Shown: in pieces, positions 1 through 64,000 of the stretch
How the letters are laid out: each line of letters begins with the position of its first letter
How positions within the stretch are numbered: position 1 is the first letter of the stretch
Assembly (NCBI RefSeq): GCF_001426245.1
Contig: NZ_LMCM01000005.1
Span: forward strand, 372,001-436,000
Direction: 5' to 3'
DNA: 64,000 bases
DNA from: Phycicoccus sp. Root101
Lineage (GTDB): Bacteria; Actinomycetota; Actinomycetes; Actinomycetales; Dermatophilaceae
Notes under the pieces: generated by a model
Databases searched by the model: none
What the model saw: only the letters and a program-made list of their open reading frames with translations
Told to the model about the DNA's origin: nothing
Position numbers and translations under genes: made by a program

Positions 1-537
1 GGCGTACCCGTCGTCCTGGGCGACGGTCCCCTCAACGGCGTCGCCGCCAAGCGCGCCGCCTCGATGCTGGCCCGCACGGCGCGGATCCCTGCCATCCACG
101 GCGAGCTCCCCGACGATGCCGCGCAGATCGTGGCGTGCTTCGACGGACCGTTCACCACCGCGTATGGCGCGTCCGCGGCGGCGCGCAGCGGGTCGGGGTT
201 CGCCTCCGACGGCGGTTCGAACATCTTCACCGACCCGTTCCTCGACGGGCCCGCCTCCCCGCGGCTCGGACTGCTCATGCTGCGTGACGCCGACCCCGAC
301 CCCATGACCCGGGAGGCAGCTGAGTCGGCAGCCCTGGCCGACGCGGTCACGGAGGCGGCCCGTGAGGCCGGCGCCCGTGTCAGCGAGGTCGCCGCCCAGC
401 CGGGGCACCCGCTCACCCGGCTCGCCGGGCAGCTGGCGACGACCGACTTCGCCGCGACCTACCTGGCCCTCGGCCTCGGCCTGGACCCGGCTGTCTCGCC
501 CCACGTCACCGACCTGCGCCGCCGCACCGGCCACTGA
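1..537 (+). CDS. SIS-domain PGI/PMI-like sugar isomerase, C-terminal part
   Basis: The frame is open from base 1 and ends at 537, so only the C-terminal 178 residues are present. The composition and the ending resemble actinobacterial SIS-domain proteins of the bifunctional glucose/mannose-6-phosphate isomerase (TobH/Rv3256c-like) group, which act in the cytoplasm on hexose 6-phosphates for GDP-mannose supply. In mycobacteria such a gene lies upstream of manA and the ahcY-mtrA-mtrB-lpqB block, and ahcY is found later in this window, which supports the call. No catalytic motif is visible in the fragment, so the assignment rests mainly on context and overall resemblance. Confidence 0.6.
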   Translation, partial: GVPVVLGDGPLNGVAAKRAASMLARTARIPAIHGELPDDAAQIVACFDGPFTTAYGASAAARSGSGFASDGGSNIFTDPFLDGPASPRLGLLMLRDADPDPMTREAAESAALADAVTEAAREAGARVSEVAAQPGHPLTRLAGQLATTDFAATYLALGLGLDPAVSPHVTDLRRRTGH

Positions 538-561
538 ACGCGTGGGGGCGGCCCGAGCACC

Positions 562-567
562 TAGGGT
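562..567 (+). promoter_or_regulatory. Candidate -10 element for a leaderless glycosyltransferase mRNA
   Basis: TAGGGT ends seven bases before the GTG at 575. That spacing would place the transcription start at or next to the start codon, the arrangement of actinobacterial leaderless genes. No clear -35 element is seen. Confidence 0.35.
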
Positions 568-574
568 CGTGCCC

Positions 575-1834
575 GTGCGCCCCTCACCTGTTCGCGTGAC
601 CGCCCTCGCGGCGGGTGGGGCCCTGCTGCTCGTGCTGCTCTGGATCCGCTGGGTGGACCCGGCGACGTGGACCCTGGCGGACGTCGCGGTGTACGTGCGC
701 GGCGGCCACGCGCTGCTCGACGGCGCGGACCTGTATGCCGTGCGCGACCAGGTGCTGCCGTTCACGTACCCCCCGTTCGCGGCGGTCCTGTTCGTCCCCC
801 TGGCGGTCCTCGGGACCGGCGGGGCCGGAGTGGTCGTGTCCGTGCTGTCGCTGCTCGCCCTCCTCGTCGTGGTCGCCGTGAGCGTCGGCGCGGTCGGCCC
901 CGGTCCGCAGCCCCGGCTGTCGTCGCCGCCCGTGCTCGTGGGGGGTCTGCTCCTCCTAGCCGCCCTGACCACGGAAGCCGTGCAGCGGACCCTCATCCTC
1001 GGGCAGGTCAACCTGGTGCTGGCGGCCCTCGTCGCGGTGGACCTGCTCGTCGTCCCCCGACGCCGGCGAGGGGTGCTGCTGGGCCTGGCCATCGCCGTGA
1101 AGCTCACCCCGGCCGTCTTCCTCGGCTACCTCCTCCTGCGGCGCGAGTGGTCCGCCCTGGCCCGGGTCGCGGCGACGGTGGTCGCGACCGTCGTCGTCGG
1201 GTTCATCGTCGCACCCTCGGCGTCCGCGACCTTCTGGTCCGGTGGGGCGAGCGACCTCGGGCGGTTCGGTGACGAGGCGGCCGGCTACGGCAACCAGTCG
1301 CTCGGTGCCGCGCTCGACCGGTTCGCCCTAGGCGTGCCGGATGTCGTCTGGCTGGCGCTCGTGGTGCTGGTGGTCGTCCTGGCCGCGGCCGCCACCTGGC
1401 GGACCCTCGGCCGCCACGACCACCTCGCCGCCGTCACGGCGCTGGCCGTCGGGGGCCTGCTCGTCTCGCCGATCTCCTGGACGCACCACTGGGTGTGGGT
1501 GGTTCCGGTGATGGTCGTCCTGCTGGTGCGGCGCTGGTGGCTGGGACTGGCCGTGACCTTCGCCGTGATGTACCTGCCCCCGATGGTGCTCGTCGCGCAG
1601 GCGCACCTCGACGTGGGTGCGGCCCAGCCCGTCGTCGACGCGACCTGGACCATCCTGGGGATCGGCTACCTGGCCGCCCTGGCCCGGTGGCCGGGATCAG
1701 GCGTCGCGCGCCGGGACCGCGAGGTCCAGGACCGTGGCACCGGGGAGGGACGCGAGGTCCCGGGCGTCGAGCAGGATCTTGCTGCCGCGGATCCCGCTGC
1801 CGATGACCACCTCGCCCGCGGCGACCACCGCTGA
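575..1834 (+). CDS. GT87-family (DUF2029) polyprenol-phosphate-dependent glycosyltransferase
   Basis: A polytopic membrane protein of about 419 residues. It has the features of GT87/DUF2029 mannosyltransferases: an early extracytoplasmic loop ending in FTYPPFAAVLFVPLA, a later GNQSLGAALDRF segment, a KLTPAVFL segment, and roughly ten hydrophobic helices. Such enzymes transfer mannose or arabinose from polyprenyl-phosphate sugars to lipoglycans on the outer face of the membrane. The start at GTG 575 is chosen because TAGGGT lies seven bases upstream; GTG 569 is an in-frame alternative. The last 46 or so codons overlap the convergent YbaK gene. They have lost membrane character (charged, Asp/Arg-rich), so they are probably a read-through tail. 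The acceptor cannot be told. Confidence 0.7.
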   Translation: MRPSPVRVTALAAGGALLLVLLWIRWVDPATWTLADVAVYVRGGHALLDGADLYAVRDQVLPFTYPPFAAVLFVPLAVLGTGGAGVVVSVLSLLALLVVVAVSVGAVGPGPQPRLSSPPVLVGGLLLLAALTTEAVQRTLILGQVNLVLAALVAVDLLVVPRRRRGVLLGLAIAVKLTPAVFLGYLLLRREWSALARVAATVVATVVVGFIVAPSASATFWSGGASDLGRFGDEAAGYGNQSLGAALDRFALGVPDVVWLALVVLVVVLAAAATWRTLGRHDHLAAVTALAVGGLLVSPISWTHHWVWVVPVMVVLLVRRWWLGLAVTFAVMYLPPMVLVAQAHLDVGAAQPVVDATWTILGIGYLAALARWPGSGVARRDREVQDRGTGEGREVPGVEQDLAAADPAADDHLARGDHR

Positions 1835-2239
1835 GTCGACCAGGACCGGCCAGTCCGACGGCAGGCCGATCGGGGTGATGCCCCCGAACTCCATCCCGGT
1901 CAGCTCCACGGCGTCGTCGTGCGGCGCGAAGCTGATCTTGCGCACGTCAAGGTGGCGCCGCACGGCGCCGTTGACATCGGCCCGCGCCGACGCGAGCACC
2001 ATCACCGCGGCATACCGGATCTCCCCGGCGCGCTTGCCGGCCACGACGACGCAGTTGGCGGAGTGCTCCAGCCCCACGTCGTAGGCCTCGCAGAACGCGG
2101 CTGTGTCGGCCAGCGTCGCGTCGATCGGCGCGACCTTCGCACTGGGCGCGTGCCCGAGCGCGTCGACGACCGCGGGCGCCAACAGCTCGGTATGGCGCGC
2201 GGCCGGCTCCCACGTCAGGTTTCCACTCGCTGAGGTCAC
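1697..2239 (-). CDS. YbaK/EbsC-family aminoacyl-tRNA deacylase
   Basis: A 180-residue single-domain protein of the YbaK/prolyl-tRNA-synthetase-associated editing-domain fold. Family-like segments are NCVVVAGKRAGEIRYAAVMVLASARADVN near residues 63-91 and the glycine-rich EFGGITPIGLP near 117-127. The second is the substrate-pocket GG.sP.G motif of YbaK proteins. These act in the cytoplasm and hydrolyse mischarged aminoacyl-tRNA such as Cys-tRNA(Pro). The 3' end overlaps the convergent glycosyltransferase frame by 138 bases. The gene is followed on the same strand by no obvious partner and appears monocistronic. Confidence 0.8.
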   Translation of the reverse strand: MTSASGNLTWEPAARHTELLAPAVVDALGHAPSAKVAPIDATLADTAAFCEAYDVGLEHSANCVVVAGKRAGEIRYAAVMVLASARADVNGAVRRHLDVRKISFAPHDDAVELTGMEFGGITPIGLPSDWPVLVDSAVVAAGEVVIGSGIRGSKILLDARDLASLPGATVLDLAVPARDA

Positions 2240-2281
2240 CGTCGCAGGCTACCGGCGGTTACAAGCGCGCCGCCGGAGAGC

Positions 2282-3220
2282 TCACCGCGCGTTCTGGTTG
2301 TCCTGGATGTCGAGCACCATGGCGTGGATCAGCATGTGGAACCCGCTGAGCAGGGGAGCGATGGCCAGGACGACGGTGCCCGCGCTCGCCGTCGCCGGGC
2401 CGAGCGTGTGCACGACCGTCCAGGCGCTCACTGCCAGGCCGAACCCGGTCAGGGCGAGTCCACCGAAGAGCATGAGGGCGACCGCCGAGAACGACTGCAG
2501 GACGTACTTCCACCAGATCCGGGTCCAGAAGCCCCTCGCGAGGTGGGAGAGGGCTCGAGGCGCCTGCTTGCGCAGGTTGATGCCCGAGACCTCGGTGCCG
2601 TACTTCGCGGGGATCGCGACGTCGACCGCGGGCACCCGCAGGATGTTGAGGTGGATCAGGAGGTCGTTCTCGAACTCGTAGCGCCGCGACACGTGCCGCA
2701 TGTCGAGGCGCTGCAACGCCTCGCGGCTGATGGCGGTGTAGCCGTTGAGGGGGTCGAAGAGGTTCCAGTAGCCGGAAGCGGCCTTGGTGAGGAACGACAG
2801 GGCGAGGTTCCCCACGACGCGGTGACGCGGCATGCCGTCGAAGGAGCCGCGGCCGTAGAACCGGTTGCCCTTGGTGAACTGCGCCTGCCGGGAGGCGATG
2901 GGGTCCAGCAGTGCGGGGAGGTAGTCGGGGTCCATCTGCGCGTCGCCGGCCATCACCACCGAGACGTCGGCGTCGAGGGCGAGGGCCGTCTCGTGCCCGG
3001 TGAGGACGGCGCCGCCGACGCCCTGGTTCTCGAGGAGCCGGATGACCTGGCAGCGGGAGTCGCCGACGGCCTTGGCGGCCTCGGCGGTGTCGTCGCTGCT
3101 CGCGTCGTCGACGACGATGATGTGGTCGACGAGCTCCGGCATCGTGCGGACCGTCTGGCCGATGAGGAGGTGCTCGTTGTGCGCCGGTACGACCACGGCG
3201 ACGGTGAGTCCTCGGTACAT
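2282..3220 (-). CDS. Family 2 glycosyltransferase (dolichyl-phosphate-mannose-synthase-like) with C-terminal membrane helices
   Basis: 312 residues. The GT-A fold is evident from the N-terminal VAVVVPAHNE, then IIVVDDASSDDT and the metal-binding DAQMDPDYL (DxD-like) near residue 95. The C-terminal hundred residues contain two hydrophobic helices. This is the layout of polyprenyl-phosphate sugar synthases or transferases that build sugar donors at the inner face of the membrane. The ATG at 3220 is preceded by GGAGGACCC, an excellent ribosome-binding site, so upstream in-frame codons are not used. Such enzymes make the donors used by GT-C enzymes like its neighbours, so a supply role is plausible but inferred. 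Confidence 0.8.
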   Translation of the reverse strand: MYRGLTVAVVVPAHNEHLLIGQTVRTMPELVDHIIVVDDASSDDTAEAAKAVGDSRCQVIRLLENQGVGGAVLTGHETALALDADVSVVMAGDAQMDPDYLPALLDPIASRQAQFTKGNRFYGRGSFDGMPRHRVVGNLALSFLTKAASGYWNLFDPLNGYTAISREALQRLDMRHVSRRYEFENDLLIHLNILRVPAVDVAIPAKYGTEVSGINLRKQAPRALSHLARGFWTRIWWKYVLQSFSAVALMLFGGLALTGFGLAVSAWTVVHTLGPATASAGTVVLAIAPLLSGFHMLIHAMVLDIQDNQNAR

Positions 3221-3246
3221 GGGTCCTCCAGATTGGCAGTACTGCG

Positions 3247-3252
3247 AATCTA
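3247..3252 (-). promoter_or_regulatory. Candidate -10 element of the GT2 gene
   Basis: Read on the minus strand the hexamer is TAGATT, about 27 bases before the ATG at 3220. The matching -35 region is poor, so this is only a candidate. Confidence 0.3.
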
Positions 3253-3358
3253 GGGTCCGGGTCGACGGGGTGGAACAGCCGCGGACCACATGCAGACGTT
3301 CACCCTGCTCGGCCCTGACCGAACGGACGATGGTGCGCGGTCGTGCTGCTCGGTACCC

Positions 3359-4795
3359 CTAGCCGCGCAGCAGCAGGACGTAGCCGGCGTCCCGACCGGA
3401 GACGCTCCAGCCACGTGAGTGCAGAGCCGTCGCGAGCCCGGAGCGCTCCTCCACGAGGGCTGCTGCCGGGTGGACGGAGTCGAACGGGTCCTCCCACCCC
3501 GGGCGCGCGTCGATCACGGTGAGGTAGTCGCGCGCCTTGACCGGTCCGTAGAGCTCGGCTCGGGTGTCGGAGGTGTGGGCGAGGTCGGGGTGGCTCCACA
3601 TCAGCCAACCCCCGAGCAGGTCGCTGTTCCACACGACGGTGCCGGCCGGCAGCGACGAGAGCGTCGTGTCGAGTGCGGCCGGAACCTTCTGGGGGTCGGA
3701 CGGACCGCCGACGGCGAGGATCGCGGCGAGCGCGATGCTGAGCACGGCGGCGCCGGCCACCACCGCGGCCTCCGACCGCGTCGTCGCGGTGCGTGGACGG
3801 CGCATGGCGGTGTCGAGGGCCTGCGCGGCGAGCGGGGCGAGGATGATCGCGCCGATGGCCACGGTGCGCATCGAGCTGGCACCCCAGCCGACCCCGACCA
3901 GCCACAGCAGCAGCTGGACCCGGTCGGGGCGCCGGCGGGCGACCCACCACAGGAGGGGCACGGCGAGGGCCAGCCCGAGGGTGACCACGACCGACGGGCT
4001 GGTGAGCGTGGGCAGCCGCCACTCGAGGATGTACGGGCTGACCGCCCGCACCGTCGCAAAGCTCTCGTACAACCTCGGACCGAGCGGAGTGATCGCGGTG
4101 ACGAGAGCTCCGGCGGCGACGACGGACCCCAAGCGGATCAGGTGTCGGCGCGACACCCTGCGGTCCAGGGCCAGTCCGACGACCACCGCCGCACCGACGG
4201 TGACCCCGGCCACCCAGGTGCCGTGGCAGCACGCCCACAGCCACATGACCGCCACCAGCCACCAGCGGGTCCGTCCGTCCCCTGCGGTGCGCAGCCAGGC
4301 GAGCAGGACGACACCGAGCAGGAGGAAGCCGACGAGCTGCGGCCTGGGGCTCAGGCTGTCGGCCGTGCCGAGCACTGCGGCGCTGGCCACGAAGGCGGCG
4401 GCCAGCGGCCCGGCGACGGAGCGGCACGCGACGAAGATGACGAGGCAGACCCCGACGCGGGCCACGTGGGTGACCCAGCTGACGGCGGCGAGGCCGCCGA
4501 GGTGGTTCGCCAGCGCCATACCGAGCTCGGGGAGCCACTGGTTGAGCACCCAGGGTTCGACCGTGAAGCGGGAGAGCGGGTCCGGGCCCGCGAACTGGTG
4601 GGAGTCCCACAGGTGGTCGCCGGCGAGGACGTGCCACAGGGTGTCGGGGTCGGAGATGCCCGAACCGGCATGGCGGGCCAGGCCCAGCAGGAGGAGGCCG
4701 AACGCCACCAAGGGAGCCCACCGCACCACCCAGGAGGGTCGCTGGACGTCGAGCCCGGTGTCATGAATTGCCGTCTGCGGGCCGGCGCCGCTCAC
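3359..4795 (-). CDS. Polytopic GT-C-like membrane protein (paralogue 1 of 4)
   Basis: About 478 residues with ten or more hydrophobic helices and a soluble C-terminal domain. After the first helix comes a loop with SDPDTLWHVLAGDHL, GPDPLSRF and NQWLPEL. Acidic pairs at this place are typical of GT-C glycosyltransferases. The C-terminal domain carries GGWLMWSHPDL, DTRAELY, a PGWEDPFD segment and a final GYVLLLRG. Three further genes in this window (ending at 41208, 42608 and 58851) share this layout. The start is GTG 4795, which shares GTGA with the stop of the upstream gene, so the two are translationally coupled. The acceptor and donor are unknown, and I assign a transferase role only by fold-like features. 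Confidence 0.6.
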   Translation of the reverse strand: MSGAGPQTAIHDTGLDVQRPSWVVRWAPLVAFGLLLLGLARHAGSGISDPDTLWHVLAGDHLWDSHQFAGPDPLSRFTVEPWVLNQWLPELGMALANHLGGLAAVSWVTHVARVGVCLVIFVACRSVAGPLAAAFVASAAVLGTADSLSPRPQLVGFLLLGVVLLAWLRTAGDGRTRWWLVAVMWLWACCHGTWVAGVTVGAAVVVGLALDRRVSRRHLIRLGSVVAAGALVTAITPLGPRLYESFATVRAVSPYILEWRLPTLTSPSVVVTLGLALAVPLLWWVARRRPDRVQLLLWLVGVGWGASSMRTVAIGAIILAPLAAQALDTAMRRPRTATTRSEAAVVAGAAVLSIALAAILAVGGPSDPQKVPAALDTTLSSLPAGTVVWNSDLLGGWLMWSHPDLAHTSDTRAELYGPVKARDYLTVIDARPGWEDPFDSVHPAAALVEERSGLATALHSRGWSVSGRDAGYVLLLRG

Positions 4796-5682
4796 GGTCG
4801 GTTCGCCGCGCCCTGCACGCGATCCCGCACGCGCGCGGCCAGGGGAGCGGGCTGGTCTCGCTGGAGCCGGTCCCGCTGGATGCGTGGGATGGCGGCCAGG
4901 ACGACCCAGCAGGCGATGCTCGTCACCGGTGTGGCCACGACCATCGCGACGGGCAGCAGCCACCGGCGCTCAGTCAGCGCTCCTGCGACGACGAGCGCGA
5001 GGGCCAGGGGGAGGCGGACGACGAGGGGCAGGGAGAACGCCGACCCCAGGCCGTGGCCTGCCCCGCCGGCGTTGTCGGTCAGGAAGGTCAGCCACTGCGA
5101 CCAGAGCTCGGGGGAGATGGCGTACGACACCGCCACCACGAGCGCCGTGGCGCCGACGCTCACGCCCAGCTGGCGCCACTCACGACGAACCGCGAACCAC
5201 ACGGGGCCCAGCGCCGGAGTCACCTTCGTCAGGGCCGGGATCGCCCACAACCACGGGTGCCTCAGGCCCCAGAGGGTGCAGAGGGCCAGGAGCCAGAAGA
5301 TGTTGCCCGACAACGTCTCCGCCAGGCCGATCAGCCAGAGGGGGATGGCCCAGAAGGCCCCGAGTGGACGCAGGAGCCAGGCCAGGGCAGCAGCGGGAGC
5401 CGCGACCGTGACGGCGCAGGCCACCGGCCACGGCAGCTGGGCCAGGGGCCAGAAGGCTTGGGCGAACGCCGGGCTGTACAGGTAGGCGTCGACGGTGTTG
5501 GGGGCCGCGTCATACATCGGTCCGTGCCAGGCCAGCCAGTAGGCGTGGGAGTCCCAACCCAGACCGAGGCGGCGCACCAGCTCGACGCAGAGGTTCACGG
5601 TGAGGGCGGCGACGAGCCAGACGGGGACGGCAACCAGGCACCTCACGAGCAAGGCGCGCAGTCGGGTGCTGTCCGAGGTCAC
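4792..5682 (-). CDS. GT87-like (DUF2029) membrane glycosyltransferase
   Basis: About 296 residues with eight or so membrane helices. The loop WDSHAYWLAWHGPMY followed by AYLYSPAFAQAFWPLAQLP and the later ALTKVTPALGPVWFAVRREW match the D/Y-rich first loop, YSP..PL motif and KvtPa..p motif of GT87 enzymes. GTG 5682 is preferred as the start because GATAAT lies six bases upstream, suggesting a leaderless transcript; ATG 5733 is an alternative that would add 17 residues. Its stop overlaps the start of the downstream GT-C-like gene by four bases, so the two probably act in one cell-surface glycan step. Confidence 0.65.
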   Translation of the reverse strand: MTSDSTRLRALLVRCLVAVPVWLVAALTVNLCVELVRRLGLGWDSHAYWLAWHGPMYDAAPNTVDAYLYSPAFAQAFWPLAQLPWPVACAVTVAAPAAALAWLLRPLGAFWAIPLWLIGLAETLSGNIFWLLALCTLWGLRHPWLWAIPALTKVTPALGPVWFAVRREWRQLGVSVGATALVVAVSYAISPELWSQWLTFLTDNAGGAGHGLGSAFSLPLVVRLPLALALVVAGALTERRWLLPVAMVVATPVTSIACWVVLAAIPRIQRDRLQRDQPAPLAARVRDRVQGAANRP

Positions 5683-5688
5683 CGCAGG

Positions 5689-5694
5689 ATTATC
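5689..5694 (-). promoter_or_regulatory. Candidate -10 element for a leaderless operon
   Basis: On the minus strand the hexamer is GATAAT, one base from the TATAAT consensus and rare in such GC-rich DNA. It lies six bases before GTG 5682, so transcription would begin at the start codon. Confidence 0.4.
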
Positions 5695-5799
5695 GCGGTA
5701 CAGGCGTGGCAGGAGGGATCCACGGCCCCACATCTGTCCGAAGGGACCACCGGGTCCGGGTCGGCGGGTCCGGGTTGGCGGGTCGCCTCGCGGTCGCGC

Positions 5800-6747
5800 T
5801 CAGTGCCCGGCGGCCGACCCGCCCCGACTCCGGTGGACGGCCTGGACGACCGCGACGACGACCGCTCCGACGACCAGGCCCAGGATCGCCGACCCCACCG
5901 TGTTGGTGAGCCAGCCCAGGACGCCCCCGAGGGCGCCGGTGGCGTCGTGCACCGCTTCCTCCGCATGGTGCACCCACCCGTATGGCGCGTGGAGACCGAG
6001 CTCGTCGAGGCCGACCAGGAGGATGTGGCCACCGACCCAGATCATGGCGGCGACACCAACCACCGACAGGGTCGACAGCAACGGTGGCATGGCGCGGACG
6101 AGACCGTTCCCGAAGCTCCGACCGGCGCTTGACCCCGACCGGGACAGGTGCAGCCCGACGTCGTCCATCTTCACGATCAGGGCCACGACGCCGTACACGA
6201 GCACGGTGATGGCTAGGGCGACCACGACGAGGATGACCGCGCGACTGACGAACGGCTCCGACTTCACCTCGTTGAGCGAGATCACCATGATCTCGCCGGA
6301 CAGGATGAAGTCGGTGCGGATCGCGCTGCTGGTGATCTGCTTCTCGTCCGCGACCCGCTCCTCACCGGAGTGGACGCCGGCCTCGTCGTGGTGGGCGAGG
6401 CGTTCCCAGATCTTCTCGACGCCCTCGAAGCAGAGGTAGGTGCCACCGACCATGAGGAGCGGGGTGAGAGCCCAGGGAAGGAACTGGCTGAGCAGCAACG
6501 CCGCGGGGAGGATGAAGAGGAGCTTGTTCCGCAGGGAGCCGATCGCGATCGTCCTGATGACGGGCAGCTCCCGCTTCGGGTCGATGCCCTCGACGTAGCG
6601 AGGAGTGACCGCCGTGTCGTCGACGATCACGCCCGCCGCCTTGGCGCTGGCACGACCAGCGGCGGCACCGACGTCGTCGATCGACGCGGCAGCGGCCTTG
6701 GCCAGGACGGCGACGTCGTCGAGGAGGGCGAAGAGTCCGCCGGCCAT
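5800..6747 (-). CDS. DUF808 (YedI-type) inner-membrane protein
   Basis: 315 residues. It begins MAGGLFALLDDVAVLAKAAA followed by DDVGAAAGRASAKAAGVIVDD, the hallmark N-terminus of the DUF808/YedI family. Several hydrophobic helices follow and the C-terminus is GSAAGH. The family is widespread and uncharacterised. It is an integral cytoplasmic-membrane protein with no assigned reaction. Start ATG 6747 is chosen because the family begins at exactly this motif; the ribosome-binding site in front of it is weak. It stands alone on the minus strand. Confidence 0.85.
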   Translation of the reverse strand: MAGGLFALLDDVAVLAKAAAASIDDVGAAAGRASAKAAGVIVDDTAVTPRYVEGIDPKRELPVIRTIAIGSLRNKLLFILPAALLLSQFLPWALTPLLMVGGTYLCFEGVEKIWERLAHHDEAGVHSGEERVADEKQITSSAIRTDFILSGEIMVISLNEVKSEPFVSRAVILVVVALAITVLVYGVVALIVKMDDVGLHLSRSGSSAGRSFGNGLVRAMPPLLSTLSVVGVAAMIWVGGHILLVGLDELGLHAPYGWVHHAEEAVHDATGALGGVLGWLTNTVGSAILGLVVGAVVVAVVQAVHRSRGGSAAGH

Positions 6748-6966
6748 CAGCGACTCACGGTCAGGAGGGATGCGGACAGGAGCATGGGTGCGGCCATGGA
6801 TCAAGCCTAGGTGAGCGCCGGCTGACCTCCTGGCCCCGTCATCGAGTGGTCCCTCGCCGTCCGGCTGATGTCCGCTGGAGCGAGGCCGCGTCGGCATAGG
6901 ATGCGCCGGTGAAGCGGGGGGCAGGCCAAGGAGCCGCGCGTCCCGCCCTGATCGAGTGAGGAGCTC

Positions 6967-7755
6967 ATGAGCCACCCGGAGCAACTGGCGTTCTTCAGGC
7001 TGTGCGCCGATGCCAACAGGGACCTGACGGCATCAGCGAACGTGCTGGAGATCGGCTCCTACGACGTGAACGGGTCAGTGCGCGCCATGTTCTCCACGGC
7101 GGGTCAGTACTGCGGGGTCGACCTCGTCGACGGCCCGGGGGTGGACAGGATCGGTTACGGGCACGAGGTGGATGATCTCGATGGCAGCTGGGACATCGCG
7201 TTGTCCGCAGAGTGCTTCGAGCACGATCCTCACTGGCGGGCGACGCTGGCCAACATGGTTCGCCTGACCCGCCCCGGGGGGCTGGTGGTCGTGTCCTGCG
7301 CCTCGACAGGTCGAGTCGAGCACGGGACCCGACGCACTACCGTCATCGACTCTCCCGGCACCCAGTTCGAGGGGCTCGACTACTACTGCAACGTGACGGC
7401 TGCGCAGGTGTCCGCCCTTCCCGTCGACGAGTGGTTCTCGGCGCACCAGCTCGTCTACAACGCCACGTCGTTCGATCTCTATCTGGTGGGTGTTCGCGCC
7501 GGGACGAGCCACGCTGACCAGGCCCAAGCCTCCCTGCCCGCACTCTCGAGCCTCCACGGTCTCACCAGGATCATGACCCCCCAGCAGCGGTTGGTTCGAC
7601 TGCCGTTGCGGATCCTCAGTCGAGTCCTACGACGACAGTCCGCCTACCAGAGGGTCGCAATTCCCTACTGGCTGACCGTCATCGGAACGTTTCGGAGCAT
7701 CGACCGCGTCACTGCGGCGGTGCGTCGTCTGACGTCTGCTTCCCACCCACGATGA
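6967..7755 (+). CDS. Class I SAM-dependent methyltransferase
   Basis: 262 residues. The SAM-binding motif I is VLEIGSYDVNG near residues 26-36. GVDLVDGPGVD is the motif-II-like acidic loop, and SAECFEHDPHW and LTRPGGLVVVSC are the later motifs of class I methyltransferases of the Methyltransf_11 type. GAGGAGC precedes the ATG. The stop overlaps the start of the flippase gene (ATGA), so it is the first gene of a three-gene polysaccharide operon. It probably methylates a sugar or nucleotide sugar of that polymer, which is an inference from context. Confidence 0.75.
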   Translation: MSHPEQLAFFRLCADANRDLTASANVLEIGSYDVNGSVRAMFSTAGQYCGVDLVDGPGVDRIGYGHEVDDLDGSWDIALSAECFEHDPHWRATLANMVRLTRPGGLVVVSCASTGRVEHGTRRTTVIDSPGTQFEGLDYYCNVTAAQVSALPVDEWFSAHQLVYNATSFDLYLVGVRAGTSHADQAQASLPALSSLHGLTRIMTPQQRLVRLPLRILSRVLRRQSAYQRVAIPYWLTVIGTFRSIDRVTAAVRRLTSASHPR

Positions 7756-8987
7756 GCCGCCCCTCCACACGCGCGTTGCGGAGTGTGGCCGGATACGGGT
7801 GGGTCGTCGTCCTTGTCGCCGGCACAGGCCTCGTCCAGGTCGTGACCCTGGTCAGGGTGCTGGGAGCAGCGACGTGGGGAGGTGTCGCGTTCGCCCAGTC
7901 CGCATCTGCCCTGGCTTCGGCACTGGTGTCCCTGGGCTGGGTGACGGTGGGCCCATCACTCATCGCCATGGGGGACCCGCCGACTCGCTCCGTGCTCTTC
8001 GCCCAGAGCCTGGTGACGCGCACATACGCCTTCGTGATCGTCGCGCCGGTCCTGATCGCCATCGTCCTGCTGTGGGCGCCCGACAACGGCAGGGAGCTCG
8101 CCCTGCTCGCCGTGGCGAGCCTCGTTCCCGTGATGGGTGCGTCTTGGTACTTCGTCGGGCAGTCCGCTCCGAACCGGCTCTTCCTCCTGGACGCGGTACC
8201 CCAGGTGGCGGGCGTCCTCGCCGGACTGCTCGTGGTGGCTCACGCAGGAGTCGTGGGGTACGCGCTGTGCGTCCTGGGGGGCAATGTGGTCGCGGTGCTG
8301 TTGGGGATCGGTGCCGTTGGCCGGGACGGACCGATCAGTCTCGGCCCCCGCGCGTGGGGTTGGCGGGCAGCAGCGTCATACGTGGGTCGGAACAGGAACG
8401 GACTGGCCGCGTCGTGGGCTGGGAGCGCCAACAGCTACCTGCCGATGTTGATGGTCGGCAGGTGGGCGGCGTCGGGCCTGCCGCCCTTCGCCATGTCGGA
8501 CCGGTTGTTCCGGTATGCCCTCACTGCCTTCGGCCCTGTGGTCCAGTTCCTTCAGGGATGGGTGCCCAGGGAGGCCGTGCTCGTGTACCGGCGGTCGCGC
8601 CAGGCGCTGATCGGTGCCATGGCAGTGGGAACCATCGCGGGCGGCGTCATCGTGTTCCTCGGCGCGCGTCTTGCCGATGTCCTGTCGGGAGGGCGGGTGG
8701 CCCTGGACAGCACACTGCTCGTGCCGTTCGGGGTGGCTGCGGGGGTGCTCGTCGTGGGACAGGTGACGGCCTTGGTGGTCCTGATGCCACTCGGGATGTC
8801 CCGGGTCCTTGCCGGCAGCACCTTGACCGGGACTGCCGTGTTGGTCGCCGTGGCGGTCGTGTTCGGGCGAAACCACGGTGCCGTGGGCATCGCGTGGTCG
8901 ATGGCGGCGGCCGAGATCGTTGCGGTCTCGTGGCAGGTCGTCGCTGTCCTTCAGAGGGTCAACCGTCAGGCGGTGCAGGTCAGATGA
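7752..8987 (+). CDS. Wzx-like polysaccharide flippase (MATE/MOP superfamily)
   Basis: 411 residues, almost wholly hydrophobic, with about twelve membrane helices in the pattern of lipid-linked oligosaccharide flippases. The early segment LVRVLGAATWGGVAFAQSASAL is typical of the first two helices of the family. It should move undecaprenyl-linked repeat units across the membrane. It overlaps both neighbours by four bases (ATGA at 7752 and at 8984), between a methyltransferase and a glycosyltransferase, which supports a surface-glycan role. Confidence 0.75.
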   Translation: MSRPSTRALRSVAGYGWVVVLVAGTGLVQVVTLVRVLGAATWGGVAFAQSASALASALVSLGWVTVGPSLIAMGDPPTRSVLFAQSLVTRTYAFVIVAPVLIAIVLLWAPDNGRELALLAVASLVPVMGASWYFVGQSAPNRLFLLDAVPQVAGVLAGLLVVAHAGVVGYALCVLGGNVVAVLLGIGAVGRDGPISLGPRAWGWRAAASYVGRNRNGLAASWAGSANSYLPMLMVGRWAASGLPPFAMSDRLFRYALTAFGPVVQFLQGWVPREAVLVYRRSRQALIGAMAVGTIAGGVIVFLGARLADVLSGGRVALDSTLLVPFGVAAGVLVVGQVTALVVLMPLGMSRVLAGSTLTGTAVLVAVAVVFGRNHGAVGIAWSMAAAEIVAVSWQVVAVLQRVNRQAVQVR

Positions 8988-9976
8988 GACACCACGCCGC
9001 TGGCGCCATCGCGATGGCGGCCTACAAGCCCGACCCCGAGCTCTTCACGGTGCAGCTCCGGTCGATCCAGGCACAGGAGTGGAGCGACTTCCAGTGCGTG
9101 ATCTCCTGCGACTCGGACGCGGACGCCATCGAGTCGCTGAAGCACTCCGCAGTGGGAGGCGATTCACGGTTCTCGGTCCACGGCGACGGCCGTCGTCGGG
9201 GCTTCTACCTGAACTTCGAGCGGGCACTGGAGTTGGTCCCACGGGAAGCGGCTTGGGTTGCTCTCGCTGACCAGGACGATCGCTGGTACCCGCACAAGCT
9301 CTCGCGGCTCGTGCCCGAGCTCGGCGTGGCGAATCTTGCCGCCGGTCAGGCCCGGGTCGTGCGTCACCCCGATGGTGCCGTTCTCCTGGACAAGACCCCT
9401 CGACGAGAGGTGGCCTTCGATGACCTCATCGTGCAGAACCAGGTGACCGGCGCACAATCGGTGTTTCGTCGGGACTTGCTGGACCTGGCCCTGCCGTTTC
9501 CCCGAGTCGATGCAGTCACTGCGGTGCACGACCACTGGCTGGCCATCTGCGCCTCGGTGGTCGGGAGCATCAGGATCGTGGACGAGGTGGTGCAGGACTA
9601 CGTCCAGCACGGGCGGAACGTCATCGGCGAGGTGTCGGCGCAGCCCATGGACATTCCTGGTGCATTCAGACGTATCCGCGAACTGGCCCTCGAGTACGAA
9701 GGTGGTGCATCACCTCTCGACATGGCGAGGGTGTGCAATCGGCTTGCCTTCGGTTGGCGTCGGGCCATGCTGACCACCGTCAGCGAACGGCTGGGTGAGG
9801 TTCCCACCAGCGCCCAGGGCGCCTGGCTCGCCCTCGGCCCTGACCATGCCAACGCAGACGCCGCCCGATTCCTCACCGCACGACTGAGGTCGCCGAACGT
9901 CGATCGTGGGACGGTGTTCACCTTCCTGCCGGGGGTGCCGTTGGAAGTCCGTCGGCGTACCCGGTCGGAGCGTTGA
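8984..9976 (+). CDS. Family 2 glycosyltransferase
   Basis: 330 residues. The N-terminal AIAMAAYKPDPELFTVQLRS is the GT2 opening, where the usual NG is replaced by KP. WVALADQDDRWYPHKL near residue 90 carries the DQDD metal/nucleotide motif of rhamnosyltransferase-like GT2 enzymes. It is coupled to the flippase by ATGA. The stop codon abuts the stop of the convergent gene at 9977 with no base between them. Donor and acceptor are unknown. Confidence 0.8.
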   Translation: MRHHAAGAIAMAAYKPDPELFTVQLRSIQAQEWSDFQCVISCDSDADAIESLKHSAVGGDSRFSVHGDGRRRGFYLNFERALELVPREAAWVALADQDDRWYPHKLSRLVPELGVANLAAGQARVVRHPDGAVLLDKTPRREVAFDDLIVQNQVTGAQSVFRRDLLDLALPFPRVDAVTAVHDHWLAICASVVGSIRIVDEVVQDYVQHGRNVIGEVSAQPMDIPGAFRRIRELALEYEGGASPLDMARVCNRLAFGWRRAMLTTVSERLGEVPTSAQGAWLALGPDHANADAARFLTARLRSPNVDRGTVFTFLPGVPLEVRRRTRSER

Positions 9977-10975
9977 TCAGACCCGCTGCAATCCGGTCAG
10001 GCGCCAATAGCCTGCGAGCAGCGAGTTCAGGAATGCCATGGCGGCGGGGGCGGAGGTGACTTCCTGGTGGATGCGTGAGTCCAGGTGGCTCGCCACCAGC
10101 TCCCACGAACCTCCCTGCGCCTGGATCCGCTGGCGACGGGCCCGGATCGCTGTGGCGTTGCGCACCAACCAGACCCATGACCGCAGCTTCGGTCCAGCCC
10201 ACCCCTGCGCGACCGCCATGACGAGCAACAGCGGCTCGGTGACCAGGAGCGCCGGTAGCACCCGCCGCAGAAGGGGCGTGGGGTAGGAGGTGAGAACGGT
10301 GACCAGCCGGTTTCGCTCCAGCAGGAACATCTTGTCCGGGTTCTTGGCAAAGGTGTAGGCGTGCTCGGCAACCGCCGTGGGGGTGAAGACGACGCGGAGC
10401 CCCGCGAGCCAGCACCGCAGGCTGAGGTCCGCGTCCTCGTGGTAGAGGAAGTAGGACCGGTCGAGCCCGCCGAGCTGCTCCCAGACCGTGCGACGGACCG
10501 CGAAGAACGCGCCGCTGATCGAGGCCACGTCGCGGGGCGCCTGGTGGCGCGACGAGGGCTCCCCGAAACCTCCGGCCCAGCTGATACCCAGGAAGTGCAC
10601 CGGGTTCCCGGCGGCGTTGACGACGGCGGGGTCGTCGGCCATCACGACCAGGCCGGTCGCGAGGCCGACCCCCGGGTCATGGACCGCGGACCTAATCGCG
10701 TCGAGCGCTCCGGGACCGATGACGGCGTCCGAGTTGACGAAGACCAGCACGTCACCGGCGGTGGCGTCCGCGCCGAGGTGACACCCGTCCGCGAAGCCGC
10801 CGTTGCCCGGGGCGGTCACGAGCCGGACGCCGGTGAGGTCGGGGAGGGCGGTGACGCCGTTGTCCACGAGGACCACGTCATCGCCTTCGGCCAGCTCCCC
10901 GCGGATGGCGGCCAGGCAGGCGGGCAGGTCCGGTTCGTCGCCGTAACCGACGACGACGACACTGAGGGTGCTCAC
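9977..10975 (-). CDS. Family 2 glycosyltransferase (rhamnosyltransferase-like)
   Basis: 332 residues. It opens LSVVVVGYGDEPDLPACLA and has VLVDNG, LVFVNSDAVIGPGALDA (the DxD equivalent is NSDA) and SYFLYHEDADLSLRC, whose HEDaDLs motif is typical of bacterial rhamnosyl/galactofuranosyl GT2 enzymes. The C-terminus has an amphipathic, partly hydrophobic region that may touch the membrane. The GTG start shares GTGA with the upstream DUF2304 gene, so it is the last gene of a three-gene minus-strand operon. Confidence 0.82.
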   Translation of the reverse strand: MSTLSVVVVGYGDEPDLPACLAAIRGELAEGDDVVLVDNGVTALPDLTGVRLVTAPGNGGFADGCHLGADATAGDVLVFVNSDAVIGPGALDAIRSAVHDPGVGLATGLVVMADDPAVVNAAGNPVHFLGISWAGGFGEPSSRHQAPRDVASISGAFFAVRRTVWEQLGGLDRSYFLYHEDADLSLRCWLAGLRVVFTPTAVAEHAYTFAKNPDKMFLLERNRLVTVLTSYPTPLLRRVLPALLVTEPLLLVMAVAQGWAGPKLRSWVWLVRNATAIRARRQRIQAQGGSWELVASHLDSRIHQEVTSAPAAMAFLNSLLAGYWRLTGLQRV

Positions 10976-11376
10976 GTCGCGCGGACCGACTCCGCCCTCG
11001 GCGAGTCAGACGCAGCGGCCGAGGCGTCGCGCCGGGACAGCTGGTCGACAGCCGTCTTGAGCAGGGCCACCTCCTCGGCGAGGACGCGGGTGCGCTCCTG
11101 CAGCCGCCCCGCCTCGGAGCTCAGCTGCATGATCATCACGAGCATCACCAGCACGCCGAGGAACAGCAGCAGGTTGAACGGGACGGTGACGCCCAGAGCC
11201 GTTGCGGCGCGACCGAGGAGGTTCGGGAAGAGCGCCAGGGTTGCAGCGCCGGTGCCGAGGACGACCCACACGAGGGCGTACCTGCCGCGCAGGTACCGGC
11301 GGCGCACCATCTCGACGATGACGAGGACGATGAGGAGGCCGCCGGCGACTCCCAGCCAGTAGGCGTCGTGGGTCAC
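10972..11376 (-). CDS. DUF2304 small membrane protein
   Basis: 134 residues. Three helices fill the N-terminal two thirds, with RRRYLRGRYALVWVVLG between the first two. This is the DUF2304 signature (basic loop, then YAlvWll). A coiled-coil-like segment of about 35 residues, EAGRLQERTRVLAEEVALLK, follows. DUF2304 proteins commonly sit beside GT2 genes and are thought to help dolichol-phosphate-mannose-synthase-like enzymes. Here it is coupled by GTGA to GT2 genes on both sides, which fits an accessory role. Confidence 0.8.
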   Translation of the reverse strand: MTHDAYWLGVAGGLLIVLVIVEMVRRRYLRGRYALVWVVLGTGAATLALFPNLLGRAATALGVTVPFNLLLFLGVLVMLVMIMQLSSEAGRLQERTRVLAEEVALLKTAVDQLSRRDASAAASDSPRAESVRAT

Positions 11377-12125
11377 TGAGCGCCGTCCGGGGCGAGGGAC
11401 CAGTCGCGGACGAGACCGAGGACCACGACGACGCAGGCGCGCGCGAGGTCGATCGTCGACCCGAGGATGCCGCGGCTCGGGTGGCCGCCGAGGCGGGGGA
11501 GCATGGCCACGGGCACCTGCGAGACCGTGAGCCCCGCCTTGTGCGCGATGACGAGGGTCTCGAGCGTGTCGCCGAGGTACTCCGCCGGGTAGTGCTGGGC
11601 GTACACGCGGATGGCGGCCGGCCCCGCAGCGCGGAACCCGGAGGTCGAGTCGTTGAGGCGCACGCCGAGGATCCACGTCATGACCTGCGCGAGCACCTGC
11701 ATGGCCCACTGGCGAGGACCCCGGACGACGTAGTCGCCACTGCCGGCGAAGCGCGCGCCGATGACGACGTCGGACGTCGCCAGCCCGTTCAGCAGGACCG
11801 GGATGTAGGCGGCGTCGTGCTGTCCGTCGCCATCCACCTGGACGACCGCGTCGTAACCGTTGCGGGCGGCATACCGGAAGCCGGTCCTCATCGCCCCGCC
11901 GACGCCCAGGTTGAAGGGGAGCTTCGCGACCATCGCGCCCGCAGCCCGTGCCGTCGCCGCAGTCTCGTCCCTGGACCCGTCGTCGACGACGAGGAGGTCG
12001 GCGAAGGGGGCGTTCCGGCGGACATCGGCCACGACACCGGCGATGGCGGCGGCCTCGTTGTACGCGGGGACGACGACGAGCACTCGTGTGCCTCGAGGTG
12101 TCCCCGTGTGCATCGCCGGTCCCAT
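11373..12125 (-). CDS. Family 2 glycosyltransferase (polyprenyl-phosphate mannose synthase-like)
   Basis: About 250 residues. VLVVVPAYNEAAAI, LLVVDDGSRDETA and VVQVDGDGQHDAAYIP (the DGDGQH metal-binding motif near residue 110) identify a DPM-synthase-like GT2. DSTSGFRA is the acceptor-side motif of the same group. No C-terminal membrane helices are obvious, and the adjacent DUF2304 protein may supply the membrane anchor. ATG 12125 is used; ATG 12113, preceded by GGGACC, is equally possible. First gene of the operon ending at 9977. Confidence 0.82.
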   Translation of the reverse strand: MGPAMHTGTPRGTRVLVVVPAYNEAAAIAGVVADVRRNAPFADLLVVDDGSRDETAATARAAGAMVAKLPFNLGVGGAMRTGFRYAARNGYDAVVQVDGDGQHDAAYIPVLLNGLATSDVVIGARFAGSGDYVVRGPRQWAMQVLAQVMTWILGVRLNDSTSGFRAAGPAAIRVYAQHYPAEYLGDTLETLVIAHKAGLTVSQVPVAMLPRLGGHPSRGILGSTIDLARACVVVVLGLVRDWSLAPDGAQ

Positions 12126-12363
12126 CGCCGTGGCTGACTTCCGCGCCCGCGTATGAGGCGTGCTTGACACAGTGCCAGCAGGGGCCGTGCAGGGGGAGAG
12201 GTGGACGGTGGTTCTGGCCGAACGGCTGAGGTACTGCGGCCGAACGGCACCAACCGTGACAAGTCGGACACGGCGAGCGAACGGATCACGCCTCGGTCGT
12301 GGGTCTGCCCGAGCGGCAGGACGAGGCGAGCGGGACCGCGGGCCCACGGATACGCTGACGGCC

Positions 12364-13371
12364 ATGTCAGCCGAGGGTGGAACCACAGCGATCCTTGCGG
12401 CCCTGGCCGCCAACGTGGGGATCGCCGTCACGAAGTTCGTCGCGTTCCTGCTCTCGGGTTCGAGCTCGATGCTCGCCGAGTCCGTGCACTCCCTCGCCGA
12501 CTCCGGCAACCAGGGCCTGCTGCTGTTCGGCGGGAAGAAGTCCAAGCGGGATGCGACCCCCGAGCACCCGTTCGGGTTCGGGCGCGAGCGCTACGTCTAC
12601 GGTTTCATCGTCAGCATCGTGCTCTTCAGCCTCGGCGGGTTGTTCGCGCTGTACGAGGCGTACCACAAGTACCACGAGAGCCGGCTGCACGGCGGGGCGA
12701 TCACCAGCTGGCAGTGGCTGCCCATCGCGGTGCTCCTGGCCTCGATCGTCATGGAGGGCTTCTCGTTCCGCACCGCGGTCGGGGAGAGCAACCAGTCGCG
12801 CGGCAGCCGGTCGTGGAGGGAGTTCATCCGGTCGGCCAAGGCTCCCGAGCTCCCAGTGGTGCTGCTCGAGGACTTCGCGGCCCTCATCGGTCTGGTCTTC
12901 GCCCTCATCGGCGTCTCGCTCACGCTCATCACGGGCAGCGGCATCTGGGACGCCTTCGGCACCGGTGCCATCGGCCTGCTGCTGGTGACCGTGGCCATCG
13001 TGCTGGCGATCGAGATGAAGTCGCTGCTCATCGGGGAGTCAGCGAGCCCCCGGGCCCGCCGACGCATCGAGGACGCGCTCGCGTCCACCGACGGCATCGA
13101 GCGGGTCATCCACGCCAAGACCCTGCACCTCGGGCCCGAGGAGCTGCTCGTCGCCGCGAAGCTGGCGGTCTCTCCCGGGTCGGACGCGGCGGCCATCGCG
13201 GACGCCATCAACCGCGCCGAGGCAGCCGTCCGGGCCACCGAGCCCGACATGACCCTGGTGATCTACCTCGAGCCGGACATCGACCTCGGTGAGTCAGCGG
13301 TGCCGCCCGAGGGCGCCACCGCGGTGCCGCCCGAAGGCGCCACCCCTGCCACCCCGGCCGCCGCCGGCTGA
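12364..13371 (+). CDS. Cation diffusion facilitator family transporter
   Basis: 335 residues: an N-terminal six-helix domain and a cytoplasmic domain from about residue 215. ESVHSLADSGNQ in helix 2 gives the HxxxD metal site. In helix 5 the corresponding place reads LLEDFAALIG, acidic rather than HxxxD, so the metal preference (Zn, Mn or Fe) is uncertain. HPFGFGRERYVYGF is the conserved loop after helix 2. The family exports divalent metals in exchange for protons. The last 30 residues are a low-complexity tail holding a duplicated VPPEGAT heptad. ATG 12364 matches the family N-terminus. Confidence 0.85.
   Translation: MSAEGGTTAILAALAANVGIAVTKFVAFLLSGSSSMLAESVHSLADSGNQGLLLFGGKKSKRDATPEHPFGFGRERYVYGFIVSIVLFSLGGLFALYEAYHKYHESRLHGGAITSWQWLPIAVLLASIVMEGFSFRTAVGESNQSRGSRSWREFIRSAKAPELPVVLLEDFAALIGLVFALIGVSLTLITGSGIWDAFGTGAIGLLLVTVAIVLAIEMKSLLIGESASPRARRRIEDALASTDGIERVIHAKTLHLGPEELLVAAKLAVSPGSDAAAIADAINRAEAAVRATEPDMTLVIYLEPDIDLGESAVPPEGATAVPPEGATPATPAAAG
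13297..13344 (+). repeat. 24-bp tandem duplication in the CDF C-terminal tail
   Basis: Two head-to-tail copies of a 24-base unit, differing at one visible base (gagggc versus gaaggc), encode AVPPEGAT twice. It lies in a disordered Pro/Ala tail and is probably a recent slippage duplication. Confidence 0.8.
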
Positions 13372-13385
13372 TCCGCGAAGGGTTC

Positions 13386-13655
13386 TCAGCCCGGGGCGTT
13401 GCCCTCAGGCATGCCGTCCTCGTCGGTGCCGGCCGGCACGTCCTCGGCGTCGGGGTCGACCTGGTAGTCGCTCTTGATCGCGTCCCAGGCCTCGAGCTTG
13501 TCCTCGTCGAGGTCGAGCTCGACCTTCTCCTCGGTGGCGGACGTCGAGGTGGGGGAACCGGTCTCGGCTGCGTCGGTCGTCGTCCCATCCGTGGCGGTCT
13601 CGTCCACCTGGGCGTCGGCGACCTCTCCGGGGACGTGGGTGCTCGGCTCGGTCAT
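13386..13655 (-). CDS. Small acidic protein of unknown function
   Basis: 89 residues, with no membrane helix and no recognisable domain. The first 43 residues are Thr/Ser/Ala/Asp-rich and look disordered. The centre, KVELDLDEDKLEAWDAIKSD, could form one amphipathic helix, and the end is again acidic (DPDAEDVPAGTDEDGMPEG). Predicted to be strongly acidic. It lies 36 bases downstream of the histidine kinase on the same strand and could be the third gene of that operon. I do not recognise it. Confidence 0.55.
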   Translation of the reverse strand: MTEPSTHVPGEVADAQVDETATDGTTTDAAETGSPTSTSATEEKVELDLDEDKLEAWDAIKSDYQVDPDAEDVPAGTDEDGMPEGNAPG

Positions 13656-13691
13656 GGTGTGCCTCTCGCCTGGGTCGGGTGTGGGTCCTTC

Positions 13692-14903
13692 CTACTGCAC
13701 GCCATACGGACTCGCACCCGCACGACCTGCCGGGAGGGGCTCCACGCCCCGGACAGGGGGCAGCGCCGGCCACGAAGCCATGGCCGCCCCAGCTCGTGCG
13801 GCGGCGCTCGCGGGGGAGTGGTGCGGGCGCAGCGCGTCGGGGACGTCGATGCTCAGCTCGGCACCGCCCTCCCTGGAGGTGCCGGCCACGAGCCACCCGC
13901 TGCGGACGCGGGCCAGGGCGTGCACCATGGCCAGGCCCAGACCGGTCTGGGAGTACTCGTCGCGGAACTCGTCGTCGAGCAGGGCCGCCCCGACGGCGGT
14001 GGCGGGTCGTTCGCGCCAGCCGTTGATGGTCTCGATCTGCGCCGGGCTCAGGCCCGGGCCCGAGTCGGCCACCCCGAACTGCACCCGCCCGGCGGAGCGG
14101 CGGGCGAAGAGGCGGATCGTGGCCTCGGGCCCGGTGTAGCGCAACGCGTTCTCGACCATGGTGTCCAGCACGGCGCGCAGCCGTTCGGGGGCGAGCACCA
14201 GCTGGCCGACGTCGCTGTCGAGCTGCCAGTTGCGGTCGGCGATGGTCGACCACCGGACGAGGACCTCCCTCATCGCGTCGTCGAGGTCCACCACCTCGCG
14301 GGTGGTCCCGCCCTCGAGCGAGATCGCCCGGACCAGCCGGTCGCACACCCGCTCCAAGCGACGCAGCTCGTCGTCGACGACGACGAGGTCGGCCAGGCGG
14401 TCGGAGCGGTACTCGCTGGCGTTGAGCAGGCCGAGGTAGCCCCGGGCGATGGTCAAGGGGGTCCGCAGCTCGTGCGAGGTGATCCGCGTCAGGCGCTCGC
14501 GGCTCGCGCTGAGGGCGCGCTCCTTCTCGGCCATCTCCCACACCTGCACCAGGGCCCGCTGCCTGCGCTGGATGTTGTGCATGACCATCCACATGAGGAT
14601 CGCCAGCAACGGCAGCTCGGTGGTCTCGATCCAGTTGATCTCGCTGCGCATCGCGCTGAGGATGAACTGCACGGTGCTGATCAGCCAGAACAGTCCCAGC
14701 GTCGGCAGCGTCAGGCGCTGCTCACCTAGCCCCAGCCCGTACAGGGTCACGAACACGACGAGTGCGATGTGGAACGGGAGCGTCTCGAAGCCGAGGTAGA
14801 GCGGCATCGCGCAGATGCTGGCGACCGCGGTCGCCAGCCAGGTGCCCATTAGCAGACGCGGGTGGGCAGGCTCAAACGTTGGGGATGCAGTATCCGACAC
14901 CAC
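13692..14903 (-). CDS. Membrane-bound sensor histidine kinase (OmpR/PhoR type)
   Basis: 403 residues. About four hydrophobic segments occupy residues 15-110 with no large external domain, so the stimulus is probably sensed in or near the membrane. The dimerisation box TSHELRTPLTIARG, near residue 142, holds the phosphorylated histidine. MVENALRYTG (N box), DSGPGLS (G1) and TGLGLAMVHAL (G2) form the ATPase domain. The ATG at 14903 overlaps the response-regulator gene by 32 bases; ATG 14849 is an internal alternative. Partner: the regulator encoded immediately upstream. Confidence 0.85.
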   Translation of the reverse strand: MVSDTASPTFEPAHPRLLMGTWLATAVASICAMPLYLGFETLPFHIALVVFVTLYGLGLGEQRLTLPTLGLFWLISTVQFILSAMRSEINWIETTELPLLAILMWMVMHNIQRRQRALVQVWEMAEKERALSASRERLTRITSHELRTPLTIARGYLGLLNASEYRSDRLADLVVVDDELRRLERVCDRLVRAISLEGGTTREVVDLDDAMREVLVRWSTIADRNWQLDSDVGQLVLAPERLRAVLDTMVENALRYTGPEATIRLFARRSAGRVQFGVADSGPGLSPAQIETINGWRERPATAVGAALLDDEFRDEYSQTGLGLAMVHALARVRSGWLVAGTSREGGAELSIDVPDALRPHHSPASAAARAGAAMASWPALPPVRGVEPLPAGRAGASPYGVQ

Positions 14904-15546
14904 GCACCGTCTCTATCGGGGGATGGGGGGACAGCTTGGAACGAAGCCGGCCGATGCAGACCTCGACGAGGTTGCTGCCGGGATCGAAGTCGAGCCCCCA
15001 CACGTCGTTGAGGAGCTCCTCGCGGGTGCAGACGTCGCCGGCCCGCCGCATGAGGTGGGCGAGCAGCGCGGACTCCCGCTCGCTGAGGACGACCCGGCGG
15101 TCGTCGCGCTCGACGATGCGCCGGTTGGTGTCCAGGCGCAGGCCCGGGGTGCCCAGGAACCGGTGGTCGCTGCCGGTCCGGACGTCGGAGGCACCCAGGT
15201 GCCGGTTGATCCGGGCGAGCAGCTCGATGAGGACGAACGGCTTCCCGACCACGTCGACCGCACCCTTGTTGAGCGCCTGCACCCGCGCCGACACGTCGTG
15301 CATCCCGGTGAGGACGATCACCGGCGGCGGCGAGGGGAGGTCGGGGAGCCGGTCGAGGACCCCCAGCCCGTTCGTGCGCGGCAGGACGAGGTCGAGCAGC
15401 ATGAGGTCGAAGTCCTGGGCCCGCAGCTGCGTCAACGCCGAGTCGCCGTCAGGCACGCCCACGACCCGGTGACCGACGTCGGACAGGGCGCGCGACAGCA
15501 GGACGCGGATCCTCTCCTCGTCGTCCACCACCAGGATCGTGCTCAC
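14872..15546 (-). CDS. OmpR/PhoB-family response regulator
   Basis: 224 residues. The receiver domain runs from VSTILVVDDEERIR: acidic pair at residues 8-9, phospho-acceptor Asp in LMLLDLVLP near residue 53, Thr in VLTGM, Lys in VGKPF. It is followed by a winged-helix domain ending VEVCIGRLRSKL and ETVRGVGYCIP. The start is GTG 15546, where the receiver fold begins, with GGGGAC upstream. Regulators of this family bind direct half-sites spaced 11 bp. Exactly such an array lies in the adjacent upstream region (15680-15833), so autoregulation and control of the divergent copper-protein cluster are the leading hypotheses. Confidence 0.88.
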   Translation of the reverse strand: MSTILVVDDEERIRVLLSRALSDVGHRVVGVPDGDSALTQLRAQDFDLMLLDLVLPRTNGLGVLDRLPDLPSPPPVIVLTGMHDVSARVQALNKGAVDVVGKPFVLIELLARINRHLGASDVRTGSDHRFLGTPGLRLDTNRRIVERDDRRVVLSERESALLAHLMRRAGDVCTREELLNDVWGLDFDPGSNLVEVCIGRLRSKLSPHPPIETVRGVGYCIPNV

Positions 15547-15940
15547 CCAGGTCCCCTGCTTCCTCGTCGTGCCCTGCCGTGCAATGCACCCCTGCCTGAG
15601 GATGACGCACGTCGGGGCATTGGAAATCATGCGTGTGGATGAGATCCGAACGTCTCCTGAGGGAGCAGATGCCGCTCTCTGACGGGTTCCTGACGACTTC
15701 ATGACAGGTCGATGACGGCGATGTGTCGGGTCCTTGATGCCCTGATGACGACATCCTGAGGCGGATGTGACTCACGGCTGAAACTCCAGTGACCGCAATC
15801 TGTTTCGGTCGTGACGAAGTCGTGAGGGTTCGCCGGTCGTCGGGTGCAAACGGTCAGCGGCGGCGGAGTCTGTCCCTCGGGGGCGGTGTTCCCCACCGGT
15901 GGGGCGACCAGCTCGACCGGCTCGCTCGTTGGAGGTCCTC
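15547..15940. promoter_or_regulatory. Divergent intergenic control region (394 bases)
   Basis: The region separates the minus-strand two-component pair from the plus-strand copper-protein cluster and contains no credible gene. It holds the 11-bp phased array listed separately and a strong ribosome-binding site (TTGGAGGTCCTC) just before the ATG at 15941. I could not place a convincing -10/-35 pair for either direction. Confidence 0.6.
15680..15833. promoter_or_regulatory. Fourteen-unit 11-bp phased TGAC array, probable PhoB/OmpR-type operator
   Basis: Cut into 11-mers from 15680, the units begin TGAC, TGAC, TGAC, TGAC, TGTC, TGAT, TGAC, TGAG, TGAC, TGAA, TGAC, TGTT, TGAC, TGAG. All fourteen begin TG, eleven begin TGA and eight begin TGAC. 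A further TGAG sits in phase at 15658, with one broken unit between. On the minus strand the units read N7-GTCA. The best pair, CTGTCATGAAGTCGTCAG at 15690-15707, resembles the E. coli pho box CTGTCAT-N4-CTGTCAT, which has the same 11-bp period. Confidence 0.75.
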
Positions 15941-18900
15941 ATGCGCACACGCACCCGCACCGTCGTGGTCGCCCTGCTGGCGATGGTGGCCGGCATCCCG
16001 GCAGCCGCACTGCCCGTCGTCGCGCACGCGGCGCCGGCTGCAGTTCCTGCCGCGGCGACGCCCGGAAGCATCACGCTCGCGGTGGCGAGCGCGCGGACCG
16101 TCCGGCCGCAGGCCGGCTTCGTCCACGAGGGTGATGCCGTCACGGCATACAAGTGGATCGTCAACGAGGACGCGACGGGCAATCCCGGCACCGCCACCGC
16201 CCCGCTCACCGACCAGTGCCTGCCCAGCAGGGCGACCGGCGGGTCGACCAACCCGAACTACGCCGACACCTGCCCCTGGCCGAGCACGCGCAGGACGAGC
16301 GGGTTCGCGCCGATCGTGGCCCAGGGCGACGAGAGCGACCTGAACCGCACCAAGGCCCTCGAGGGGCTGCCGCCCGGCAAGTACCTCATCTCGGTGACCG
16401 CCAAGGACTTCAAGATCGACGGTGCGCACTTCACCGTCACGCCGGGCGGGACCCAGCAGGTCTCGGTGGCCATGAACCCGACCCCGCTGCCGCTCAGCAC
16501 CATCAAGATCCAGGTCTTCGAGGACAACGCCCCCGTCGACGGCACCTACGAGGTCGGCGCCGAGCAGGGCCGGGCCGGCTTCACCGCCAACCTCACCGAC
16601 GTCTTCGGTCCCGTCTCCGTCGACTACTACGGCAACGCCCTCTGCACGGTCTACAAGCACCGCACCGCGAACGTCGCCAGCCCGATCCTCTTCGACGCGG
16701 ACGACCGCCCGATCGTCGACACCACCCGCAGCACGGGCAAGTGCGTGAGCGACGCCTCCGGCGTCATCACCATCCCCAACCTCGGACCCAACCGGTATGC
16801 CGCGCTGGTCACCCCGCCGGCGCCGGTCGCCGGACAGACGTACCAGTGGGTGCAGACGACCACGCTCGAGGGCGCGCACGACCACGACATCTGGATCCAG
16901 GAGGGCTCCACCGGTCTGGACACCGAGATCGTCAAGGGCGCCGAGCCCGTGCCGGCGGTGCAGTTCGGCTTCGTCCGGACCAAGGCGCTCCCCTCCGGGA
17001 CCAGGGCACCCAAGGGCGAGGTCAAGGGCAGCGTCGTCGCCGGTCTGCCCTACGTCGGCGGCCAGGGAGGGCAGGTCATCCCCGAGACCGGGTTCGCCGG
17101 GGCGAAGGTGGGCGGCCCGATCAAGAGCCCGTGGGTGGCCCTGTCCGACCTCGGTGCGGGCGACGCCGCGGTCTACGTCGGCCGTGGCGCGACGAACGGT
17201 TCCTTCGACATCAAGAACGTGCCCGACGGCGCCTACCAGCTGACCCTCTGGGACGACGACCAGGACTACATCCTGTGGAGCTTCAACGTCACGGTCGTGG
17301 GCGGCAACGTCGTCGACGTCGGGCAGAAGATGCTCGTGGGCTGGTTCACCCACATCTACGGCTCGGTCTTCATCGACAGCAACGGCGACGGGGTCCGTGA
17401 CCCGGGGGAGCGTGGCGTCCCGGGCTTCGGCCTCACCCTGCGCGAGCGCGACAACTCCCTGATGGACCAGTACACCAACACGGTCTCGACCAACACCGAG
17501 GGCAGCTACGACATCCGCGAGGGCTACCCCCTGAGCAAGTGGCTGGTCCTCGAGGCGTTCAACACGCGGTACCGCACCACCGGCGTGACCTGGCAGGCCG
17601 AGAACGAGACCGAGCCGACCACCCAGCTCGGTGGCCTGGTCGACCTCAGCGTCCTGCCCGTCATCGGCCTCGGTGGCCGCGTCGACTGGGGTGTGGAGCC
17701 GGTCCCCGGCGCGGAGAACGGCGGCATCGCCGGCACGGTCACCTACGACGTCACCCGCAACGAGCTCGACCCCGCGGACGCCGCCACCGAGGGCTACCAG
17801 CCCGGCATCCCCGGCATCGACGTGCACCTCTACGCGAGCAAGCCCTGCACGGCGACCACCGACGAGGACAAGGCCAACACCTGCCGCCAGGGCAAGGAGA
17901 TCGTCCCCCTCAAGGTGACCGGTCCCGACGGCACCCTGGTGGACAACCCCGACCCGCAGCGCGGGGCCCTCGCCCGCGGGCCGGAGCTCGCGGACTCGAC
18001 CACCACGGAGGAGTACGCCCCGCCGCGCGGCTGCACGGCGCGCAAGTACAACGGCGCCGAGCTGACCGACCAGCAGGCCCTGCCGGAGTCGGGTGCCGCC
18101 CCGAACCGGATGTGCGTCGAGGCCCCGATGATGGGTTTCACGGCCGGTCCGAGCGACTCGACCGAGGGCGACGGGGCCCAGACCGTCAACGGCAACTACG
18201 GCTTCTCCGAGTCCAACCTCAACCTCTTCCCGGTGGGTGACGACCGCAACCCGGCGCCCGACCACGACCTTCCGCTGTACGCGAACCTCAAGGACGCCGG
18301 GTACGACCCGCAGCCCCTGACGGCCAGCGACTACATCGTCGGCGTCGACATCCCCGACAACCCGGTCGGCGGCAAGCCGATGTACAAGGTCACGTCCGAG
18401 GAGGACATCAACGTCTTCACCGGCGACACCTACCTGCCGCAGGAGAACTACCCCCCGGCCACCCCGGCCATCGCCGCGGACCCCGGCGACCCGCCGGCAC
18501 CCGAGGTCACCCCTCCCAGCCAGGACCCGTCCCAGACCGGCGGCATCGTGTCCGGCTGCGCCGGACCCCTGCACAAGGTGAACGTGACCGACGAGGACTT
18601 CCTCGCCGGGGGCGGCAGCCCGTTCCAGGGACAGGACCGGCCCTCCTGCCAGGACAAGCTCGTCACGGTCCGGGCCGGCCAGACCACGGCACCGACGTTC
18701 AGCCTCTTCACCGACGTGCCGATCCCGACCCACTTCTGGGGCCTGACGATCAACGACCTGGGGCTGTCCCTCGACAAGCGCAGCGCGAACTACGGTGAGG
18801 CGCAGGGGCTTCCGTACGTGCCCGTCGGCCTCTACGACTACGCGGGACGGCTGGCCTACACGGCCCACACCGACTTCAACGGCATGTACGAGGCGCTCAT

Positions 18901-21325
18901 GCCCTCGACGGGCACCTACAACTGCCCCGTCCCGGCCGGTCCGTGCCCGAACATGTACCGGTTCACCGGCAACGACCCGGGTGTGCCCGGCGCGCTCAAC
19001 ACGGACTACAACCCGCGGTTCAGGACGATCTCCGCCACCTTCCAGGGCTGGCCCGGCCTCTACACGGTCACCGACACGGCGCCGACCCAGGTGGCGGCGA
19101 CGGTGCTGACCCCCGACACGACGGTGGCCAACAACACCGTGTGCGACGTGGACCCCGTGACCCCCCAGCTGTTCGCGGTCGACAAGGTGTACGTCCGGCT
19201 CACCGACAGCAACGCCCAGCGGCTGGTCACCATCCGTGGACGCGGGTTCGGTGCCAGCCAGGGTGCAGGCTCGGTGCGCCTCGGGTCCGCCAACGCGAAC
19301 GTCATCTCGTGGTCCGACGAGGTGATCACGATCCGCGTCGGGGCCAACGCCGCCGCGGGCGCGCAGCAGCTCGACATCACCGCGTCCAACGGCCAGCACG
19401 CGACCAACAGCCTGACCCTGCACGTCCTCGACGCCGTCGGCGCCGCGGGGACGACGCAGAACAACCCCCGCATCGCAGAGGTCGCACCCAGCGGTGCCAA
19501 CACCTACCGCACGATCCAGGCCGCGCTCGAGGCCGCCCGCCCGACGAACGCGACGCCCTACTGGCTCGTCGTCGTCCGACCCGGAGCCGCGACCGCGGTC
19601 AACCCCCGCGGCGAGTACTCCGAGAACCTCATCGTGCACAACCGGGTCCAGGTCCAGGGCTTCGGTCCCGGTGGCTTCGCCGCCAACGGCAGCTGGGTGC
19701 CCGGCACCATCGTCGACGGCTCGAGCTTCAGCGCGGACCAGGACAGCGGTACGGCCTGGATCGCCCTGCTCAACAGCCTGTCGTACGCAGGCGCCCGAGC
19801 GGTTCCTGACGGCGCGGTGTTCACGGTGCTCTCGCCGAGCAGCAACGCGGTGCCCACCGCCTACCCGCTCATGATCGACGGGTTCCAGGTCACCGGGGGC
19901 ATCCAGGTGGACCAGCCCACGAACGTCAACGTCATCACGGGCGGGGTCAGCACCCCGTACGGCGCCACCGGGGCGCTCATCGCCCAGGGCGGTGGCATCT
20001 ACGCCCACAACGCCGTGATGGGCCTGAGGGTGACGAACAACGTCATCGTCGGCAACGGCGGTTCGTACGGCGGCGGCATCCGGATCGGGACGCCCTACGC
20101 GGGCAACAGCCGGAACTACGGACCGGTCATCTCGCACAACCAGATCCGGGACAACGGCGGCACCAATCTCGCCGGCGGCATCGGCCTCTTCGAGGGCAGC
20201 GACGGCTACTCGGTCGACCACAACGCCATCTGCGGCAACCACTCGTCGGAGTACGGCGGTGGGGTCTCGGCCTACGGCTACCAGGCGCACCCCGCGGCGA
20301 CCAGCGCGGGCTACGGCCCGGGCGGATCGGTGGACCACAACACCATCTGGTTCAACAGCTCCTACGACGAGGGCGGCGGCGTGATGATCGCCGGCGAGCT
20401 CCCTGCGGACCCGAACACGCTGTCCGAGGGCACGGGGCCGGTGAAGATCGACTCGAACCAGATCCGGGCCAACCTCGCCAACGACGACGGCGGCGGGATC
20501 AGGCTGCTGCAGACCTCGGGGTCGCACATCTCGCAGTCCTCCCCGGAGACCATCTCCATCACCAACAACACCATCGCCAACAACGTCTCGGCCCACGAGG
20601 GTGGGGGCATCGCCCTCGACGACGCGGCCTTCGTCGAGGTGGTCGACAACACGGTGGTGAAGAACCTGACGACCGCCACGGCCATCACGAGCGACGGGAC
20701 CCCGGCCGCGGCCGGTCTGTCGACGGCGAGCTTCAGCGACCCGCTCCTCAAGCGGCTGCGGAACACGAACCAGTTCCCCAGTGCACCGGGAGTGGCTGCA
20801 GCCGGGTTCGCCAAGCCGACCCTCCTCGACGACCTGTTCTGGGACAACCGGGCCGGGAGCTACGTGGGCGGCTGGGTCCGAGGCATCGGGGGCACGCTCC
20901 CCGACGGCACGACGAACGACACCAACAACTGGGACATGGGCGTCATGGACCTGCCGGGAGCGCAGCTCCACCCGGTCAACTCGGTCCTGCAGACCACCAC
21001 GGGCACCGACGGCGGGGCCAGCACCAGGGTGAGTGCCAACCCGCAGCTGCGGTCGCCGTACGACCTCACGGTGGACGTGCTCGCCGCACGGGCCTACCCC
21101 GCCTTCCGGCAGGCAGCCATCGTCACGACGAAGCTCCCGCTGACGCTGCTGGGTGACTACCACCTGGCGAACGGCTCGGTGGCGATCGGTGCCGGGGTCG
21201 CCAGCACCGCCGGCCCGCTGCCCGGCACCACCGTCGTGGCTCCGGGCACGGACATCGACGGTCGCAACCGGCCGACGAACCCCGGCAGAAGGTACGACGC
21301 CGGTTCGGCGCAGTTCGCCCCCTGA
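15941..21325 (+). CDS. Large exported beta-helix protein with SdrD/Cna-like and IPT/TIG modules
   Basis: 1794 residues. A Sec signal peptide covers roughly residues 1-33 (Arg-rich start, hydrophobic core, AHA-AP). The next thousand residues are beta-rich and contain a Cna/SdrD-like module at about 475-560 (SVFIDSNGDGVRDPGERGVPG) and a predicted-prealbumin-like segment. Residues 1083-1163 form an IPT/TIG domain (VTIRGRGFGASQGAG). About 1183-1600 is a right-handed beta-helix of pectate-lyase type with NN.I..N.S..GGGI repeats. No LPXTG, membrane anchor or S-layer domain is seen at the C-terminus, so it is probably secreted or bound non-covalently. It is the first gene of the copper-protein cluster. 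No enzymatic residues are recognised, and a scaffold or surface role is a guess. Confidence 0.75.
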   Translation: MRTRTRTVVVALLAMVAGIPAAALPVVAHAAPAAVPAAATPGSITLAVASARTVRPQAGFVHEGDAVTAYKWIVNEDATGNPGTATAPLTDQCLPSRATGGSTNPNYADTCPWPSTRRTSGFAPIVAQGDESDLNRTKALEGLPPGKYLISVTAKDFKIDGAHFTVTPGGTQQVSVAMNPTPLPLSTIKIQVFEDNAPVDGTYEVGAEQGRAGFTANLTDVFGPVSVDYYGNALCTVYKHRTANVASPILFDADDRPIVDTTRSTGKCVSDASGVITIPNLGPNRYAALVTPPAPVAGQTYQWVQTTTLEGAHDHDIWIQEGSTGLDTEIVKGAEPVPAVQFGFVRTKALPSGTRAPKGEVKGSVVAGLPYVGGQGGQVIPETGFAGAKVGGPIKSPWVALSDLGAGDAAVYVGRGATNGSFDIKNVPDGAYQLTLWDDDQDYILWSFNVTVVGGNVVDVGQKMLVGWFTHIYGSVFIDSNGDGVRDPGERGVPGFGLTLRERDNSLMDQYTNTVSTNTEGSYDIREGYPLSKWLVLEAFNTRYRTTGVTWQAENETEPTTQLGGLVDLSVLPVIGLGGRVDWGVEPVPGAENGGIAGTVTYDVTRNELDPADAATEGYQPGIPGIDVHLYASKPCTATTDEDKANTCRQGKEIVPLKVTGPDGTLVDNPDPQRGALARGPELADSTTTEEYAPPRGCTARKYNGAELTDQQALPESGAAPNRMCVEAPMMGFTAGPSDSTEGDGAQTVNGNYGFSESNLNLFPVGDDRNPAPDHDLPLYANLKDAGYDPQPLTASDYIVGVDIPDNPVGGKPMYKVTSEEDINVFTGDTYLPQENYPPATPAIAADPGDPPAPEVTPPSQDPSQTGGIVSGCAGPLHKVNVTDEDFLAGGGSPFQGQDRPSCQDKLVTVRAGQTTAPTFSLFTDVPIPTHFWGLTINDLGLSLDKRSANYGEAQGLPYVPVGLYDYAGRLAYTAHTDFNGMYEALMPSTGTYNCPVPAGPCPNMYRFTGNDPGVPGALNTDYNPRFRTISATFQGWPGLYTVTDTAPTQVAATVLTPDTTVANNTVCDVDPVTPQLFAVDKVYVRLTDSNAQRLVTIRGRGFGASQGAGSVRLGSANANVISWSDEVITIRVGANAAAGAQQLDITASNGQHATNSLTLHVLDAVGAAGTTQNNPRIAEVAPSGANTYRTIQAALEAARPTNATPYWLVVVRPGAATAVNPRGEYSENLIVHNRVQVQGFGPGGFAANGSWVPGTIVDGSSFSADQDSGTAWIALLNSLSYAGARAVPDGAVFTVLSPSSNAVPTAYPLMIDGFQVTGGIQVDQPTNVNVITGGVSTPYGATGALIAQGGGIYAHNAVMGLRVTNNVIVGNGGSYGGGIRIGTPYAGNSRNYGPVISHNQIRDNGGTNLAGGIGLFEGSDGYSVDHNAICGNHSSEYGGGVSAYGYQAHPAATSAGYGPGGSVDHNTIWFNSSYDEGGGVMIAGELPADPNTLSEGTGPVKIDSNQIRANLANDDGGGIRLLQTSGSHISQSSPETISITNNTIANNVSAHEGGGIALDDAAFVEVVDNTVVKNLTTATAITSDGTPAAAGLSTASFSDPLLKRLRNTNQFPSAPGVAAAGFAKPTLLDDLFWDNRAGSYVGGWVRGIGGTLPDGTTNDTNNWDMGVMDLPGAQLHPVNSVLQTTTGTDGGASTRVSANPQLRSPYDLTVDVLAARAYPAFRQAAIVTTKLPLTLLGDYHLANGSVAIGAGVASTAGPLPGTTVVAPGTDIDGRNRPTNPGRRYDAGSAQFAP

Positions 21326-21329
21326 GACA

Positions 21330-21369
21330 CCGGTGCGGGCCTCACCCCCTCACTTGGGGCCCGCACCGG
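21330..21369 (+). terminator. Intercistronic hairpin after the beta-helix gene
   Basis: CCGGTGCGGGCC and GGCCCGCACCGG form a perfect 12-bp stem around a 16-base loop, five bases after the stop codon. With no U-tract it could be a partial terminator or an mRNA-stabilising element setting the ratio between the beta-helix protein and the downstream cupredoxin proteins. The DNA that follows is CACC-rich. Confidence 0.6.
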
Positions 21370-21439
21370 CCACCACCCGAAGCACCACTCACCCGCACCA
21401 CCACTCACCACCGCAGGACACGGACCAGAGGAGACCACC

Positions 21440-22717
21440 GTGAGCGACACAACGGCACCGGGCGCGAGCCGCCGGTCCTTCCTGCTCGGCGCAGCCGGCG
21501 TCGGAGCGAGTCTCGTCGTGGGGGCACGCGTCATCGCCCCCAGCCCCGCCCGGGGAGCAGGCCTGCCGGCAGCAGCACCGGCGGCCTCGCCGGCGCGGGT
21601 CACCCGCAAGCTCCACCTCGTCGGCACCGACGGCTGGGCGGCCATGCCGGCCAGCGCCCCGGCCGACCTCCCGTTCTTCCCGGACCCGTTGGCCCCACCC
21701 GGGTTCAACACCTACACGTTCGGGTTCAGGGACGTGACCGGGATGACCCCCACCCAGGTGGCAGCCCAGCGCGGCAAGGCGCAGATCAGTGCCCCGACCC
21801 TGGTGTTCAACGAGGAGGAGGACATCACCATCACGTTGTCCAACCTCGGTCTGGTCCTGCGCCCCGACCTCTTCGACGGGCACACCCTGCACTGGCACGG
21901 GTTCGTCAACGCGATCCCGTTGTTCGACGGCGTGCCCGAGCTGTCGTTGGCGGTCCCGATCGGGCGCGACCTCGACTACTTCTACCGTCCGCACGACGCG
22001 GGCACGTACATGTACCACTGCCACTTCGAGGACGTGGAGCACGTGCAGATGGGCATGACCGGGATGCTGTGGGTCAAGCCCAAGCAGAACTCGCTCCCGA
22101 TCGGCAACGACCCGTTGGGCACGAAGTACGCATACAACGACGGCGACGGGTCGACGAAGTACGACCGCGAGTTCGGCTTCCTGCTCACCGAGCTGTGGTC
22201 GGCCGCCCACTACCGCGACGCCCACATCCAGGTCAGCGACTGGACCGACTACGACCCGTCCTTCTGGTTGATGAACGGCCGCGCCTACCCGGACACCCTC
22301 GCCCCGAACGGTGACCCGAACAGCACGGCAGCGGGTCGGCTCCAGTACCAACCGAACTCGTCACTGGTCACCTGCAACGCGGGGGAGCGCGTCCTGCTCC
22401 GGATGTCGAACCTCGGGTACCAGAGCCACACCATGACCGCCGACAACATCGACATGACGGTGGTCGCCAAGGACGGGAGCCTCCTGCGCGGCAGGGACGG
22501 CACCGCCAACTACCTGTCGACCACGTCGGTCGACGTCGGTCCGGGTGAGAGCCGGGACGTGATCTTCCAGGCGCCCGGGCCCGGCGAGTACCTGCTGTAC
22601 GACCGGCGCTACAGCTACCTCAACAACGGGGGCGGTGGCGGCTACGGCGGCATCATGACGCGGATCCGCGTCGGCGCCCCCGGCACCTACCCCGCCCAGA
22701 CCAGCCCGAACGCGTGA
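21440..22717 (+). CDS. Two-domain multicopper-oxidase-like protein A, with type-1 site and half a trinuclear site
   Basis: 425 residues. The N-terminus has a Tat signal (SRRSFLLGAAGVG), so it is probably exported folded. Cupredoxin domain 1 holds HTLHWHG (His148, His151, His153) and MYHCHFEDVEHVQMGM (His193, Cys194, His195, His201, Met206). This is a complete type-1 ligand set plus four trinuclear-site histidines, as in the last domain of a laccase. HCH and the next His are two residues further apart than in laccases. Domain 2 keeps only His300 in YQSHTM and ends YLLYDRRYSY, with no ligands. It therefore lacks the second histidine set needed for oxygen reduction. GTG start with AGAGGAG upstream; followed closely by paralogue B. 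Confidence 0.85.
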   Translation: MSDTTAPGASRRSFLLGAAGVGASLVVGARVIAPSPARGAGLPAAAPAASPARVTRKLHLVGTDGWAAMPASAPADLPFFPDPLAPPGFNTYTFGFRDVTGMTPTQVAAQRGKAQISAPTLVFNEEEDITITLSNLGLVLRPDLFDGHTLHWHGFVNAIPLFDGVPELSLAVPIGRDLDYFYRPHDAGTYMYHCHFEDVEHVQMGMTGMLWVKPKQNSLPIGNDPLGTKYAYNDGDGSTKYDREFGFLLTELWSAAHYRDAHIQVSDWTDYDPSFWLMNGRAYPDTLAPNGDPNSTAAGRLQYQPNSSLVTCNAGERVLLRMSNLGYQSHTMTADNIDMTVVAKDGSLLRGRDGTANYLSTTSVDVGPGESRDVIFQAPGPGEYLLYDRRYSYLNNGGGGGYGGIMTRIRVGAPGTYPAQTSPNA

Positions 22718-22731
22718 CGAGGGGAACCGTG

Positions 22732-24045
22732 ATGACACCCACCCGCATCCCGAGGCCGCGGCGGTCCGCCCGCTGGGCCGTCGGCGCCACGGCCCTGGCG
22801 GCCGCGGTCGCGACCGCCCTCCTCGGCGGTCCCGCCCCTGCGCAGGCCGCCGCAGACAACGGCCTGCTCTGCGACACCTCGCCCACGAACACGTTCACGC
22901 TCAAGGCCGACGACGACTACATCGCCACCCCCGACGGCAACAGCATCTACATGTGGTCCTACGCGAACGAGGTCCGAGGGCACTTCCAGTTCCCCGGGCC
23001 GACGCTGTGCGTGACCAGCGGCCAGAAGGTCACCGTCGTCCTGCACAACACCCTCCCCGAGGCCACGTCGATCGTGTTCCCGGGCCAGAAGGGGGTGGTG
23101 GCCAACGGGGCCCCCGCCCAGCCGCAGTTCGACGGCGGCGGGTCGCTGACCTCCCTCGTCCAGGCGGCCCCCGCCAGGACCGGCACGGTCACCTACACGT
23201 TCACGGCCGGGTCGCCCGGCACCTACCTCTACAAGAGCGGCACAGACGTCTCCAAGCAGGTCCAGATGGGGATGTACGGCGCGCTCGTGGTCCGGCCCGA
23301 CGGCCACCCGGACCGGGTCAACTCCCGCGCCGACTCGGCCTTCAGCCCCACGCACGAGTACCTGTTCCTCCTGTCCGAGCTCGACCCCGAGGCGCACCTC
23401 GCCGTGGAGCGCGGCGGCCCGATCGACTGGACGACGTTCAAGGCGCGCTACTTCCTCATCAACGGCCGGAGCATGCCGGACACGTTGGCACCCAACAACG
23501 CCTCGTGGCTGCCCAACCAGCCGTATGGCGCGTTCGTGCACATCCGCGCCTACGACGCGACCACCAACCCGCTGCCCGCGACGATCCGCTACCTCAACGC
23601 AGGAACGGTCGACTACCCGTTCCACCCGCACGGCAGTGACGAACGGGTCGTCAACCAGGACGGCCAGCCGGTGCAGGGCGACGGTGGGCAGGACCTGTCG
23701 TACCTCAAGTACGACATCGACGTGCAGCCCGGACAGAGCATCGACGTGCTCATGGACTGGCGGGACGTCGAGCACTGGAACGAGCTGACCAACCCGGTCC
23801 CGACGAACCTGCCGGCCATCACCGACCAGCTGCTGGTCGGGACGGACACCTGGTTCAGCGAGAGCCCCTACCTCGGTGTGAAGAACCCGCTCCCGGCGAA
23901 CATCACCGACAACAACGTCTGCGGCGAGTACTACCACGTGGCCCACAGCCACGCGCTCCAGCAGGCCACCAACTACGGCGCCGCCTTCGGCGGGATGATG
24001 ACGGTCTTCCGCATCGACCCCGTCGCCGGCTGCACGACGAACTGA
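22732..24045 (+). CDS. Two-domain multicopper-oxidase-like protein B, with the complementary half of the trinuclear site
   Basis: 437 residues. A Sec-type signal peptide ends near AQA-AAD at residue 40. Domain 1 aligns with protein A, but every ligand is lost: ATSIVFPG replaces the HWH motif and YLYKSGTDVSKQVQMGM replaces the HCH-His motif. Domain 2 has the reverse state. YPFHPHG (His298, His300) and YYHVAHSHALQQ (His405, His407) provide the two HxH pairs of a laccase N-terminal domain, with a Tyr where the type-1 His would be. The shared segment FLINGRSMPDTLAPN shows common origin with A and C. GAGGGGAACC precedes the ATG at 22732. Alone it cannot form a complete active site. Confidence 0.85.
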   Translation: MTPTRIPRPRRSARWAVGATALAAAVATALLGGPAPAQAAADNGLLCDTSPTNTFTLKADDDYIATPDGNSIYMWSYANEVRGHFQFPGPTLCVTSGQKVTVVLHNTLPEATSIVFPGQKGVVANGAPAQPQFDGGGSLTSLVQAAPARTGTVTYTFTAGSPGTYLYKSGTDVSKQVQMGMYGALVVRPDGHPDRVNSRADSAFSPTHEYLFLLSELDPEAHLAVERGGPIDWTTFKARYFLINGRSMPDTLAPNNASWLPNQPYGAFVHIRAYDATTNPLPATIRYLNAGTVDYPFHPHGSDERVVNQDGQPVQGDGGQDLSYLKYDIDVQPGQSIDVLMDWRDVEHWNELTNPVPTNLPAITDQLLVGTDTWFSESPYLGVKNPLPANITDNNVCGEYYHVAHSHALQQATNYGAAFGGMMTVFRIDPVAGCTTN

Positions 24046-24053
24046 GGTCGGCG

Positions 24054-27000
24054 ATGAGCACCTACGGTCGAAGCACGAACGTCCCGTGGTCCGCACGCGG
24101 CGGGCGCTGGTTGGTCGGCCCCGTCGTGGTCGCCCTGGCCGTGTTCGGGACGGCGGGAGCCGCGGTGGCCCACGCCCCCGCGCACAACCCGGCGCCGAAG
24201 CCGGCCGGCTCGACGGTCCAGCGCAGCGGCGTCTCGCCGACGGCGCCGACCCGTCGCACCGCGCCGGTCGCGCCGACCCTCGACGCCGCCGACAGGGCTG
24301 CCGTCGTCGGGTCGACCACCACCCAGCTGCTGCCCGCCACGGGGCGGGCCGCAGCGGCGGGCACCCTGAGCCCCAGCGGCTGCACGACCACCGGCACCTC
24401 CGTCGCGTGCGACCTGTGGTCGCTGCCCGGCACGACGAGCATCCTGGGCCGCTCCCTCCCGATCTGGGGCTTCTCGCTGACCGGTGACGCGGGCTCGGCC
24501 ACCGCCCCCGGTCCACGGCTCGTCGTCCGCACCGGCGACACGGTGACGGTCACCCTCCACAACGGGATCAGCACCGCGATGTCCCTGGCGTTCCCCGGCA
24601 TCCCCAGCAGCTCGTTCACCTCCGGGTTGTCCGCGTCCGCCCAGGAGGACGGCGTCGCCACCGGCGGTACCGCCAGCTACACGTTCCAGGCGACGCGTCC
24701 CGGCACCTTCATCTACGAGGCCGGCCACACGGCCAACGGTTCGCGCCAGGTGGCCATGGGCCTCGCCGGTGCCCTGGTGGTGCTGCCCGGGGACGGGACG
24801 GCCTACGGCACCCCGGCCACGGCCTACGACGACGAAGCCGTCCTGGTGCTGTCGGAGATCGACCCGGGACTCAACGCCAACCCGCTCGGCTACGACCTGC
24901 GCTCGTTCCACCCGCAGTACCGGCTGATCAACGGCAAGGCCTTCCCGGAGACCGACGCCGTCCCCACCGACCAGGGCCACAAGGTGCTCCTGCGCATGGT
25001 CAACGCCGGATCGCGGACCCACGCCATGGGACTGCTCGGCGGCGACCAGGTGGTCGTCGGCTCCGAAGGGCACCGGGCGCCATACCCGCAGCGGCTCACG
25101 GTCGCCGCGGTGCCACCGGGGGAGACCCTCGACACCATCACGACCATGCCCACCGGCCCTGAGGCCAAGGTGGCCCTGGCCGAGACCGGCGACGTGCTCG
25201 CCAACGCCAACCAGACCGCGGCCGACCCCACCCAGACGGCCACGGGCGGCATGCTCACGTTCCTCGACACGGCTGCGCCCCCACCGGCGACCGACGTCGT
25301 CGGGCCGGTCACGACCCGTGTGGTCGCCAGCCCGAACCCGTCCAACGGACTCACCCCCGTCACGGTGTCCGCTGACCTGAGCGACGTCGCCCAGGGTGGC
25401 TCGAACATCGTCCAGGCGGAGTACGTCATCGACGACGCGGCCACCACCGGACCGGGCTTCGGCGTGCCGCTGACCGGCACGTGGGGCACCTCCACGGTCG
25501 TCGGCGCCACGGGCACCATCGACACCACGGTGCTCGCCTCCCTCGATGCCGGTCGGCACCAGGTCTTCGTCCGCGCCCTCGACGCTGCAGGCAACTGGGG
25601 CGCGGTCGGTTCGGTCGTCCTCAACCTCCCCAAGACCGGCCCGTCGACGACCAACGGCTCGGCCAGGCCCAACCCTGCAGGAGCTGCCCTCGTCAAGGTC
25701 ACGGCCACGGGCGACGACACCCTGGCGGGAGGCACCATCAACGGCGCCGAGTACTTCCTCGACACCGCCGGCGCTGCCGGAACGGGCACGGCGCTGACGA
25801 GGAACCGCACCGCCACCGTGGTCTCGCTGAGCGCGTCGCTGACCGCCACCAGCGTGCAGGCCCTCACCGAGGGCACCCACCACGTCCTGGTCCGCAGCCA
25901 CGACTCGCTCGGCCTCTGGGGTCCACTGCTCGACATCCCGCTCGTGGTGGACCACACCGGTCCCACCGTCGACGGGGCCGCGGTCGGGCCGAACCCGACC
26001 AACGGCGTCCTCAGCGACCCGGCCAACCCCGGTTACCTGGTGGTCTCGGCCACCCTCACCGACCGCGACGCGGCACAGGGCCTGCAGAGCACCATCGTCG
26101 ACGCCGAGGCGTTCCTCGACCCGACGTCGACGAACCCACCCGGTGACAGCGGCCTGCAGATGGTCGCCTCCGACGGGGCGCTCGACTCGGTGACGGAGAC
26201 GGTCTACGGACTCATCCCGATCTCGCAGGTCACCTCCCTGGCCAACGGCCCGCACATCGTGTCGGTCCGCGGCAAGGACGCGGCCGGCAACTGGGGCACG
26301 CTGTTCCCGGCCACCCTCACGGTGGACAGGACCGCACCGCAGCTCAGCGCGCTGACGGCCTCGCCCAACCCCACCAACAGCGCCTCGACGCTCACCCTCA
26401 CCGCGCCGACGAACGAGACGGCCTTCCGGTCCGCCGAGTACTGGCGCGGCACGGACCCGGGCGTCGGTCGCGGGACCACCGTCCCCGTGAGCTACGTCAA
26501 CGGCAAGATCGTGGTCATGGTGCCGCTCGCCGGGGTGCCCGTGGGCCCCCAGAGCTTCGGGATCCGGGTCCAGGACGCCGCGGGCAACTGGAGCAACGCC
26601 CAGTCGACCACGGTCTCGGTGACCAGGGTGATGGCGATCTTCTCGGACAACTTCAACTCGGGCGGCCTCACGGCCTGGTCGGGGAGCACGGGTGGGGTCG
26701 CGGTCACGGCCTCGGCCGGGATCCCCAACGACGGGGTCAACCGTGGTCTCGCGGTGACGCTCGCGGGCCGGACCAACAACCGTCCCGGGTACGTCGTCGA
26801 CTCCACCCCCGCCGGCGAGACGCTCTACGACGCACAGTTCGCGTTCTCCGCAGGCTCGTTGACGACCGGCACCGGCACCAACTCGATCGTCAACCTGTTC
26901 GAGGCCAGGACCGCGGCGGGCGGCCAGGTCTACGCCCTGCAGTACCGCGGGTCCGGCGCCACGGCCCAGGTGCGGGTCGTGCTCGACCGCACCGGTGGTC

Positions 27001-27275
27001 TGGCGGTGGTCAACGGTGGCTGGGTGACCCTCGGCGCCGGTTCGCACGTCCTGAAGACGGCGTGGCGGGCAGGTCCCGCGACAGGGGGCTCGCGCGGCAC
27101 CCTCGTCCTGAGCCGTGACGGCACCGTGGTCACCACGGTGAACGGCCTCACCACAGGGCTCGCCGTCGACGACGCCTGGCTGGGCATCACCGGTGGGGTC
27201 GCGGCAGGCAACAACTCCCCGATGGCGGGGACCGCCGCCTTCGACTCCTTCGCCTCCACCCGGGTCGGGCCATGA
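24054..27275 (+). CDS. Ligand-less cupredoxin protein C with four Ig-like repeats and a LamG-like domain
   Basis: 1073 residues. A signal or anchor helix lies at about 20-40. The cupredoxin pair (about 105-405) is homologous to A and B, shown by GTFIYEAGHTANGSRQVAMGL, SEIDPGLN and RLINGKAFPET. The HWH, HCH and C-terminal HxH motifs are all gone; only an isolated His near 322 (SRTHAMG) remains. Four repeats of about 110 residues follow (about 420-860). Each starts near SPNPSNG and ends VR..DAAGNWG or a variant, a bacterial Ig-like pattern. Residues 862-1073 look like a concanavalin/LamG-type sandwich (FSDNFNSGGLTAWSG start). No catalytic role is expected. It may complete a trimer and attach it to the surface or a glycan. 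ATG start; the stop overlaps the next gene. Confidence 0.8.
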   Translation: MSTYGRSTNVPWSARGGRWLVGPVVVALAVFGTAGAAVAHAPAHNPAPKPAGSTVQRSGVSPTAPTRRTAPVAPTLDAADRAAVVGSTTTQLLPATGRAAAAGTLSPSGCTTTGTSVACDLWSLPGTTSILGRSLPIWGFSLTGDAGSATAPGPRLVVRTGDTVTVTLHNGISTAMSLAFPGIPSSSFTSGLSASAQEDGVATGGTASYTFQATRPGTFIYEAGHTANGSRQVAMGLAGALVVLPGDGTAYGTPATAYDDEAVLVLSEIDPGLNANPLGYDLRSFHPQYRLINGKAFPETDAVPTDQGHKVLLRMVNAGSRTHAMGLLGGDQVVVGSEGHRAPYPQRLTVAAVPPGETLDTITTMPTGPEAKVALAETGDVLANANQTAADPTQTATGGMLTFLDTAAPPPATDVVGPVTTRVVASPNPSNGLTPVTVSADLSDVAQGGSNIVQAEYVIDDAATTGPGFGVPLTGTWGTSTVVGATGTIDTTVLASLDAGRHQVFVRALDAAGNWGAVGSVVLNLPKTGPSTTNGSARPNPAGAALVKVTATGDDTLAGGTINGAEYFLDTAGAAGTGTALTRNRTATVVSLSASLTATSVQALTEGTHHVLVRSHDSLGLWGPLLDIPLVVDHTGPTVDGAAVGPNPTNGVLSDPANPGYLVVSATLTDRDAAQGLQSTIVDAEAFLDPTSTNPPGDSGLQMVASDGALDSVTETVYGLIPISQVTSLANGPHIVSVRGKDAAGNWGTLFPATLTVDRTAPQLSALTASPNPTNSASTLTLTAPTNETAFRSAEYWRGTDPGVGRGTTVPVSYVNGKIVVMVPLAGVPVGPQSFGIRVQDAAGNWSNAQSTTVSVTRVMAIFSDNFNSGGLTAWSGSTGGVAVTASAGIPNDGVNRGLAVTLAGRTNNRPGYVVDSTPAGETLYDAQFAFSAGSLTTGTGTNSIVNLFEARTAAGGQVYALQYRGSGATAQVRVVLDRTGGLAVVNGGWVTLGAGSHVLKTAWRAGPATGGSRGTLVLSRDGTVVTTVNGLTTGLAVDDAWLGITGGVAAGNNSPMAGTAAFDSFASTRVGP

Positions 27276-27784
27276 ACCCGGGAACGACGCGGGCGGCCCG
27301 TTCAGGGGAGTGGGTCGCCCGCCCGGGCCGGGCAGTCGCCCGGCTCGGGCGCAGGGGCTGGGTCGTGGTGGCGGTCGTCCTCGCCCTCGTGGTCGGGGGT
27401 GCGGTGACCTCCCGGATGCTGTGGCACGACCCCGCACAGGCCGGTATGCCGCTCAACGTGGACCTCGAGCAGTCGGCCGGGATCCGCTTCACCCGGGTCG
27501 CCGTCGTCGCCGACGGCGGCCTCCTCGAGGCGAGCTACGTCGTCCTCGACCCGGAGAAGGCGACGCGGTTCCAGTCCGACCGCGAGCACCCGCCGGCGAT
27601 CGAGAGCGAGGAACGTGCCGAGAGCACCAAGCGGGTCGCGCTGATGAAGCAGGGCCACCAGATGCGCGCCGGGCAGTCCTACTACCTCGTGTACAACAAC
27701 AGCGGTGGCGTGGTCCGCTCCGGCGAGACGGCCCGGATCGTCTACAACGGGTTCGTCCTCGAGCACGTGCCGGTGATCGGATGA
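27272..27784 (+). CDS. Single-pass membrane protein of unknown function in the copper cluster
   Basis: 170 residues: a basic cytoplasmic N-terminus, one membrane helix at about 29-47 (GWVVVAVVLALVVGGAV), and an external domain of about 120 residues. The external part has scattered Met and His (RMLWHD, ALMKQGHQMRAG, VLEHV) but no motif I recognise. It shares ATGA with the stop of protein C and with the start of the CopC-CopD gene, so it is tightly coupled within the cluster. A copper-handling or assembly role is suggested only by position. Confidence 0.6.
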   Translation: MNPGTTRAARSGEWVARPGRAVARLGRRGWVVVAVVLALVVGGAVTSRMLWHDPAQAGMPLNVDLEQSAGIRFTRVAVVADGGLLEASYVVLDPEKATRFQSDREHPPAIESEERAESTKRVALMKQGHQMRAGQSYYLVYNNSGGVVRSGETARIVYNGFVLEHVPVIG

Positions 27785-29790
27785 TCCCGCTGCTGCGCCG
27801 CGCAGTCGTCCCGGCTGTGGTCGTCGCGTTGGCGATGGCGGTGTTCGCCGGGGCCGGACCGGCGTCCGCCCACGCGTTCCTGGTCTCGAGCAACCCGGCC
27901 GACGGACAGGTCCTCGACTCCTCGCCGACGGTCCTGCGGATGCGGCTGAGCGAGTCGGTGCTGCTCGGCTCCACGTCGGTGACCGTGGTCGGCGGGTCGG
28001 TCCGCCACGAGCTGACCGGCCTGCGCCTCGTGGAGACCGCCGACGGCGGCGCGGCGGCGAAGGACGGGGCCGACCCGCTCACGCGCCCTCGGGCGGCTGC
28101 CTCCTCGGACGAGGCCCCGGTCGAGCTGGTCGCCCCGTTGCCGGCACTCGGGCGCGGCTCCTACCGCGTCTCCCTGGAGACCGTCTCGGCCGACGACCTG
28201 CACCGCACCGCGGCCGTCCTGGTGTTCGGCATCCAGCAGCAGGTCTCGGCCGCGGGTCGGCAGGAGGCCGCCCCACGCGTCGACGAGGCCCTGCTGCGCT
28301 GGGTCGTGCTCGCCGGCCTGTGCCTCGGCCTCGGGGCCGCACTCGTGCGCCGGCTCGCGACGCCGGCGCGGCACGGCAGCGTGGTCCGGGTCGCCCGCGC
28401 CTGCGACCAGGTCGCAGCCGCGGCGTGCGCGGTGGCCGCCCTGACCGCCGTCGGGCTGCTCGCCGTGCAGCTGTCAGGGGAGGGGTCTGCCGGCCTCGAC
28501 ACCCTGTTTGGTGCCTACGGTGCCCGCTGGCTGACCCGGGAGACCGGCCTCCTGCTCATCGGCGCCGCCGCGGTCCTGCGCTGGCGGCGGCTCGCACCCA
28601 GAACGGCCCGCCTGGCCTTGGCCTCCGGGGCGGTGCTGGCGACGGCGGGGGAGGCCCTGCTCGGCCACGCGGGTGCGGGGGTGACCACCTCGTGGGTCAG
28701 GGTCGCCGCCACCGCGCTCCACGTCGGGGCAGCCGCGACGTGGGCGGGTGCCGCGGTCCTCCTCGCGGGGTGCGCGCTGGTCCTGCGTCGCGAGGGGGTG
28801 CCCGGTCGGGCGCTCGCGCGGGCCCTGCTCCGACGCTTCGGTGTGCCGGCCGCCGCCTGCGTCTCGGTCATGGTCGTCACCGGGGTGGTCCTGGCCAGCA
28901 GCGTGGTCGCCTCCGTCGATGCCCTGCTGGTCACCGACTACGGGCGGGTGCTGCTCCTCAAGGTGGCGGCCGCCGCGGTCGCCCTGGCGCTCGGGCTGGC
29001 CCACACCCGCAGCCTGCACCCGAGGCTGCTGGTCGGCCGTCGTCGCGCGGCCACCGCGGCCGTCACTCCGGGCCGCTCCCTGGTCGTCGAGGGCGTCGCC
29101 GCGGGGGCAGCCCTCGCGCTGGCGGCGCTGCTCGCGGCCGGACAGCCCGCGGTCGGACCCGCACTCGTCGCCGACCCGGCCGCGCCCTTCGACCCCACGG
29201 TGTCCGCGTTCGCCGACGACCTGCAGGAACAGCTCTCGATCCAGCCGAACCGTCCGGGACCCAACGTCGCCGTCATCACGGTCTCCAGCACCCGTCGGCC
29301 GGACCCTGCACCGGTGACCGGGGTGACGGTGGCGGTGTACTCCAAGAACGGTGGCCTGCGGTCCGCCGGCACCGGTGAACGCTCGGCCCTCGGGCAGTGG
29401 AGCGTGCCGGTGACCATGACGGAGGCCGGCGCCGCCGACGCCGTCGTCACCGTGACCCGCGTCGGCGTGCCGCCCACCGAGCTCGCGGTGGACTGGGTGG
29501 TCGCCCAAGCCGTCCCACCGCGTGCGGTGCTCTCGCTGGCCCCGCTCCGCGGATGGCTGCTCGCTGTCGCCTGCGTGCTCGCTGCGCTCCTCGCCTCTGC
29601 GTGGTCCGTCGCAGGACTGCGCCGCTGGCGCGGTCGCTCTCGGCGGCGCACGGGCCCTGCGGTGGAGTGGTCCGAGGTGCCCGCTGGAGCCCGCGCCACG
29701 CGCACGTGGGCTGCGGCGACGGCGCTCGCGCCCGACCAGGACCCGGGGGCCCAGCCCGACCGAAGTGGACTCCCGGTACCCAGCCGGTAG
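27781..29790 (+). CDS. CopC-CopD fusion: copper-binding domain plus copper-import membrane domain
   Basis: 669 residues. Signal peptidase cleavage after ASA would leave His at the mature N-terminus (HAFLVSSNPADGQVL), which is the first Cu(II) ligand of CopC proteins. The conserved Asp and His follow in SADDLHRT. The CopC domain ends near residue 155. About eight helices of a CopD domain occupy about 170-450, with an HAGAGVTTSWVR segment and ALHVGAAATWAGA. A further external beta domain and a final helix (about 580-605) complete the protein. It should capture periplasmic-side copper and pass it through the membrane. As last gene of the cluster it strongly supports copper loading of the neighbouring cupredoxin proteins. 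Confidence 0.85.
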   Translation: MIPLLRRAVVPAVVVALAMAVFAGAGPASAHAFLVSSNPADGQVLDSSPTVLRMRLSESVLLGSTSVTVVGGSVRHELTGLRLVETADGGAAAKDGADPLTRPRAAASSDEAPVELVAPLPALGRGSYRVSLETVSADDLHRTAAVLVFGIQQQVSAAGRQEAAPRVDEALLRWVVLAGLCLGLGAALVRRLATPARHGSVVRVARACDQVAAAACAVAALTAVGLLAVQLSGEGSAGLDTLFGAYGARWLTRETGLLLIGAAAVLRWRRLAPRTARLALASGAVLATAGEALLGHAGAGVTTSWVRVAATALHVGAAATWAGAAVLLAGCALVLRREGVPGRALARALLRRFGVPAAACVSVMVVTGVVLASSVVASVDALLVTDYGRVLLLKVAAAAVALALGLAHTRSLHPRLLVGRRRAATAAVTPGRSLVVEGVAAGAALALAALLAAGQPAVGPALVADPAAPFDPTVSAFADDLQEQLSIQPNRPGPNVAVITVSSTRRPDPAPVTGVTVAVYSKNGGLRSAGTGERSALGQWSVPVTMTEAGAADAVVTVTRVGVPPTELAVDWVVAQAVPPRAVLSLAPLRGWLLAVACVLAALLASAWSVAGLRRWRGRSRRRTGPAVEWSEVPAGARATRTWAAATALAPDQDPGAQPDRSGLPVPSR

Positions 29791-29793
29791 ACT
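29788..29793 (+). promoter_or_regulatory. Candidate -10 element of ahcY
   Basis: TAGACT overlaps the copCD stop codon. A weak TGGAC-containing -35 lies about 16 bases upstream. Transcription would start near 29800, just inside the folded leader described next. Confidence 0.35.
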
Positions 29794-29875
29794 TGGGGAC
29801 TGCCGGCGTGGGTGATAACCCGCTCCTTCGATGTTCGCCCAGATGGGCTGCGCCGGGTCCGCAAACCAGCAAGTC
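29790..29875 (+). ncRNA. Structured 5' leader of ahcY (possible cis-regulatory RNA)
   Basis: Hand folding gives nested pairing. Outer stem: GACTTG (29790-29795) with CAAGTC (29870-29875). Next: GGAC (29797-29800) with GTCC (29857-29860), then, across a TG bulge, CCGGC (29803-29807) with GCCGG (29852-29856). That stem encloses two tetraloop hairpins, GTGGGT-GATA-ACCCGC (29808-29823) and GCCC-AGAT-GGGC (29837-29848), making a three-way junction. The ribosome-binding site lies seven bases after the outer stem. I do not see the known SAH-riboswitch core sequence, so the ligand, if any, is unknown. Confidence 0.45.
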
Positions 29876-29893
29876 AACTTCAGGAGTACTTCC

Positions 29894-31324
<1,431 letters not shown>

Positions 31325-31353
31325 GGCACCGCCTCACGGCACCAGCACCACCC

Positions 31354-31389
31354 GGTATGCCGCCCGCTCACCCGAGCGGGCGGCATACC
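31354..31389 (+). terminator. Terminator after ahcY
   Basis: GGTATGCCGCCCGCTC and GAGCGGGCGGCATACC form a perfect 16-bp stem with the loop ACCC, 30 bases after the stop. There is no U-tract, as is common in high-GC actinobacteria. Both arms end in the GGTATGCC/GGCATACC word that recurs through this window. Confidence 0.85.
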
Positions 31390-31454
31390 TGTGCCGGGTA
31401 GGACGGTCCGTTCGAACGATTGCAGCGAGTGGGCGGCCGTGGAAGGGTGCCTGA

Positions 31455-32570
31455 ATGCCGCATTCGGGGGAGACCGTGGCGATCGCGAGACGCAGCGCAG
31501 CCCTGGACGGACTACGCGGGCTCGCTGCGATCGCAGTCGTGACGAGCCACCTGACCGCCAACGTCGGGGTCGTGCCCTACAGCAGCGGGGGGTTCGTCGG
31601 GGTGCTGGTCTTCTTCGCCCTGTCTGGCTACCTCATCACCGGAATCCTCTGGCGAGGCCCCGCGACCTCAGCGCACTACCGATCCTTCCTCTGGCGCAGG
31701 GTTAAACGTCTTGCTCCCGTCGTCACCGTCCTGGCCGCGACAGGCATACCGCTGTTGCTTCTCGTAGGGGGCGAGAGCGCTGCCTTCACCCTTGGGCAGG
31801 CAGCCTTGACGCTCTCGCAGACCACCGGTTTTGCGTTCGGATCGGGCGTCGCCATCCACCCGCTCTGGAGCCCGACCTGGAGTCTCACTGTCGAGTGGGT
31901 GTTCTACCTTGTTTTCCCCCTCGTGCTGAGTGCGTTGCGCGCCCGGGGACTGACCCCACGTGCCATCCGGGGTGTCCTCGCGGTCCTTGTCGTAGCCCTG
32001 TACATCGCTGGTCTCCTCTTGTCTCCCCGAGCGTTCTATCTGCTGCCCGTGGCCAACGTGTCGGTGATGCTGGCCGGAGCGGTCCTGGCCATTACCCATG
32101 CCACCCAGTCGGCGCCAGGAGGGCGCCCGGACCCCGCACGTGCTGCGGCAGCGCTGGTTCTGTTGGTGCTTCTAGTCCTCGTACCGCTGGCACCCCTCAG
32201 CCCGGCGTACCGCTTCATCGTGTTCCCTGCCGCTACGATTGCCGCACTCCTGGTGATCAACGAAGTCCGCCACACCGGTTGGCTCGGAGCTGCCTTAGGT
32301 CACCGGTCCCTGACTCTTGTCGGCAGGAGCGCGTACAGCCTCTACCTCTGGCACGTGCCGGTGATGTGGCTGACATACATGGCCGTGCCGCAACTGCCCA
32401 GACCCCTCATCGGACTCTTGTCCCTGATCGCGCTGGTTCCCGTCGTGATGATCAGTTACTGGTTGTTGGAGCGCCCAGTGCTGAACCGAGGTGGATCGGC
32501 AAAACCGACGGTCACCGCGGCCTCGGAGACCGTAACCGCCACCGTCACCACGAGCCGGGCCGTTTCATAG
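31455..32570 (+). CDS. Acyltransferase 3 family (OafA/YrhL-like) membrane O-acyltransferase
   Basis: 371 residues and about ten helices. ALDGLRGLAAIAVVTSHL carries the R/H pair of the family (catalytic-type His in VTSHL), followed by FFALSGYLIT, FLWRRVKRLAP, and SPTWSLTVEWVFYLVFPL. The family transfers acetyl or other acyl groups to surface sugars or peptidoglycan. It lacks the C-terminal SGNH domain some members have, and ends in a Thr/Val-rich tail. Base composition is less GC-rich and codon use looser than in the flanking core genes, which suggests acquisition. ATG 31455 is used; GTG 31476 is possible. Confidence 0.8.
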   Translation: MPHSGETVAIARRSAALDGLRGLAAIAVVTSHLTANVGVVPYSSGGFVGVLVFFALSGYLITGILWRGPATSAHYRSFLWRRVKRLAPVVTVLAATGIPLLLLVGGESAAFTLGQAALTLSQTTGFAFGSGVAIHPLWSPTWSLTVEWVFYLVFPLVLSALRARGLTPRAIRGVLAVLVVALYIAGLLLSPRAFYLLPVANVSVMLAGAVLAITHATQSAPGGRPDPARAAAALVLLVLLVLVPLAPLSPAYRFIVFPAATIAALLVINEVRHTGWLGAALGHRSLTLVGRSAYSLYLWHVPVMWLTYMAVPQLPRPLIGLLSLIALVPVVMISYWLLERPVLNRGGSAKPTVTAASETVTATVTTSRAVS

Positions 32571-32601
32571 TCGACTCCCTTCCTCGTGCTACGTCACGCT
32601 C

Positions 32602-33439
32602 CACTCGTCGGCTTCGCCCGGGTCCCGGGCGTCCCTGCGGTGCGGGTGGCTCGCTACCAGGTCTGTCCGCGAGGTGGCGACCCAGTTCACGGTCCGCTCG
32701 CCCAGCGTCAACCAGTGGGACCCGCTCAGCTACCCGACCATCACGGGGTGCCAGACGACCTACGCGGGTTTCAACGCAACCTCGGCAACGCCCTCGACAA
32801 GACGAGCGGGTCGTTCAACGCGACCGTCGCCGACAACTTCCGACAGTGGAAGCAGCTGTGCAAGATCACCGGGGGAGTGAGCCCGGGGACCTACCTCATC
32901 CAGGTCAAGACCAACGGTGTCGGCAACGAGGCGGCCAGCGGCCATAACCGCTTCAGCCTGCGTGCCTACACCGAGAGCAGCAGTGGGGATGACGGGGTCG
33001 CGGTCGCGGCTACGCCAAGATGGCGATGTACGGCAACACCCCGGCCGGCACCTCGAAGTTCTACCTCGCCGAGGTCCCGAGCGGGGCGCGCGGCCAGCTC
33101 TTCACCGTCCGCCTGTTCGACATCGGTGACGGTGCGACGCTCGGCAGCACGGTCAAGGTCCTGCCGCCCTCCGAGGTCGGCTCGTCCTTCAGCGGCTGCA
33201 CCGGTTCGGGAGTGCAGACCGGCGCCCTCACCGACTGCACGATCAACGTCAGCTCGGCCTACAACGGCCAGTGGCAGGAGGTGTCCGTGCCCATCCCGAC
33301 GGACTACTCCTGCACCGACTCCTCAGCCGTCGGGTGATGGCTGCGCCTCGAGTTCTACTACGGCGCCGGGTCCAGTCCCGCGGACACCACGTCGTGGACG
33401 GCCAACGTGGCCGGCGACCCGGTTCGCCTGGTCGAGTAG
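32602..33439 (+). pseudogene. Decayed TadG-like pilus-assembly gene, C-terminal remnant
   Basis: Protein-like sequence continues through three frames. VATQFTVRSPSVNQWDPLSY from 32674 is in frame 1. NLGNALDKTSGSFNATVAD through HNRFSLRAYTESS is in frame 3 after a shift near 32770. KMAMYGNTPAGTSKFYLAEV from about 33014 is in frame 2 after a second shift near 33000. A TGA at 33335 then interrupts before WLRLEFYYGAGS and the end GDPVRLVE at 33439. The joined sequence matches what I know of the C-terminus of actinobacterial TadG-related proteins (FYLAEV, LFDIGDG, IPTDYSC, DTTSWTA, GDPVRLVE). The N-terminal half is absent, possibly lost when the acyltransferase gene arrived. Confidence 0.65.
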
Positions 33440-33610
33440 AGGCACCGGCCAAGGGTGCACGCGCCCAGCGGGCACGCCGGCCACATGATTGCGAGCCCAC
33501 GTCATGCCGCCCATCAACCGGCGCGCGAGGTGTTGAGCCCTTCAAGCACTCCTTGTCAGGGGAAGCGGGTGTGTCTCGATGCCCATGTGCTTGGTCTTCT
33601 GACACATGGC

Positions 33611-33645
33611 GAGACCACCCCGGGCGTCTGGCCCGGGGTGGTCTC
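33611..33645 (-). terminator. Terminator of the tadE-tadG operon
   Basis: GAGACCACCCCGGGC and GCCCGGGGTGGTCTC form a perfect 15-bp stem with a 5-base loop. It lies 46 bases beyond the tadG stop. It is symmetrical and may also stop transcripts coming from the plus strand. The rest of 33440-33690 holds nothing recognisable. Confidence 0.8.
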
Positions 33646-33690
33646 GGTGAGCGTGTCGGCTGCGGCGACGAGTCGCGGACTGCTGCGTGC

Positions 33691-34767
33691 TCAGCTCACC
33701 ATGCCGATGGCATATGCGTTGTAGACCGTGCACTGGATATTGCCGAGTCCGCAGAGATCGTTGATGTCGCCGACGGAGCTGTAGTTCACGTACTGGACCG
33801 TGATGTTGCCGTCCCCGTCGTAGTCGATCAGCTTGAGCTCGATGAAGGCCGTGATCTTGAACGTGGTGTTGGCGCCGTTGCCGCCGATGTCCGTGTACAC
33901 CGGAAAGGCGTAGGTCTTGCCCAGGTTCGCGGTGAGCGGGCTGGTGACGTTGTTGGAGTTGATCTTGTTTCCGGGTGAGCCCTCGATGGTCGTCGAGGGC
34001 GGCGACCCTCCCAGCGTGAGGTCTGCGAGGCAGCCGTTCGCGATGTACGAGCCGATGTCGACAGCGCTGACACCACCGCCGCAGTTGAGCCATCCCCAGT
34101 TGCCAGAGCCGTTGTTGCCGGCGTTGCAGTCAGTGCCTCCGCCCCAGACCTTGTTCACGTCGATCACGTAGTTGGGGTACGGGGCGCCGACTGCCTGTGC
34201 CTTGGCAGCGAGATCGTCGGCGACGTCCTTGCATATAGCGAGCGGGAAGACACCATTGATCTGCCGTGCCACGCCAAGGGCGGCGCTTCCGTCCTTGGTG
34301 GCGTTGATCGTCGCCACCCCGACCATCTGACCCAGCTGCGTCGGGACGGCCCGGCTGACGGTGACCGTCGCCTTGAGGATCCCGTTGTCGTTCGGTGTGC
34401 CGTTCTTGTCCACGCACGCGAGCTGAACGTTGACCGTGATGTTGCCCGAAGCAAGGGTCATGCCATTCGGGGCGTTCCTCTGGACCTGAGCCTTCGCGAC
34501 GGTCAGAGCTGACCCGCCGTCGTTGTCGACCACGGACTTGCAGTTCGTGGGGGTAGCCGGCGATGCGTTGATGAGCGTGCGCTTCGCGTTGACGACGGCC
34601 AGTGCCGCGCTGTCGGCGCCGGTGCTGAACGCGCGCGCCTGGGCGAAGGCATTGCCGTAGTCCAAGGTGAACCCGGCGAGGATCAGCAGGACCGGCGCGA
34701 GGAGAGCGACGGTTACCGCGACGGCGCCTCGTTCGAAAGGCGTCGGCTGCCTCAGGTGTATTCGCAC
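33691..34767 (-). CDS. TadG-like pilus-assembly protein
   Basis: 358 residues. The N-terminal FERGAVAVTVALLAPVLLILAGFTLDYGNAFAQ is the TadG-like membrane domain that anchors these proteins in the cytoplasmic membrane. It is followed by TGADSAALAVVNAKR, the conserved second motif. The large external domain is Asn/Gly-rich with paired cysteines and no von Willebrand domain. GTG 34767, preceded by AGGGGAT, lies inside the end of tadE, a 16-base overlap. It belongs to the Tad/Flp pilus system whose main operon begins at 44272. Confidence 0.75.
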   Translation of the reverse strand: MRIHLRQPTPFERGAVAVTVALLAPVLLILAGFTLDYGNAFAQARAFSTGADSAALAVVNAKRTLINASPATPTNCKSVVDNDGGSALTVAKAQVQRNAPNGMTLASGNITVNVQLACVDKNGTPNDNGILKATVTVSRAVPTQLGQMVGVATINATKDGSAALGVARQINGVFPLAICKDVADDLAAKAQAVGAPYPNYVIDVNKVWGGGTDCNAGNNGSGNWGWLNCGGGVSAVDIGSYIANGCLADLTLGGSPPSTTIEGSPGNKINSNNVTSPLTANLGKTYAFPVYTDIGGNGANTTFKITAFIELKLIDYDGDGNITVQYVNYSSVGDINDLCGLGNIQCTVYNAYAIGMVS

Positions 34768-35234
34768 TGGAAGATCCCCTGACCTCTGACCTGGATGCCG
34801 TTGAGGTACGGCAGTGGGAATGGCGGCGAGGAGTTGAAGGTCGCCACGACGGTGAGCTGGTCCCCAGCCGATGACTTGGTGCATGGCTTGTTCGCCGTAT
34901 TGGCCGTGCACGACGCCGACGGATCCGTCGCGCTCGAGGACACCGTGACGTTGACCGCCGCGCTGCTCAAACCAACGGCGCTGCTGGTGAGGCTGTTCGT
35001 CAGCTTGGTGCTGATCTGCGCACATGTCAGCCCAGCTCCGGCAAGGTTGCTTACGACTCCCGCTCGTGCCGCGTCGCGCGCCGCGTTGTTCAGCGCGATC
35101 TGCTGGGAGAAGATGAACCCGAAGTCGAGGATGCCCCCCAGGATGAGGACAAGGAATGGCACGACCAGCGCGAACTCGACGGCCGATGCCCCTGACTCCG
35201 ACGTCTTGCGACTTCGAGTCGTCGGCCTGATCAT
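34752..35234 (-). CDS. TadE-like minor pilin
   Basis: 160 residues. ESGASAVEFALVVPFLVLILGGILDFGFIF near residues 12-42 is the TadE signature: a type-IV-prepilin-like hydrophobic helix with Glu at position +5 of the processing motif. AALNNAARDAARAGV-like sequence follows (here ALNNAARDAARAGV). The external domain has four cysteines. ATG 35234 has AGGAG eight bases upstream. It is translationally coupled to tadG and probably forms a minor subunit or platform for Flp pili. Confidence 0.8.
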   Translation of the reverse strand: MIRPTTRSRKTSESGASAVEFALVVPFLVLILGGILDFGFIFSQQIALNNAARDAARAGVVSNLAGAGLTCAQISTKLTNSLTSSAVGLSSAAVNVTVSSSATDPSASCTANTANKPCTKSSAGDQLTVVATFNSSPPFPLPYLNGIQVRGQGIFQCEYT

Positions 35235-35459
35235 CACGTGTGCTCCTGCGGTTCGCGTCGTGGGCGACCCAAGCGGCTCCCAGCACCTCAGTCTCAGGTC
35301 CCAACGGCGGTTCTGTAATCGGCCAAACGGCCGAAAGTCGATGCCCGGGATCATGCGTTTGCCTCCATGGTCTGCGGCCGGTCCGGCAGACCACGGGGTG
35401 GCCCGTGTGTGATGATTCGGGAGGGAATCTTTACTCGATGTAGGGAGAGGGTTGACGCA

Positions 35460-36137
35460 GTGAAGGGTCGCGTGCTCATCGTCGATGACGATCTTGCGCT
35501 GGCGGAGATGCTCGGCATCGTCCTGCGCAACGAGGGGCTCGATGTGTCGCACGTCGCCGACGGCGGCAACGCCGTGGCGGCCTTCCGCGACAGCAAGCCC
35601 GACCTCGTCCTCCTCGACGTCATGCTGCCCGGGCTTGACGGCATGGAGGTCTGCCGCCGCATCCGTGCCGAGTCCGGCGTCCCGATCGTCATGCTGACCG
35701 CGCGCACCGACACCGTCGACGTCGTGGTGGGCCTGGAGTCCGGCGCCGACGACTACGTCGTGAAGCCCTTCAAGCCCCAGGAGCTCATCGCCCGCGTCCG
35801 GGCGCGGCTGCGCCGTGGTGACGAGCCGGAGCCCGAGAGCCTGGAGATCGGCGACCTCGTCATCGACGTCGCGGGTCACTCGGTCAAGCGGGCCAGCGAG
35901 CCGCTGTCGTTGACGCCGCTGGAGTTCGACCTGCTCGTCGCCCTGGCCCGCAAGCCGTGGCAGGTGTTCACCCGTGAGGTCCTGCTCGAGCAGGTCTGGG
36001 GCTACCGCCACGCCGGTGACACCCGCCTGGTCAACGTCCACGTGCAGCGGCTGCGCTCCAAGATCGAGCACGACCCCGAGCACCCCGAGATCGTCGTCAC
36101 CGTCCGCGGCGTCGGCTACAAGGCCGGTCCGAGCTGA
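35460..36137 (+). CDS. mtrA: Essential response regulator MtrA
   Basis: 225 residues. The OmpR-family receiver has DDD near residues 9-11, the phospho-acceptor in VLLDVMLPGLDG and Lys in VVKPFKP. The winged-helix domain ends with the highly conserved VNVHVQRLRSKIEHDPEHP and VRGVGYKAG. MtrA controls cell-wall metabolism, division and replication genes in Actinobacteria. The GTG start is set by the family N-terminus, with GGGAGAGG upstream. It is followed two bases later by mtrB, then lpqB, the classic actinobacterial operon. Confidence 0.95.
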   Translation: MKGRVLIVDDDLALAEMLGIVLRNEGLDVSHVADGGNAVAAFRDSKPDLVLLDVMLPGLDGMEVCRRIRAESGVPIVMLTARTDTVDVVVGLESGADDYVVKPFKPQELIARVRARLRRGDEPEPESLEIGDLVIDVAGHSVKRASEPLSLTPLEFDLLVALARKPWQVFTREVLLEQVWGYRHAGDTRLVNVHVQRLRSKIEHDPEHPEIVVTVRGVGYKAGPS

Positions 36138-36139
36138 CG

Positions 36140-37942
36140 ATGTCGGACTCGGCCGGACCCGACCCCGACCGGACGCCGCCGGAGCGGCCCACGGCCCACG
36201 GGGCGCAGGGTCCGCCTGCCCTGCGCACCTTCGCGGTGCGCGCCCGCCGGGGGATCGGTACGGCGCTGAGCTGGCTCGTCCACGCCTGGCGCCGTTCGCT
36301 GCAGTTCCGCGTGGTCAGCACGACCATGCTGCTCGGCCTGCTCGTCGTCCTCGGCCTCGGCTCCTACCTCTACTCCTCGATCTCCGACGGCCTGGAGCAG
36401 GACCGGATGAAGACGGCCCAGCTCGAGACGTCGCGGCTGACCAAGGTGGTGCAGGACAACTTCGACGGCAGCGGCCGCGCCAGCTCGGGTGACATCAACC
36501 TCCAGTCGCAGGACATCATCAAGGCCGCCGCCGCACCGGGTGGCGACAACGAGCGCTACCTCGTCTTCGCGCGCAGCCTCGGGAACACCTCCGACACCAC
36601 GGTCCAGACCGTCCTCAGCGGACGGATCGGCCTGTCGAGCATCCCGCGCGACCTGCGCGAGGCCATCCGGCTGGACCCGACCCACCAGCAGGTGACGCTG
36701 GTCGGCATCGACGACCCGCAGACCGGCCAGGCCGTCCCGGCCGTCCTCGTCGGGTCCCAGGTCCAGGTGCCCGTCGCCGGCAAGTACGACCTGTACGTCA
36801 TCTTCCCCATGCAGCGCGAGCAGGCCACCCTCGACCTGATCACCCGCACCTTCGCAATCGGCGGGTTCGCGCTCGTGGCCCTCGTCGGCGCCATCGCGTG
36901 GGTCGTGACACGGCAGGTCGTCAACCCGGTGCGCCGGGCGGCCATGGTCGCCGAACGGCTCTCCTCGGGCCGGCTCAACGAGCGGATGCGCGCCCGGGGC
37001 GAGGACGACCTGGCGCGGCTTGCCGCCTCCTTCAACGAGATGGCCGACAGCCTCCAGACGCAGATCCGCCAGCTCGAGGGGCTGTCGCGGGTCCAGCAGC
37101 GCTTCGTGTCCGACGTCTCGCACGAGCTGCGCACACCGCTGACCACGATCCGCATGGCCGGTGACCTGATCCACGACTCGCGCCGCGACTTCGACCCGAC
37201 GGTCGCCCGGTCGGCCGAGCTGCTGCACAACGAGCTCGACAGGTTCGAGGAGCTGCTCGCCGACCTGCTCGAGATCAGCAGGTTCGACGCGGGCGCCGCG
37301 GCCCTCGACGTCGACCTGGTCGACCTGCGCGACACCGTCGCCCGGGCCGTGCAGTCCGCCCTGCCCCTCGCCGAGCGGTGGGGGAGCACGATCACCGTCA
37401 CCGCGGAGGGGTCCTGCCAGGCCGAGGTCGACCCGCGCCGGGTGGAGCGGATCCTGCGCAACCTCGTCGTCAACGCCGTCGAGCACGGTGAGGGCCGCCC
37501 GGTCGAGATCGCGATCGGTGGCAACGACAGCGCCGTCGCCGTGGCCGTGCGCGACCACGGGGTCGGGCTGCGCCCGGGTGAGGCCGCCCTGGTCTTCAAC
37601 CGCTTCTGGCGCGCCGACCCCGCCCGCGCCCGCACCACCGGCGGCACCGGCCTGGGACTGGCCATCTCCCTCGAGGACGCCCGGCTGCACGACGGGTGGC
37701 TGCAGGCCTGGGGTGAGCCGGGCGAGGGCTCCTGCTTCCGCCTCACCCTGCCCCGGACGTACGGCGAGTCGATCACCGAGGCGCCCCTGTCGCTGCGGCC
37801 GGACGACGTCCCCACGTCACGCCGTCGCACCGCCCGCGAGGCCAGCGACGCCCAGGCGCAGACGCCCTCGACGACCGGGCCGGGCGCGAACGCGGCGGTG
37901 ACCCTGCGCCATACGCCGACGGCACCGGGTGCACCACGGTGA
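36140..37942 (+). CDS. mtrB: Sensor histidine kinase MtrB
   Basis: 600 residues. The first membrane helix at about 60-80 (VVSTTMLLGLLVVLGLGSYLY) and the second at about 238-258 flank an extracytoplasmic domain. Then come a HAMP segment (VVNPVRRAAMVAERLSSGRL), the H box SDVSHELRTPLTTIRM near residue 330, and ATPase motifs NLVVNAVEHG, DHGVGL and TGGTGLGLAI. It phosphorylates MtrA. The C-terminal 80 residues are a disordered Ser/Thr/Pro/Arg-rich tail. The stop overlaps lpqB by four bases. Confidence 0.95.
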   Translation: MSDSAGPDPDRTPPERPTAHGAQGPPALRTFAVRARRGIGTALSWLVHAWRRSLQFRVVSTTMLLGLLVVLGLGSYLYSSISDGLEQDRMKTAQLETSRLTKVVQDNFDGSGRASSGDINLQSQDIIKAAAAPGGDNERYLVFARSLGNTSDTTVQTVLSGRIGLSSIPRDLREAIRLDPTHQQVTLVGIDDPQTGQAVPAVLVGSQVQVPVAGKYDLYVIFPMQREQATLDLITRTFAIGGFALVALVGAIAWVVTRQVVNPVRRAAMVAERLSSGRLNERMRARGEDDLARLAASFNEMADSLQTQIRQLEGLSRVQQRFVSDVSHELRTPLTTIRMAGDLIHDSRRDFDPTVARSAELLHNELDRFEELLADLLEISRFDAGAAALDVDLVDLRDTVARAVQSALPLAERWGSTITVTAEGSCQAEVDPRRVERILRNLVVNAVEHGEGRPVEIAIGGNDSAVAVAVRDHGVGLRPGEAALVFNRFWRADPARARTTGGTGLGLAISLEDARLHDGWLQAWGEPGEGSCFRLTLPRTYGESITEAPLSLRPDDVPTSRRRTAREASDAQAQTPSTTGPGANAAVTLRHTPTAPGAPR

Positions 37943-39708
37943 GGCGCCGCGCGGCCGTCGCGCTGGCAGCGGTGGCGGTGACCTTGCTGTCGGCCTGCGG
38001 GGGAGGCCTGTCGACGAAGTCCGCGGTCCAGCCCGGCCTCGAGGTGGGGTCGGTGCAGGAGAACGAGATCCGGGTCGAAGCCAACCCCATCCGCCCCGGA
38101 GCCTCGCCCGAGGAGGTCGTCGAGGGGTTCATCCGGGCCGCGGCAGCGAGCGATGACCAGTACCAGGTGGCGCGGTCGTACCTCACGCCCGATGCAGCCG
38201 GGAGCTGGCGCCCCGACACCTCGGTCGTGGTGTTCGGCAACGAGTCGGTCCTCGACACCAAGGCGTCCGGCGCGGGCCAGGTCGTGGCCAAGGCGACCGC
38301 AACAGCACGGGTCGACGGCACGGGTCGCTACGAGGAGCTGCCGACCACGAGCACGGTGGAGGCAGACTTCCGCGTCGTCCAGCGGTCGGGGGAGTGGCGG
38401 ATCTCGTCGCTGCCCCAGAACTTCGGCACCTGGCTGAGCAACTCCGACTTCCTGCGCCTCTACGACCCCTTCCGCATCTACTTCCTGTCGGCCAGCCAGC
38501 GGCGCCTCGTCCCCGACGTCCGGTGGCTCCCGCTCGGCACGGGCCTGGCCACGCGGCTCGCGAGGTCGCTGCTCGCCGGGGCTCCCGACTACCTGCGTGG
38601 GGCGGTGCGCAGCGACGTCCCGCCCGGCACCCGCCTGGCGGTCGACGCGGTGACCATCGACTCGGGCACCGCCACGATCGACCTGACCGCGACCCGCTTG
38701 GCGGCCGACCCCGCTCAGCGACAGAACCTCGGCGCCCAGTTCCTCGCCACGGTGAGCCAGGCGCCCGGCGTCGACCGGGTCGCCCTCCAGCTGGAGGGGG
38801 CCGACCTGCGGGTCCCCGGGTTCGACGGAGCGCTCGACTCGCTCGCGGCCCTCGGGCTGGGCACGCCGGCCGACCCCGAGATCAAGCCCCTGCTGCGGAT
38901 CGGCACCACGCTGGTACCGGTCAGCCCCGACCAGGTCGGTGATCCGGTGGCGCGGCCGAGCCCCCCGCCGACCGCCGCCCTGCCCGCGCTCCAGCCCGGG
39001 TGGGCCTACCCCGCGGTGTCGCGCTCCGGCGGTGAGGTCGCGGCCGTCGGCGGCGACCGGGCCCAGCTGGCCCGGTGGCGCGGGAAGACCCAGGTCCAGC
39101 TGCTGACGTTCGGGTCGAACCTCACCCGGCCGACGTACGACAACCAGGACATGCTCTGGCTCGCCGGGCGGGACGACGACGAGGCCAGGGTCTGGGTCAT
39201 CGACACCACGACGGACCCGGCGGACGCCGCGAAGGCCGCACCGCACGTGGTCACCGCCGCCTGGCTCGCGCAGCGTCGGGTCGTCAGCCTGCGGCTGTCA
39301 CCGGACGGCCAGCGGGTCGCGGTGGTGAGCACCGACGCGTCCGGCAAGGTTCCGCGCCTCGACGTCGCCGGAGTCGTCCGCGGCGCCGACCACGTGCCGA
39401 CCTCGCTGGCGACCCCCTTGACCCTGGCCCCCACCCTGACCCTGATGCGGGACCTCGTCTGGGTCGACGACGCCACCGTCGTCGTCCTCGGGCGCAGGAA
39501 CCCGGGGCAGGTGCTGCGCCCGTGGACCGTGCCGCTCGGCGGCCAGATCACGGCCGGCCCCGAGATCTCCGGCGCGCAGACCATCACCACCATCAACGGC
39601 GAGCGCGGCCTGGTCGTCACCACCGACGCCCGCCAGGTGCTGCTGCGGGCCGGCAGCCGGTGGCAGCGGGTCGGCGAGGGCACCGACCTGCTGGTCGCCG
39701 CTCGCTGA
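37939..39708 (+). CDS. lpqB: Lipoprotein LpqB, accessory to MtrAB
   Basis: 589 residues. The signal peptide ends in the lipobox LSAC, placing the lipidated Cys at about residue 20. A GerMN-like domain spans roughly 90-330, and a WD40/propeller-like C-terminal half holds the repeated LSPDGQRVAVVS type motif. LpqB sits on the outer face of the membrane and modulates MtrB sensing. The GTG start shares GTGA with mtrB, as in other Actinobacteria. Confidence 0.93.
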   Translation: MRRRAAVALAAVAVTLLSACGGGLSTKSAVQPGLEVGSVQENEIRVEANPIRPGASPEEVVEGFIRAAAASDDQYQVARSYLTPDAAGSWRPDTSVVVFGNESVLDTKASGAGQVVAKATATARVDGTGRYEELPTTSTVEADFRVVQRSGEWRISSLPQNFGTWLSNSDFLRLYDPFRIYFLSASQRRLVPDVRWLPLGTGLATRLARSLLAGAPDYLRGAVRSDVPPGTRLAVDAVTIDSGTATIDLTATRLAADPAQRQNLGAQFLATVSQAPGVDRVALQLEGADLRVPGFDGALDSLAALGLGTPADPEIKPLLRIGTTLVPVSPDQVGDPVARPSPPPTAALPALQPGWAYPAVSRSGGEVAAVGGDRAQLARWRGKTQVQLLTFGSNLTRPTYDNQDMLWLAGRDDDEARVWVIDTTTDPADAAKAAPHVVTAAWLAQRRVVSLRLSPDGQRVAVVSTDASGKVPRLDVAGVVRGADHVPTSLATPLTLAPTLTLMRDLVWVDDATVVVLGRRNPGQVLRPWTVPLGGQITAGPEISGAQTITTINGERGLVVTTDARQVLLRAGSRWQRVGEGTDLLVAAR

Positions 39709-39775
39709 GGGGGACCCACGCCGAGGGGGACCCTCGCTGAGGAGGACCCTTGCCGACCGCGACCCCTCGCTGAGC
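39703..39775 (+). repeat. 16-bp imperfect tandem repeat after lpqB
   Basis: Units CGCTGAGGGGGACCCA (39703), CGCCGAGGGGGACCCT (39719) and CGCTGAGGAGGACCCT (39735) follow each other exactly, then a more diverged unit at 39751. The lpqB stop codon is inside the first unit. This is probably slippage-generated 3' untranslated sequence. Confidence 0.7.
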
Positions 39776-39776
39776 C

Positions 39777-39808
39777 CGGGTGACCCCGCGCTGCTGGGGG
39801 GTCACCCG
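39777..39808 (+). terminator. Terminator of the mtrA-mtrB-lpqB operon
   Basis: CGGGTGACCCC and GGGGTCACCCG form a perfect 11-bp stem with a 10-base loop, about 70 bases after lpqB. Confidence 0.75.
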
Positions 39809-39944
39809 AACGGACCGAATTCCCGGGGTGCCGTGCCCGCCCCGTGCGTGCGGGCGTCCTGCCCGGTTCGCCCGGCCTTGTCTGCTGCGCCGCGGGGGTG
39901 GCAGCGTGACGCGCGCCTGTGCAGCGACCCACCGGAGAGGTGAC

Positions 39945-41198
39945 ATGACCACGGCCAGCACCGCGACCCCGGCGGCTCGTCTCGAGCCGGCGGCGCCCGT
40001 CGTGCGCTCCCGGTGGCGGCCGACCCGTGCCACCTGGGTGCCGGTGCTCGTCTTCCTCGTCTCCAGGATCGTCGACGGCATCGTCCTGGCCGTCGCCGGG
40101 CACCGCCAGATCGCCCTCCCCGACCCGGCGCTGCAGCGGCTCGCGGCCGTCGACCACGCCACCCCGGCGGACCCGGGCTACCTCGAGCTCGTCTCGAACT
40201 GGGACGGCCAGTGGTACCAGTTCCTCGCCACGCAGGGGTACCACCTGCCCGCGCCCGGGGCGACGAACACCGCGGACGTCCTGTGGTCGTGGGCGTTCCC
40301 GCCAGGGTTCCCGATGACCGTGCGCGTGCTCCTCGAGACCACCGGCGTGCCCTTCCCGGTCGCCGTCACCCTCGTCAACCTCGTCGCCGGAGCCGTGGGC
40401 ATGACGTTGCTGTACCGCCTCGTGGACCGCACCGCCGGGGCGTTCGCTGCAACGAGCCTCGTCGCGCTCACCTGCTTCGCCCCGACCGCACTGCTCTTCC
40501 AGGTGGCCTACAGCGAGTCGCTCGCCCTGGCGCTCCTGTGCGCAGTGCTGCTGCTCGTCCACCGCCGCCGCTACTGGTGGGCCCTGGTCGCCGTCGTCGC
40601 CCTCGCCCTGACCAGGGTCATCACCGCGCCGCTCGCCGTGGTGGTGGCGGCCCATGCCTGGTCACGCTTCCGCGGACCCGCCGACTCCCGTCCGTCCCGA
40701 CGGGAGTGGTCCGGTATGGCGGCCCTCGGCCTCGCGAGCGCGGCCGGCGCGTTCCTCTGGGCCTTCGTCGTGGGGCTGGCCGTCGGAGAGCAGACGGGAG
40801 CCACCACACGGCCGGGGATGCTGTCCAAGCTCGGCTGGTTCTCCCGGCTCGGCGCGGAGTTCGGGATCGGTGGCCCCGTGGTGCTGGCGGGGATCATCCT
40901 CGTGCTCGTGCTCGTGAGCCGCACCCCGCGGATCGCCGGCCTGGGGATCGAGCTGTCGACGTGGCTGTGGTGCTACCCGCTCTACATCTTCGGGGTGACC
41001 GAGATCCACACCGGCATCCTGCGCTACCTGCTCCTGTGCCTGCCCCTGCCGATGCTCTTCGTCCTGCGGCCGCTGACCGGCCGGGTCCGGCCGCACCACG
41101 TCGCGAGCCTGGCGGTGGTCTGCCTCGTCAGCCTCGGCCTCCAGGTCTGGTGGATCAGCCAGTCCTTCGTGGTGACGCGCGACTTCATCATGCCCTGA
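39945..41198 (+). CDS. PIG-V/GT76-like GT-C mannosyltransferase family protein
   Basis: 417 residues with about ten helices. The first external loop contains SNWDGQWYQFLATQGY, the WD..WY...GY motif of PIG-V-type mannosyltransferases. WSWAFPPGFPMTVRVL then matches the conserved FfPl-like segment. In Actinobacteria such proteins are thought to add mannose from polyprenyl phosphate to lipids or proteins. ATG 39945 follows GGAGAGGTGA. It converges on the tandem GT-C-like genes, so this is a glycosylation neighbourhood. Confidence 0.65.
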   Translation: MTTASTATPAARLEPAAPVVRSRWRPTRATWVPVLVFLVSRIVDGIVLAVAGHRQIALPDPALQRLAAVDHATPADPGYLELVSNWDGQWYQFLATQGYHLPAPGATNTADVLWSWAFPPGFPMTVRVLLETTGVPFPVAVTLVNLVAGAVGMTLLYRLVDRTAGAFAATSLVALTCFAPTALLFQVAYSESLALALLCAVLLLVHRRRYWWALVAVVALALTRVITAPLAVVVAAHAWSRFRGPADSRPSRREWSGMAALGLASAAGAFLWAFVVGLAVGEQTGATTRPGMLSKLGWFSRLGAEFGIGGPVVLAGIILVLVLVSRTPRIAGLGIELSTWLWCYPLYIFGVTEIHTGILRYLLLCLPLPMLFVLRPLTGRVRPHHVASLAVVCLVSLGLQVWWISQSFVVTRDFIMP

Positions 41199-41207
41199 GC
41201 CGGGCGG

Positions 41208-42611
41208 TCAGGACCCGGGCGCCTTCAGCAGGACGAAGTCGCCCTCCCTGGTCACCACGGTCCAGCCGGCCCGCCCCTGCAGCGCGTCGCCGAGCGGCGA
41301 CGTGGCCTGCACCAGGGCCATGCCGGCGCCCGTGCTGCGGACGTACTCCTCCCACCCAGGGCGGACCTTCTCGGCACGGATGTAGCGGTGCAGGTAGTCG
41401 GCCGAGTAGATCTCCACCCGGAGGTCGACGACCGGACGCAGGTCGGGGTGCGCCCAGAGCAGCCAGCCGCTGACCGCGAAGTCGTTGAGCACCACCGTGC
41501 CGGCGGGGAGGCCGTCGAGGCGTGCGGAGACCGCGTCGAGCCGCCCGGGGTAGGTCTGGGCGACCGAACCCTTGGGTCCGGCCGCGGTGCCGGCGGCGAA
41601 CAGCACGGCCACGACACCGGCGGCCGCGACCGCGCGCCACTCCGTCCTGCCGCGACGCTCGGCAGGGCGCCCCAGGGCTCCTTGCAGGGCCTCGGCGAAC
41701 AGGGGCGCCGCGAGGACGCATGCCAGCGGCACGAGCCGCCACATCCACAGGGCCATGGCCAGGGCGAGGACCAGGACCCCGTACTGCCACGGCGGCCGGG
41801 CCTGCGGTCGACGGATCCACAGGACCGCGGTGACCATGAGCATCCCGAGCGTGGCGTAGGCGAACACGTTGTTGAGGGGAGTGGCCCGCCACTCCTCGGC
41901 GATCCACGCCGCGTTGCCCGCCACGTCGAACGGCACGGTGAGCAGCCGTGGGCCCAGCGGGGTGACGGCCAGGACGGCGGCGCAGGCGAGGTTCAGCAGG
42001 AGCAGGCCACGACGCCCCGGTCGCTCCCCGGCCGGCCGGAGGGCGAGGAAGACGGACAGGACGACCCCGAGGAGGAGCCCGAACATCCACAGCGGGTGGC
42101 AGCACCCCCACAGCCAGAAGACCGGCACGAGCCACCACCGCAGCCGCCGGTCGTGCAGGGTGCGCCACCAGGCGAGGTAGACCACGGCGAAGAGGACGAA
42201 GCTCACGAGCTGGGGCCGGGGGTTGAGGCTGGCCCCGGCGCCGAGGAGCGCCACCACGGCGGCGAGGCTCGCGGGCAGCCGGCCGGCGACCTGCCGGCAG
42301 AGCACGTAGAGGGTGAGGTACAGGGCGATGACGGCCACGGCTCGCAGCCACACGACACCCCAGGCGCCCACGCCGTTCCCGGTCCAGGCCGCCACCGCCT
42401 CGGGCAGCCACTGGGTGGCGACGTAGGGGCGGTCGGCGAGGGACGCCCACGGGTCGGTGCCGACCAGCGACCAGGTCTTCAGGATGTGGTCGCCCTCGCG
42501 CAGGTGCCACCAGGTGTCGACCTCGCTGAACGGGGAGGTGCCCCAGGCGACGGCCACGAGGAGCCCGCCGACGAAGGCGACCTGGCCCAGCCTCGTCGAG
42601 ATCCGGCTCAC
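41208..42611 (-). CDS. Polytopic GT-C-like membrane protein (paralogue 2 of 4)
   Basis: 467 residues, about ten helices plus a soluble C-terminal domain. The first loop reads SEVDTWWHLREGDHI, then TDPWASLA and ATQWLPEA. Later segments are RPQLVSFVLF, LTPLGPRL-like TPLGPRLL, SGWLLWAHPDL, DLRVEIYSADYLHRY, PGWEEYV and DFVLLKAP. The same ordered motifs occur in the genes ending at 3359, 42608 and 58851. GTG 42611 overlaps the stop of the next paralogue by four bases, so the pair is coupled and may act as a heteromer. Confidence 0.6.
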   Translation of the reverse strand: MSRISTRLGQVAFVGGLLVAVAWGTSPFSEVDTWWHLREGDHILKTWSLVGTDPWASLADRPYVATQWLPEAVAAWTGNGVGAWGVVWLRAVAVIALYLTLYVLCRQVAGRLPASLAAVVALLGAGASLNPRPQLVSFVLFAVVYLAWWRTLHDRRLRWWLVPVFWLWGCCHPLWMFGLLLGVVLSVFLALRPAGERPGRRGLLLLNLACAAVLAVTPLGPRLLTVPFDVAGNAAWIAEEWRATPLNNVFAYATLGMLMVTAVLWIRRPQARPPWQYGVLVLALAMALWMWRLVPLACVLAAPLFAEALQGALGRPAERRGRTEWRAVAAAGVVAVLFAAGTAAGPKGSVAQTYPGRLDAVSARLDGLPAGTVVLNDFAVSGWLLWAHPDLRPVVDLRVEIYSADYLHRYIRAEKVRPGWEEYVRSTGAGMALVQATSPLGDALQGRAGWTVVTREGDFVLLKAPGS

Positions 42612-44086
42612 GACGCCTCCAGGAGCTGGTAGCCGTCGCCGCGGCCGACGACCGACCACCCGAGCTGCTCCACGAGCGCCAGGGCCAGGGGGGAGGACGC
42701 GGGAAGCAACGCGGCCCGGGTGCTGCCGTCGGCGACGAACTGCTCCCACCCGGGAGCGGCCTCCATGGCCGCGATGTAGCGCTTCACGTAGGCCGCGTCG
42801 TAGGACTCGATGCGCAGGTCGAACACCGGCTCGACCTGGGGTGCGGTGAAGAGCGCCCAGCCCGTGACGTCCCCGTCGGCCACGAGGCGGGTGTGCGGGG
42901 GCAGCACTCGCAGCTGCTGCTGGAGGGCGGTGGGGACCGCGTGGACCGTGCCGGCCCGGCTGTCCGCGAGGGGGATCGCGACCAGGCAGGCGAGCACCAG
43001 CCCAGCGGCCCAGCACCCGAGCTCGCGACGCCGCAGGGCGAAGGAGGTGCGGTCGGGCCTCGGTGCCGCGGGCGAGTCGTGGCCCGTGCCAGCCCGGACC
43101 TCCCGGGCGCGGGCGCGGACGGCGAGCAACCGCTCGACCTGGCCGGCCAGCAGGGGAGCGGCGAGGAACGCGCCGACGGCGACGGTGCGCTGCATCGTCA
43201 GGATGAACCCGATGGCAGCGAGAAAGGGCAGGAGCTGCCACGTGGCCGGACGTTCGCGCAGCCGCAGCCACGCGGCATACGCGAGGGCCAGCATGGCCAG
43301 GGCGAGCATGACGTCGGGGCTGCGCACGGAGGAGGGGAACCACTCGGACACGAACTCGCGCCCGTTCGAGCCCACCTGGAAGGGGGTCAGCAGCAGGCGC
43401 GGGCCGATCGGCGTGAGCCCCGCGGCCAGGAAGGACACGACGAGGACGGCGACGAGCCGGCCCCACGTGCGTGCCGGCACGGCACGGTCCACGCCCAGCC
43501 CCAGGACGACCAGGCCGCCGACGACGAGGCCCAGCACCCACACGCCGTGCGTGCAGGCGCTGACCCAGGTGAGGGGGACCAGCCACCAGCGGGCCCGGTG
43601 GTCGACCCCCGTGCGCCACCACGCGCCGATCGCCAGGACGAGCAGCACGAACCCCGCGAGCTGCGGGCGCTCGGCGAGCCCTCCCCACGCAGCGGCCACA
43701 GCGGCCACCGTCACGGGGACCGCGACCTCCGGGCGGCTCACCGTCCGGGTGAGCCACAGCAGGGCCACCACGAGGGCCACCACGGCCACCCCGCGGGCCC
43801 ACAGGACGGCCGGCAGCCCGAACAGGTCGTACCCCTGGGCCACCACCACGGACGGCAGCCACTGGGTCGGTACGTAGCGGTGCGCGGCGAACGGAGCCCA
43901 GGGGTCCGGCGACCCGAACCGCCCACCGTCCCGGAGGAACTCGCCGACCTTCAGGTGGAGCCACGGGCTCGGGTCCGCGACCGAGCGCACCGTGAGCAGG
44001 GGGAGGAGTCCCAGCACCGCGCCCTGCGCCCACGGACCCCACCGCCGTCGCAGCGCGAAGGTGGCGGAGTCGGGCATGCCAGCCAT
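42608..44086 (-). CDS. Polytopic GT-C-like membrane protein (paralogue 3 of 4)
   Basis: 492 residues. It is the most divergent of the four: the first loop reads ADPSPWLHLKVGEFL, in place of the acidic DPDT/EVDT of the others, followed by SPDPWAPFA and PTQWLPSV. The end has DVTGWALFTAPQVEP, DLRIESYDAAYVKRY and DGYQLLEAS. Loss of the acidic pair suggests altered donor use or a structural role beside paralogue 2. ATG 44086 is used, with MPDSAT at 44077 as an alternative. The first gene of the pair, it is divergent from the Flp pilus operon. Confidence 0.55.
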   Translation of the reverse strand: MAGMPDSATFALRRRWGPWAQGAVLGLLPLLTVRSVADPSPWLHLKVGEFLRDGGRFGSPDPWAPFAAHRYVPTQWLPSVVVAQGYDLFGLPAVLWARGVAVVALVVALLWLTRTVSRPEVAVPVTVAAVAAAWGGLAERPQLAGFVLLVLAIGAWWRTGVDHRARWWLVPLTWVSACTHGVWVLGLVVGGLVVLGLGVDRAVPARTWGRLVAVLVVSFLAAGLTPIGPRLLLTPFQVGSNGREFVSEWFPSSVRSPDVMLALAMLALAYAAWLRLRERPATWQLLPFLAAIGFILTMQRTVAVGAFLAAPLLAGQVERLLAVRARAREVRAGTGHDSPAAPRPDRTSFALRRRELGCWAAGLVLACLVAIPLADSRAGTVHAVPTALQQQLRVLPPHTRLVADGDVTGWALFTAPQVEPVFDLRIESYDAAYVKRYIAAMEAAPGWEQFVADGSTRAALLPASSPLALALVEQLGWSVVGRGDGYQLLEAS

Positions 44087-44126
44087 TCTCGACGCACGCG
44101 TGCTGGTTCGGTGAAGTGACTCACCG

Positions 44127-44146
44127 CATCAACCGAACGGTTGATG
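44127..44146. promoter_or_regulatory. 20-bp palindrome upstream of the Flp pilin genes
   Basis: CATCAACCG and CGGTTGATG are 9-bp inverted arms around AA. The site lies 126 bases before the first pilin start and 41 bases before the divergent membrane-protein gene. The core AACCGAACGGTT looks like a TetR-family or other dimer operator; a hairpin function is possible but less likely at this position. Confidence 0.5.
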
Positions 44147-44271
44147 CCCATTCCTCGAAGGGCCCACGGGGTAGTGACGTGACAGCCGATTACCGCTGTT
44201 CGTGTCTGCTGACAATCTTTTGCCTGCAGGGGCGCCCGCCCCGGCCCGTAGGTCTCGAAAGGACACAACCC

Positions 44272-44445
44272 ATGCTCAAGTTCGTCGCCAAGATCCAGAC
44301 CCGCTTCGCCAACCGCGAGGAGGGCGCCACCGCGGTGGAGTACGGCCTCATGGTCGCCCTCATCGCGATCGTCATCATCGCGGCCGTGGTCCTCCTCGGC
44401 AACAACCTCTCCGGCCTGTTCAACAAGGCTGCCACCAGCGTCTGA
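44272..44445 (+). CDS. Flp-type major pilin
   Basis: 57 residues. A basic leader of about 20 residues ends in EEGATAVEYGLMVALIAIVIIAAVVLLG. The Glu five residues after the cleavage Gly, the following Tyr and the single hydrophobic helix are the Flp/Fap pilin signature. Cleavage by a TadV-type prepilin peptidase is expected after the Gly; no such peptidase gene is seen in the window. AAAGGA precedes the ATG. It heads the Tad operon that makes adhesive type IVb-like pili. Confidence 0.85.
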   Translation: MLKFVAKIQTRFANREEGATAVEYGLMVALIAIVIIAAVVLLGNNLSGLFNKAATSV

Positions 44446-44497
44446 CGAACTACCAGGACCGACGGGCGCACTCAGCCCGCGGACCAAGGAGGAATTG

Positions 44498-44743
44498 GTG
44501 AACGCTCGCTCCATGTCCCGGAATGCCGTGCGCGGCGCCGGTTGGACGATTCTCGCGCGCTCCACATCCTTCGTCGGCGAGCTGGTCCGTGGTCGCCCCG
44601 GTGCACACCGGGGCGACCACGGGGCCACCTCCGTGGAATACGCCCTGATGGTGTCGATGATCGCCGTGGTGATCATCGCCGCGGTCACCCTGTTCGGGCA
44701 GAACCTGGTCTCACTCTTCAACGTTCCGGCCAGCGCGCTCTGA
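44498..44743 (+). CDS. Second Flp-type pilin with a long leader
   Basis: 81 residues. DHGATSVEYALMVSMIAVVIIAAVTLFGQNLVSLF repeats the pilin signature, but the leader before the Gly is about 44 residues, twice that of the first pilin, and Arg-rich. AAGGAGG lies five bases before GTG 44498. It may be a minor pilin, or a slowly processed one because of the long leader. It lies 52 bases after the first pilin gene. Confidence 0.8.
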   Translation: MNARSMSRNAVRGAGWTILARSTSFVGELVRGRPGAHRGDHGATSVEYALMVSMIAVVIIAAVTLFGQNLVSLFNVPASAL

Positions 44744-44792
44744 AAGCGCATCTTCGCAATCCCGCACGACAACCACGAGGACAGAACTCACC

Positions 44793-45578
44793 ATGGGACG
44801 CAGACTCGTCGCCATCTTCGCCGCCGCTCTTGTCGCCCTGGTGGGCGTCACGGCGGTCCTTCTCTATGCGCGCGGAGCGGATGCACGTGCGGTGGCTGCC
44901 CAGCAGCCCACGAGCGTCTACGTCGTGAAGTCGCTCGTCCCGTCGGGGACCACCCTCAAGGACGCGGTCCAGAACGGCCTCATCATCAAGACCTCCGTCG
45001 CCGCGGCCGGTGTGCCGGTCGGCGCGCTCGCCGGCGTCGACGGCAGCAACGGCGGCCTCTACGCCACCACCGACATCCAGCCCGGCGAGTACGTGCTGTC
45101 GGACCGCTTCGGGGTCAAGCCCGTGGGAGAGAAGGCCATTACGGTCCCCGCCGGCATGGTCGCCGTGTCGGTGCAGCTCTCCGACCCGGCCCGTGTGGGC
45201 ACGTTCCTCACCCCCGGCTCCAAGGTCGTCCTCTACGACACCTACTCCCCGGTCGCCGCGGCGTCCGCCTCGGGTTCCCGCAACAGCGGGACCCAGGCAG
45301 CAGCGACGGGGCAGAGCACCCGCGTCCTCCTCGACGACGTGCTCATCATCGCCATGGGCCAGGCGTCACTCACCCCCGCCGCCGCTCCGGCCGACGGTCA
45401 GGAGGCCGCTCCGGCCCCGGTCCTCGGCGCTCTCATGACCGTCGCCGTCACCCCCGCCGACGCAACCCGGCTGGTGCACGGCATCCAGACCGGCACGCTC
45501 TACGCCGCCCTGCGCGGAACTGATGCGAAGATCGACCTCGGCAAGGTTGTTTCCGAAGCATCACTCTTCTCCAAGTAG
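44793..45578 (+). CDS. cpaB: CpaB/RcpC-like Flp pilus assembly protein
   Basis: 261 residues. One N-terminal helix (about 5-25) anchors it in the membrane. An SAF-type domain follows (VYVVKSLVPSGTTL to QPGEYVLSDRF). The C-terminal RcpC half carries VPAGMVAVSVQLSDPARVGTFLTPGSKVVLYDT. In Tad systems this protein helps pilus extrusion through the envelope. Located between the pilins and cpaE. Confidence 0.85.
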   Translation: MGRRLVAIFAAALVALVGVTAVLLYARGADARAVAAQQPTSVYVVKSLVPSGTTLKDAVQNGLIIKTSVAAAGVPVGALAGVDGSNGGLYATTDIQPGEYVLSDRFGVKPVGEKAITVPAGMVAVSVQLSDPARVGTFLTPGSKVVLYDTYSPVAAASASGSRNSGTQAAATGQSTRVLLDDVLIIAMGQASLTPAAAPADGQEAAPAPVLGALMTVAVTPADATRLVHGIQTGTLYAALRGTDAKIDLGKVVSEASLFSK

Positions 45579-45587
45579 GAGCACGCT

Positions 45588-46790
45588 ATGACGCTGTTGT
45601 GGGATGCGGACCCCTCGGCCACGGATCGCTACGACTTCGCTGTCGGTCAGGTCACGCGGGTCGACACGCAAGCCGCCATGGTGCGAGCCCTCGAGGACGC
45701 ACCCCAGGAGCAGCTCGTCCTGATCGGCCCCGAGGTCGACATGGAGAGTGCCTGCCAGTTCACGGAGTTCGCCCGGGTCGAGCGACCGGAGGTGGGTGTC
45801 CTGCTGCTGCGCCGGCGTCTCGACGTCAACGTCCTCGGCCAGGCGCTGCGCTCGGGCGTGCGCGAGGTCGTCACGGCTGACGACCTCACCGGGCTCGCCG
45901 ACGCGGCCCGCCGCAGCCGCGAGCTGACCAGCCGCGTCTCCGGCCACACGGTCGACAGCAGCGCCGGGACGAGGTCGGCACGCGTAGTCACGGTGTTCTC
46001 CGCCAAGGGTGGCGTGGGCAAGACGACGTTCGCGACCAACCTGTCGACCTACCTCGCGTCCACCGGCTCCAAGGTCCTGCTCATCGACCTCGACCTCGCC
46101 TTCGGTGACGTCGGGATCAGCCTGCAGATGCTGCCCCAGAACTCGATCATCGACCTGGTGAGCATGGCCGGCCACATCGACGAGCAGGCCATCAAGTCCG
46201 TCGTCACCCGGCACGAGAGCGGACTCGACACCGTCAGCGCCCCCTCGGAGCCCAGCGACGCCGACCGGATCCCCGGTTCGATCGTCGCCGAGCTGATCCG
46301 TGTCGCGAAGCGGCACTACGACTACGTCCTGCTCGACACCCCGCCGGCCTTCACGTCCCACGTGCTGGCGGCGTTCGACGACAGCGACGTCCTCGTCCTG
46401 ATCGCCACCCTCGACATCCCGGCCGTCAAGAACCTCCGGCTCACCCTGGACACGCTGGACCTGCTCGGCAACGACAAGGACACCCGCCTCATCGTCCTCA
46501 ACCGTTCCGACGCCAAGGTGGGCCTGCGCGCCGAGGACGTGGTCGCGGCGCTCAAGCAGGACATCGCGGTCATGGTGCCCAACAGCGCGGCCGTGCCGGC
46601 CTCGGTCAACCGCGGCGTGCCGATCATCCTGGACGAGCCGAAGCACCCGGTGAGCGTCGCCCTGCGCGACCTCGCCGAGCGTTTCCTGCGCGCCCCCGAA
46701 CCTGCTTCGTCGACCGACGCGAGCGGCAAGTCCACCGACGGCCAGGGTGGCCGTTCCGGCCGCTGGTCGTTCTCCCGCGGAGGTAAGTGA
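45588..46790 (+). CDS. cpaE: CpaE/TadZ-like pilus-localising ATPase
   Basis: 400 residues. The N-terminal 130 residues form a receiver-like domain without a clear phosphorylation site. The MinD/ParA-type ATPase follows: deviant Walker A FSAKGGVGKTTFATNLS near residue 143 with the signature Lys, LLIDLDLAFGDVG, and VLLDTPPAF. The family places the Tad machinery in the cell. A Gly/Ser/Arg-rich tail ends the protein. The stop overlaps the tadA start by one base (TGATG). Confidence 0.88.
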   Translation: MTLLWDADPSATDRYDFAVGQVTRVDTQAAMVRALEDAPQEQLVLIGPEVDMESACQFTEFARVERPEVGVLLLRRRLDVNVLGQALRSGVREVVTADDLTGLADAARRSRELTSRVSGHTVDSSAGTRSARVVTVFSAKGGVGKTTFATNLSTYLASTGSKVLLIDLDLAFGDVGISLQMLPQNSIIDLVSMAGHIDEQAIKSVVTRHESGLDTVSAPSEPSDADRIPGSIVAELIRVAKRHYDYVLLDTPPAFTSHVLAAFDDSDVLVLIATLDIPAVKNLRLTLDTLDLLGNDKDTRLIVLNRSDAKVGLRAEDVVAALKQDIAVMVPNSAAVPASVNRGVPIILDEPKHPVSVALRDLAERFLRAPEPASSTDASGKSTDGQGGRSGRWSFSRGGK

Positions 46791-48166
46791 TGAGCCTCGC
46801 CGAACGGCTCGAGAACGTCCGACGTGGCCAGCAGGCCGCGTCCGGCGAGACCGGCGCGACCGCCACGGCGGCCGCGCAGGAGCGCCAGCGTGTCGTCGAC
46901 CCCTTCTCCACGGTCAAGGCCAGCGTCCACCAGGCGCTGCTGGACTCCCTCGGGCCGCAGCTGTACGACCCGCACCTCGACCAGTCCGAGCTCGAGGCCA
47001 AGGTGCGGCACACGCTGCAGGAGGTCATCGACCACGAGGAGACCCCGCTGTCCCTCGCGGACCGGACACGGATCTCCCAGGAGGTCGCGGACGAGATCCT
47101 CGGCCACGGCCCCCTCGAGCCGCTGCTGCGTGACTCGGAGATCTCCGAGATCATGGTCAACGGCCCGGACTCCATCTACGTCGAGCGCGCCGGCAAGCTC
47201 TACCCGGTCGAGGCGCGGTTCAGCTCCGACGCCCACCTGCGCCGCACCATCGACAAGATCGTGGGCCGCGTCGGCCGTCGCGTCGACGAGGCCAGCCCGC
47301 TCGTGGACGCCCGCCTCCCCGACGGCTCCCGCGTCAACGCGGTGATCCCGCCGATCGCCCTCGACGGCTCGCTGCTCACCATCCGAAAGTTCGCGACCGA
47401 CCCGTTCACCGACAAGGACCTCATCGCCTTCGGCACGTTCACGCCGCAGGTGCGCGACTTCCTGTCCGCCTGTGTCCGCGGGCGCCGCAACATCGTCATC
47501 TCCGGTGGTACGGGTTCGGGCAAGACGACGCTGCTCAACGTGGTCTCGTCGTTCATCCCCGACGACGAGCGCATCGTCACCATCGAGGACGCCGCCGAGC
47601 TCCAGCTCCACCAGGACCATGTCCTGCGCCTGGAGTCCCGCCCGGCCAACATCGAGGGACGGGGCTCCATCCCGATCCGCGAGCTGGTCAAGAACTCGCT
47701 GCGTATGCGGCCCGACCGCATCGTCGTCGGTGAGTGCCGCGACGGCGCCGCCCTCGACATGCTCCAGGCCATGAACACCGGCCACGACGGCTCGCTCACC
47801 ACGGTCCACGCCAACACCCCGCGTGACAGCCTCTCCCGTCTGGAGACCATGGTCCTCATGGCCGGTGTCGACCTGCCGGTGCGCGCCATCCGCGAGCAGG
47901 TCGCCGGTGCCGTGGACATGGTCATCCAGCAGGCCCGCCTCAAGGACGGTTCCCGTCGTGTGACGGCGATCAGCGAGGTCGTCGGCATGGAGAGCGACGT
48001 CATCACCATGCAGGACCTGTTCACCTTCGACTACAGCGCCGGGCGCGACGAGCAGGGCCGCTTCAAGGGCACCCTCAAGAGCACCGGACTGCGTCCCAAG
48101 TTCGCCGCCGAGCTCCAGGACCAGGGCATCGAGCTCGCTGCAGACATCTTCGTCCGGGGGATTTGA
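46790..48166 (+). CDS. tadA: TadA/CpaF secretion ATPase
   Basis: 458 residues, type II/IV secretion ATPase family. Walker A ISGGTGSGKTTLLNVVS is near residue 240. VTIEDAAELQL is the Asp box, RPDRIVVGECRDGAALDML the Walker B, and TGHDGSLTTVHANTP the His box. It powers Flp pilus assembly and possibly retraction from the cytoplasmic face. GGAGG precedes the ATG; GTG 46787 is one codon upstream. Coupled to the genes on both sides. Confidence 0.95.
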   Translation: MSLAERLENVRRGQQAASGETGATATAAAQERQRVVDPFSTVKASVHQALLDSLGPQLYDPHLDQSELEAKVRHTLQEVIDHEETPLSLADRTRISQEVADEILGHGPLEPLLRDSEISEIMVNGPDSIYVERAGKLYPVEARFSSDAHLRRTIDKIVGRVGRRVDEASPLVDARLPDGSRVNAVIPPIALDGSLLTIRKFATDPFTDKDLIAFGTFTPQVRDFLSACVRGRRNIVISGGTGSGKTTLLNVVSSFIPDDERIVTIEDAAELQLHQDHVLRLESRPANIEGRGSIPIRELVKNSLRMRPDRIVVGECRDGAALDMLQAMNTGHDGSLTTVHANTPRDSLSRLETMVLMAGVDLPVRAIREQVAGAVDMVIQQARLKDGSRRVTAISEVVGMESDVITMQDLFTFDYSAGRDEQGRFKGTLKSTGLRPKFAAELQDQGIELAADIFVRGI

Positions 48167-50151
48167 TGCTCGCTCGTATGCCGCGCAGGTGGGGTGCCGT
48201 CCTGGCCCTCGCCTCTGCCGCCCTGCTCACGGGCGTCGCCTCCGCGGGGGCCGCCTCCGCGCCGGTGGTGAACATCACCGGCATCGAGGCGAAGAACGGC
48301 AACCTCATCGGCCTGATCTCCGCAGGCGGCGGTGCCTCCATCGACCCGGGCCTCAAGGTCACCGTGTCGGGCAAGGACTACCCCGTCGACGCGATCACCT
48401 CGGGCCAGGGCACGCCGGTCGCGCGCTCCACCGTGCTCGTGGTCGACACGAGCGGGTCGATGGGCGAGGCCGGCATGGCGACCGTGCGCTCGGCCGTCGC
48501 TGCCTTCCTCAAGAGCGTCCCGGACGACGTGCGGGTCGGGCTGGTCTCGTTCTCCGGCAAGGCCGTCGTCAAGCTGGCGCCGACCGCCGACCAGGGCAAG
48601 GTGCAGTCCGCCGTCAACGACCTCAAGTCCGACGGTGAGACCGCGCTCTACGACGGTGTCACGCTCGCCGTGAAGACCCTGGGCGCCAAGGGGGAGCGCA
48701 GCATCCTCGTGCTCTCCGACGGTGGTGACACCGCCAGCAAGGCCACCCAGGCGCAGGCGGTCGCCGCCCTGAAGGGCGCCAAGGTCCGCGCCGAGGCCGT
48801 CTCCTTCAAGTCCACCGAGGGCAACGTCTCGGTCCTCAAGGGCTTCGCCTCCGCCAGCGGTGGGTCGGTCGTCTCGGCCGCCAACGCGGGTGCGGTCGCC
48901 AGCGCCTTCACGACCGCGGCCAAGACCCTCGCGTCCCAGTTGACCTTCTCCATGCCGCTGCCGCCCGGGGTGACCGCGGTACAGGACATCAAGATCTCCG
49001 GTCTCGCGGCCGGCAAGGCCTTCAGCACCTCCGCGCTGGTCGACTTCGGTGACGGCGTCTCGGCGCCGACCACCCCGCCCGCGGCGTCCACCGACCCGAT
49101 CGTCGGGCCCACCGAGGACGTCATCAAGGCCTCCGGGACCGAGAGCACGCTGCCGATCCTCGGGGTGTCCCCGATGCTGGGCATCGGCCTCGGTGCCGTG
49201 TTCCTCGGGATCATCGCCATCGGCGTGGCCCTGTCCAGCGGCACCATGAAGTCCGGCCGCCAGACCCGCGTCGACAGCATCGACCAGTACGTCGCCCACG
49301 GCGGCAGGCCCGCCAAGGCCCCGAAGAACCGCCAGGCGGCGGTGTCGGAGAGCCTGGTCTTCCTCGGCGACAAGATCATGGAGGGCCGCGACTCCACCAG
49401 CAAGACGATGGCCCTGATCGAGCGCGCCGACCTTCCGCTGCGCGCCGGTGAGTGGTGGGTGATGCGGATCGTCAGCCTGTTCGTCGGCATCGCCGTCTCC
49501 ACCCTGCTGCTGCGCGGGGGGCTCGGGATGACCTTGGTCGCCATCCTCATCGGCTTCCTGCTGGGGTGGTTCGCCCCCGCGTTCGTGCTGCGCTTCCTGG
49601 CCAAGCGCCGGGCGAACAAGTTCGACCACCAGCTGCCCGACGTGCTCACGCTCATCGCCAGCAGCCTGTCGACCGGGTTCTCCCTGCCCCAGGCCCTCGA
49701 CGCCGTGGCCAAGGACGCCGCGGAGCCGTCGGCCAAGGAGTTCTCCCGGGCCCTGGCCGAGACGCGGATCGGCGCCGACATCGCCGAGTCGCTCGAGCGG
49801 ATGTCCGACCGGATGGACAGCGGCAACATGCGCTGGACCGCCATGGCCATCAGGATCCAGCGCGAGGTCGGTGGCAACCTGGCCGAGACGATGCGCACCA
49901 CGGCGAAGACGCTGCGTGAGCGCGAGGAGCTCGGACGCCACGTCCGGGCCCTGTCCGCGGAAGGTCGGCTGTCGGCCTACATCCTCATCGCGCTGCCGAT
50001 CGGCATCTTCCTCTACACGATGCAGACCAACCGGGAGTACGTCCAGCTCCTCTGGACCCGTCCCCTGGGCCTGGCCATGCTGGCCGCTGGCGTCGTGTCC
50101 CTCGGGATCGGGATGTTCTGGATGAACAAAGTCGTGGATGTGAAGGTCTGA
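48166..50151 (+). CDS. tadB: Fusion of a VWA domain to a TadB-type (GspF) inner-membrane platform protein
   Basis: 661 residues. A signal peptide (to about residue 30) is followed by a von Willebrand A domain, about 85-260. It has an intact metal site: DTSGSMG, the Thr in GETALYDG, and the Asp in LSDGGD. A helix at about 340 leads to the F domain, with LIGFLLGWFAPAFVLRFLAKRR, the conserved QLPDVLTLIASSLSTGFSLPQAL, and a last helix pair. The VWA part is outside the membrane and could bind pilins or TadE/TadG. The start overlaps the tadA stop by one base. Confidence 0.88.
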   Translation: MLARMPRRWGAVLALASAALLTGVASAGAASAPVVNITGIEAKNGNLIGLISAGGGASIDPGLKVTVSGKDYPVDAITSGQGTPVARSTVLVVDTSGSMGEAGMATVRSAVAAFLKSVPDDVRVGLVSFSGKAVVKLAPTADQGKVQSAVNDLKSDGETALYDGVTLAVKTLGAKGERSILVLSDGGDTASKATQAQAVAALKGAKVRAEAVSFKSTEGNVSVLKGFASASGGSVVSAANAGAVASAFTTAAKTLASQLTFSMPLPPGVTAVQDIKISGLAAGKAFSTSALVDFGDGVSAPTTPPAASTDPIVGPTEDVIKASGTESTLPILGVSPMLGIGLGAVFLGIIAIGVALSSGTMKSGRQTRVDSIDQYVAHGGRPAKAPKNRQAAVSESLVFLGDKIMEGRDSTSKTMALIERADLPLRAGEWWVMRIVSLFVGIAVSTLLLRGGLGMTLVAILIGFLLGWFAPAFVLRFLAKRRANKFDHQLPDVLTLIASSLSTGFSLPQALDAVAKDAAEPSAKEFSRALAETRIGADIAESLERMSDRMDSGNMRWTAMAIRIQREVGGNLAETMRTTAKTLREREELGRHVRALSAEGRLSAYILIALPIGIFLYTMQTNREYVQLLWTRPLGLAMLAAGVVSLGIGMFWMNKVVDVKV

Positions 50152-50152
50152 C

Positions 50153-51076
50153 ATGGGAAGCATGCTGCTGATCGTCGGAGTCGTCGCCATCGCCGGCGCG
50201 CTCGTCACGCTGGTCGTCGCCCTGTCGGCGGGTGCCGGTCAGACGACCGGTGTCGCCCGGTCGCTCGAGCTGATCGAGAAGTCCGTCAACCACCAGGAGG
50301 TCAGCAAGTCCGACCTGCCGTTGATGGACCGCATCGTCCTGCCGGCCCTGGCCAGGACCAGGTCCCTCGCCGCGAAGCTCTCGCCCAACGGCACCCAGGA
50401 CGGCCTGACCAAGCGCCTCGACCTCGCCGGCAACCCCGGCACCTGGACCGCCGAGCGCATCATGGGGGCCAAGGGCGCGGCCCTGATCGTGTTCGCCCTC
50501 ATCGGGTTCGTCCTTGGTGGGCTGAGCGTGCGCGGGCTGCTCTTCGCGGTGATCGGCGCTGCCCTCGGGTTCTTCCTGCCGGACCTGCTCCTCATGAACG
50601 CCGGCCAGAAGCGCCAGGAGGAGCTGCGGCTCGGACTCGCGGACGCCCTCGACATGCTCACCGTCTGTGTCGAGGCCGGTCAGGGCTTCGACGCGGCGCT
50701 GATGCAGGTGGCCAAGTCCACCACCGGGCCGATCGCGGGGGAGTTCGCCCGCGTGCTCTCGGAGATCCAGATCGGCAAGTCGCGTGGTGAGGCGTTCAGC
50801 TCGCTCGCCAAGCGCACCAGCGTCACGGAAGCGAAGACCTTCGTCAGCGCCCTGGTCCAGGCGGACCGCCTCGGCCTGCCCATCGGTGCGGTGCTGCGCG
50901 AGCAGTCCAACCAGATGCGTCTCGTGCGGCGCCAGCGGGCCGAGGAGAAGGCCCAGAAGGTGCCGGTGAAGATCCTCTTCCCGATGCTCCTGTTCATCTT
51001 CCCGGCGCTGTTCATCGTCATCATCGGCCCCGGTGCCATCCGCATCGTCGACACCTTCAGCGGTGGCGGCCTCTGA
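50153..51076 (+). CDS. tadC: TadC inner-membrane platform protein
   Basis: 307 residues, GspF/TadC family. An N-terminal helix is followed by two central helices and then LADALDMLTVCVEAGQGFDAALMQVA, the signature of the F domain, and a final helix with KVPVKILFPMLLFIFPALFIVIIGP. It forms the platform with TadB on which TadA acts. It begins one base after the tadB stop and ends the operon, followed by a strong terminator. Confidence 0.92.
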   Translation: MGSMLLIVGVVAIAGALVTLVVALSAGAGQTTGVARSLELIEKSVNHQEVSKSDLPLMDRIVLPALARTRSLAAKLSPNGTQDGLTKRLDLAGNPGTWTAERIMGAKGAALIVFALIGFVLGGLSVRGLLFAVIGAALGFFLPDLLLMNAGQKRQEELRLGLADALDMLTVCVEAGQGFDAALMQVAKSTTGPIAGEFARVLSEIQIGKSRGEAFSSLAKRTSVTEAKTFVSALVQADRLGLPIGAVLREQSNQMRLVRRQRAEEKAQKVPVKILFPMLLFIFPALFIVIIGPGAIRIVDTFSGGGL

Positions 51077-51096
51077 GCCCAGTCGCTCAGTCCCAG

Positions 51097-51142
51097 CACA
51101 GTGAAACGGCCAGGACCCGAGGGGGCTGGCCGTTTCACTGTG
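51097..51142 (+). terminator. Terminator of the Tad/Flp operon
   Basis: CACAGTGAAACGGCCAG and CTGGCCGTTTCACTGTG form a perfect 17-bp stem with a 12-base loop. The operon and the convergent response-regulator gene (ending at 51193) share it. Confidence 0.88.
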
Positions 51143-51192
51143 TCCGGGGTCGATGTCGTCGAGCGGGCCGGACAGACCCCTCGACGACCGGC

Positions 51193-51843
51193 TCAGCGGC
51201 GGGTCTGTCCGACCGCCTCGGCGCGGACCAGGCCCAGTCGCAGGGCCGACATGACGGCCGACGCACGGTTGTGGGCGCCGAGCTTCTCGTAGACCTTCGA
51301 GACGTGCGTCTTGACGGTCGACTCGCTCATGTACAGGCGCTTGGCCACGGCGGCGATGGAGTCGCCGGCGACGAGCCGGTCGAGCACCTCCGCCTCGCGG
51401 GGCGTGAGCTTCGGCTTGTCGCTGGAGTCGCGGCGACGCAGCGCCTCGGCGAGACCGGTCGCCATGAAGGCGTCCGGCGCGACGGCGGCGCGACGCACGG
51501 CGGCGATGACCTCGTCGGACGGCGCCGACTTCAGGACCAGTGCCGAGGCACCGAGGTCGAGCGCCTCGAGCAGGGTCTCGTCGTCGTTGTGCATGGTGAG
51601 GACGACGATGCCCAGCCGGGGGGAGGCCTCCCGGGCTGCTCGCGCCAGCACCAGTCCCGAACCGTCGGGCATGGACACGTCGACGACGAGCACGTGGATG
51701 AGGCTCTGTGCCAGCACGTTCCGGCCCTCGGCGATGCCGCCGGCCTGGCCCACGACGGCGAGATCGGGCTCGCTGTCGATCATGCGGCACACGGCCTCAC
51801 GGACAAGGGTGTGATCGTCGATCACGACGACGTTGATGGTCAT
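51193..51843 (-). CDS. NarL/LuxR-family response regulator
   Basis: 216 residues. The receiver has IDDHTLVREAV with the acidic pair near 9-10, phospho-Asp in VLVVDVSMPDGSG, and Lys in ALVLKSAPSDE. The HTH reads KLTPREAEVLDRLVAGDSI through MSESTVKTHVSKVYEKLGAHNRA, a LuxR-type domain. ATGA overlap with the upstream kinase gene gives a two-gene operon. It converges on the Tad operon, so pilus control is possible but unproven. Confidence 0.92.
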   Translation of the reverse strand: MTINVVVIDDHTLVREAVCRMIDSEPDLAVVGQAGGIAEGRNVLAQSLIHVLVVDVSMPDGSGLVLARAAREASPRLGIVVLTMHNDDETLLEALDLGASALVLKSAPSDEVIAAVRRAAVAPDAFMATGLAEALRRRDSSDKPKLTPREAEVLDRLVAGDSIAAVAKRLYMSESTVKTHVSKVYEKLGAHNRASAVMSALRLGLVRAEAVGQTRR

Positions 51844-53459
51844 GACGGCTGGGGGATCCTTTCGTTGGAAAGCGTGGCTGACGGCGAGGCGCCGCGGGCT
51901 CGCATGCGCATGCGGATGGCGACACCGTCACCGGCATACGGCTCGACGACGATCTCGCCCCCCAGGGAGGAGAGGGGGTGCTGGCTGAAGTCACGGATGC
52001 CCAGCGAGCTCGTGCCGTTGTGGGCGACCCACAGCTCCACCCGCGGCGCAGCGACGTTGAGGCGGACCTCGACGGTGTCGGCGTTGAGCGAGTGGCGCGC
52101 GTCGGCGAGGACCTGCAGGAACAGGCGGTAGATGAGCACCTCGGTGTGGGCGGGGAGGCGGAAGCCGTTCTCGCTGAGGTGCATGCGGGTGGTCACCCCG
52201 GAGGTGGAGCCGAAGTTCTGGAGCCGGGCGCCGATGAGGGCGCCGAGCCCGGTGTCGGGGCGCACGGCGATCCGCAGGTCGGCGATGTGCAGGCGCAGGT
52301 CGGCCAGCACGCGGGAGACCTCCACGCGCAGCCCGTCGAGGTCGTCGGCCAGCGGGGAGTCGGTGTTGCGGGCGGTGCGCCGCAGGGAGTCGATGCCGAA
52401 CGCGAGCGCCACCATCTCCTGGGCGATGCCGTCGTGCATCTCGCGGGCGAGGCGCTCGCGCTCCTCCAGCCCGGCGCGTTCGCGCAGCCCGGCGAAGAGC
52501 ACGGAGAGGTCGATGTTGGCCGCGTGACGTGACGCGACCTCGCCGGCTGCGGCGAGGTCGTCCTCGGTGAAAGGGGTGACCAGGGGGCGGTCGGCCACGA
52601 GCAGTCCGAGCCGGTCGCCGTTGTTGTCGTTCAGGGGCACGACGATCACCGAGCGGGCGACGAGGTCGTCGGCCCACTCCGACAGGGTCGGCACCCCGTC
52701 GCGCCAGGTGCGGGAGAGCACGGAGCTGGGCTCCATCGGGTCCGGCCACGGCGTGCGGTCGGCGCCGCGGATGGCCAGCGGCACCGCCGGGTCGTCGCCG
52801 TAGCCCACGAGGATCGCGCTGCGGGCTGCGCGCATCTGGGTGGCCAGGTCCTGCAGCGCCATCTCCGCCGAGGCGGGGGCGTCGAACCCGGTGTCGAGGG
52901 TCTCGGCGAGCTCGTGCAGGCGCCGCAGCAGCAGGCCGGCCTCCGCCGCGATGTTGGGGTCGACGACCGCCTCGTCCTCCTCCTCCTGCATCCGGTGCGA
53001 CCAGGCACCGAGCAGGCCGAAGACGAGGGAGAAGACCGAGGCCAGCAGGATGCGCTGGGCCTCGCCCTCGGAGTAGCGGTCGAGCAGCAGCACCGTCCCG
53101 CCACCGGCGAAGAGGCCGACGAGGAAGACCATGAGGGCGCCGCGCCGCGAGAACCGTGCTCCGGCGTGGTACGCGGGGATGAGGATGAGCACCTTGGACC
53201 ACGGCCCGGCATACCCCATCGCGATCCCGGCAGCCGCGGCGTTGACGCCGAACAGCACCATCAGCTGCACCCGGCCGATGGCCCGGCCGCTGGAGCTGAG
53301 GTACTCGAAGCCCGAGGCGGCGAGGTCCAGGGTGATGATGAGCAGGATCCACGGCAGGCCGGTCAGGATCGCGTCGTCGAGGGCGGCGAACAGCACGGCG
53401 AGCATCGCGAGGCCCAGACGCAACCGCGTGCTGACGGACAGGACCGACACCCAACGCAT
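51840..53459 (-). CDS. NarL-type sensor histidine kinase with GAF-like domain
   Basis: 539 residues. About six membrane helices occupy residues 15-160. A GAF-like domain spans about 190-340 (SVIVVPLNDNNGDRLGLLVAD). HisKA_3 follows with ERERLAREMHDGIAQEMVALA, whose His is phosphorylated. The C-terminal ATPase domain is degenerate: IYRLFLQVLADARHSLNADTV has lost the usual Asn of the N box, and only SSLGGEIVV resembles a nucleotide-binding segment. Activity may therefore be reduced or need a partner. ATG 53459 has GGGGAGG six bases upstream. Confidence 0.82.
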   Translation of the reverse strand: MRWVSVLSVSTRLRLGLAMLAVLFAALDDAILTGLPWILLIITLDLAASGFEYLSSSGRAIGRVQLMVLFGVNAAAAGIAMGYAGPWSKVLILIPAYHAGARFSRRGALMVFLVGLFAGGGTVLLLDRYSEGEAQRILLASVFSLVFGLLGAWSHRMQEEEDEAVVDPNIAAEAGLLLRRLHELAETLDTGFDAPASAEMALQDLATQMRAARSAILVGYGDDPAVPLAIRGADRTPWPDPMEPSSVLSRTWRDGVPTLSEWADDLVARSVIVVPLNDNNGDRLGLLVADRPLVTPFTEDDLAAAGEVASRHAANIDLSVLFAGLRERAGLEERERLAREMHDGIAQEMVALAFGIDSLRRTARNTDSPLADDLDGLRVEVSRVLADLRLHIADLRIAVRPDTGLGALIGARLQNFGSTSGVTTRMHLSENGFRLPAHTEVLIYRLFLQVLADARHSLNADTVEVRLNVAAPRVELWVAHNGTSSLGIRDFSQHPLSSLGGEIVVEPYAGDGVAIRMRMRARGASPSATLSNERIPQPS

Positions 53460-53494
53460 CCGCGGCCTCCCCTCTCGTACTGGATCCCGGCGAT

Positions 53495-53524
53495 TTGTCC
53501 ACAGGTTGTGCCTCAGACTAGACC
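53495..53524 (+). promoter_or_regulatory. Candidate promoter of comF
   Basis: TTGTCC (53495-53500) and TAGACC (53519-53524) are separated by 18 bases, placing a transcription start near 53531, ahead of comF and in the gap between divergent genes. Confidence 0.4.
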
Positions 53525-53584
53525 GCTCCACAGCGTTACGTGGGGCGAACGAGCACGAACACACCGTGTCGAGACCATCGGGGG

Positions 53585-54346
53585 GTGTTCGCCGGGCTCT
53601 CCTCCCTCGCCGCGGTGGCGTCCCTGGCCCTCCCTCGGACCTGCGCGGTCTGCCGGGCCGCCGACACCGCGCTCTGCCTCGGCTGCCGGGCGCAGGTCGA
53701 CGCGAGCCGCTGGCTGGACGGACCCCGTCGCTCGAGACCGGACCCCGAACCGGGCGGGTTGCCCCCGGTCCTGACCTCGGGCCGGTTCGAGGGTGCGCTC
53801 GCCGCGCTCGTGACGGCGTACAAGGACGACGGGCGGCGCGACGTGGCGCCCGTGCTGTCGGCGCTGCTGGCCGAGGTGGTCGATGCCGCCGTCCGGCAGG
53901 ACCCGCACGTCCGCCGCGCTCTGGCCGCCGGGGACGGCCCCGTGCTCGTCGTGCCGGTCCCGTCGTCGGCCGCCTCGCGGCGCCGACGTGGTGACGCGCC
54001 CCTCGAGGCGCTCGCGCGCGCAGCGGTGGAGGGTTTCGGTCCGCACGAGGCCGTCGTCGCCGACGCGCTGCGCATGCGGCGACGGGTGGCCGACCAGGCC
54101 GGCTTGGGCGCCGTCGGCCGCCACCTCAACGTGGAGCACTCGATGGCCGTGAGGGAGCCGTGGCACGCCCCGCTGGACCGGGCCTCCTGCGTGGTCGTGG
54201 ACGACGTCCTCACCACCGGTGCCACCCTCGTCGAGGCCGCACGTGCCCTGCGGGCAGCCGGTGCTGGGCCGGTGGTCGCAGCCGCCATCTGCGCCACGCA
54301 ACGCCGCTCGCGACCTCCCAGCCGTTCCCCAGGAAGCTCACGGTGA
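53585..54346 (+). CDS. comF: ComF-family phosphoribosyltransferase-like protein
   Basis: About 253 residues. An N-terminal zinc-ribbon-like segment (CAVCRAADTALCLGC) is followed by a type I PRTase fold. Its YKDDGRRDVAP and PVPSSAASRRRRG segments and PRPP loop VVVDDVLTTGATLVEAA near residue 205 are characteristic. ComF proteins function in DNA uptake in competent bacteria; the role in Actinobacteria is unclear. GTG 53585 is chosen to begin just before the hydrophobic start of the family; GTG 53540 upstream is possible and lies only nine bases after the predicted transcription start. Order comF-hpf-secA matches mycobacteria. Confidence 0.85.
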   Translation: MFAGLSSLAAVASLALPRTCAVCRAADTALCLGCRAQVDASRWLDGPRRSRPDPEPGGLPPVLTSGRFEGALAALVTAYKDDGRRDVAPVLSALLAEVVDAAVRQDPHVRRALAAGDGPVLVVPVPSSAASRRRRGDAPLEALARAAVEGFGPHEAVVADALRMRRRVADQAGLGAVGRHLNVEHSMAVREPWHAPLDRASCVVVDDVLTTGATLVEAARALRAAGAGPVVAAAICATQRRSRPPSRSPGSSR

Positions 54347-54671
54347 ACGTTCTGGCAGTCCCGCTGTCGCAACGGTCGGCGGTGGACTACCGTCGGTACA
54401 TGGCCCCCCTGGCCCCCGTGCAGCACACGAGAACAGGGCGCCGCGGACACGGTCCGGCGGGCGCCCTGGCGCAGGGAGCGGAGCCGATCACACAGCCGAC
54501 GGAGACCTTCGTCAGGCTTACCGGCGCGGTCGTCCGACCGCCCATCAGCGGTCCCCTCGGGACCCGCTCGTCCACGCACGCGCCCCCCTCGGGGACAGGG
54601 CGGTGGTGCCGCGGTTGATCGGGGCTGTCGCGCCCGACTCTCACCTTCCACCACACCTTTTGGAGGACACC
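54347..54671 (+). promoter_or_regulatory. Intergenic region comF-hpf (325 bases)
   Basis: No convincing gene is present. A hairpin at 54436-54466 is listed separately. The rest should contain the hpf promoter, but I cannot pick a -10/-35 pair with confidence. GGAGGACAC directly before the GTG at 54672 is the hpf ribosome-binding site. Confidence 0.5.
54436..54466 (+). terminator. Hairpin after comF
   Basis: Outer arms GGGCGCC and GGCGCCC and inner arms GGAC and GTCC make a nested stem 90 bases after comF. It is a likely terminator without a U-tract. Confidence 0.5.
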
Positions 54672-55340
54672 GTGGAGATTGTCGTCACTGGACGCCACAT
54701 GCAGGTCTCAGACCGATTTCGTGACCACCTCGACGAGAAGCTGACCAAGATCGCGCAGCTCGCCCCCCGCGTGCAACGCGTCGACGTCGTCGTCAGTCAC
54801 GAGCCCAACAAGCGGCAGGCGAAGTCCTGCGAGCGGGTCGAGATCACCTGTCACGTGAAGGGCCCCGTCGTGCGGGCCGAAGCCTGCCTCGACGACAAGT
54901 ACGCGGCCCTCGACGTGGCCATGGACAAGCTCATGGAGCGGTTGCGCCGCGCCCACGACCGCAAGCGCGTCCACCGGGGACGCCACGCCCCGGAGTCGGT
55001 GTCCGCCGCCACGGCGCGGATCCAGGAGCCGTCGGCCGGCTCCTCCGAGGACCACGCGCACCCGGAGGTGGAGGGTGACCGGTTCGGCACCCAGGGCAAC
55101 AGCCCCGTGGAGATCCGCGAGAAGATCCACGCCACCGTGCCGATGCCCCTCGACCAGGCGGTGGCCGAGATGGAGCTCGTCGGGCACGACTTCTACCTCT
55201 ACCACGACGAGGACACCGACCAGCCGAGCGTCGTCTACCGCCGCCGCGGCTGGTCCTACGGAGTGATCCACCTCGACGTCGCCGAGCCCGGCGCGAGCAA
55301 CGGCAGCGACGCGCCGGTGCCCGTCCAGAAGGTCTCCTGA
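54672..55340 (+). CDS. hpf: Long-form ribosome hibernation promoting factor
   Basis: 222 residues. The N-terminal domain (EIVVTGRHMQVSDRFRDHLDEKL, about 1-100) is the YfiA/RaiA fold that binds in the 30S decoding centre. A charged linker (about 105-160, GSSEDHAHPEVEGD) leads to the C-terminal dimerisation domain (VPMPLDQAVAEMELVGHDFYLY, SVVYRRRGWSYGVIHL). The long form joins two 70S ribosomes into inactive 100S dimers during stress or stationary phase. GTG 54672 follows GGAGGA. Confidence 0.93.
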   Translation: MEIVVTGRHMQVSDRFRDHLDEKLTKIAQLAPRVQRVDVVVSHEPNKRQAKSCERVEITCHVKGPVVRAEACLDDKYAALDVAMDKLMERLRRAHDRKRVHRGRHAPESVSAATARIQEPSAGSSEDHAHPEVEGDRFGTQGNSPVEIREKIHATVPMPLDQAVAEMELVGHDFYLYHDEDTDQPSVVYRRRGWSYGVIHLDVAEPGASNGSDAPVPVQKVS

Positions 55341-55360
55341 CCACCCCGATCCCAGCGCTG

Positions 55361-55408
55361 CGGACGGCGCCGGACAATCTGGACTCCCAGGTTGCTCGGC
55401 GCCGTCCG
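55361..55408 (+). terminator. Inverted repeat after hpf
   Basis: CGGACGGCGCCG and CGGCGCCGTCCG form a perfect 12-bp stem around a 24-base loop, about 20 bases after hpf. It is a probable terminator, but it ends 24 bases before the next start codon and could also influence that gene. Confidence 0.55.
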
Positions 55409-55431
55409 TGCGTCGTGCAAGGATGTGGCTC

Positions 55432-56136
55432 GTGAGCAGCGGTTTCGACGACGTGACACCCGTGGTGCACGACCCCATCAGGGTCGTCATCGCGGACGAC
55501 CACGTCCTCTACCGCCGCGGCCTGCAGATGGTCGTCTCGCAGGACGACGACATCGACATCGTGGGCGAGGCGGGCGACGGCAAGGAGGCGGTGGACCGCA
55601 CCGTCGAGCTGCTGCCCGACGTCGTGCTCATGGACGTGCGGATGCCGCACACCTCGGGCATCGAGGCCTGCAAGACCATCAAGGCCCTGGTCCCGTCCAC
55701 CAAGATCATCATGCTGACCATGTCCGACGAGGAGTCCGACCTCTACGAGGCGGTCAAGGCCGGCGCCAACGGCTACCTCCTCAAGGACGTGCCGGGCGAG
55801 GAGATCGCCGAGGGGGTCCGGGCGGTCCACCACGGTGACTCGCTCATCTCCCCGTCCATGGCGTCCAAGCTGCTGGCCGAGTTCGCCCAGATGAGCCGGC
55901 GCCAGGGTGAGCGTCCCAGCGCCGTCGGCGCCCCACGGCTGACCGACCGCGAGCTCGAGGTGCTGCGCCTCGTGGCCCGGGGACTGGCCAACAAGGAGAT
56001 CGCGCACCAGCTGTTCATCTCCGAGAACACCGTGAAGAACCACGTCCGCAACATCCTCGAGAAGCTCCAGCTGCACTCGCGCATGGAAGCCGCGATGTAT
56101 GCCGTGCGGGAGAACCTGCTCGAACCCGGCGAGTGA
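55432..56136 (+). CDS. Orphan NarL/LuxR-family response regulator
   Basis: About 234 residues. The receiver has VVIADDHVLYRRGL with the acidic pair, phospho-Asp in VVLMDVRMPHTSG, and Lys in GYLLKDVPGEE. The LuxR HTH reads RLTDRELEVLRLVARGLANKEIA through SENTVKNHVRNILEKLQLHSR. No kinase gene is adjacent, so the partner lies elsewhere. Several starts are in frame (GTG 55408, ATG 55423, GTG 55432). The last is used because AAGGA lies nine bases upstream and the others would fall inside the preceding inverted repeat or its edge. Confidence 0.85.
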   Translation: MSSGFDDVTPVVHDPIRVVIADDHVLYRRGLQMVVSQDDDIDIVGEAGDGKEAVDRTVELLPDVVLMDVRMPHTSGIEACKTIKALVPSTKIIMLTMSDEESDLYEAVKAGANGYLLKDVPGEEIAEGVRAVHHGDSLISPSMASKLLAEFAQMSRRQGERPSAVGAPRLTDRELEVLRLVARGLANKEIAHQLFISENTVKNHVRNILEKLQLHSRMEAAMYAVRENLLEPGE

Positions 56137-56164
56137 GCGCGGGTCCCTCCTCGGTGGTGGCGGC

Positions 56165-57391
56165 GTGACGCTGTCGGAGCCGGTGCGGCTCACCCGGCCC
56201 CAGGCCAGGCGGATCGCCCTGGCAGCCCAGGGGTTCCTCGACCCCCGGCCCGAACCGGGCACGGCCACGATGCGGCACGTGCAACGCGTGGTCGACCGCG
56301 TGCAGATCGTTCAGATCGACAGCGTCAACGTCGTCGCCCGCAGCCAGTACCTGCCGTTCTTCTCCCGGTTGGGCGACTACGACACGGGATTGCTCGATCG
56401 GGCCCGTGACCGTGCCCCGCGCCGGCTCGTCGAGTACTGGGCGCACGAGGCGAGCCTCATCCCACCGACGACGTGGCCCCTGCTCGACTTCCGCATGCAG
56501 CGGGCGCACGCCGATGCCTGGGGCGGGATGCAGCGGGTGGCCCAGGAGCACCCGGGGCTGGTGGCTGCGGTCAAGGCCGAGGTCGTCGCCGGCGGGCCGC
56601 TGACGTCGCGCGAGGTGGAGGCCGCCCTCGAGCACGACCTACCGCGCGACCGCGAGCACTGGGGCTGGAACTGGTCCCTGGTCAAGAACGCCCTCGAGCA
56701 CCTGTTCTGGGCGGGCGAGATCACCTCTGCCGGACGGACGTCGCGGTTCGAGCGGCGCTACGCCTCGCTCGAACGCGTGCTGCCACGTGAGGTGGCGTCG
56801 GTCGCCGTCGACCCCGCCACCCGACCCAGCCACGAGCAGGCCTTCCGTGAGCTCATGATGATCGCGGCCCGCGCCCACGGGGTCGGCACCGAGCAGTGCC
56901 TGCGCGACTACTTCCGGCTCAAGCCGGAGCAGGCCCGCCCGGCCCTCGTGTCGCTCGTCGCCGAGGGACAGCTCGTGCCCGCGACCATCGAGGGGTGGAA
57001 GCGGCCGGCCTACCTCCACCCCGAGGCGCGGCGCCCACGGCGCGTGCAGGCCCGGGCGCTGCTCAGTCCCTTCGACTCCCTCATCTGGCAGCGTGACCGC
57101 ACGGCGGCGATCTTCGGGTTCGACTACCGGCTCGAGATCTACGTCCCCGCCCCCGAGCGCGTGCACGGCTACTACGTCCTGCCGTTCCTGTTCGGCGACG
57201 AGCTGGTCGCCCGGTGCGACCTCAAGGCCGACCGGGCTGCCGGGGTCCTGAGGCTGCAGTCGGTGCACTGGGAGCCGGGTGCCCCCGCGGCCGCGAGGCC
57301 GGCGCTCTCCGAGGAGCTCGGGCTGATGGCGCGGTGGCTGGGCCTCGACACCGTCGTCGGGGTCGACGGCGTCGTCGGCGTCGTCGGCTGA
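56165..57391 (+). CDS. YcaQ/AlkX-type winged-helix DNA glycosylase (HTH_42)
   Basis: 408 residues. The N-terminal LTRPQARRIALAAQGF is typical of the HTH_42 family. VQIVQIDSVNVVARSQYLPFFSRLG near residues 45-70 contains Q-I-D, the catalytic QxD motif of YcaQ-type glycosylases that excise alkylated bases and unhook crosslinks; AlkZ-type members have QxQ. YWAHEASLIP and FDYRLEIYVPAPERVHGYYVLPFL are further conserved blocks. GTG 56165 starts the domain directly. The last residues (VVGVDGVVGVVG) are repetitive. Confidence 0.85.
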   Translation: MTLSEPVRLTRPQARRIALAAQGFLDPRPEPGTATMRHVQRVVDRVQIVQIDSVNVVARSQYLPFFSRLGDYDTGLLDRARDRAPRRLVEYWAHEASLIPPTTWPLLDFRMQRAHADAWGGMQRVAQEHPGLVAAVKAEVVAGGPLTSREVEAALEHDLPRDREHWGWNWSLVKNALEHLFWAGEITSAGRTSRFERRYASLERVLPREVASVAVDPATRPSHEQAFRELMMIAARAHGVGTEQCLRDYFRLKPEQARPALVSLVAEGQLVPATIEGWKRPAYLHPEARRPRRVQARALLSPFDSLIWQRDRTAAIFGFDYRLEIYVPAPERVHGYYVLPFLFGDELVARCDLKADRAAGVLRLQSVHWEPGAPAAARPALSEELGLMARWLGLDTVVGVDGVVGVVG

Positions 57392-57451
57392 GCTGGCGGG
57401 ATCCCGGCGAGGGTTGACGAGATCATGCTGGTCGCCCGCCCCGCTGGCACA

Positions 57452-57457
57452 TAGTCT
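57452..57457 (+). promoter_or_regulatory. Candidate -10 element for a leaderless MFS mRNA
   Basis: TAGTCT lies six bases before GTG 57464, the same spacing as GATAAT before GTG 5682. Transcription would start at the codon itself. Confidence 0.4.
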
Positions 57458-57463
57458 GCGACG

Positions 57464-58816
57464 GTGACGATTCCTGCCACGGACCGGTCGCCGGCCCCCA
57501 CCCGCACCCGACGCGTCCACCGGGCCTGGTGGGTCACCGCGGTCGTCCTGGCCGCCCTCGTGTCCGCCGCGGGCTTCCGCTCCTCCACCGGGGCGCTGCT
57601 CGAGCCGCTCGAGTCCGAGTTCGGCTGGTCGCGCGCGACGACCTCGGGCGCCGTCACCGCCAACCTCGTCATCTACGGCCTCACCGCGCCCTTCGCCGCC
57701 GCCCTGATGGACCGCTTCGGCATCCGCCGGGTGGTCACCCTCGCCCTCCTGCTCGTCGCCGTCGGCAGCGGCCTCACCGTCGTCATGACCGCGCCGTGGC
57801 AGCTGTGGCTGCTGTGGGGCGTCGCGGTCGGGGTGGGCACGGGGGCGATGGCGCTCGTCCTGGGCTCGGTCGTCGCGAACCGGTGGTTCGTCGAGTCCCG
57901 ACGCGGCCTCGTCACCGGCGTGTTCTCCGCCGCCGGCGCAGCGGGACAGCTCGTCTTCCTCCCCGGCATAGCCGCGCTCGCGACCGGACCGGGGTGGAGG
58001 TGGGCTGCGCTGGTCGTCTCCGGCGCCGCGGTCCTGCTCGTGCCGCTGGTCCTGCTGGTCGTGCGCGACCGCCCAGCCGACCTCGGCCTGCGTCCGTATG
58101 GCGCGGCGCCGGGTGAGGCGCTCGACGAGGCGCCCACGCGCCATACCGGGACGCAGGTGGGGCCGGCGACGCAGGCGATCCGCACGCTGCGCGAGAGCGT
58201 GCGCTCGAGGACGTTCTGGATCCTGTTCGGGACGTTCTGGATCTGTGGCTGGTCCACCAACGGGCTGATCGGCACGCACTTCATCCCCGCGGCCCACGAC
58301 CACGGGATGCCCGAGACCACGGCTGCCGGTCTGCTGGCCCTGGTCGGCGTCTTCGACCTCGTGGGCACCATCGCCTCCGGCTGGCTCACCGACCGGGTGG
58401 ACCCGCGGTTCCTCCTGTTCGGCTACTACGGCCTGCGCGGGCTGTCGCTGCTGTTCGTGCCGGCCCTGCTCGGGCCCGACATCGCGCCCAGCCTGTTCGT
58501 GTTCATCGTGTTCTACGGCCTCGACTGGGTCGCCACGGTGCCGCCCACGATCGCGTTGTGCCGCAGGCACTTCGGCGTGCAACGGTCGAGCATGGTGTTC
58601 GGGTGGGTGTTCGCCTCACACATGGTCGGGGCCGGCGTCGCCGCCTCGTATGCCGGGTGGGTGCGGCAGAGCACCGGCGACTACTACACCGCGTGGCTCA
58701 CGGCGGGCGGCCTGTGCCTCTTCGCCGCGATGGCGTGCCTGGCGATCTCGCGGTCCCCCGAGCGCGGGTCCTGGAACACCGAGGGCGAGCAGGCGGAGGT
58801 CGCCGCGGTGACCTGA
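57464..58816 (+). CDS. Major facilitator superfamily transporter (OFA/monocarboxylate-like)
   Basis: 450 residues and twelve predicted helices. The loop 2-3 motif is MDRFGIRRV, near residue 84, with LTDRVDPRFLL as its second-half counterpart. The first half, with STGALLEPLESEFGWSRATTSGAV, resembles oxalate/formate and monocarboxylate transporters. Substrate unknown. No ribosome-binding site is seen, consistent with the leaderless -10 placement. It converges on the GT-C-like paralogue 4. Confidence 0.82.
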   Translation: MTIPATDRSPAPTRTRRVHRAWWVTAVVLAALVSAAGFRSSTGALLEPLESEFGWSRATTSGAVTANLVIYGLTAPFAAALMDRFGIRRVVTLALLLVAVGSGLTVVMTAPWQLWLLWGVAVGVGTGAMALVLGSVVANRWFVESRRGLVTGVFSAAGAAGQLVFLPGIAALATGPGWRWAALVVSGAAVLLVPLVLLVVRDRPADLGLRPYGAAPGEALDEAPTRHTGTQVGPATQAIRTLRESVRSRTFWILFGTFWICGWSTNGLIGTHFIPAAHDHGMPETTAAGLLALVGVFDLVGTIASGWLTDRVDPRFLLFGYYGLRGLSLLFVPALLGPDIAPSLFVFIVFYGLDWVATVPPTIALCRRHFGVQRSSMVFGWVFASHMVGAGVAASYAGWVRQSTGDYYTAWLTAGGLCLFAAMACLAISRSPERGSWNTEGEQAEVAAVT

Positions 58817-58850
58817 GGCGTGCGACGTCCGGTACGGCGATCGGCTCGGC

Positions 58851-60263
58851 TCAGCCGTTGCGGGCGAGCAGGACGTACCCGGCGTCGGTGCCCAGGGCCG
58901 TCCACTCGCCGCTGCGGAGCAGCGCCGCCGACAGCGGCGCGGCGTCCGGGACCAGGGCGTAAGTGGCTCCGCTGTCGGCCACCGCCGTGTCCCACCCCGG
59001 CCCGGCCGCCAGCGTGGCGACGTGTCGCTGGACGTAGGCGAGGTCGAAGACCTCCACGCGCGGGTCGATGACCGGTGCCAGCTGCGGGTGCCGCCACAGC
59101 AGCCACCCGCCGACGCTGTACTCGTCGTACACGACGGTCCCGCGGGGGAGGCGGTCGAGCTGCTGGTCGAGGCCATGGGGCTGCAGGGGCTGGGCCGCGA
59201 CGGACGGCAGGACCAGCCCGGCCAGGGTCAGGCTGGCCACGACGGCGGCACCGAGGCTGACCAGTTCGGCACGCCGTGACGGCTGCACGTCCTCGCGCAG
59301 CACGGGCCACAGCGTGGCGAGCAGGGGAGCCGCCGTGAGGGCCCCGAGCGCCACCGTCCGCGAGTAGAGGAGGGTCCAGCCGACGGCGGTCGCGAACAGG
59401 AGCACGTGCGTCCACGGGACCGGTCGGGTCCGTCGGGCCCACAGGACGACGACGGCCGCGACGAGGGCGAGGGTCACGGCGACCGGAGGCGACGTCAGGG
59501 ACGGCGGGTTCCACTCGCTGATCAGGCTGGTCGACTCGCCCACCCGGAACGGTGCCAGCAGGAGCTCGGGGCCCACGGGGGTGACGGCGCCGGCAGCGAA
59601 CGACAGGACCACGACGGCGACCAGTCGGGCGGCTCCGCGCACGGACACCCGCCGGTCGAGCAGCAGGCCCGCCGTGACGGCGGCTCCCGTGGCGAGCCCG
59701 GCCACCCACAGGCCGTGGGAGCAGGCCCACACCCAGCTGAGCGGCACCAGCCACCACCGCGCCCGGAGGTCCTGGGCGGTGCGCAGCCAGGCCCACACGA
59801 CGACCGGGAGCAGGAGGAACGTGGCGAGCTGCGAGCGCGGCGTCAGGCTCGCGGCGGACCCGAAGACCGCCGCGGTGGCGAGGATCGCGGCCGGGAGCAC
59901 CGGAACCCAGGTGCGGCACACGGCATACACGGTGACGAACAGGAGGGCGATCAGCGCACAGGCGAGCCAGGCGACCCCCGGGAGGCCGCCCACCGCAGCC
60001 GCGGCGGCGAGGGCCAGCTCGGGGAGCCACTCGTGGAGCACCCACGTCCGCGTGCTGAACCGGGAGAACGGGTCCGGGCCCGAGAACTGCCACGTGCCCC
60101 AGAGGTGGTCGCCGGCCCGCAGGTGCCAGAAGGTGTCGGGGTCCCCGACGGGGTGCAGGCCCAGGCGCAGCAGCACGAACGGGACCAGCGCGAGCAGGAC
60201 GAGGGGCAGCCACCGGTCGCGGTTCGAACCCTTGGGCGGGTCACCGTCGTGGACCGTGCTCAC
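58851..60263 (-). CDS. Polytopic GT-C-like membrane protein (paralogue 4 of 4)
   Basis: 470 residues, closest in sequence to paralogue 1. The first loop reads GDPDTFWHLRAGDHL, then GPDPFSRF and HEWLPEL. Later segments are TPRSQLATFLL, WACSHGLWVAGL, TPVGPELLL, GGWLLWRHPQL, DPRVEVFDLAYVQRH and the end GYVLLARNG. The acidic pair that could form a donor site is intact. GTG 60263 is preceded by GGAGGC and sits just before the basic NRDRWLP and the first helix. It lies alone, convergent with the MFS gene. Confidence 0.6.
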   Translation of the reverse strand: MSTVHDGDPPKGSNRDRWLPLVLLALVPFVLLRLGLHPVGDPDTFWHLRAGDHLWGTWQFSGPDPFSRFSTRTWVLHEWLPELALAAAAAVGGLPGVAWLACALIALLFVTVYAVCRTWVPVLPAAILATAAVFGSAASLTPRSQLATFLLLPVVVWAWLRTAQDLRARWWLVPLSWVWACSHGLWVAGLATGAAVTAGLLLDRRVSVRGAARLVAVVVLSFAAGAVTPVGPELLLAPFRVGESTSLISEWNPPSLTSPPVAVTLALVAAVVVLWARRTRPVPWTHVLLFATAVGWTLLYSRTVALGALTAAPLLATLWPVLREDVQPSRRAELVSLGAAVVASLTLAGLVLPSVAAQPLQPHGLDQQLDRLPRGTVVYDEYSVGGWLLWRHPQLAPVIDPRVEVFDLAYVQRHVATLAAGPGWDTAVADSGATYALVPDAAPLSAALLRSGEWTALGTDAGYVLLARNG

Positions 60264-60397
60264 GTCGCCCGCCTCCCGCCGTCCGGGGTGACCCCTGTGG
60301 CCACCGTGGTGGAAGGTACCTGCCGGACAGTGCCCGCGGCGCGATCCCGGGAGCATTCGAACCGTTCTCGTGAGGTGGCTGTGCTTGGCTGTCGGCC

Positions 60398-60685
60398 ATG
60401 GCAGACGTCGTCGTGACCGACCACCCGGAGCTGAGCCGCTACGAGGCGCACGTGGATGGAGCACTCGCGGGCTTCGCGGCATACCGGATCGCCCGCGGCC
60501 ACCAGGTCTTCACCCACACCGAGGTCGACGACGCGTTCGAGGGCCAGGGCGTCGGGGGAGCCCTCGCCCGGGGCGCCCTCGACGACGTCCGCGCGAAGGG
60601 TGAGCACGACGTGGTCGCGATGTGCCCGTTCATCGCCGCCTGGATCGACCGGCACCCCGACTACCAGGACCTCGTCGCCCCCTGA
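60398..60685 (+). CDS. Small GCN5-like N-acetyltransferase (YjdJ/COG2388 type)
   Basis: 95 residues. RYEAHVDGALAGFAAYRI followed by FTHTEVDDAFEGQGVGGALARGALDDVRAKG contains the acetyl-CoA-binding Q-G-V-G-G loop. PFIAAWIDRHPDYQDLV is the conserved end of this very short GNAT subgroup, which corresponds to the core fold only. Substrate unknown. Monocistronic, upstream of secA. Confidence 0.85.
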   Translation: MADVVVTDHPELSRYEAHVDGALAGFAAYRIARGHQVFTHTEVDDAFEGQGVGGALARGALDDVRAKGEHDVVAMCPFIAAWIDRHPDYQDLVAP

Positions 60686-60876
60686 CACGGGTGGCCGCCG
60701 TGCGCTGGAACCGCGGCGGCACCCGGCGCGTTCGGCGACCGGGGAGCATTCCCCGTGACGTGCGTCCACGGGCGCGGACCGACTCGACTAGCCTAGGTCG
60801 GGCCGTTGCCACCCGGAGGTCGGCGGCTGCGATCGTCCGGGCGTAGCGGGAGATCAGAAACCTCAGGAGATATTGC

Positions 60877-63858
<2,982 letters not shown>

Positions 63859-63873
63859 CCGAGCCGAACCGTC

Positions 63874-63911
63874 GAACGGCGCCGTCACCCCCGGGGTGGG
63901 CGGCGCCGTTC
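63874..63911 (+). terminator. Terminator after secA
   Basis: Outer arms GAACGGCGCCG and GGCGCC-containing CGGCGCCGTTC (11 bp) enclose a second stem CACCCC/GGGGTG, giving a long nearly continuous hairpin 15 bases after secA. Confidence 0.8.
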
Positions 63912-63959
63912 GCCTGTCCGACGGAGGATCCCGCCCAGCCGCGGTGCGGGACCGGGCTC

Positions 63960-64000
63960 TCAACCGACCTGCAGGGCCTCCACCCGCCAGCGACCGTCGA
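63960..64000 (-). CDS. C-terminal end of an unidentified gene
   Basis: On the minus strand the frame entering from 64000 reads DGRWRVEALQVG and stops at TGA 63960. It converges on secA across the terminator. Only 12 residues are present, so neither reality nor function can be judged firmly. Confidence 0.3.
   Translation of the reverse strand, partial: DGRWRVEALQVG

Follow-up and report, generated by a model that had tools for sequence, protein, structure and literature searches.

Gene organisation of the cluster

The window, by which we mean the whole 64,000-nucleotide stretch of DNA that was analysed, belongs to a genome of 4.38 Mb (G000), which is actinobacterial by its nearest relatives in trees. 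It contains a gene cluster with all members on the plus strand, designated here as E, A, B, C, F and G:

15899-29790, + strand: the E, A, B, C, F, G cluster
15899..21325, + strand: protein E, a giant secreted protein (SdrD B-like, TIG, beta-helix), 5' of A
21440..22717, + strand: subunit A, Tat-like signal and two cupredoxin domains; GTG start, 425 aa
22714..24045, + strand: subunit B, signal peptide and two cupredoxin domains; GTG start, 443 aa, with an ATG six codons in
24054..27275, + strand: subunit C, ligand-free paralogous two-domain cupredoxin unit (roughly aa 1-410) and Ig-like tail; 1073 aa
27272..27784, + strand: protein F, small, with a membrane anchor recognised by eye; kept downstream of C
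27781..29790, + strand: protein G, a CopC-CopD fusion (Pfam) that overlaps F

An earlier, sequence-only reading had placed three tandem, paralogous cupredoxin frames at 21440-27275. They are present as claimed, and Pfam recognises multicopper oxidase domains in A, B and C. The same reading described all three products as two-domain proteins, which is accurate for A and B, while in C only the ~410 N-terminal residues are paralogous and an Ig-like tail with Big_13 repeats (Pfam) follows. Neighbouring frames overlap by four bases at A/B, C/F and F/G, and B and C are separated by eight bases; from these overlaps and the short gap, A to G are probably transcribed as a single unit. A strong hairpin is found between E and A. 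By its predicted function, G probably takes up copper.

Division of the copper ligands

The copper ligands are partitioned between A and B. Those of A (H148, H151, H153, H193, C194, H195, H201 and M204/M206) all lie in domain 1, and those of B (H304, H306, H411 and H413) all lie in domain 2, with domain 1 stripped. C has no copper ligand. Residues of A and B are numbered from the GTG starts; the B histidines previously given as 298/300/405/407 were counted from the internal ATG and correspond to H304/H306/H411/H413. The ligand motifs are located as follows:

21881..21898, + strand: A 148-153, HTLHWH, with type-1 His148 and trinuclear His151 and His153; each in 87/88 rows, L117 being gapped
22016..22057, + strand: A 193-206, HCHFEDVEHVQMGM, with trinuclear His193 and His195, type-1 Cys194 and His201, and Met204/206
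23623..23631, + strand: B His304-Pro-His306; 90/90 rows
23944..23952, + strand: B His411-Ser-His413; 90/90 rows

Conservation was scored in 88 rows for A (97 loci and the window) and 90 rows for B (98 loci and the window), in both cases with near-identical rows removed. H201 and M206 of A are found in all 88 rows, C194, H195 and M204 in 87 and H193 in 86. The misses come from L117, which is truncated at a contig end, from L059, a metagenome-assembled genome with Leu for H193, and from L093 with Leu for M204. Columns were also recounted at the ligand positions of a complete relative (L136) in 58 loci, namely 56 deduplicated named loci, the window and Cupriavidus. The whole domain-1 set was present in 58/58 A sequences, and either His of the domain-2 H-x-H pair in 0/58. 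Type-1 ligands, including the Cys, were seen in 0/58 B sequences, and any ligand in 0/58 C sequences. Stray single histidines occur in A of L081 (at a domain-2 column) and in B of L096 (at a domain-1 column). An insertion puts the last His pair of B out of register in this alignment, and the pair was counted separately as H411/H413 in the 90 rows.

Type-1 ligands are thus found in domain 1 of A, each in 87-88 of the 88 rows, and in domain 1 of neither B nor C. The eight trinuclear histidines are not in one chain here: four are in A, four in B and none in C. The partition read from the single window (A domain 1 only, B domain 2 only, C none) holds in both sets of rows and in the recount, and the split is kept in Actinomycetota, Chloroflexota, Myxococcota and Pseudomonadota. 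Judged from these alignments, a complementary pattern that is invariant across four phyla is no chance outcome.

Distribution and linkage of the genes

A was found in 16 of 149 genomes of the family, counting the window's own. The 15 other genomes gave 16 regions, and the order is E-A-B-C in all of them as far as the contigs reach. Within the genus, B was detected in only 1 of 11 genomes, again the window's own; eight of the other ten were searched for A, and all eight are without it. Outside the family, A was found in 2 of 398 genomes of Pseudomonadota and at 11 places in 8 of 301 genomes of Chloroflexota, in 3 others of which the match was to another kind of oxidase; in Actinomycetota it was found at 3 places in 2 additional genomes out of 396. 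Together these make 32 A-found places (16 family regions, 2 in Pseudomonadota, 11 in Chloroflexota and 3 in Actinomycetota). Three of them cover only 1.5 kb on each side, and some overlap the B-found set described below. B directly follows A in 32/32 of these places, and C is present in 29/29 with more than 1.5 kb around A covered.

When contigs were scanned with the alignment of B, 367 relatives were counted; the 80 best of them were taken further, and these fall in Actinomycetota, Chloroflexota, Myxococcota and Pseudomonadota. Among the best 80 of 367, A precedes B in 79, C follows B in 77 and E precedes A in 75. The nine misses of A, C or E are spread over eight loci, all near contig ends. 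B matches were also found in 10 plasmid records from Paraburkholderia, Cupriavidus and Rhizobium. In the two plasmid loci examined (Cupriavidus and Paraburkholderia), A and B are followed by C fused in front of a relative of E, in a single open frame (2455 or 2652 residues) that is truncated where the locus ends. In L105 (Oxalobacteraceae), C and E are separate. E lies 5' of A wherever the contig is long enough, with the exception of the two plasmid loci. E, which the sequence-only reading had missed, is linked to A and B about as tightly as C is.

A without B, or the reverse, was found nowhere among the 32 A-found places and 80 B-found loci, save for one case at a contig end. The sequence-only reading had named A or B occurring alone and active as one observation that would speak against a shared site; in these samples it was searched for and did not turn up (32/32; 79/80, the exception at the contig end). 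The family search which that reading had called for did recover the three-gene order together with the same ligand pattern (C in 77/80; ligands in 86-88 of 88 and 90 of 90 rows). A and B are encoded as two distinct frames in 79/79 B-found loci containing both and in 32/32 A-found places, and a single-chain A-B fusion within the A/B/C family was found in none of the A-found and B-found loci. The putative divided-site oxidase is, on this evidence, a widespread system occurring in four phyla.

Complete and separately divided relatives

Complete one-chain, two-domain oxidases with every ligand and the shared linker motif were found in the Chloroflexota sample (L136, L137 and L187). Two other divided forms were also found. 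In L139, from one genome, a single chain carries two tandem units followed by a plastocyanin-like domain; unit 1 has kept domain 1 and lost domain 2, and unit 2 the reverse. Further fragments occur in the same genome, some at the end of contig C429, so a third unit may lie there. No second case of the tandem turned up in the other 15 genomes from the same order or in the other 300 genomes sampled from its phylum. L184 and L185, from two genomes, have two neighbouring genes in which the division appears half finished, and only two such genes lie within the 16 kb covered. The A-like gene has kept domain 1 and is without one of the two domain-2 His pairs; in the B-like gene the type-1 Cys and the HxH of domain 1 are gone, two other His of domain 1 are still there, and domain 2 is whole.

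In the trees, A, B and C each form one side of a branch (support 100/99, 99/90 and 100/99). Placement tests (AU) were run with the ligand columns removed. They rejected placing the tandem units inside A and B (p-AU 0.00067 and 1.8e-5) and the pair inside A and B (p-AU 0.00145 and 5.2e-7), and less strongly the joining of pair and tandem (p-AU 0.0036 and 0.021); such p-values presuppose that the groups were fixed in advance, whereas here they were named with the tree in view, and share the long-branch weakness of the model. In the joint tree with both forms, the tandem has a lower support of 90/82, and the branches next to the pair are poorly supported. The one fusion found, L139, falls outside A and B in the trees.

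The simplest reading of these sequences is that the same division of labour arose three separate times, with two of the origins firmer than the third. In each lineage no single unit keeps both domains complete: domain 1 is whole in one unit and domain 2 in another, which would mean that the halves must meet, if they were selected as an oxidase. Within the covered stretches, the two other divided forms consist of A-like and B-like units alone, and the copper site therefore does not demonstrably require a third unit that is free of ligands.

Export signals and neighbouring genes

A Tat-like motif, defined as twin arginines followed by a hydrophobic stretch, was scored only where the frame covers 45 or more residues around the position expected for the signal. 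It was found in A at 45/55 loci, in B at 3/56, in C at 2/53 and in E at 0/15. A of both plasmid loci examined is without it. Since the motif is usual in A and rare in B and C, we propose that the cluster is assembled outside the membrane; should A be exported in folded form and B in unfolded form, as the motifs suggest, a shared cluster would form only there.

Clustering of the neighbours at 58 loci gave F-like proteins (27), subtilases (25), CopC-CopD-like proteins (22) and response regulators (14) as the commonest. Pfam was used to check the subtilase of L090 and the response regulator of L082, and the CopC-CopD cluster owes its name to similarity with G, which Pfam confirms. SCO1/SenC-like proteins occur at 3 loci, the one in L105 being confirmed by Pfam. 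Genes that may supply copper would fit a secreted copper enzyme, and E and the tails of C suggest a surface-bound assembly.

A putative active site shared by A and B

The best PDB matches of A are 3g5w and 2zwn, with 3g5w aligned over both domains, and the B profile matches 2zwn among the matches listed. We take 3g5w and 2zwn to be type C two-domain oxidases, presumably with every ligand in one gene product and a trimer of identical chains. A shares with them the two-cupredoxin unit, the HxH/HCH spacing of domain 1, and the seven residues from the Cys to the second type-1 His. Two cupredoxin domains per chain were found in A and in B, both by Pfam and by comparison with 3g5w (A) and 2zwn (B). 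In the type C enzymes the cluster is expected between domain 1 and another subunit's domain 2, as proposed for A and B, whereas here the ligands are divided over two genes, with a third, ligand-free paralogue. A published account gives the classification into types A, B and C, and describes two-domain oxidases as trimers in which two protomers contribute the residues that bind the trinuclear coppers (PMC13151041).

Building on the observed ligand pattern, conservation, linkage, family tree and signal motifs, we propose that the active site is divided between domain 1 of A and domain 2 of B, to which we assign a probability of about three in four. Comparison lends this reading strong support, through the invariance of both halves, the failure to find A and B apart in the loci examined, the complete one-chain relatives, and the similar complementary loss elsewhere. 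The ancestor would have been a homotrimeric type C two-domain oxidase, in which multiplication of the gene was followed by complementary loss of ligands. A would keep one complete domain 1, with the type-1 copper for oxidation of the substrate and four trinuclear His, and B one complete domain 2 with the remaining four His. One O2-reducing trinuclear cluster would then form, only where domain 1 of A meets domain 2 of B. The product would be an extracellular multicopper oxidase, to which the adjacent CopC-CopD protein may provide copper; its substrate could be a metal such as Mn(II), or phenols, which is a guess. What the proposal infers is the docking of the subunits, their stoichiometry and copper content, the activity, the routes of export, and what C and E do. 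The sequence-only reading had suggested an obligate A-B-C heterotrimer; of this, the comparison supports the divided A-B site.

By analogy with type C geometry, an A-C-B heterotrimer is plausible, and if a ring exists we read its order as A-C-B. C would most likely close the three-fold ring and tie the oxidase to E. It is also conceivable, though less likely than not, that A and B assemble without C (as A:B dimers, A2B, AB2 or A3B3), C serving solely to anchor the complex to E. Such an assembly would agree with the two units plus plastocyanin-like domain of L139, the two genes of L184/L185, the lack of ligands in C, and the fusion of C to the E relative in both plasmid loci examined. However, C is present in every A-found place with sufficient coverage and in all B-found loci but three, which end at contig ends; it is a paralogue with the same two-domain fold; and the contig-end fragments in the L139 genome leave room for a third unit.

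Structure prediction and covariation

Natural neighbours were modelled with AlphaFold2 as one chain, with the intervening stop codon read as Gly. Only fully in-frame rows were used as fold input (alignments A6 and A7); alignment A3 was left out because MAFFT had put C rows over B, and A4 and A5 because, judged by identity lists, they had B-only rows over A. The A-B chain (L054, 15 rows) gave a mean pLDDT of 62.7 and a pTM of 0.49, and the A-B-C chain (L089, 14 rows) a mean pLDDT of 65.4 and a pTM of 0.42. Confidence is low in parts that include the loops with the ligands in domain 1 of A and domain 2 of B, and better in C and in domain 1 of B.

The covariation signal is related to the phylogeny. 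Across 95 rows, the highest-scoring combination of two domains is A domain 1 with B domain 2, but the states divide along a single clade split. The top covarying pairs link A165, 167 and 168 with B412, 420, 425, 426 and 431, positions near the trinuclear His in sequence and likewise clade-linked. When each clade is taken separately (56 rows and 38 rows, after removal of one gapped row), the A domain 1-B domain 2 block ranks third and seventh of 15, and the alternative ring order scores higher in the second clade (38 rows). We do not take this signal as support for the shared site.

It is improbable that no cluster is shared at all, with A acting as a blue copper carrier of electrons and B as a scaffold that binds copper, each in a separate homotrimer and neither an oxidase. 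The single-chain models, which gave no confident docking, are in keeping with this. It would leave unexplained, though, the invariance of four trinuclear His in A and of the complementary four in B, as well as the similar complementary loss in separate lineages, and a homotrimer of A or of B would contain half-sites only.

Comparison with multi-subunit and six-domain oxidases

The divided A-B site may also be set against oxidases of larger architecture. In Foldseek searches with both models, the query-normalised TM was 0.16-0.27 among the 50 matches listed for each. Near the top were ceruloplasmin, factors V and VIII, and Mnx, with long alignments, an rmsd of ~22-32 Angstrom, and a query TM of at most 0.27. 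The string of domains in the models resembles that of six-domain oxidases; the spatial arrangement is not predicted by these models. An A-B-C ring would, like ceruloplasmin and other six-domain multicopper oxidases, have six cupredoxin domains and one trinuclear cluster. Ceruloplasmin is a single polypeptide, whereas here there are three, A and B being separate frames, and the type-1 site is in the domain-1 half, unlike in ceruloplasmin. Factors V and VIII are six-domain relatives that are made as single precursor chains and have lost the oxidase function, serving other functions. They are strong local Foldseek matches, but here all ligands persist, spread over two chains.

The Bacillus complex MnxE3F3G is described as a multicopper oxidase of several subunits that requires more than one gene for activity (PMC5622069). 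According to the same account, mnxG alone encodes the oxidase, MnxE and MnxF are proteins of ~12 kDa with no known homologues, and MnxG was at that time the only characterised multicopper oxidase that required accessory proteins (PMC5622069). The multi-subunit make-up is thus shared, but the ligands are here on two chains, compared with one oxidase gene in Mnx, and the Mnx chain was absent among the sequence matches listed for A or B (three lists: best 60 of 64, 66 and 143). A, B and C are very improbably a split version of an MnxG-type six-domain manganese oxidase: the six-cupredoxin chain does match ceruloplasmin, factor V/VIII and Mnx (9bxa) locally, and Mnx is likewise a multi-subunit oxidase, but the units of A, B and C have complete two-domain relatives in trees that contained no six-domain oxidase, the global fold match is poor (TM to query 0.26 and 0.19), and the small Mnx partners lack known homologues in that account (PMC5622069). 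A manganese oxidase hypothesis was also followed up from the literature, including PMC8218464 and PMC5622069, and a sequence link was not found.

No oxidase with a trinuclear site divided between different gene products was found described in open-licence papers, and the sequence-only reading had known of none of this kind. To our knowledge, the four coppers of known multicopper oxidases lie in one chain or between identical chains.

Significance

The divided A-B site would be part of a broader proposal. We consider it slightly favoured by the evidence that these proteins represent a new hetero-oligomeric class of multicopper oxidases, in which the O2-reducing trinuclear cluster comes from two differently exported proteins with genes of their own, a third, ligand-free paralogue ties the enzyme to a giant surface protein, and the division has evolved at least three times, each time out of complete two-domain oxidases of one chain. 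Full complementarity is weakened by the pair in L184/L185, which is only partly stripped, and the tandem is known from one genome and the pair from two.

If the proposal is true, neither A nor B should work without the other, and annotation that judges A or B singly may mis-call either. The host, a soil bacterium, seems to assemble a single copper oxidase out of several proteins, each with its own gene, two of which provide one half each of the O2-reducing copper site. If the obligate division holds, the system would be a natural case of a symmetric homo-oligomer turning into an asymmetric enzyme by complementary degeneration, with all stages still extant: the complete form, the half-finished pair, the one-chain tandem and the finished three-gene form. 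The origin of six-domain oxidases such as ceruloplasmin would then become more directly testable.

Related gene arrangements

The ligand division between A, which carries the type-1 copper ligands and four trinuclear histidines, and B, which carries the other four, was compared with related loci from other genomes, numbered with the prefix L.

L139 575-3019, minus strand: one-chain tandem of an A-like unit, a B-like unit and a plastocyanin-like domain
L184 6759-9041 and L185 6905-9220, both minus strand: a two-gene pair in each
L026 9530-16897 (Cupriavidus metallidurans CH34) and L027 9520-17478 (a Paraburkholderia): C-E fused frame
L093 11231-18985: C-containing open frame
L186 5848-6918: complete-type two-domain oxidase frame

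The pair in L184 and in L185, ordered B-like then A-like, displays the same ligand division half finished, the A-like member retaining one domain-2 histidine pair. At the end of a contig, the genome with the one-chain tandem has further pieces of a gene resembling it. The ligand-free C unit forms the N-terminus of the fused frame (at least 2455 aa), which continues into E, the giant secreted protein, and in L093 it is enclosed by a 2585-aa open frame with many DUF11 repeats. Domain-2 sequence is not carried on in the second half of the L186 frame, which is possibly a frameshift or pseudogene.

Conserved residues outside the copper ligands

Four cysteines of B (window 22714-24045) are near-invariant: C53 (90/90 rows), C99 (88/90), C403 (88/90) and C440 (85/90). 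They perhaps form two disulfides; C99 and C403 are substituted in both plasmid loci (L026 and L027). An inter-domain linker histidine is also conserved.

A His257, window 22208-22210: kept in 86 of 88 rows
B His228, window 23395-23397: kept in 79 of 90 rows

By eye, a matching histidine is also present in the complete single-chain relatives.

Neighbouring elements

L090 15148-17148, and 24 other loci: subtilase-like protein
Window 21330-21369, immediately past the E stop codon and ahead of A: hairpin

Neighbour clustering identified the subtilase-like protein as a frequent neighbour (25 loci; the one in L090 was checked by Pfam), and processing of the oxidase subunits is a possible role. The hairpin is strong by computed folding energy (-32.9 kcal/mol, z -4.7) and lacks a T run; it may set the amounts of E and of A-B-C differently.
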